From the IMG/VR virus record IMGVR_UViG_3300048587_000027, positions 1-24,534 of that record: a DNA stretch of 24,534 nucleotides; one strand, 5' to 3'. Shown here in pieces: positions 1 through 24,534 of the stretch. The notes under the pieces were generated by a model. The model was given only the letters and a program-made list of their open reading frames with translations. It was not told the DNA's origin and did no database searches. How positions within the stretch are numbered: position 1 is the stretch's first letter; each line of letters begins with the position of its first letter. The position numbers were made by a program, and so were the translations under genes. This DNA comes from a virus.

Positions 1-27
1 GCCCGCGCGTCGCCCCGTTCAGTCATT

Positions 28-83
28 TGGTGCCGGAGGCGGGAATCGAACCCGCACGCCCTTTCGGGCACCGGATTTTGAGC
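28..83 (-). other. 3' fragment of a tRNA-Leu gene; probable prophage attachment site
   Basis: Read on the minus strand, this ends in an encoded CCA and contains a complete T arm (GCGGG-TTCGATT-CCCGC), a long type II variable arm (GGTGCCCGAAAGGGCGT) and an anticodon loop CTCAAAA, i.e. a tRNA-Leu with anticodon CAA. The bases 5' of the loop do not pair properly with TCCGG, and no 5' acceptor strand or GGTAG D-loop motif follows at the expected distance, so this is a fragment and not a working tRNA gene. Integration into the 3' end of a tRNA leaves exactly such a fragment at one prophage end, with phage DNA on its 5' side (here the right) and chromosome on its 3' side (bases 1 to 27). The exact core length cannot be fixed without the other junction. 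Confidence 0.8.
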
Positions 84-275
84 GCGGCGGGTAGGATTTG
101 GCACTCTGCGACACGATCCGCCACAGAGGGCAGAACCGGCTGCCGGCGACCTGGATTGCCGGCTGCATGGGCCAGTGATGGGTCAGGAATCGCCCGCCTG
201 AGCGCCGATCGCCGGCCCGGACGTAGGCAGGTGCCAGCCGGCCGCCGATCGCGCGTCCTGCGCCGATCTGGCGCG
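84..275. other. Non-coding stretch between the attachment site and the last phage gene
   Basis: I find no convincing gene here. Open frames exist on both strands but have no recognisable start context and give low-complexity Arg/Pro/Gly translations typical of GC-rich non-coding DNA. The segment holds several short repeats: GCCGATC near 204, 244 and 262, and TGCCGGC near 141 and 157. Such repeats next to an attachment core could be integrase arm sites, but this is speculation. No clear intrinsic terminator for the late operon is visible. Confidence 0.5.
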
Positions 276-347
276 TCAGAGCACCCAGACGACCAGGTGC
301 GCGACGCACCAGGCCCAGAGGTCGATCAGCCAGTCAACGATCGGCAT
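276..347 (-). CDS. Possible 23-aa hydrophobic peptide at the end of the lysis cassette
   Basis: A 24-codon frame, ATG at 347 and TGA at 278-276, overlaps the last 14 bases of the i-spanin gene in another frame. The peptide reads MPIVDWLIDLW followed by AWCVAHLVVWVL. It is tryptophan-rich and hydrophobic almost throughout, as expected of a single membrane-inserted helix. A GGGAG sequence lies 8 bases before the ATG and could serve as a ribosome binding site. The overlap with the preceding gene fits translational coupling. I do not recognise a family. It is short enough to occur by chance, so this is a candidate only. Confidence 0.35.
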   Translation of the reverse strand: MPIVDWLIDLWAWCVAHLVVWVL

Positions 348-870
348 TGACGCGCTCCCGCAGCGCCTCGTACCAGTCCCGCGCCTCGCTCAGTCGCTCG
401 ATATTGGCCCGGCAGATCCCGTAGTTTTGCCGGACGACGTCGAGCTCGTCGGCAAGCCGGACGAGCTGATCGAGTGCGGGATCATCGGGATCGGCTCGAG
501 GTGGCTCGGCCACGGCGGGAGCGCCGGACAGGCCGCCGGCGGCGTCGAGCTGCACGCCGACAGCAGCAGGCACCCGGATATCGCGCAGGCGAGCCATAGC
601 GGCCCGCCACGCGGCGGTTTGGCGTTGGGCTTGGTCATTGAGCAGCGCCTCCTTCTGCGCCTGCCGGGCTGCCGACTTCGCGGCCAGCGCGGCAAGATCG
701 GTTTCCGTCTGCCGTGCAGCCCGCTCGGCGACGATCTGCCGCTCGGTCCAGACGGCGCGCTCGGCATCCCGGCCGTGAATCCTGCCGGTCAGGTACGTCC
801 CGCCGAACGCCGCCGCGACGAGCAGCAGGCCGCCGATCCAACCGGCCACGCGGGTCGGTAGGTCGATCAT
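334..870 (-). CDS. Rz-like inner-membrane spanin subunit (i-spanin)
   Basis: This 178-aa protein starts at an ATG overlapping the endolysin stop codon (ATGA). Residues about 9 to 28 form one N-terminal membrane anchor (GWIGGLLLVAAAFGGTYLTG). A long charged helical region follows at about 33 to 95, rich in Ala, Gln, Arg and Glu (ERQIVAERAARQTETDLAAL). A Pro/Ala-rich linker comes next, then a second helix at about 135 to 177. A short N-in anchor plus a periplasmic coiled coil is the signature of Rz-type i-spanins, which pair with an outer-membrane lipoprotein to fuse the two membranes in the last step of lysis. The identification is greatly strengthened by the lipoprotein frame nested entirely inside this gene. 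The alternative upstream start of the same open frame (near 1278) lies wholly inside the amidase gene and is rejected. Confidence 0.88.
   Translation of the reverse strand: MIDLPTRVAGWIGGLLLVAAAFGGTYLTGRIHGRDAERAVWTERQIVAERAARQTETDLAALAAKSAARQAQKEALLNDQAQRQTAAWRAAMARLRDIRVPAAVGVQLDAAGGLSGAPAVAEPPRADPDDPALDQLVRLADELDVVRQNYGICRANIERLSEARDWYEALRERVNADR
390..638 (-). CDS. Rz1-like outer-membrane spanin lipoprotein nested in the Rz gene
   Basis: An 82-aa frame starts at ATG 638 and lies wholly within the i-spanin gene in a different frame. It begins with a basic segment (MTKPNAKPPRGG), then a hydrophobic core (PLWLACAISGCLLL) and a lipobox L-S-A-C with the acylated cysteine at residue 29. The mature part is short (54 residues) and starts proline-rich (STPPAACPALPPWP). 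A type II signal peptide, a short Pro-rich mature chain and an embedded out-of-frame location are the three hallmarks of Rz1 o-spanins. It would sit in the outer membrane and bind the periplasmic domain of the i-spanin. The open frame extends upstream to 767, but the lipoprotein signal places the start at 638. Confidence 0.88.
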   Translation of the reverse strand: MTKPNAKPPRGGPLWLACAISGCLLLSACSSTPPAACPALPPWPSHLEPIPMIPHSISSSGLPTSSTSSGKTTGSAGPISSD

Positions 871-1412
871 CGGCGCACCGTCTCGTTGAGCGCGTCGGCG
901 ATCGCGCGCGCCGCGGCCATCTGCGCCGCCGGATCGGTGATCCGGTCCCGGTCGGCCGCGTTCGTGATGAACCCGAGCTCGACCAGCACCACCGGCCGTT
1001 CGTAGCGCAGGATCGCCAGGTCGTCGCGCTGCTTCGCCCCTCGGTCGCGCGTGCCGAGCGCCGCGACCACGCGCCGCTGCACTTCGGCAGCGACCCATTC
1101 GCTCGCCAGGTACAGCGTTTCCGTCCCATTCGCCTGCTCGGCAGTCGCCGCGTTGCAGTGCAGGCTCACCAGTGCGTCGCACTGCGCGGCTCGAGCGCGC
1201 GCTACCCGGTCGCGCAGCGGCGCATCCTCGGCGTTCGTGACCCGAGTCAGGAACGTCGCCCACCCGCGACGCAAACACTGGTCGCGCAGTTCCATCGCCA
1301 CCGCGAGCGCGATCTGCGCTTCCTGCACCTCGCCAGCCACTGCGCCCGGATCGTAGACCGCCCAGCGGCGGTTGCTCATGCCGTGGCCGGGGTCAATGGC
1401 GATCTTGAGCAC
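867..1412 (-). CDS. Endolysin: N-acetylmuramoyl-L-alanine amidase (Amidase_3 family)
   Basis: This 181-aa protein is a single catalytic domain with the Amidase_3 motifs in order: IDPGHG with H10, an EAQIALAVA helix with E31, VSLHCNA with H85, and VLVELGFITN with E145. In the family, the first Glu and the two His residues bind zinc and the last Glu is catalytic. It cleaves the bond between N-acetylmuramic acid and L-alanine in peptidoglycan. There is no signal peptide and no separate wall-binding domain, so release probably depends on the holin encoded just upstream. The start is a GTG at 1412, one base after the preceding stop codon. The stop overlaps the spanin ATG. It belongs to a compact lysis operon. 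Confidence 0.95.
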   Translation of the reverse strand: MLKIAIDPGHGMSNRRWAVYDPGAVAGEVQEAQIALAVAMELRDQCLRRGWATFLTRVTNAEDAPLRDRVARARAAQCDALVSLHCNAATAEQANGTETLYLASEWVAAEVQRRVVAALGTRDRGAKQRDDLAILRYERPVVLVELGFITNAADRDRITDPAAQMAAARAIADALNETVRR

Positions 1413-1413
1413 G

Positions 1414-1683
1414 TCAGTCCGCCAGCTTGCGCAACCGCCGCAGCAGTTGACTGCGCTTCCACTGCCAGCGGGTCGCGGCCCAGACGCACGCGCCAGCGAG
1501 ACTCGCCATGAACCCGACGAGCCAGTTCGGCGGCGAGTTGTCGAACCCGGCCAGCGCGAACGCCGCGACGCCGCCCATCGCCGCCATGCCGAACACGTCG
1601 CCGGGAATCGAGCGATGCAGCGTGACGACGATCGCCGACACGATCACGATCGCCAGAGAGAGCCAGTAGATGCACTCAGCCAT
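1414..1683 (-). CDS. Small three-helix membrane protein; holin or antiholin candidate
   Basis: This 89-aa protein has three predicted membrane segments at about residues 5 to 22 (IYWLSLAIVIVSAIVVTL), 30 to 47 (VFGMAAMGGVAAFALAGF) and 53 to 73 (NWLVGFMASLAGACVWAATRW). It ends in a strongly basic tail (KRSQLLRRLRKL). Size, three helices and a basic C-terminus fit class I phage holins, as does its place directly before the endolysin. Its ATG overlaps the end of the preceding small membrane protein by 8 bases. I cannot tell from sequence which of the two tandem membrane proteins is the pore former. No specific holin family is recognised with certainty. Confidence 0.8.
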   Translation of the reverse strand: MAECIYWLSLAIVIVSAIVVTLHRSIPGDVFGMAAMGGVAAFALAGFDNSPPNWLVGFMASLAGACVWAATRWQWKRSQLLRRLRKLAD

Positions 1684-2029
1684 TGCGACCTCCCAGCAAA
1701 CGACGCAGCCAGTCGCCGAGGATTGCGCCGAGCTGCGCGTCTCTCAGTGCGCGAATCGCCTCCCCCGCGAGCGCCATGCCGAACAGCCCGACCGCGAACA
1801 CGATCCCGGCCTCGACGCGCACTGACGCGACCCCGCTCACCTCGGCGAGCGCCGGCCCGATGTTGGCCGCTGCGGCAAATCCGCCGACGGCAGCAATCGC
1901 GCGATCGACTCGCGTTGTCTCCACCGGCAGCCAGCGCAACGCAACGACTGCGCCGGCCAGCCCCGGCCAGAGCTTGGCGGCCATCTGCGTCACAGTGTCC
2001 CAAAAGCCCGGTTGCGGTTCAGCCGCCAT
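1676..2029 (-). CDS. Small membrane protein; holin candidate
   Basis: This 117-aa protein starts MAAEPQPGFWDTVTQMAAKL and has hydrophobic segments at about 20 to 36 (LWPGLAGAVVALRWLPV), 43 to 64 (a Gly/Ala-rich stretch) and 71 to 94 (VEAGIVFAVGLFGMALAGEA). The C-terminal tail is Arg/Gly-rich. The pattern of a short polar head, Gly/Ala-rich helices and a basic tail resembles putative phage holins of proteobacterial prophages. It opens the lysis cassette, 12 bases after the last tail gene, and overlaps the next small membrane protein. Two tandem holin-like proteins may be a holin and antiholin pair, or one may be an accessory lysis protein. Confidence 0.75.
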   Translation of the reverse strand: MAAEPQPGFWDTVTQMAAKLWPGLAGAVVALRWLPVETTRVDRAIAAVGGFAAAANIGPALAEVSGVASVRVEAGIVFAVGLFGMALAGEAIRALRDAQLGAILGDWLRRLLGGRNG

Positions 2030-2041
2030 GATCTCGATCCC

Positions 2042-3493
2042 CTATGCCGTTTCCCGCGAAATCGCCCACGCCGAATCGCTCACTCCGAACACAGGCTCCG
2101 TGAACGTGATGACCGCCCGGCCCGGGGCCTTGAACGTCAGCGTGAAGTCGGCGAACCCATCGGCACCGGCGAGCGCGGCCGGACTCACCGACACGATCGA
2201 CGGAGCGTCCGACACCGCCAGCACTTCGATGCCCGTGGGATCGCCGCCCGTGACGACCTGCACGGCCGCCGTGCGCGTGACAACCGGCGAGTCGCCGTAG
2301 CGGATGCCGCTCGAGCGCACGCCGCTCACCGCAGCCGCGTCCAGAACGCTCCAGACGATCGGGTATTGCAACGAGGCCGCGGCGATCGTGTCCCAGGTGA
2401 TCGCCAGGTCGGCCTGCACAGCCGCCACGACGTTCCAGTTGGCGACGTAGTTCGTCTCGACGACCCCTGCCAGCCCGCCGATCTCGTAGCCGAAGGCGTA
2501 GTCGCGTTGGACGCTGGCCGTCGTCGTCCAGCTGATCGCCAGGTCGGCCGAGACGGCGTTCAGCACGTCCCATGCCGGCGTGAAGTCCGCCGCGGGCGCG
2601 CCGTCGAGCCCCCAACTCGTGATGAAGTCGGCCTCGACCGCGAGCGGCAGGTAGCCGCCGCCGCCGATCACGCCGGTCTCGACGACCTCCCACGAAACCG
2701 CGTAGTCGCACTCGACCGCGCCGGCGGCGTTCCACGCGATCGTGTAGCTCGATTCGACTTGACTCGTCGTGTAGGTCGGCCAGCCGTCGAGCGGGAACCA
2801 CGGCGGCGAGCTCGTCGCCACGTCGTAGATCACCCACGCCGGCGCATAGTCGGCGCTGACCGCCGACAGGTCGGTCATGTCCCAGCTGACGGCGTAATCG
2901 GCCGAGACGGGGTTCGTCGATTGGACGTCCCAGACCGGCGCGAAGTCGGACGTGATCGCAGCGATCGTGCTCCACGCCACCGGGTAGTCGATCTGCGCGG
3001 CGTTGCGCACGTCCCAGAGGGTCAGCAGGTCGCTCGAGACGCTGGTCGACACCCCCCAGGTGACGCTGAAGTCGGCGGTGAGCGAGCCGGCCGAGTTCCA
3101 CGCGAACGCGTGATCCGAGGTGACGTAACCACCCCCGTCCCACGCCACCGAGTAGTCGGCCTGCGCATACGCCTGCCCGGAGTCCCACGAGACGGCGAAG
3201 TCGGACTCGACCGCCGAGACCGCATCCCACGTCAGCGCATAGTCGCGCTCGATCGTGCCGATCACGCTCCACGACGTGGCGTAGTCAGTCGAGACCGCGC
3301 CCGCCTCGTCCCACGCGAGGGCGTAGTCCTGCTGCGCGAAGGTCAGGACGTCAGACGATACCGAGTAGTCCGACTCGACCGCGATCGCGGCGACGTTCCA
3401 CGAGACCGAGAGGTCTCGCGTGACAGAGACAGTATCGGCGACGAACCATGACGGTGCGCCGCCTGTGGTCAGCGGGTACCAGGCGGTCGCCAT
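2042..3493 (-). CDS. Tail fibre-like protein made of about 23 fourteen-residue D-Y-x-x-x-W repeats
   Basis: This 483-aa protein is dominated by tandem repeats from about residue 24 to 388. The consensus is V-x-x-D-(Y/F)-(A/S)-x-x-W-(D/N)-x-x-x-A, for example VSADYAVSWDMTDL, IERDYALTWDAVSA and VQADLAITWDTIAA. By my count 21 of 23 units keep the Trp and 20 of 23 keep the Asp. Most units are exactly 14 residues; a few carry Gly/Pro/Ser-rich insertions. The C-terminal 95 residues are different, beta-rich and Ig-like (SIVSVSPAALAG, FADFTLTFKAPGRAVITF). No signal peptide or membrane segment is present. As the last gene before lysis, directly after other tail genes, it is most likely a virion fibre or adhesin. 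The alternating pattern suggests one beta-strand per unit. I recognise the repeat style from other phage structural proteins but not a named family. Confidence 0.9.
   Translation of the reverse strand: MATAWYPLTTGGAPSWFVADTVSVTRDLSVSWNVAAIAVESDYSVSSDVLTFAQQDYALAWDEAGAVSTDYATSWSVIGTIERDYALTWDAVSAVESDFAVSWDSGQAYAQADYSVAWDGGGYVTSDHAFAWNSAGSLTADFSVTWGVSTSVSSDLLTLWDVRNAAQIDYPVAWSTIAAITSDFAPVWDVQSTNPVSADYAVSWDMTDLSAVSADYAPAWVIYDVATSSPPWFPLDGWPTYTTSQVESSYTIAWNAAGAVECDYAVSWEVVETGVIGGGGYLPLAVEADFITSWGLDGAPAADFTPAWDVLNAVSADLAISWTTTASVQRDYAFGYEIGGLAGVVETNYVANWNVVAAVQADLAITWDTIAAASLQYPIVWSVLDAAAVSGVRSSGIRYGDSPVVTRTAAVQVVTGGDPTGIEVLAVSDAPSIVSVSPAALAGADGFADFTLTFKAPGRAVITFTEPVFGVSDSAWAISRETA
2330..3424 (-). 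repeat. Array of about 23 coding repeats, 42-bp unit
   Basis: Within the 483-aa gene the DNA repeats with a basic period of 42 bp, visible on the plus strand as recurring GTAGTC/GAAGTCG (the Tyr-Asp or Phe-Asp codons) and TCCCA (the Trp codon). Units are diverged at the base level, so the conserved signal is the protein motif and not a recent DNA amplification. Longer units occur where loops are inserted, e.g. around 2650 and 2780. Confidence 0.85.
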
Positions 3494-3502
3494 CGGTCAG
3501 GC

Positions 3503-3727
3503 TCAGGGTTCGATCGCCGGCATGCCGCTGATCTCGCCGGTGAGCGGAGCGGTCGAGGCTTCCAGCGCATCGACGCGCGCGATCAGGTCGCCCTGCTCCG
3601 CTTCCAGTGCGGTGACGCGCGCCACGCACGCATCGAACGCATCGCGTTCCGCCTGCGTCATGCCCGGCGTGGGCTTGATGCCGTTGACCTTGTTCGCCAG
3701 AGCGGCGATGTATTCGAGCAGCTTCAT
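3503..3727 (-). CDS. Small coiled-coil protein in the tail fibre block
   Basis: This 74-aa protein starts MKLLEYIAALANKVNGIK and contains a heptad-like helical region at about residues 24 to 58 (AERDAFDACVARVTALEA, then EQGDLIARVDALEAS), ending in PLTGEISGMPAIEP. The predicted coiled coil would suit a short trimeric linker, or a chaperone or connector for the fibre encoded next. The preferred start is ATG 3727 because GAGG lies 6 bases upstream. An alternative ATG at 3739 overlaps the previous stop (ATGA) and would add MRLI. The next gene follows 9 bases later. Family not recognised. Confidence 0.8.
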   Translation of the reverse strand: MKLLEYIAALANKVNGIKPTPGMTQAERDAFDACVARVTALEAEQGDLIARVDALEASTAPLTGEISGMPAIEP

Positions 3728-3735
3728 GATGAGCC

Positions 3736-5052
3736 TCATTCCTCGATGACGGTGCAGGAGACAATGCCGCTGGTGTTCGTCGCGTTGCGCACCAGCGCGA
3801 CCGGCGTATCCGAGACGGTCAGGCTGCCGCCGCCGAAGGCCGACACGGGCACCTTCAGCACCGCCTGCCCGCCTTCCAGAGCCGCCTCGAACGCCTGCCC
3901 GGTGAACTCGCCGATCTCGGCGCCAGCGATCGCGCCCACTTGCGCAGCCCAGACGACCCCGCTGATGTTCGTCGCGCCCGCGGCCGACGCGTCGATCTTC
4001 AGCTTGAGCTTGCGAACGGTGTTCGTGGTCGTGAACGTCGCGGTCTCGACCCACGCGGAATCGCCGTTCGCGTTCGTCGCGGCAACCCGGGCCTTGTAGG
4101 TGGTGGCGGGCGACAGGCCCGTGATGGCGAGGCTCGTCGCGTTCGCCGCGGCCGGCGAGTTGCTGGCAGCCGTCCAGCTCGAGTACGGCGACGGCGACCA
4201 CTCCACCTTGAACCCGGTCTCATCGGCCGAGTTGTCCGTCCAGTTGATCGTCGCGCCGGTGTTGCCGATCGCGGTCGTCGTGCCGATGGTGGGCGCGGCG
4301 GGCGGGCTGCCCGCCACCTCGATCACGCTCGCCGGGTCGGAGGTGATCGTCGCCATGTCGGCGTCGGAGAGCGCGTCAGCAAAGAAGGCGAACTCGAAGT
4401 GCGCTTTCGTATTGCCCGTGCCAGTCCAACTGCCGCCGATGTAGAGCGGCCTGCCAGTGTCGCCGATGAGGTCGGTTGCGCTCGGTGTCGCGTTTGCGCG
4501 GGCGCTCGTGATTTCCGAGCCGTTGAGCCACGGCCGGATCTTCGCGGTTGCGTCCGACTGATCGTGACGCACGGCAATCGTCATCAGGCCCAGCGCGTCG
4601 TCGCTCGCCGCCCCGCCGGAGTTGTTGCCGCCGCCGCCAGCGACTTTCCAGTCCAGCGTATAGCCACCTGCTTTCAGGTCAAGGCCAGTCTGGAAGGTGT
4701 TCGGCGGCGCGACAGACGCAATCCCACGAACGTCTGAGACGCCGTTGAACAGATCGCCGTACCAGCTCGCGCCGAACGTGAAGGCGTCGTTTTCCTTTAG
4801 CCCTCCGTAGCCGCCCGCGATCGAGTCGGTGAAGTACGTCGCGTCGTTGTCGCCCTCGATCAGCCCATCGGTCGAGTTATAGGTCGCGCTGCTCGCGGCG
4901 CGCGAAATCAACGTCGTCACCGTGTCGCCGGGGCGCAACCGATGAAGTTGTGTCGCGCTCGCCGGCCAGTACAGGACGTGGATCTTGCTCGCCCACGCCG
5001 CCTTGATCTGGTATGCGACCGCGGTCGCGGATACTGGTAGACGTGCGGCCAT
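3736..5052 (-). CDS. Tail protein with LamG-like lectin domain and fibronectin type III domain
   Basis: This 438-aa protein has three parts. Residues about 50 to 245 look like a concanavalin A/LamG-type jelly roll: YTLDWKVAGGG, LMTIAVRHDQSD, IRPWLNGSEI, RPLYIGGSW and the typical closing ALSDADMATI. Residues about 253 to 342 form a fibronectin type III domain (APTIGTTTA, ATINWTDNSADETGFKVEWS, ITGLSPATTYKARVAATNANG, ending TATFTTT). The last 95 residues are a beta-rich module of unknown type. Such lectin plus FN3 combinations are common in phage receptor-binding and tail proteins and usually mediate carbohydrate contact. It lies 9 bases after the preceding gene in the same operon. The specific sugar, if any, cannot be inferred. 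Confidence 0.88.
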   Translation of the reverse strand: MAARLPVSATAVAYQIKAAWASKIHVLYWPASATQLHRLRPGDTVTTLISRAASSATYNSTDGLIEGDNDATYFTDSIAGGYGGLKENDAFTFGASWYGDLFNGVSDVRGIASVAPPNTFQTGLDLKAGGYTLDWKVAGGGGNNSGGAASDDALGLMTIAVRHDQSDATAKIRPWLNGSEITSARANATPSATDLIGDTGRPLYIGGSWTGTGNTKAHFEFAFFADALSDADMATITSDPASVIEVAGSPPAAPTIGTTTAIGNTGATINWTDNSADETGFKVEWSPSPYSSWTAASNSPAAANATSLAITGLSPATTYKARVAATNANGDSAWVETATFTTTNTVRKLKLKIDASAAGATNISGVVWAAQVGAIAGAEIGEFTGQAFEAALEGGQAVLKVPVSAFGGGSLTVSDTPVALVRNATNTSGIVSCTVIEE

Positions 5053-5061
5053 ATCTCAGCC

Positions 5062-6225
5062 TCAGTTCGGATTGATGAGGGAAACGCCGAACGCCGTCAC
5101 CCACCCGAGCATGTTCAGCGACGGGATGTAGAACAGCGACCTGTAGGCATCGGTCGTCGGCACGGCGCCCTTGTACTCGGGGATCGCGTCACCGCTCAGG
5201 GTGATCGTCGAGGACACCCACGTTCCGGTGAGCGGGTTGGCCGGCGGAACCACCTTGACCAGCGTGTTGCCTGCGCCGGAACTCGCCCGCCAGTACAGGT
5301 TCCCGTTACCCTCGTGCCAAACCGGAGGGTTGTAGTTGGCGTCGATCGACGCCCCGGTGCGCGAGAGCGTGTACCAGCCGGCCGCCGGATAGTCGAGGTC
5401 GAGCGCCTGCCATGACGACCCCCAGATGAACAGGATCAGCCGCTTGCCGTTGCCCGCCCAATACAGCGCCTTCGCGTATCCGCTGGCCGGGGTTGCCGTG
5501 CCGATCCCGGAGAGCGTGCCGAAGGTTCCGGTCGCCACGTCGAGGTATGGCAGGAAGGAGCGTGCGTGCTGATTGCTTCCGGCCACCGAGTAGAACCGCT
5601 TCGTGACCGGATCAAATACCGTCGTGCACTCGACGCCGTCGAACGAGAACGTGCCCGTGGCCGCCCGCGACCAGACGCCTGTCGCGCAGTCGAACTTGTG
5701 CGCCACCGACGCGCTTACGGACTCGGCGCATACGGCCGCGCGCCCCAGGTGCAGCATCGAGCCCTTGGTGTTGCCCGCATCGGCTGCGCGGATCGTGGCC
5801 ATCGCGGCGTATGGATGCGGCGGCGCCGGCACTTCGGTCAGACCGCTGCGCTCGTAGTACGGCGAGCCGTTCGTTTGCGCGAGCGTGCTCGGCGTTCCTG
5901 TCTCCGTGACGCCCGGCACCCCTCGCCAGAACCATGCGCGCGTCGTGAAGTCGAACCCGGCCGCGCCGAGGATCTCGTAGTGATCGTGGCCGCCCGAGGA
6001 CGCCACGATGAACGCGCCATCGGTCGAATAGTCGCGGTTGAAGTACCCCGACCCATACGCCTCGAACAGCGCCTTCGTGAATCGGCCCGTGTCCATGCCG
6101 TTGGGCGCCACTGCGGTGTGCGCGCCGGCCGCACCGACCAGCTTGGCCGCGCCGAGCGCCGGCAGACTTCCGCTTGACGGTGCTGCCGTCACGTTGATCC
6201 TGAGCGTTGCGGTCGCGCGCGTCAT
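5062..6225 (-). CDS. Tail protein with probable beta-propeller fold
   Basis: This 387-aa protein starts MTRATATLRINVTAAPSSG. Its ATG overlaps the stop of the 1210-aa gene (ATGA), which decides the start over an upstream ATG at 6327. From about residue 45 it shows blade-like repeats in which a small-residue strand is followed by a Trp/Tyr and a turn: TRAWFWRGVPG, CATGVWSRAATGTFSF, FDPVTKRFYSVAGSN, LDVATGTFGTLSGIG, KRLILFIWGSSWQALD, GNLYWRASSGAGN. Patterns of the kind D-x-x-T-x-x-W/F are typical of kelch or galactose-oxidase-like propellers. It sits between two lectin-like tail proteins and probably belongs to the adsorption apparatus. No catalytic residues are identified. Confidence 0.82.
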   Translation of the reverse strand: MTRATATLRINVTAAPSSGSLPALGAAKLVGAAGAHTAVAPNGMDTGRFTKALFEAYGSGYFNRDYSTDGAFIVASSGGHDHYEILGAAGFDFTTRAWFWRGVPGVTETGTPSTLAQTNGSPYYERSGLTEVPAPPHPYAAMATIRAADAGNTKGSMLHLGRAAVCAESVSASVAHKFDCATGVWSRAATGTFSFDGVECTTVFDPVTKRFYSVAGSNQHARSFLPYLDVATGTFGTLSGIGTATPASGYAKALYWAGNGKRLILFIWGSSWQALDLDYPAAGWYTLSRTGASIDANYNPPVWHEGNGNLYWRASSGAGNTLVKVVPPANPLTGTWVSSTITLSGDAIPEYKGAVPTTDAYRSLFYIPSLNMLGWVTAFGVSLINPN

Positions 6226-9200
6226 AGCGTCACCAGCGTCGGTCGGTTGGCGTTCCCTGCCGGCCACGCCGGGTGATGGCCCTTGCCGCTCTTGTCTGAT
6301 ACGTCGCTCGGCGTCGGGTTGATGCACGAGTACCAGCGATCCGGGTCGGTCGTGTCGTCTGCCGTCAGCGCGAGCTTGGCGTGGATCTCCGCGAGACTCA
6401 TCGCGCGGTCGTAGAGCATCAGGTGCCGCAGCGTGCCGCTCGGCGTCTCGCTGTTCGCGCTACCGCTCGCGGTCCACGGCGACGCGCCAAACCGGAACTT
6501 GAGCGCCGCACCGGACAGCGCGCAGTCGCCCGCATTGAACGTCTGCTCGATCACGAACGCCGGGTTGTTCTCGATGTCCGGCCAGAACCGGAACCGCACC
6601 TGCGCACCGCCGTTGATGACTTCGACTGTGCGCGCCTGCGAGTACCAGACGCCCTTGGTCACGGCCAGCGCCGACCCGCCCGGCGAGGCGATGTAGTCGC
6701 TGCCGCCGATCGGCACCAGCTCGTGGTAGTGGGTCGTGAAACCCGCGCCGTAGTTGAGCGCCTGCCCGTTGCCGTTCACGGTCCCGTCGCACGGGTAGGG
6801 CGACGACCCGATGTAGTCGCCGCCGCCCGCGAATGTGTCATCCGCCCGACAGTGCCACGCCACCGCGTAGTACCCGGTCTGCTGGACGTAGCGGGCCTTC
6901 CAGATCACGGTATGGCTGTGCGCCGGCACCATGTCGGCCCCCGTCCAGTCGAGCCCGATGTTGCCGCCCGCGACGTTGTTGCTCGGGAACAGCAGGCCGG
7001 TCTGTGGCTGGACGGAGGATCGTGGCGTGATTCCGTACTCCGGATTGTCATTGAAGTAGTTCGCCGCAACGCTCGCGTAGTTGCTCGCCCCGGTCACGCG
7101 GCCCCATCCTTGCGATGCTCCCGTCACGCCGTTGTCTACAGCAGCAGCAAGCGACGCGAGTTGCATCCCGAACCACGGCAGCGACGATGAACCGTCGGCG
7201 AGGTCCGTGTTCGACGTGTGCTCCTTGAGCGTGAGGCCAGGCGTCGCGGCCAGGCTCCCGAGTCCGTTTGCCGACTCCATCTCTGCCAGCGCAGCGCCGA
7301 AAGTCGCGTACCAGTTCTCGGGCGGCAGCCCGGTGCCGTCCGTTCCAAGCGGGAACGAGTACAGCGTGAATCGCCGCCAGTTCCAGTTGCCGGCCGCGCC
7401 ATCCCCTGCGAGCCCGGCAGCGAATTTCAGTGCGTGACCAACCACCGCAGACAGCGACGACTGCGCAGCCGACGCGATCGGCAACGCAAGGTCTTTTGCC
7501 CACGCCATGACGTGCTGCACCATCCCGTGCTGCCACCCAGCGCCCCACCATGCGCTCGATCCGCCCGGAGAGCCGTACAGCGACGTGCCCATCGACGAGT
7601 ATTCGCCCATCGTCCCAAGCGGATTGACCCATCCTGACGAGAACGTGCCGTTCACATAGGCCGACTGATAGAACGCCGCGTTGGCCTCGACCGCCGCCTT
7701 GAGAGACGCAAAAGCCGGGTGTGTGGTGGGCACTATCGCGGCAGACTGCGCGAGCGTGCGCAGCGACCAGGCTGCGCCGCGCACCGTATACGACCCGTTC
7801 CTTGTGTCGATGACCCCCGCCGACCCGGACGCATAGAGATACGGCGCGGTTTCGTAGCTCGTCTCTCCACGGCGTCCATTCACCCTCGATTGAAGGTAGT
7901 TCCACCCCGCCCAGAACAGGCTTTCCTCCAGGAACCACCAGCGTCCGGTGATGAGCCACGGCAAATATCCGTAGCTCGGCTGGTGCGTCGTCACGGCCGT
8001 GCCGTTTTCACCACCGCTGCCTGCGGGGATTGTCGGCGTGTCCTGTATCTGCAACGACGCACTCGGATAGTCCGCGAAGCGCATCGGCTCGTTCGGGGCA
8101 CCTGCCGCACCTTGCGTACTCGCCGCTTCGGCGCGAAAGTGCGTCGACCACGACCCGCCCGACAGCCCGAATGCGATCGACGCCCTAAACGCTCGTGCAT
8201 CTCCGCTCGTGGCGTACAGCGCATGAGGAAGATTGAGGATGGCCGCGGAACTGCCGGCCGTTCCCATGTTTGCGTTGATGCCCGCCAGCGTGTTTGGCGA
8301 GTACGTCTGCTGGAGCGAATTGAGCTTCGTCGTGCTCGGGTTCGTCCATCCGAAGTTCGGCACCATCTTGGTCGCGCGCAGGTACGCGACATCGTGCCGG
8401 GGCACGATCTGCGGATCGGTTCCCACCCAGTACGAGAACGTCGAGCCCGAGAGCAGCGGAATGCGCGTGTGGTGCTTGATGTCGATGGACTGGCTGAACC
8501 GCTGCACGCCGCCGATCGTGAGCACCCAGGTGCGCACGTCGTTGACCGGGTTCGCTACCGTCAGGTAGCCGTTCTCGGCCCACGGGAAGATTTCGACCGC
8601 GCCGCCCTTGTAGAGCCGCACGTCGAACCACGCGACCAGGTGACTCGATCCTGCAATCGCCCGCCGATAGAGCCAGTTCGACATGACCGGCCCGGTGCAG
8701 ACCGTGCGATGCCGCGCGGCGGTGCCGATGAGCGAATTGAGCGTGAACGAGTCGCCGCCTGCGACCAGCGTCACGGTCGGCATCGCCGCGGCCAGGTCCG
8801 TCTCGGTCAGCGCCGTGCCGCTGCGGTTGGTCGCGGACACCGAGAGGGCGATGTTCTTGAGCACGGCCGCCGAGCACGTCGCGCGCCCGGCGATGATCGC
8901 GTGCCTGAGCGATCCATCCGGCCAGTAGGTGGTCGGCACCGCCTGCCAGTCGGTCAGGTCGGAGTTGACGAACTGGCCCGCCGGCACGTCGCCCTGCTTG
9001 AAGGCGTGGCCGAAGGCAAACGGAAGGTTCGTGCCGCCGACCGCGCTCGTCACGCCGAACGTCGGCAGGATGCCCGGCGTCACCGGCGCCGCGTCGATGT
9101 TCCAGCCGATCAGCACATCCTTGGTGATCGAGGTCAGCGCGGAATCGCTCACACCGAAGTCCACGCTCCAGCCCGACGTGATCGTCGCGGTCGGCGACGA

Positions 9201-9854
9201 CGTGATGAGCCCGGTTGCGAAGTTCAGCGTCGTGCCGGCGGGCAGCGAGAACGTCGCGTGGTCGTAGGTGTAGGGCGGCACACCCCCGGTCACATGCTGC
9301 GAGAGGTCGTAGGTGCCGCCTTGCGTGAGGTCGATCTGCGCGGGCGGCGTGAACGAGAGCGGCGACGACCCGGCCGCCGCCACCGTCCACCCGAGCACGA
9401 TGTCCTTCGTGACCGGCGCGCCCACCGACCAGCTCGGCGAGTAATCGGCCTGCACCGGCACGTTGCCCTGCGGGATGAACTCCACCGTCCCGAGATACCC
9501 GCCCTGGCCGGTCTCGAAGGTCGGCAGGCTCCAGGTGAAGTCGGTTCCCGCGTGGCCGAACGAGCCTGAGCACGAGCGCGCGCCGGACTCGAAGCGCAGC
9601 GTCCAGCCCGCGGGGATCGCGCCGCCCGCACCGCTCGTCACAGCAAACGACGTCACCTCTCCGATGACGATCCGCCCGCCGGCCACCGTCGCCCACGGCG
9701 TGCCCATCGTCCCGCTGGCGCGCGCGGCGTCCGTCTCGTCGTAGACCGTGACCGAGACCGGATCGACGATCGCATCCACGACCGCCTGCCCCTTGTCGGC
9801 GGCCAGCGATTGCGCGTCGTACTCGGCGCGAGTGGCGGCGTCGAGAGTGAGCAT
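6222..9854 (-). CDS. Large multidomain tail protein; candidate tailspike with polysaccharide lyase-like architecture
   Basis: This 1210-aa protein has at least five regions. Residues 1 to 130 are a probable virion-attachment part (LTLDAATRAEYDAQSLAADKG). Residues about 133 to 162 and 226 to 258 carry D-x-x-x-x-W repeats like those of the 483-aa protein. Residues about 165 to 222 resemble a bacterial putative-Ig (He_PIG) domain (GVPPYTYDHATFSLPAGTTL, NFATGLITSSPT). Residues about 260 to 500 are beta-rich with YWPDGSLRHAIIAGR and HLVAWFDVRLYKGGAVEIFP. Residues about 620 to 870 are helical and Trp-rich (WLITGRWWFLEESLFWAGWN, VRGAAWSLRTLAQSAA, WWGAGWQHGMVQHVMAWA), as in alpha/alpha toroids. Residues about 945 to 1165 look like a LamG-type jelly roll. 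A beta domain with a W-x-DGS-x-R motif followed by a helical toroid recalls PcRGLX/YetA-like polysaccharide lyases. That assignment is inference; the CDS is certain. Confidence 0.93.
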   Translation of the reverse strand: MLTLDAATRAEYDAQSLAADKGQAVVDAIVDPVSVTVYDETDAARASGTMGTPWATVAGGRIVIGEVTSFAVTSGAGGAIPAGWTLRFESGARSCSGSFGHAGTDFTWSLPTFETGQGGYLGTVEFIPQGNVPVQADYSPSWSVGAPVTKDIVLGWTVAAAGSSPLSFTPPAQIDLTQGGTYDLSQHVTGGVPPYTYDHATFSLPAGTTLNFATGLITSSPTATITSGWSVDFGVSDSALTSITKDVLIGWNIDAAPVTPGILPTFGVTSAVGGTNLPFAFGHAFKQGDVPAGQFVNSDLTDWQAVPTTYWPDGSLRHAIIAGRATCSAAVLKNIALSVSATNRSGTALTETDLAAAMPTVTLVAGGDSFTLNSLIGTAARHRTVCTGPVMSNWLYRRAIAGSSHLVAWFDVRLYKGGAVEIFPWAENGYLTVANPVNDVRTWVLTIGGVQRFSQSIDIKHHTRIPLLSGSTFSYWVGTDPQIVPRHDVAYLRATKMVPNFGWTNPSTTKLNSLQQTYSPNTLAGINANMGTAGSSAAILNLPHALYATSGDARAFRASIAFGLSGGSWSTHFRAEAASTQGAAGAPNEPMRFADYPSASLQIQDTPTIPAGSGGENGTAVTTHQPSYGYLPWLITGRWWFLEESLFWAGWNYLQSRVNGRRGETSYETAPYLYASGSAGVIDTRNGSYTVRGAAWSLRTLAQSAAIVPTTHPAFASLKAAVEANAAFYQSAYVNGTFSSGWVNPLGTMGEYSSMGTSLYGSPGGSSAWWGAGWQHGMVQHVMAWAKDLALPIASAAQSSLSAVVGHALKFAAGLAGDGAAGNWNWRRFTLYSFPLGTDGTGLPPENWYATFGAALAEMESANGLGSLAATPGLTLKEHTSNTDLADGSSSLPWFGMQLASLAAAVDNGVTGASQGWGRVTGASNYASVAANYFNDNPEYGITPRSSVQPQTGLLFPSNNVAGGNIGLDWTGADMVPAHSHTVIWKARYVQQTGYYAVAWHCRADDTFAGGGDYIGSSPYPCDGTVNGNGQALNYGAGFTTHYHELVPIGGSDYIASPGGSALAVTKGVWYSQARTVEVINGGAQVRFRFWPDIENNPAFVIEQTFNAGDCALSGAALKFRFGASPWTASGSANSETPSGTLRHLMLYDRAMSLAEIHAKLALTADDTTDPDRWYSCINPTPSDVSDKSGKGHHPAWPAGNANRPTLVTL

Positions 9855-9938
9855 CTACGCCACCGCGCCGATCAGGTACGCGAGTTCGCGCGACCACCCA
9901 TCGAACAGGCTGGCATCGAAGGTGCCCGGCTTTTTCAC
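9855..9938 (-). CDS. Possible 27-aa leader peptide before the 1210-aa gene
   Basis: A 27-codon frame starts at GTG 9938, reads MKKPGTFDASLFDGWSREL then AYLIGAVA, and stops with TAG immediately before the ATG of the large tail gene (TAGATG). AAAGGG lies about 8 bases upstream of the GTG as a possible ribosome binding site. The sequence around the start is AT-rich for this genome. A small stem (GGCTTT pairing with AAAGCC) would place the GTG in its loop. It could be a real small tail protein or a coupling leader that sets translation of the large gene. It is too short to identify by family. Confidence 0.45.
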   Translation of the reverse strand: MKKPGTFDASLFDGWSRELAYLIGAVA

Positions 9939-9963
9939 TTGAAAGCCCTTTAAAATCAAGGAC

Positions 9964-10461
9964 TTATGCCGAAGTGTCCCCTTTGACTCGGAACGTCGCG
10001 CCGTCGCCGGTGTAGGCCGCGGCGCCCGCATTCACGACGCGCTTGACCCAGATCGCCTGGTACTGCCCCGGCGGGATGTTGCCGATCGAGAGCGCGGCGC
10101 CCTCGGTGGCGGCGGCCGAGAACGACTCGCCCACCGGTGCGGTCGTCTCGTTGGCGACCGTCTCGGCGGTTCCGTTCACGCCTTCGCCCGCGAGCGCGAT
10201 CGTCACGGCGGTGTCGGCGCTAGGCGTGTTCGACTGAATCCAGATCTTCGCCGACTGCAGGGTGAGCGTCGCGTGCGTGTTCTTCACGTAGTAGCAGCGA
10301 TAGTCGGTCGTGCCGGCCGAGGCTTCCGCGCTCGACACGTTGTCGAACAGGTTCGCGGGCGCGAGCGTCGAGCTGATCGCACCGCCGAGGGAGAGGTTCG
10401 GATCGGTATTGGCGGCACCCCCGGAGAGGTACACCTTGATGTCGGCCGCAACGATGGGCAT
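9964..10461 (-). CDS. Small virion-associated structural protein (165 aa)
   Basis: This protein begins MPIVAADIKVYLSGGAANTD and is rich in Ala, Thr, Ser and Gly with a predicted all-beta pattern: YRCYYVKNTHATLTLQSAKI, then DTAVTIALAGEGVNGT, ALSIGNIPPGQYQAIWVKRV and ATFRVKGDTSA. The middle of the sequence (strands separated by N-T and P-P-G turns) resembles small beta-sandwich proteins found next to tail fibre genes in proteobacterial podophages. It starts 9 bases after the fibre stop, with an AGGAG overlapping that stop codon. It is probably an accessory fibre, collar or chaperone component. No enzyme motif is seen and the family name is not known to me. Confidence 0.85.
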   Translation of the reverse strand: MPIVAADIKVYLSGGAANTDPNLSLGGAISSTLAPANLFDNVSSAEASAGTTDYRCYYVKNTHATLTLQSAKIWIQSNTPSADTAVTIALAGEGVNGTAETVANETTAPVGESFSAAATEGAALSIGNIPPGQYQAIWVKRVVNAGAAAYTGDGATFRVKGDTSA

Positions 10462-10470
10462 GGCAAGCTC

Positions 10471-11652
10471 CTAGAGTTTCATGACGTAGGCCAGCGCGTA
10501 GAACAGGGGTCGGATATCGACAGACGCGCCACTGCCGGCCGCTTGGGTTTGACCGCTCACCGAGTGCGCGTGCGCGCCGCCGGTCGTGGTACTGATGGAG
10601 TGCGAGTGATCGCCAGCCGAAGCGGTCAGCGATGTGGTTGCGTATTCGTTTGCGGAAACGCGGGTCTCGACCTTTACGGACGTAACACCGCCGCTCGTGT
10701 TCGATCCGTTCACTGTGTGCGTGTGCGCACCGTTGCTCGAGGTCGAGCCCGAATGCGCGTGCGAGCCCTGCGAGTCGGTGGCGAGCGACACCGCGTGCTG
10801 ATGCACCGGCATCTGCGCCTGGGTGAGCGTCACGCTGTTCGCGCCGCCCACCGCGCCCGGCGCATAGCTGTTGCCCGCGCCGACGATGAACCGATCGCGC
10901 AGGTCGGGCGTGCCGCCCGTGCCATCGCATAGATGCCAGCCGCTCGGCACTGAGGCGGTCGAGCCCGACCACATGCAGATGATCCCGGCGACCAGCCCCT
11001 CACCTGCCGGCCCCGGCACGCCCTGCGGCCCCTGCGGGCCGGTGGCGCCCTGCGGACCGGCCGGACCCTGCGGACCTTCCGGCCCCGTGGCGCCGGTCGG
11101 CCCCGCCGGCCCTTGCGGCCCTTGCCCCCAGGCGATGCCCGCCGTCCAGTTGCCAGCCGGGCCGTTGCGGAAGTAGATCGCGCCAGCGTCGAGCGCCAGG
11201 AATGAGAACCCCTCCGGCTCGTTGTCGTAGGCCGAGCGGTCGGAGAGCAGGAGCGCCGTCACGTCCGGCTCGAACGAGTAGCCCTGCGGGCCTTGAGCGC
11301 CAGTGGGTCCGGCCGGACCCGTGGGACCGGTCATCCCGATCGGGCCCTGCACGCCCTGCGGACCGGTCGGCCCCACCGGACCCTGCGGACCGATCGGCCC
11401 GGGTACCGGCGTCATCTCGGCGGCAATGAGCGCCGCCGCATCGCCCGAGAGCGCGGCAGCCGTCACCACGCCGTCGCGCAGCGTGCCGTCGTCGTTCTGG
11501 ATGAGCGCGAGGTTCTCGCGGATCGCGTCGGTCGTTTCCCCGATCGCTGCGAACTCGACGTCGAGCGCCGGCAGCGATACCAGGTCACGCCCGGCGGTGC
11601 CGGCGGACTCGCTGAAATTCGTCTGCGGGGTGTACGATGGGGGCTGCGGCAT
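10471..11652 (-). CDS. Tail fibre with two collagen-like segments and a phage tail-collar domain
   Basis: In this 393-aa protein, residues 1 to 80 form an N-terminal attachment region ([20 protein letters not shown] is typical of podoviral fibre N-termini). Residues about 85 to 123 and 177 to 218 are uninterrupted Gly-X-Y repeats rich in GPQGP and GPTG, which should form collagen-like triple helices. A globular insert lies between them. From about residue 226 a phage tail-collar domain follows ([23 protein letters not shown]), with HQH, HAH, HTH, HSH and HAH pairs like the metal-binding histidines of trimeric fibre tips. The protein should form a trimeric fibre on the virion. Its ATG at 11652 has AGGG 7 bases upstream. 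The conserved dyad element at 11662-11689 lies just before it. Confidence 0.95.
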
Positions 11653-11661
11653 TTCGCAACC

Positions 11662-11689
11662 CTGCCAACCCGCGATTGGCTTAATCCAC
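11662..11689. promoter_or_regulatory. Conserved 28-bp dyad element, fibre-gene copy
   Basis: On the minus strand this reads GTGGATTAAGCCAATC, five variable bases, then TTGGCAG. It contains an inverted repeat GCCAA-N7-TTGGC. A second copy at 21611-21638 matches at 24 of 28 positions without gaps, and all mismatches lie in the spacer. It occupies the gap between the fibre ATG (9 bases away) and the GTG of the opposite-strand gene. It also abuts a 13-bp palindrome, ATCCAC-T-GTGGAT, at 11684-11696. It could be an operator, a phage promoter or an RNA hairpin in the leader. The function is inferred from conservation and position only. Confidence 0.55.
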
Positions 11690-11690
11690 T

Positions 11691-11903
11691 GTGGATAGCG
11701 ACCTGAAGCTTTTCCTCGTCACCTTCTTGTGGAAGGTGATCCCGGTCGCCTTCTGGGTCGTCTACATCCTGCTCTGGAACGACTGGCTATCGCCCAAGTG
11801 GCGCCGCTTCGTGGACCGCCAATGGGATCGGCTCTACGTCGCCTACTGGCGACGGCAGGGGATGGCGGTCACTGCGCCAGCACCGCGGAGAGCGCAGGAC
11901 TGA
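11691..11903 (+). CDS. Small membrane protein encoded on the opposite strand
   Basis: This is the only plus-strand gene I accept. Its 70 residues begin (M)[17 protein letters not shown], with one membrane segment at about residues 6 to 29 ([11 protein letters not shown]), then a Trp/Arg-rich cytoplasmic-like tail ([19 protein letters not shown]). Third codon positions are overwhelmingly G or C, as in real genes here, and the frame fills an otherwise empty 216-base gap. The start is a GTG at 11691, only two codons after an in-frame TAA, without an evident Shine-Dalgarno, so it may be leaderless. It diverges from the fibre gene and its 3' end overlaps the transglycosylase gene by 35 bases on the other strand. 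It may be a moron-type gene. Function unknown. Confidence 0.6.
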
Positions 11904-14358
11904 GCAGCAGCGGACCGGCGGCCGGCGCCGCCGCCCTCGACCCGGTGATCTGCGCGTAGGTGCGCATCGCGTTCGCAGCCGCTGCCGGGTCCATGATGAC
12001 GGCGGCGAGCTCCTCGGCCGCACGCCGCCGCAGCGCCTCCGACATTCCGCCCTGGACGCCGCGCGCCGCAGTCGCCGCGATGTTGCCCACCACGGGGATG
12101 CGTCGCACGATGTTCTCGATCGCGCCGGTGAGCACGGGCGAGTCGATGGCCGTGTTCGACAGGATGCGGTTCATCTCCGTGTCAGACCCGCCCTTCGCCG
12201 CGGCCAGCGCGATCGCGCGCTCGGCACGCGACAGGTCGGCGCCCACGTTGCCCAGCGTGCCGAGCTGGTCAGGCGTGAAAACGCCGGGGAGCGCCTCGCC
12301 GCGCCCGGTCAACCAGTTGTTGAACTTCGATGCGCTGTACTCGCCGCTCGAGCCCTTCGTGGCGAAGTTGTCCAGGTCCGTCACCGCCGCGCGGCGCACC
12401 ATGTCGATCGCATTCTGATTGTCCGGAAGCATCGCGTGCAACCCGGCGATGTCCGTGCCCTGCGTCGGCCCCGAGTTAAAGAACCCGCGGTAGACCTCGG
12501 CGCCCTGGCGCTGCGGCAGCTTGTCGGCGCCGCGCTTCCACATGCCGGCGGCGGGCCCGGTCTCGAAACGCGTCCCGAGCTCGCGGCGCAGCCCTTTGGC
12601 GGTCTCGAACGCCTTCGCCGACTTCGGCATGAGGTTGCCGGCAGCGATCGCCCGATCGGGCAGCCCGTCGAGGATGTCGCGGATTGCGCCGTATGCCGCC
12701 GCTGCGGTCGGGTCGGTGTTCGCCAGCCCCCACGCCTGATCCGAGGCGAGCTTGCGGAACTTCTGCAACTCGGGAAAGCCAATCGGGATGCCTTCCGAGA
12801 GGTTCTGCACGAGGCTCTTGACCGCCGCTTCGTTGGGCGTGCCGCTCGGGATCTTGCCCGGGTAGAACTGGCGCAGCACCTGGCGCACTTCGTCGCGCGG
12901 CGGCGTCAGGTACATGCCCTGCAGCTCGGGCACGTTGTAGGCGCCGCGGATGGCGTCCTTCAGCGCGGCGCGCACCGCCGTTGCCTCGCGCGTGATCGTG
13001 TCGCCCGCTGCGGTAGCCGCCTCGATCGGCGTGCCCGTCACCGGCGCCACCGACTCGACGGCCGCGCGGCGCGCAGCGTCCTGCTGCACCTCGCGTGCCG
13101 GGATCTGGGCGCTGTAGTTGCGCACCGTCTTGGCCAGGCGCGCGACCCCGGGATCTTCGGCGACCTGGTGCGCCATCGGCTGCGAGCCGGGCACGAGCGT
13201 CTGTGCGCTACCCAGGCGCTGCTCGACGGCGGCCGGGTCGACGGCGGCGCGCGTGATCCGCTCGCCCGCCCGAAACGGCGCACCGGCGCGCATCTCGCGC
13301 ACCTTGTTCACGATCCCGGCACCCGCGCCGGCCACCAGCTGCCCCGCCGCGCCACCCGCGCCACCCACCAGCGCATTCTTCACCGGCGAATCGGCGTTCG
13401 TTTGCGTACCGAGCACGACGCCTTGCCCGGCGCCGACGCCTGTGGCCGCTAGCAGCGACTTGAGCCGGTTCGCCCACCCGCCGGCCTGCCAGAGCGCGGA
13501 CGCGCCCTCTGCGCCGCGAACGAACGGCAGCGCCGACGCGCCGACGATGTTCCCGCCGATCTCGCCGGCAGTCGCCAGCGCGCTGTCGCCGTGCGCAGCC
13601 TTGAACGCGTCGTTCACCGACTTGTTGACGCCGCTCATCGTGTCGGCCGACGTGCCGAAAAAGCGCGACACCGGGTTGTCCGCGAGGCCGCCCAGGCTCG
13701 TCGAGAACTCCAGTGCCTTCGGCAGCAGGTAGCCCACCGACTGCGGCAGGCTCAACATGCCCTTGAGCAGCCCGGCTCCTGGCGCCTCCAGCGCGGTCCA
13801 CGGGTTGTCGATGATCTGCTGCACGGGCGAGCGTTCGTCGGCGGCCGTGCCGTTGATCGTCACCTTCATGGGCTCGGGCGCCGGCTCGTCCCATTTGACC
13901 TGCGCCGGGTCGATCTTCGGCGCGTCCCACTTGATGGTGTTCGGGTCGATCTTCATGGGCAGCCTCGCGGCGACCTGTTCGCCGTACTGGATGGTGTTCG
14001 GGGCGTTCGGGTTGACCGGATCACGCACCGCGACCCCCGCGCGCGCCTTCGGGATCGCCCCCTCCCCGCCGTAGTAGCCGGCCGCCGTGAGCTTCGGATC
14101 GCCGCCGGCCTGCTCGTGCAGCATCCGCAGGTAGCGCACGCCAGCGCGCGCGTTCTGCACCGGATCGGCGATGTTCCAGCCCGGGTCGGCCACGCGCTGG
14201 AAGGTGGCGGGGATCACCTGCATGCCGCCGACCGCGCCGCGGTTCGACGTTTTCGCGTTCCGCCCGGAGGATGACTCCTGCTGGTAGATCGAGCGCGCAA
14301 GGTCGGCCAGCGTGCCGGTCACGCCTTCAGCCTGCAATGCGCGCTCGAGCGGGTTCAT
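11869..14358 (-). CDS. Internal virion protein with N-terminal lytic transglycosylase domain
   Basis: Residues about 5 to 125 of this 829-aa protein form an SLT-type lysozyme-like domain: IYQQESSSG with the likely catalytic E28, GAVGGMQVIPATF, a helical middle, and AAGYYGGEGAI, the counterpart of the AYNGG motif. The rest is long and mainly helical, with a Gly/Ala-rich hydrophobic stretch at about 265 to 350 that could insert into a membrane. This layout matches podoviral ejection proteins such as T7 gp16, which locally cut peptidoglycan and help form the DNA channel through the envelope. The ATG overlaps the previous stop (ATGA). It is the last of four consecutive internal virion proteins. 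It is not the endolysin, which is encoded separately near the end of the late region. Confidence 0.9.
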   Translation of the reverse strand: MNPLERALQAEGVTGTLADLARSIYQQESSSGRNAKTSNRGAVGGMQVIPATFQRVADPGWNIADPVQNARAGVRYLRMLHEQAGGDPKLTAAGYYGGEGAIPKARAGVAVRDPVNPNAPNTIQYGEQVAARLPMKIDPNTIKWDAPKIDPAQVKWDEPAPEPMKVTINGTAADERSPVQQIIDNPWTALEAPGAGLLKGMLSLPQSVGYLLPKALEFSTSLGGLADNPVSRFFGTSADTMSGVNKSVNDAFKAAHGDSALATAGEIGGNIVGASALPFVRGAEGASALWQAGGWANRLKSLLAATGVGAGQGVVLGTQTNADSPVKNALVGGAGGAAGQLVAGAGAGIVNKVREMRAGAPFRAGERITRAAVDPAAVEQRLGSAQTLVPGSQPMAHQVAEDPGVARLAKTVRNYSAQIPAREVQQDAARRAAVESVAPVTGTPIEAATAAGDTITREATAVRAALKDAIRGAYNVPELQGMYLTPPRDEVRQVLRQFYPGKIPSGTPNEAAVKSLVQNLSEGIPIGFPELQKFRKLASDQAWGLANTDPTAAAAYGAIRDILDGLPDRAIAAGNLMPKSAKAFETAKGLRRELGTRFETGPAAGMWKRGADKLPQRQGAEVYRGFFNSGPTQGTDIAGLHAMLPDNQNAIDMVRRAAVTDLDNFATKGSSGEYSASKFNNWLTGRGEALPGVFTPDQLGTLGNVGADLSRAERAIALAAAKGGSDTEMNRILSNTAIDSPVLTGAIENIVRRIPVVGNIAATAARGVQGGMSEALRRRAAEELAAVIMDPAAAANAMRTYAQITGSRAAAPAAGPLLLSPALSAVLAQ

Positions 14359-15818
14359 TGCGCGTACTCGATCGAGCCGTCCGTGTACTCGATGACCTTG
14401 CGGCCATCCGGCGCCGTGCCGGTGCGACGCACCGCGCGGGCCGCGCCGGCTGCCGGCTCCTGCTGCCCATCGACGCCGCTGTACGTGTCGCGGTAGGCGC
14501 CCTCGAGCCGCGCCACCGTGTCGTCCACGAACGCGATGATCTCGTTCAGCGACTTCTGAAACTCCTCGAAGCTCTGCGCCTTCGCCAGCGCCGCGAGGTT
14601 GTTCTGGAGCATGACGTTCTCGCGGTCGGACACCTGGCCCAGCGCGCCACCCGTCTTGCTTAGATCGCGCATCTTCTGCAGCACGGAAAAGCCCACCTGG
14701 CTCTTGAGCGTTTCCAGCTTCGCCTCGGCGTTGGCCGCGTCACCCCCGGGGTAGTTCGGGAACACGCCGCGCACGCCCGTGATCCCTTTCAGGCCCGGGT
14801 GGTCGCGCACCTCGGCTGCGATCTTCTTCAGCCGTTGCAGGTCGGCCGTTGCGCCCTCCATCGACGTGCGCGCCGCCACCGCCTCGCGCCGCTGCTTCTC
14901 CTGCCGCGCCTTGTCCGCGGGCGAGAGCACCTTGTCGGGCAGCGGGGCGCCGCCTTCCATCGTAACGGGGCGCGCAGTGCCGTCCGCCGGATTGACCACG
15001 ACGCCGCGCGTCGCATCGTAGGTGGGCTTCGGCCCGGCCGCCGCTGCCGTGGGCTTCGGCCCGATCGGAGCGCCGTCCGGCGTCGTGAGCGGCCGAGACT
15101 GCCCGTTCGTCCAGTCTACGATCCCGCCGCGCTCCGCGTCGTAGCTGTTCTTGCCGGCGGTGGCCGAGGCCGTCGCCAGCGCGGACTGCTTCATTTGCGG
15201 GTCGTAGGCGAGCGCGCCGGTTAGCGGGCTGAACGTCCCGAGCCCCCCGGGCAGCGCTGCCGCCTGCGCGGGCGCCTGGTGCCCGGTGCCGGCGTTGAGC
15301 ATGAACGCCGCCGTGATCGGGTCGCTCGCTGCGATCGACGGCGCCTGCAGCCGCTGCGCGCTCGACCCGGCGCCGCTCACGACCTTCGCCATCTGCTCGG
15401 CGTTCGTCGGCGCATCGGCCGCACCGCCCGCAAACAGCCCGGCCAGCGTCTCGCCGATCAGCCGACGCTGCATCGGGTCGATCTGCGGCATCTCGAACGG
15501 CCCGCCCTGCCCGCGGCGCACGATCGCATTGATGTCGGTCGGCGCGACCTCCGGCACCCGCATCCCGACGACTTGCGCGAGGAAGTTCGGGTCCATCCGC
15601 AGGTTGCGCGCGCGCTGGTTCGCATCGAACTCGGCCTGCTTCCTCTGCGCGTCCGCCCGTTCGGCCTCGGCGCGCGCATCGTACAGGCCAATCTGCGAGC
15701 GCTGCAGGTCCAGCTTGGAGAGCCGGTCCAGCTCGGCGTTCCTCGCCTGTTCGGCAGTCTGCCCGCCGAGCGCCCCAAAGAGCGCCGAGGCCCCCGGCAT
15801 CTGGTAGCGGTTGCGCAT
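14355..15818 (-). CDS. Internal virion (ejection) protein, 487 aa
   Basis: This is a helix-rich soluble protein starting MRNRYQMPGASALFGALGG. Residues about 20 to 75 are strongly charged and coiled-coil-like (AELDRLSKLDLQRSQIGLYD, ARAEAERADAQRKQAEFDAN). The middle is Ala/Gly/Pro-rich with short internal similarity (YDAERGGIVDWTNGQSRPLT beside YDATRGVVVNPADGTARPVT). A second helical region lies at about 300 to 450 (LQRLKKIAAEVRDHPGLKGI, FQKSLNEIIAFVDDTVARLE). The internal repeat suggests two small beta units. Its place between two other probable ejection proteins supports an internal virion role. No catalytic motif is seen. Confidence 0.82.
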   Translation of the reverse strand: MRNRYQMPGASALFGALGGQTAEQARNAELDRLSKLDLQRSQIGLYDARAEAERADAQRKQAEFDANQRARNLRMDPNFLAQVVGMRVPEVAPTDINAIVRRGQGGPFEMPQIDPMQRRLIGETLAGLFAGGAADAPTNAEQMAKVVSGAGSSAQRLQAPSIAASDPITAAFMLNAGTGHQAPAQAAALPGGLGTFSPLTGALAYDPQMKQSALATASATAGKNSYDAERGGIVDWTNGQSRPLTTPDGAPIGPKPTAAAAGPKPTYDATRGVVVNPADGTARPVTMEGGAPLPDKVLSPADKARQEKQRREAVAARTSMEGATADLQRLKKIAAEVRDHPGLKGITGVRGVFPNYPGGDAANAEAKLETLKSQVGFSVLQKMRDLSKTGGALGQVSDRENVMLQNNLAALAKAQSFEEFQKSLNEIIAFVDDTVARLEGAYRDTYSGVDGQQEPAAGAARAVRRTGTAPDGRKVIEYTDGSIEYAQ

Positions 15819-15829
15819 CTCGATCCCCC

Positions 15830-16426
15830 TCAGAACAGCCCCGTGAGCCCGCGCGCGAGCGGAATCGACCCGGCTTGCAACAGGCCGCCCGTGAACATCC
15901 GCCGCGGATCGACCGCCCCGGCGCGATTGATGCGGTTCTCCGACTGCCGCGCGGCCTGACGCATCGCCGAGGTGATGTTGTCGAGGTCGCTCGCGCCCTG
16001 AGCCTGCGTCAAGCCCTGCTCGAACATCAGCCGCTGGCCGCCACCGGCGCGCGCCGTCATGCCGGCTTCGGCGATCGCCCGCTGCAGCTCGGCCGCCGCC
16101 CGATCACCCATCGCCGACGTGTAGCGCGACGACGAGCCGGGAGGTGGCTGCACCGCGCTTTGCGTCGCCGCCTGCTGCGCAACCCCTTCGAGCCGCTGCT
16201 GCTGGGGGGCGATCGTCTGCTCGAGCTGCGCGGTCGTCGCCTCGGGCGTCATGCGCCTCGCCATGTCCACCACCTGGGCTTGCCGCTGCTGCTGCATTTG
16301 CGCCTGCTCGGCTTGTGCGGCGGCGATCGCGGCCTGCTGACGCTTGATCGCGTCGCGCTGCGCGTCGTACTGCATCTTGGCGCCGCCGATCGAGAGCATC
16401 GCCGAGAGAATATCTTCCCACCCCAT
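15830..16426 (-). CDS. Internal virion protein, 198 aa, Gln/Ala-rich
   Basis: This protein starts MGWEDILSAMLSIGGAKMQY. A long glutamine- and alanine-rich helix (DAIKRQQAAIAAAQAEQAQM) follows at about residues 20 to 60, then mixed helices with TSAMGDRAAAELQRAIAEAG and SAMRQAARQSENRINRAGAV. A short N-terminal amphipathic helix followed by an AQ-rich coiled coil is typical of small podoviral ejection proteins, such as T7 gp14 and its analogues. It starts 3 bases after the preceding stop and ends 11 bases before the next ATG, which supports coordinated expression with the other ejection genes. The assignment rests on composition and position and not on a recognised motif. Confidence 0.82.
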   Translation of the reverse strand: MGWEDILSAMLSIGGAKMQYDAQRDAIKRQQAAIAAAQAEQAQMQQQRQAQVVDMARRMTPEATTAQLEQTIAPQQQRLEGVAQQAATQSAVQPPPGSSSRYTSAMGDRAAAELQRAIAEAGMTARAGGGQRLMFEQGLTQAQGASDLDNITSAMRQAARQSENRINRAGAVDPRRMFTGGLLQAGSIPLARGLTGLF

Positions 16427-16429
16427 GAC

Positions 16430-17788
16430 TCACCCCACGATGGTGCCGCTGCGGCCCGAGAGCGAAATGCGGTTCTGCGGGAAGCGCGTGTTGTAGAGCT
16501 GCTGCGCCGCCTGCTGGCCGCTGCGGACCTGAAAGTTGTTGATGGTCGGCGCCACCGCGCCCATGTAACTGTCGAGCGCGTCGTACCTCGTCTGGGCCCG
16601 CGCCGCGTTCGCGTTGTCGGCCATCTGCGCGAGGGCCGATTGCGTGGCGTCGGCCGAGTCCAGCCCCGCGCGCATCTGCGCGATGAGGTTCAGCCGCGTC
16701 TTTTCGTCGTTCGCCCGCACCTCGTCGGCCTGCCCCTGGGCGGCGCTCGACGCATCGGCCAGCGCCCGGCCGAATGCGCGCTGCTCAAGCCCCTGCGCAT
16801 CGACCTGCGCCGAACCGCCCGTGAGCCCGGAGCGCGCGAGCCCGAACCGGAGCTTGCGCAGCGTGTCCTGCCGGTTTTCGTCCAGCCGGGACGATTGCAG
16901 GCCATACGAGTTGTCGTAGATCGACTTGTAGATGGGGTCGCGCTTGTCGGTGGCGAACAGGTCGTTGATCTTGGCGACGTTCGCGTCGATGTTGGCCTGC
17001 GGGTCGGTGGTCGGGACGGCCGGAAGCGACGGATTGCCGCCGAGCGCGAGTCCCGCGGCCGGCGCGAGCTGCAGCAGTGGCTTGAGCCAACTCGACCCGC
17101 CCGACCCTGCTGCGGCTGCGCCGCCCAGCCCTTGCGTCAGGTAGCCAAGCTTGTCGCCCCAGGTGGCGGCGGGCCCGAGCGACGAGACTTGCGAGGCGGT
17201 GATCGGCGCAGCCCAGCCCGCGCCGCCGGTTTGCGCGGCCAGCCCAAGCTCGGGCATCCCGGCCGCCCCCGCAATCTCGCCAGCGCTCACGCCACCGGCC
17301 GCGCCGGCCGCGGCTCCGGGCGTCGCGCCGCTGAATCCGCCGAGCGGCCCGAACCCGGCGGCGCCGCCCAGCGCCAGCGCACCGCCGATATACGGCAGCG
17401 CTTGTCCGACCCGATCTAGGAATGTCGTGTTCGTACTGTCGTTTATCCATCGCAGCCCGCTCACCGAGCCGTCCGCCCCGATATTCCCGGTCCAGCGGCC
17501 AACGTGGTTATTCGTCTGGTACGGGTCGTACATCGTCGGGCCGGTAAAGTAATAACCGGGCTTGGACCATCCCGGCCCTACGAACGACCCTGCGCCGCCG
17601 AAAAACGCATCCAGCGCCGCAGACGAGTAGGTGGGGCTAGCTACCGATCCCTCACCAGCGAGCCGAATGTCTTCCTCGGTTGGTGGCGCCATCTGAATGT
17701 CATTCACCCGAAGCGCCTGCATCAACTGCTGCGCGAACGCATCACGCGAGTCGGGTCGCTGTGCGAAAAGGTCTGCAAAAGTCGCCAT
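16430..17788 (-). CDS. Probable internal virion or tail-needle-region protein, 452 aa
   Basis: The start at ATG 17788 is set by a one-base overlap with the preceding stop (TGATG) and a natural N-terminus, MATFADLFAQRPDSRDAFAQ. A longer open frame to 18169 is antisense-like noise over the previous gene. Residues about 60 to 130 contain aromatic, turn-rich sequence (GPGWSKPGYYFTGPTMYDPY). About 135 to 260 is extremely Gly/Ala-rich and hydrophobic (YIGGALALGGAAGFGPLGG). The C-terminal 180 residues are helical and polar (QRAFGRALADASSAAQGQAD). The Gly/Ala block could insert in membranes during ejection. The family is not recognised. It heads the group of ejection-type genes. Confidence 0.82.
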   Translation of the reverse strand: MATFADLFAQRPDSRDAFAQQLMQALRVNDIQMAPPTEEDIRLAGEGSVASPTYSSAALDAFFGGAGSFVGPGWSKPGYYFTGPTMYDPYQTNNHVGRWTGNIGADGSVSGLRWINDSTNTTFLDRVGQALPYIGGALALGGAAGFGPLGGFSGATPGAAAGAAGGVSAGEIAGAAGMPELGLAAQTGGAGWAAPITASQVSSLGPAATWGDKLGYLTQGLGGAAAAGSGGSSWLKPLLQLAPAAGLALGGNPSLPAVPTTDPQANIDANVAKINDLFATDKRDPIYKSIYDNSYGLQSSRLDENRQDTLRKLRFGLARSGLTGGSAQVDAQGLEQRAFGRALADASSAAQGQADEVRANDEKTRLNLIAQMRAGLDSADATQSALAQMADNANAARAQTRYDALDSYMGAVAPTINNFQVRSGQQAAQQLYNTRFPQNRISLSGRSGTIVG

Positions 17789-19338
17789 CACGTCACCCCG
17801 AGATTGTCGAAGTGGTAGACGAGCGCGCTCAACTCGAAGCGCTCGCCCGCCTGGTGCTCGAGCCGCGCAGCAATGGACGGCGCCATGAGGCCCACGGGAA
17901 TCGCGCCGCCCGGCCGACTGTCGTCCGGATGGTCGGTGAGCACGATCGGCCCCGCCTCGTATAGCCCGCCGCCCGAGTCCGAGCGGAACAGGTGCGTGAG
18001 ACTGAAGTCCCGCGCGAGCCCCGCGATCACCGGGTCGGCGTCGCGCGTCGTTACCACGTCCATCGCGTGAATCTGCTTGAGGCTCGCGGGCGACTTGAAG
18101 TCGTAGAACGGCGACTCGACCAGCACCGTCGGCACCGTGAGCCCGGCGGTCGGCATCGACGCCGCCCACGTCTCAGGGTCGCGCGCGCCGAGCGCAGCCA
18201 CCGCCGCCCCCGCGTCGTCGTCATACGGATAGTCGGCGTCGAGCGTGTAGATGTCGCCGGCATCGGATCGCAGGTACGCCGCCCCGGCGAAGTCAGCGAG
18301 CCCCGCGATCGACCACGGAAACTCGTACTCGCTCCACGCGTAGACCTTCGCCGTGCGGCTGAAGCTGTACACCAGCGCGCGCGCGCCGCGCACGAGCCAG
18401 AATTGCCCGAGCGACGGCAGGTAGCGGGCGAACAGTTGGCCGGAGCCGCTCGCCGTCATCTCCAGCACGAGCCGGTCGATCGGCACGCCCACGTCCAGGT
18501 CCATCGCGTTGCCGGACTGCGAATTGAGCACGATGCTCCGCACGCCCGGCTGCGACAGGAAGAAGAAGTCCGCGCCGACGTTCGCGCCCGTGTCGCCAGC
18601 GACCTGACCGACCGCGAGCGTCTTGGAGAAGCGCATCGCCGACGGGTCCGGGTCCACCTCCCACAGTTGCGCGGCGTCGCCCGTGGAGACGACCAGCAGC
18701 CCATTGAACTCGCCCAGGGCGGCCACCGCCGACAAGCTGCGCGTCTTGCGGTTCGTCGGCAGGAAGCCCGCGTCGCTCGTCTCCGTCCAGTTGGTCGGGT
18801 CGTCGGTCTTGCTGAAGCGCACGACGCCCTCGGCATCGCCCCCGAACACCTTCGACGCGATCGGGATCGCCGTCGCCCCGTGCGGGCAGTTGTCGTCGAT
18901 GATCTGCGTGTCACCGGCCCGGACGTAGTGGTGCCGCACGCCGAGGTCGGTCGTCGCCACCGCGTACATGGCGCCAGCCACCAGAAACGCCGTCTCGATC
19001 GAAGCGATCGTGTTGCCGGGCGCCGCGCCGCCGCCTGCCGCGCGCAGCCGGGTCGTGCGGTACTGGCCGGCATCCTGCACGAAGGGCACCGCCGTCGGAT
19101 GCTGCACGTCCGCGTTGCCGTCGCCCCAGAAGCCCGTGAGGTAGCCAGGCCCCGGATACAGGCCCTTGACGCCCGGCCCCCACGACCAGCGGTACCGAGC
19201 ACCGGGGCGCTTCCTGACCGCCTTGCCCGGCGTCACGTAGGCGTTCTTGAGCCGGCGGAAGCGGTTCGCGTCCTGGATGTTCGACGGCCGAGACAAGTCG
19301 ATTCCACCGTCGAACGCCGAATAGATGATGGAGCTCAT
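17788..19338 (-). CDS. Tail nozzle/hub protein (T7 gp12-like role)
   Basis: This 516-aa protein starts MSSIIYSAFDGGIDLSRPSN at an ATG two bases after the adaptor stop codon, which excludes the longer open frame reaching 19893. The N-terminal motif FRRLKNAYVTPGKAVRKRPG, in which an R-x-x-x-N-x-x-V-x-x-x-G segment is followed by K-R-P-G, is characteristic of podoviral nozzle or tail-tube B proteins. The remainder is propeller-like beta sequence (FLVAGAMYAVATTDLGV, FNGLLVVSTGDAAQLWEVD, ALVYSFSRTAKVYAWSEYEF, AAYLRSDAGDIYTLD). It would sit below the adaptor ring and close the DNA channel. The C-terminus overlaps the next gene by one base. Identification is by motif and gene order. Confidence 0.8.
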   Translation of the reverse strand: MSSIIYSAFDGGIDLSRPSNIQDANRFRRLKNAYVTPGKAVRKRPGARYRWSWGPGVKGLYPGPGYLTGFWGDGNADVQHPTAVPFVQDAGQYRTTRLRAAGGGAAPGNTIASIETAFLVAGAMYAVATTDLGVRHHYVRAGDTQIIDDNCPHGATAIPIASKVFGGDAEGVVRFSKTDDPTNWTETSDAGFLPTNRKTRSLSAVAALGEFNGLLVVSTGDAAQLWEVDPDPSAMRFSKTLAVGQVAGDTGANVGADFFFLSQPGVRSIVLNSQSGNAMDLDVGVPIDRLVLEMTASGSGQLFARYLPSLGQFWLVRGARALVYSFSRTAKVYAWSEYEFPWSIAGLADFAGAAYLRSDAGDIYTLDADYPYDDDAGAAVAALGARDPETWAASMPTAGLTVPTVLVESPFYDFKSPASLKQIHAMDVVTTRDADPVIAGLARDFSLTHLFRSDSGGGLYEAGPIVLTDHPDDSRPGGAIPVGLMAPSIAARLEHQAGERFELSALVYHFDNLGVT

Positions 19339-19340
19339 GA

Positions 19341-20045
19341 CTACCCCGCCGGATAGTCGGTCGGCGGGAAGTTGTAGACCGCATCCTCGTCGAGCATCGG
19401 TCGCACGCGCCGCGGCGACACGACGGTGGCGCGACGATGCCGGCCCTTGAGCTCCGTCAGCATGGCTTCCAGCTGCTTCGCATACGCCGGGCCGTCCGGC
19501 TGCCGGTAGTGCAGCTTGGCGTTCGTGAGCGCGTGCAGGAACAGCGGCCCCGTCGGGATCGACGCCACGTCGTTGTCGGCGACGAACGGCAGGCACGTCC
19601 GCTGATACTCGACGCGCAGCGTCCCGTCCTGCGACGGCTCCGGGTGGATCTCCAGCTGGACTTTCCAGCCGCTCGCCGCCGACGCGTTCCAGCGCACGTC
19701 GTAGCGGCTGGGCGTGCCCGGCGTCGAAAAATTCCGATGCCGAAGCTCGATCCCCTGCACCAGCGGCAGCCACGACCCGCCGTAGAGGATCGACACCGAC
19801 TCGATGCGCTCCAGGTCGCAGTCCGCAGGAAGGTCGTACCAGATCGAGCCATTCGCCACCGTGATCGTGGCCGACGCTCGCAGGTGCTTCCACGGCACGA
19901 GTTCGTACAGGGCTTCCTGCGCGCCTTGCAGGAACGAGTCGAGCAGCGGCTTGGCGAACGCGATCCCGGCGGCAGCGCCGATGCGGGCCTGCAATTCGGT
20001 GCGCAGGCTCTCCAGCGTTCGGAACGGGTTCGCCGAGCGGGTCAT
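19341..20045 (-). CDS. Head-to-tail adaptor (T7 gp11-like role)
   Basis: This 234-aa protein starts MTRSANPFRTLESLRTELQA. A helical N-terminal half (AFAKPLLDSFLQGAQEALYE) is followed by WKHLRASATITVANGSIWYD, LPADCDLERIESVSILYGG and a beta-rich middle. A second helix (FLHALTNAKLHYRQPDGPAY) lies near the C-terminus. Helices followed by an L-P-x-D-x-x-R-I-x-S-V strand pattern is the usual layout of podoviral adaptor or tail-tube A proteins that bind the portal ring. The start overlaps the previous stop (ATGA). The next gene is nozzle-like, which is the expected partner and strengthens the call. Confidence 0.8.
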   Translation of the reverse strand: MTRSANPFRTLESLRTELQARIGAAAGIAFAKPLLDSFLQGAQEALYELVPWKHLRASATITVANGSIWYDLPADCDLERIESVSILYGGSWLPLVQGIELRHRNFSTPGTPSRYDVRWNASAASGWKVQLEIHPEPSQDGTLRVEYQRTCLPFVADNDVASIPTGPLFLHALTNAKLHYRQPDGPAYAKQLEAMLTELKGRHRRATVVSPRRVRPMLDEDAVYNFPPTDYPAG

Positions 20046-20371
20046 GCGTCAGCCGCGACCTTGCGGCGCTTCGGCACCCCGGCGAACGCCTGCAAGTCCT
20101 CGAGGAATCGCCTGAAGTCCGAATACGCGATGTCCACGAACCGGCGGCCGGTTTGCGCGTCCACGCCGTAGAGCCGCCCGAGCCGCTCGTACTCGATCTT
20201 CGGGTCGTCGATCGTCGCCACGTCGTCGGTGGCGCAGATCAGCTCCGTCTGCACCTTGCCCTCGCCGTGAACCGCGATGAGCACGGGAATCTCGTGCTCG
20301 CCGACGTCCACCAGCAGGGTCTCGGCCATGTCGCGCCGGATCGGGACTCGCTTCAGGGGTACTTGCAGCAT
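20042..20371 (-). CDS. Small protein of unknown function between capsid and adaptor genes
   Basis: This 109-aa protein starts MLQVPLKRVPIRRDMAETLL. The N-terminal 60 residues look beta-rich (VDVGEHEIPVLIAVHGEGKV, ELICATDDVATIDDPKIEYE). The C-terminal part is helical (FVDIAYSDFRRFLEDLQAF) with a basic end (VPKRRKV). A GGAGAG lies about 9 bases before the ATG. Genes at this place in podophage genomes are often head-completion or decoration proteins, but I see no motif that decides. A second in-frame ATG at residue 15 (MAETLL) is possible as start, though the first has the better ribosome binding site. Confidence 0.8.
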   Translation of the reverse strand: MLQVPLKRVPIRRDMAETLLVDVGEHEIPVLIAVHGEGKVQTELICATDDVATIDDPKIEYERLGRLYGVDAQTGRRFVDIAYSDFRRFLEDLQAFAGVPKRRKVAADA

Positions 20372-20392
20372 CGGGCTCTCTCCATCGAAGGT

Positions 20393-20410
20393 GCGGGGCC
20401 GAAGCCCCGC
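20393..20410 (-). terminator. UUCG-capped GC hairpin after the capsid gene (attenuator or mRNA end protector)
   Basis: The minus strand reads GCGGGGC-TTCG-GCCCCGC, a perfect 7-bp all-GC stem closed by a C(UUCG)G tetraloop, one of the most stable RNA hairpins known. It begins 10 bases after the capsid stop codon. It is followed by ACCTTCGATGG and not by a U tract, so it is unlikely to be a full intrinsic terminator. It probably slows polymerase or protects the 3' end of capsid mRNA from exonucleases, which would favour capsid over downstream products. Confidence 0.7.
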
Positions 20411-20419
20411 GGTTGACGA

Positions 20420-21484
20420 TCAGGTGAGCGCGAGCGCCGCGTGCGCGCTGCGCATGTTGCAGGTCATCGCACCCTTCCAGGTGAGCGCCATGTACACCAC
20501 GTAGCGGTCGTGCGGGCGCGGGGGCTTGCGGCTCACCATGTCCTGGCCGGCGAGCGGGCGCAGCTTCAGGTGGCGCAAGTTCAGGATGTACCCGCGCTTG
20601 TTCCAGCTCGTGGCCGGGCTCACGATGCCGCCGAAGTCGTCGTCGAACTCCGGGCACCAGGTCAAATCCACGCCCTTGAACGCCATGCCGGTGAGGCCCG
20701 GGTCCATCTGCGTGCCACCCTTGGCCGGCGTCTGGATGAACCGCTGGATGCCGCCCGACGCGGCGACGGTGGCCGCCTCGAACGCGTCGTAGAACGCGCC
20801 GCCGACGAAGATGTGCGTGGGCCGCCCGCCGTGACGCACGCAGTTGCGCCACTCGGTCTCCATCTTCGTCAGGATGTCCGACGACGACAGGCCGGTCTCG
20901 CGGTTCGCCAGCCACCACGGGTACGTGTACGCGTCCAGCCCGCCCACCACCTCGGTGCCCGCCCCGACCGGAGCCGCGGTGATCGGCACCAGGTGATCCA
21001 GCCCCGCGATCGCGTCGGCCGAGCTCGACCCGTCGAAGTGCAGCGCCGCCGAGAACTTCTCCTCGAAGCCCAGCCGCAGCACTTCGGACTGCTCGGTGAG
21101 CAGGTTGGTGAGCTGGACCATCTCGGCGTCCGACGCCTTGGCCTGCCGATCGTCGGTCACGATGATGCCGTTCTGGCTCAGGCGATCCTCGTCGATCATC
21201 ACGCCGTCGTGCGCGCTGCGCCACGGGTACTTGACCTGCTCGATCGTGTTGCGCTCGTTGTAGGTGACGGCGCCGGCACCGCGGTACCACTGGAAGTTCG
21301 AGTCGTAGCGCGCGCGCAGCTGCTCGACGATGTACTCCTTGGCGCCGGGGAACTCCGACTTGCGCGACTGAAGCGCCTTGAGCAGCGGGCGATCGACCGA
21401 CACCTGGTCGACCGGGTTGTTCTTCATGTAGAAGTCGAGGCCGACCTTCGCGGCTTCGGCCAGTTGGTTCACGGTGAACGGCAT
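20420..21484 (-). CDS. Major capsid protein
   Basis: This 354-aa protein starts MPFTVNQLAEAAKVGLDFYM. Features seen: an N-terminal helical arm, a spine-like helical region (LTNLLTEQSEVLRLGFEEKF), a Gly-rich strand-turn region (GGRPTHIFVGGAFYDAFEAA), and a C-terminal beta region (WNKRGYILNLRHLKLRPLAG) ending in YVVYMALTWKGAMTCNMRSA. Length, position after a scaffold-like gene and before the connector genes, and the WxxAxxxN-type C-terminal strand all fit an HK97-fold coat protein of temperate podophages. The start at 21484 is chosen because AGGAG lies 6 bases upstream; the open frame extends to 21562 but without such a site. A terminator, a dyad element and a long leader precede the gene, and a strong hairpin follows it. 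Confidence 0.9.
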   Translation of the reverse strand: MPFTVNQLAEAAKVGLDFYMKNNPVDQVSVDRPLLKALQSRKSEFPGAKEYIVEQLRARYDSNFQWYRGAGAVTYNERNTIEQVKYPWRSAHDGVMIDEDRLSQNGIIVTDDRQAKASDAEMVQLTNLLTEQSEVLRLGFEEKFSAALHFDGSSSADAIAGLDHLVPITAAPVGAGTEVVGGLDAYTYPWWLANRETGLSSSDILTKMETEWRNCVRHGGRPTHIFVGGAFYDAFEAATVAASGGIQRFIQTPAKGGTQMDPGLTGMAFKGVDLTWCPEFDDDFGGIVSPATSWNKRGYILNLRHLKLRPLAGQDMVSRKPPRPHDRYVVYMALTWKGAMTCNMRSAHAALALT

Positions 21485-21490
21485 GATGGG

Positions 21491-21495
21491 CTCCT
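21491..21495 (-). promoter_or_regulatory. Ribosome binding site of the capsid gene
   Basis: AGGAG lies 6 bases before the ATG at 21484 (CACAGGAGCCCATCATG). It is one of the strongest Shine-Dalgarno matches in the window, as expected for the most abundant virion protein. It decides the start against the upstream in-frame ATG at 21562. Confidence 0.8.
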
Positions 21496-21610
21496 GTGGA
21501 TGCGAACGAGTGCGGTGTTGCCGCTCCGATTCGCGGTGGCGAGCCGCAAAACAGCCGATCACGTCGGGCGGTGCCCGGGCGACGAGCCCCGGATACAGTC
21601 AGACGCCACG

Positions 21611-21638
21611 CTGCCAAAGGCCGATTGGCTTAATCCAC
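21611..21638. promoter_or_regulatory. Conserved 28-bp dyad element, capsid-gene copy
   Basis: The minus strand reads GTGGATTAAGCCAATC, five bases, then TTGGCAG, with the same GCCAA-N7-TTGGC inverted repeat as the copy before the fibre gene. It starts where the U tract of the terminator ends and lies 126 bases upstream of the capsid ATG. Terminator followed by a conserved element followed by a long leader suggests that a new transcript for the capsid gene starts here. No standard -35/-10 pair is evident. Confidence 0.55.
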
Positions 21639-21668
21639 AAAGAAAACGCCCGCCGACGAGGGCGGGCG
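21637..21668 (-). terminator. Intrinsic terminator between scaffold and capsid genes
   Basis: The minus strand reads CGCCCGCC-CTCGTC-GGCGGGCG followed directly by TTTTCTTTGTG. An 8-bp GC-only stem, 6-base loop and U-rich tail make a textbook rho-independent terminator. It lies 44 bases after the scaffold stop, so it would end or reduce transcription coming from the portal and scaffold genes. Confidence 0.85.
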
Positions 21669-21712
21669 AAGGGCGCAGCGAAGACGGGACCGCGCCAGGA
21701 GGAGAACTCGTT

Positions 21713-22789
21713 TCAGCCGTTGCCGAGCGCCGCGCTGATCGCCTCGGCCATGTTCGACGGCTCGCGCCGCCCGACACTGGCCGCCGAAGGCCGCAGCGGT
21801 TGCGCACCAGCGGTCGGCGTCGCCCGGGCCGGCGCGTTCGCCTTGAGCGTCTCACCGATGAGCTTGTACGCGGACTGCAGCGCGAACCCCCACTGCTCGG
21901 GCGGCAGCGCCTTGGCAATCTCCACCGCCTGCGCCTGCAACATCGCCTGCTTCTTCGGCCAGTCCAGATCGGTCGCCGACCACTGGCGGACCATCTGGCC
22001 GACCTCGGCGGTGGCGCGCTGCACGCCCGCGATGTACTGCTGCTGCGTCTGCTGCTCAGCCTGCGCGGCTTGCGTGCGGCGCTGCTCGTCGGCGAGCACC
22101 CGGCGGGCCCGCAATACCTCGCGCGCCGCCTCCGCGGTGATCTTGCCCTCCTGCACGGCCTGCGCCAGATCGGGATGCACGCTGAACGGGTCGGCCCCAT
22201 TCGGGTCGCGGCCCATCGCCACGCGGTACTGCTGGGTCAGGTGCGCCAGCATGGGCTCTGCGGCCGTCCAGTTGCCGGACTTGATCGCGCGCGCGAAATC
22301 GAACAGCGCGACCAGCTCCTGGTCGTTCGCGCCGCTGTCGACGATCATGCGCTGGAAGCCCTCGACGGCCTGCCGCATCTCGGTCGCCTGCGCCTGCACC
22401 TGCTCGAGTTGCGCGTCGCGCTCGCGCACCATGCTCACGAGCGAGCGGAATCGCTCCTGCGCGCCTTCGGACAGCCCCTCGGGCTCCTTGAAGGCGTCCT
22501 CGGTCGGCTTGGCGGGCTCGGTGGGCTTGACCTCGGCGGGTTTCGCCGAATCGGCGGGCTTTGTGGGGTCCGCGCCGTCTTTCGGCAGGAACCGGCCATC
22601 CGGCCCGCGCGGGCGCTCGTCGCCGGGCTCGGCCGGCGCAGACGGTTCGTCCGGTTTCAGCGCCGCGCCGATCGCGTCGAGCATGGATTGCTCGGGCGCG
22701 GCGGCTTCGGGGGCGCTTCCTTCGGCGATAGGCTGCTCGACCGGCGCGGCTGCGTCGGGGGCGGCTTGCGGATCGACTTCATCGGCCAT
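21713..22789 (-). CDS. Scaffold-like capsid assembly protein
   Basis: This 358-aa protein has an acidic, low-complexity N-terminal third rich in Ala, Pro and Glu (MADEVDPQAAPDAAAPVEQP, with the recurrent phage motif RGPDGRFLPKD near residue 61). A long helical, Gln-rich middle follows (LVSMVREREAQ-like heptads, TEMRQAVEGFQRMI, RRTQAAQAEQQTQQQY), and then a C-terminal helical region. Acidic N-terminus, extended coiled coil and position immediately before the capsid gene are typical of scaffold proteins, which guide procapsid assembly and then leave the head. The GPDGRFLP motif is common in phage scaffold or head proteins. No protease motif is visible, so this is scaffold without an evident fused protease. 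Confidence 0.85.
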   Translation of the reverse strand: MADEVDPQAAPDAAAPVEQPIAEGSAPEAAAPEQSMLDAIGAALKPDEPSAPAEPGDERPRGPDGRFLPKDGADPTKPADSAKPAEVKPTEPAKPTEDAFKEPEGLSEGAQERFRSLVSMVRERDAQLEQVQAQATEMRQAVEGFQRMIVDSGANDQELVALFDFARAIKSGNWTAAEPMLAHLTQQYRVAMGRDPNGADPFSVHPDLAQAVQEGKITAEAAREVLRARRVLADEQRRTQAAQAEQQTQQQYIAGVQRATAEVGQMVRQWSATDLDWPKKQAMLQAQAVEIAKALPPEQWGFALQSAYKLIGETLKANAPARATPTAGAQPLRPSAASVGRREPSNMAEAISAALGNG

Positions 22790-22846
22790 TGGCTACCTCG
22801 GTGGGTTGCAGGACTGGCGCGGAGCACGCGCCCCGCGCCGCGCTCA

Positions 22847-23290
22847 TCAGGCGCCGGTGACGGCCAGCCAGCCGCTCGCGTCGGTGCCCGAGCCCTTGAT
22901 GTAGAGCGTCGTCGCCGCGCCGCCGCCGATGGCGAGGAACATCGTGCCCGGGGCAGCCGCGACCAGCGATGCCGGCGTGCCCGTGCCGATCATCACCCGC
23001 GCGTGCGCCTCGGTGGACGCCGCCAGATCGGCCTCGAACGTCGCGGTCCCGGTCACGCAGGTCGCCCGCACGAGGCAGCGCTTGAGCAGCACTTCGTTCT
23101 TCGTGAGCGACTGCGCTTGCGTGCCGAACGCCCAGTTCTTCCACGTCGCGCCCCCGTCGTAGCTGATCTCCAGCTTCGCGGTGGACGACGCGGGCGTGAT
23201 GACGCGAATGGTCTCGCCGGCCTCGATCGGGTACGTCTCGGGCGAGCGAACCGTGGCATCGAGGGCAATGGTGTACTTGGTACCGGACAT
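22847..23290 (-). CDS. Small beta-rich head protein of unknown function (decoration candidate)
   Basis: This 147-aa protein starts MSGTKYTIALDATVRSPETY. It has alternating beta-strand patterns (GETIRVITPASSTAKLEISY, DGGATWKNWAFG, RCLVRATCVTGTATFEADL, GTMFLAIGGGAATTLYIKG) and no helix-rich region. The predicted jelly-roll-like composition and position inside the head gene cluster, two bases after the portal stop and before the scaffold gene, would fit a capsid decoration or cement protein. This is inference from fold pattern and place. A 56-base gap separates it from the scaffold gene, and I see no terminator or promoter there. Confidence 0.85.
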   Translation of the reverse strand: MSGTKYTIALDATVRSPETYPIEAGETIRVITPASSTAKLEISYDGGATWKNWAFGTQAQSLTKNEVLLKRCLVRATCVTGTATFEADLAASTEAHARVMIGTGTPASLVAAAPGTMFLAIGGGAATTLYIKGSGTDASGWLAVTGA

Positions 23291-23292
23291 GA

Positions 23293-24534
23293 CTAGGCTC
23301 CTACGGGAAGTTCAGCGGGCAAGCCCGCAGGGGGTTGAACCGCCATCTCGGGCGGCATCTGGTCGGGCATGGCGCCCGGAATCTGTGGCATCTGCGGATG
23401 AAGCGGTGGCAGCGGCGGGAAGAACTTGCCGATGTCGATGCGCTCGTCGAAGCGCTTGAGCGTCTCGCGCAGCAGCTCGATCACGCCCTCCGCCTGGTCG
23501 TTCAGCCCGGCCTGCCGGAACTGGATCACCTGCTGCATGAAGCTCATCAACTGCGGCGCGAGCTGCACCCACTGCTCGCGCTCCTGCATCCGGTTCGGCT
23601 TGCCGGTCGAGCCGGCGCGAATCTCGACCTTGACCAGATCGAAGATGTCGTCGCGCGGCAGCGTCGGCCACACGTAGCCCGGGCCGGCGATGCGCTCGAC
23701 CATCGGCTCCGCGAGTTCCTGCAGCAGAATCTGCGCCGCGTACTCGGCCATCTCGGTGAGATACCCCTCCAGCGTGTCCTGCCGGTAGCTGGTGCGGGAC
23801 TGCATGCCCTGCGCCTGGATCTCGGCTTCGGTGGCGGTCTTGGCCTTCTGGATGCTGGCGCGACTCGCATCGGACGCACCCGATGTCTGCTCGAGGTCGC
23901 GCAGGATCGGCGTCGTGTCGTAGCTCACCGGGTCGATCGGCGCCGGCGGGAACCTCACCACTTCGCCGGCCAGCGGGGCCTCGGCGCCGTTGGTGGTAAC
24001 GCCGATCATCTGCCGGCCCTCGCGATTGGCGAGGTTGCCCACGTCCTCGTCGGTGAGCGAACCGCCCTTTCGGTACACGGTCACCGGTCGGTTTTCCTTG
24101 CGCGCCTGCGCGAGCTGCGTGCGCATGCTGTTGTACTCGTCCTGCAACCCCGCCCACTGCTCGACGTCCGCCACCGGGTAGAACTGCCCGTCGACCTCGT
24201 TCCAGAAGATGGCGAAGAACGGGTAGAAGCGGCGGCCGTTGCGCTCCAGCCGGTACGGCTCGCGCGCCCACTCCTTCGCGCCGAACTCGACCGTGTAGAT
24301 CGTCTGCGCGCGCCGGTCCCAGATCTCGAAGACCATCACGAACTGCTGCCGGTCGCGCTTGGACTGGCCCTGCTTGCCGGCCAGCGCGTCGCGCTTGTCC
24401 GCGTACTTCGCGCCCACCGGCTTCTTGCCGAAGCGATCCTCGAAGTCCGAGCAAGTCATGACGATCCGGTGCGCGATCGCCCGGGCCTGCGGGTACTCGC
24501 TGAACGTGGTCAGCGACTCGTCGAGGATGAGGAT
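23293..24534 (-). CDS. Portal protein, N-terminus beyond the window
   Basis: The frame is open to the right edge of the window, so only the C-terminal 413 residues are seen. The ATG at 24459 is internal: upstream codons continue in frame (DESLTTFSEYPQARAIAHRI). Recognisable portal features are FYPFFAIFWNEVDGQFYPVA, followed by VEQWAGLQDEYNSMRTQLAQ, the stem-like helical region with ASRASIQKAKTATEAEIQAQ, and a long C-terminal helix (YLTEMAEYAAQILLQELAEP) ending in a Pro/Met-rich tail. This arrangement is usual for podoviral portals, which form the dodecameric DNA gate at one capsid vertex. It is followed two bases later by the next head gene. Confidence 0.9.
   Translation of the reverse strand: MLILDESLTTFSEYPQARAIAHRIVMTCSDFEDRFGKKPVGAKYADKRDALAGKQGQSKRDRQQFVMVFEIWDRRAQTIYTVEFGAKEWAREPYRLERNGRRFYPFFAIFWNEVDGQFYPVADVEQWAGLQDEYNSMRTQLAQARKENRPVTVYRKGGSLTDEDVGNLANREGRQMIGVTTNGAEAPLAGEVVRFPPAPIDPVSYDTTPILRDLEQTSGASDASRASIQKAKTATEAEIQAQGMQSRTSYRQDTLEGYLTEMAEYAAQILLQELAEPMVERIAGPGYVWPTLPRDDIFDLVKVEIRAGSTGKPNRMQEREQWVQLAPQLMSFMQQVIQFRQAGLNDQAEGVIELLRETLKRFDERIDIGKFFPPLPPLHPQMPQIPGAMPDQMPPEMAVQPPAGLPAELPVGA

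Follow-up and report, generated by a model that had tools for sequence, protein, structure and literature searches.

The window and its genes

The window is the whole stretch of DNA that was analysed, a virus record of 24,534 bases that is possibly a fragment. Its structural genes lie on the minus strand, and the genes that could be assigned by sequence comparison point to a podovirus-like genome. The features that matter here are as follows.

2042..3493, minus strand: repeat-string protein of 483 aa, with an ATG start and its stop codon at 2042-2044
2327..3424, minus strand: array of 23 units of 14 residues plus two longer loops (residues 24-389), from motif count, autocorrelation and register
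2045..2326, minus strand: repeat-free C-terminal part (residues 390-483), rich in beta structure in a model of low confidence
6222..9854, minus strand: 1210-aa protein bearing further units, next to the companion gene; a PcRGLX-like N-terminal domain is weakly matched, below the cut-off
9372..9455, minus strand: two more 14-residue units in the 1210-aa protein (residues 134-161), scoring 43 bits where shuffles reach at most 14
9087..9128, minus strand: probable third unit in the 1210-aa protein (residues 243-256, ITKDVLIGWNIDAA), recognized by eye
9964..10461, minus strand: companion gene, 165 aa, phrog_13135 (function unknown), predicted beta sandwich
10471-11652, minus strand: collagen-like fibre, from Pfam and PHROG searches
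11869-14358, minus strand: large protein with a transglycosylase-like start, from a PHROG search
20420-21562, minus strand: major capsid protein, 24-26% identical to those of Mx8, Mx9, Stenotrophomonas, Microcystis and Rhizobium phages
23293-24459, minus strand: portal-like protein, from a PHROG search

The repeat gene comes after the companion and the 1210-aa protein. On reading, the genes that lie below it resemble a lysis cassette. The presence of two or three units inside the 1210-aa protein means that the repeat unit moves between proteins of one genome.

A tandem 14-residue unit

The 483-aa protein is mostly one tandem 14-residue unit. Strict D[YFLH]xxxW motifs number 18, against an average of 0.27 and a maximum of 3 in 1000 shuffles, and residue-identity autocorrelation peaks at lags 14 and 28. 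These two measures are the real test of the repeat; the array's chain score of 402 bits, where shuffles reach at most 23, is descriptive because the scoring matrix was built from the window's own units. Counted by register, residues 24-389 hold 23 units, or about 76% of the length with the loops and 67% without them. A preliminary description, made from the letters of the window, had proposed about 23 copies of a D-Y-x-x-x-W repeat occupying some three quarters of the protein, and both figures hold. It had also called the Asp and the Trp near-invariant, which agrees with the window consensus, V-x-x-D-Y/F-x-x-x-W-x-V: Asp stands at unit position 4 in 20 of the 23 units and Trp at position 9 in 21 (positions are counted from 1 throughout). 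Steps from Trp to Trp are mostly 14 residues, with a few of 15 or 16, and lengthen where loops rich in Gly and Pro intervene, near residues 224-247 and 271-286. Tandem Repeats Finder reports no tandem repeats in the DNA of the array, the copies being too diverged. The last ~90 residues (390-483) are possibly Ig-like, to judge from the model.

The protein has no significant match in Pfam, NCBIfam or PDB sequences. The PHROG family phrog_6079, annotated as a tail protein, matches residues 7-204 (E 7.6e-11), in keeping with the tail context suggested earlier; its profile is repeat-rich, so that the match speaks for a repeat of the same kind and not for homology along the full length. PF16724, the T4-type gp15 sheath stabiliser domain, gives no match to the window protein. 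PF03335, a phage tail fibre repeat with a 14-position profile, is listed for the window's collagen-like fibre; among the matches of the repeat protein, taken up to E 1, it does not appear. Searches of open-licence papers found no description of this repeat, of phrog_6079, of KVP40.0353, which is the companion homologue in KVP40, or of the pairing discussed below.

Relatives and spread of the unit

An orthologue at 92% identity to the window protein (L161/L010) has an array of equal length. Another (L162), at 41% identity, keeps the register, with one unit fewer and Phe in place of Trp in several units. Pattern scans place the window unit also in L007, L008, L012/L006, L013, the L144 group and L151, among the matches listed; with the loose pattern, many of the hits fall in low-complexity DNA or out of frame. 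The arrays of the L144 group have five units, and the L144 protein, at 116 aa, has almost no other domain.

A tblastn search of phage isolates with the window protein finds nothing at E 1e-5, and only weak matches, to Vibrio gp15, below E 10. A consensus query locates the unit in frame within gp15 of the Vibrio schizo-T4 phages, the KVP40 group. In KVP40 gp15, Trp recurs at strict 14-residue steps from residue 264 to 404. The C-terminal extensions of three related Vibrio gp15 proteins hold about 12, 14 and 20 period-14 Trp; thus copy number varies within one gene, as had been suggested for relatives of the window protein. The phrog_6079 profile also matches Vibrio gp15, L185 and L197, and fails to reach several other arrays, e.g., L171, L187 and L202.

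Klebsiella Webervirus matches of the consensus query were dropped, as in the records opened they lie antisense to an annotated fibre gene. In two such tail fibre genes (L039 4001-4294 and L042 5001-5294), an antisense frame mimics a 14-residue repeat because the sense strand has a repeated coding sequence of its own, a situation that misleads translated searches. In a separate record (L040, MG592456.1), the gp15-extension DNA at 1520-1713 is annotated as CRISPR spacers and really consists of 42-bp coding repeats.

The arrays that were compared form 36 families, some of them closely related, with the consensus V-S-x-D-[LFY]-T-phi-x-[WYF]-[DN]-[VI]-[LR]-N-A. Spacing is 14 in 267 of 307 steps. 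Strong hydrophobic residues (VILMFYW) occupy positions 5, 7, 9 and 11 at frequencies of 0.71, 0.54, 0.96 and 0.89, and positions 6, 8 and 10 at 0.06, 0.20 and 0.04. With this alternation, each unit is a single amphipathic beta strand. Where Trp is typical, W makes up 61%, Y 25% and F 10%, so an aromatic residue, rather than Trp alone, is conserved. Gly exceeds 0.20 at no unit position, and Pro is nowhere among the leading residues.

Two further observations concern particular arrays. Near a contig end, L167 (12566-13036) has four near-identical units (AQQDQALTWNTLGS), which suggest that the array expanded recently. In L197, L185 and L171, a short tail rich in beta structure, such as ENRMISIPAENRTLTV, closes the array; it may serve as an anchor or represent another small repeat.

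A companion gene linked to the repeat

When the neighbours of repeat genes were read, one recurrent gene was found, homologous to window 9964-10461. This companion is an addition to the preliminary description, which missed it. Residues 1-165 match phrog_13135 at positions 1-182 of 182 (E 2.9e-29), no Pfam or NCBIfam entry was matched, and a PDB sequence search gave no relative. Among phage isolates, nearly all companion matches are in Vibrio schizo-T4 phages of the KVP40 group: 52 of the records are from Vibrio, one is an Alteromonas phage and two are uncultured. The gene lies directly after gp15 in the three Vibrio records examined, KVP40 and two others; in Alteromonas phage PT15-A5 and the two uncultured phage records, no repeat chain was found near it.

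Eighty viral loci were gathered with the companion alignment alone, and 78 were scored. A repeat chain of more than 24 bits (the shuffled maximum was 18.7 among 7968 ORFs) is present in 51 of the 78, and at 36 it is in the adjacent gene. The other 27 have no repeat above the threshold; some of them are cut short or carry degenerate units. Of the ORFs on the same strand within 300 bp of the companion, 34 of 295 have the repeat; the counts are 16 of 3322 farther away and none of 4351 on the opposite strand. The near-versus-far difference has a Fisher p of 2e-26, a value that overstates the case because companion loci are related. When the companions are clustered, the repeat accompanies 24 of 40 clusters at 70% identity and 4 of 7 at 50% (chained). 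The scoring matrix was partly trained on loci that recur in the companion set (the window orthologues, L008 and the L144 group); the independent part of the linkage consists of families such as L197, L185, L187, L171, L192 and L178. Approached from the repeat side, the companion is also in the records of L007 and L151, and there is none in the 6.5-kb fragment that is the L076 record. In the window itself, what adjoins the companion is the gene of the three-unit 1210-aa protein, not the 23-unit gene.

The array proteins beside the companion otherwise differ. They bear a SASA esterase (L185, L175), DUF4082 (L013) or the gp15 domain, and L202 has a Laminin-G-like stretch just below the cut-off. 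Their N-terminal non-repeat pieces fall mostly in separate clusters; the N-terminal clusters were used alone, as one cluster of 25 non-repeat pieces is inflated by leftover degenerate units. It is because the repeat is the element common to these otherwise differing neighbours that the companion is held to be tied to the repeat. What the sequences show, taken together, is that a 14-residue unit recurs widely and is genetically linked to the companion in phages of differing kinds, whose arrays are joined to differing non-repeat domains. Very similar arrays also follow different N-terminal parts in L233 and L234 (DUF4082 in L234, another in L233), a case in which the domain that precedes the array has been exchanged.

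Two accounts of the arrays can be weighed at this point. Short aromatic 14-residue beta repeats might have arisen several times, so that the arrays are not one family. The shortness of the unit would allow this, as would residues that differ by family, with Tyr or Phe for Trp. Convergence has to contend with the exact period of 14 that the arrays share, with the match of phrog_6079 to the window protein, Vibrio gp15, L185 and L197 alike, and with the linkage of all the arrays to one homologous companion; we consider it very improbable. Alternatively, the array could be a generic elastic spacer or stalk that shows variable binding or enzyme domains, with the companion sitting in the same fibre cassette without touching the units. 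Arrays joined to SASA esterase, Laminin-G-like and DUF4082 parts speak for such a stalk, and in 15 of the 51 repeat-bearing loci the array is 300 bp or more from the companion. Yet the companion also follows Vibrio gp15, where there is no fibre cassette and the repeat is the shared feature, and some arrays are almost without any other domain, e.g., the five-unit protein of L144. We judge the spacer quite unlikely.

Predicted structures

The AlphaFold model of the array has one strand per unit and a beta-helix-like shape, with a pLDDT of 45 and no residue at 70 or above. It resembles tailspike beta-helices (Z up to 14.5) and a curli subunit, matches that are weak evidence given that the model derives from a shallow repeat alignment. 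The beta-type unit of the preliminary description thus recurs as one predicted strand. As for its possible solenoid with a tryptophan ladder, the predicted shape is beta-helix-like at low confidence, and the aromatic character is conserved, not Trp alone.

A related account has the array forming a beta-solenoid or beta fibre with stacked aromatics, either on its own or as a homotrimer; the companion would then cap it, assist its assembly or be a virion protein located nearby. The shape of the model, its matches and the regular period of 14 all speak for it. Set against these are the low pLDDT and the shallow alignment; in addition, one hydrophobic strand per 14 residues would leave little for two-sided coil packing, and a solenoid leaves the companion linkage unexplained. 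We think self-folding rather unlikely, though the likeliest of the three rival accounts.

The companion model is a confident beta sandwich (pLDDT 93, pTM 0.89), well ordered as a monomer. A Foldseek search of the PDB with this model gives nothing below E 1e-3. VIA-align finds GH123-type hexosaminidase domains (Z up to 8.0). Many chaperone-usher pilins, FimA, FimG, FimI, PapA and CfaB among them, are also close to the top of the list, at Z 5.5-7.2 over 102-122 residues. This likeness is suggestive; a Z under 8 can reflect just a common sandwich arrangement, and the GH123-type domains score equally high.

A proposed strand array with docked companions

Our first proposal is that the 483-aa protein is a virion-associated string of about 23 short amphipathic beta strands, forming a two-component module with the companion, copies of which would dock on the strands. 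We advance it tentatively, putting its chances a little short of even. Each unit would present one edge strand, with its hydrophobic face at positions 5, 7, 9 and 11. The edge strand would dock on the companion's predicted beta sandwich, as donor strands complete the domains of chaperone-usher pilins. Companion molecules would then sit along the string like beads, as many as the units dictate. Elsewhere in the string, an esterase, a lectin-like domain or, at the neck, gp15 would anchor it to the particle or carry surface binding.

In favour of docked companions are the companion-repeat linkage, the varied attached domains, the amphipathic strand, the weak resemblance of the companion model to pilins and the variable unit number of gp15. 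Several points tell against it. The companion model is orderly as a monomer, 27 of the 78 loci are without the repeat, and the window's array gene is not adjacent. The pilin Z scores are low, with GH123-type domains reaching as high. Moreover, neighbouring structural genes of phages travel together anyway.

The second proposal is broader and, in our estimate, rather doubtful: phages of several kinds may possess a donor-type strand array with one pilin-like bead per unit, an usher-free, pilus-like assembly in which unit number sets bead number. If unit number does set bead number, appendage length or surface valency could be altered genetically in a simple way. Repeat and companion recur in the podovirus-like genome of the window, in T4-like myoviruses of Vibrio and in further phages, with different functional domains attached. 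This spread suggests a shared, undescribed way to build or decorate phage particles. KVP40 is cultured, so gp15 and KVP40.0353 are open to direct testing.

Comparison with known systems

The nearest relatives by repeat are gathered in phrog_6079, a tail protein family of 605 positions that covers just the repeats of the window protein, Vibrio gp15, L185 and L197, and for which no function or structure is given. The gp15 tail sheath stabiliser of Vibrio schizo-T4 phages is like the window in having Trp every 14 residues, there in a C-terminal extension, followed by a companion homologue. It has PF16724; the window protein, in contrast, is without a gp15 domain, and its genome appears podovirus-like.

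Chaperone-usher pilins offer the closest parallel to the proposed docking. The companion model resembles their sandwich weakly (Z 5.5-7.2), and the unit alternates as a donor strand does. They differ in that there is no sequence match and in that the strands here would be in tandem on one chain; no usher or chaperone gene was seen in the window.

Triple beta-spiral fibre shafts of the adenovirus type are likewise viral appendages made of short amphipathic beta repeats. Each of these repeats spans ~15 residues and comprises two strands and a Gly/Pro turn that is conserved, whereas the window unit has a period of 14, one strand per unit in the low-confidence model and no conserved Gly/Pro turn. 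The tailspike beta-helices and the curli subunit CsgA are what the array model (pLDDT 45) resembles at low confidence; the coils of both are longer than 14 residues.
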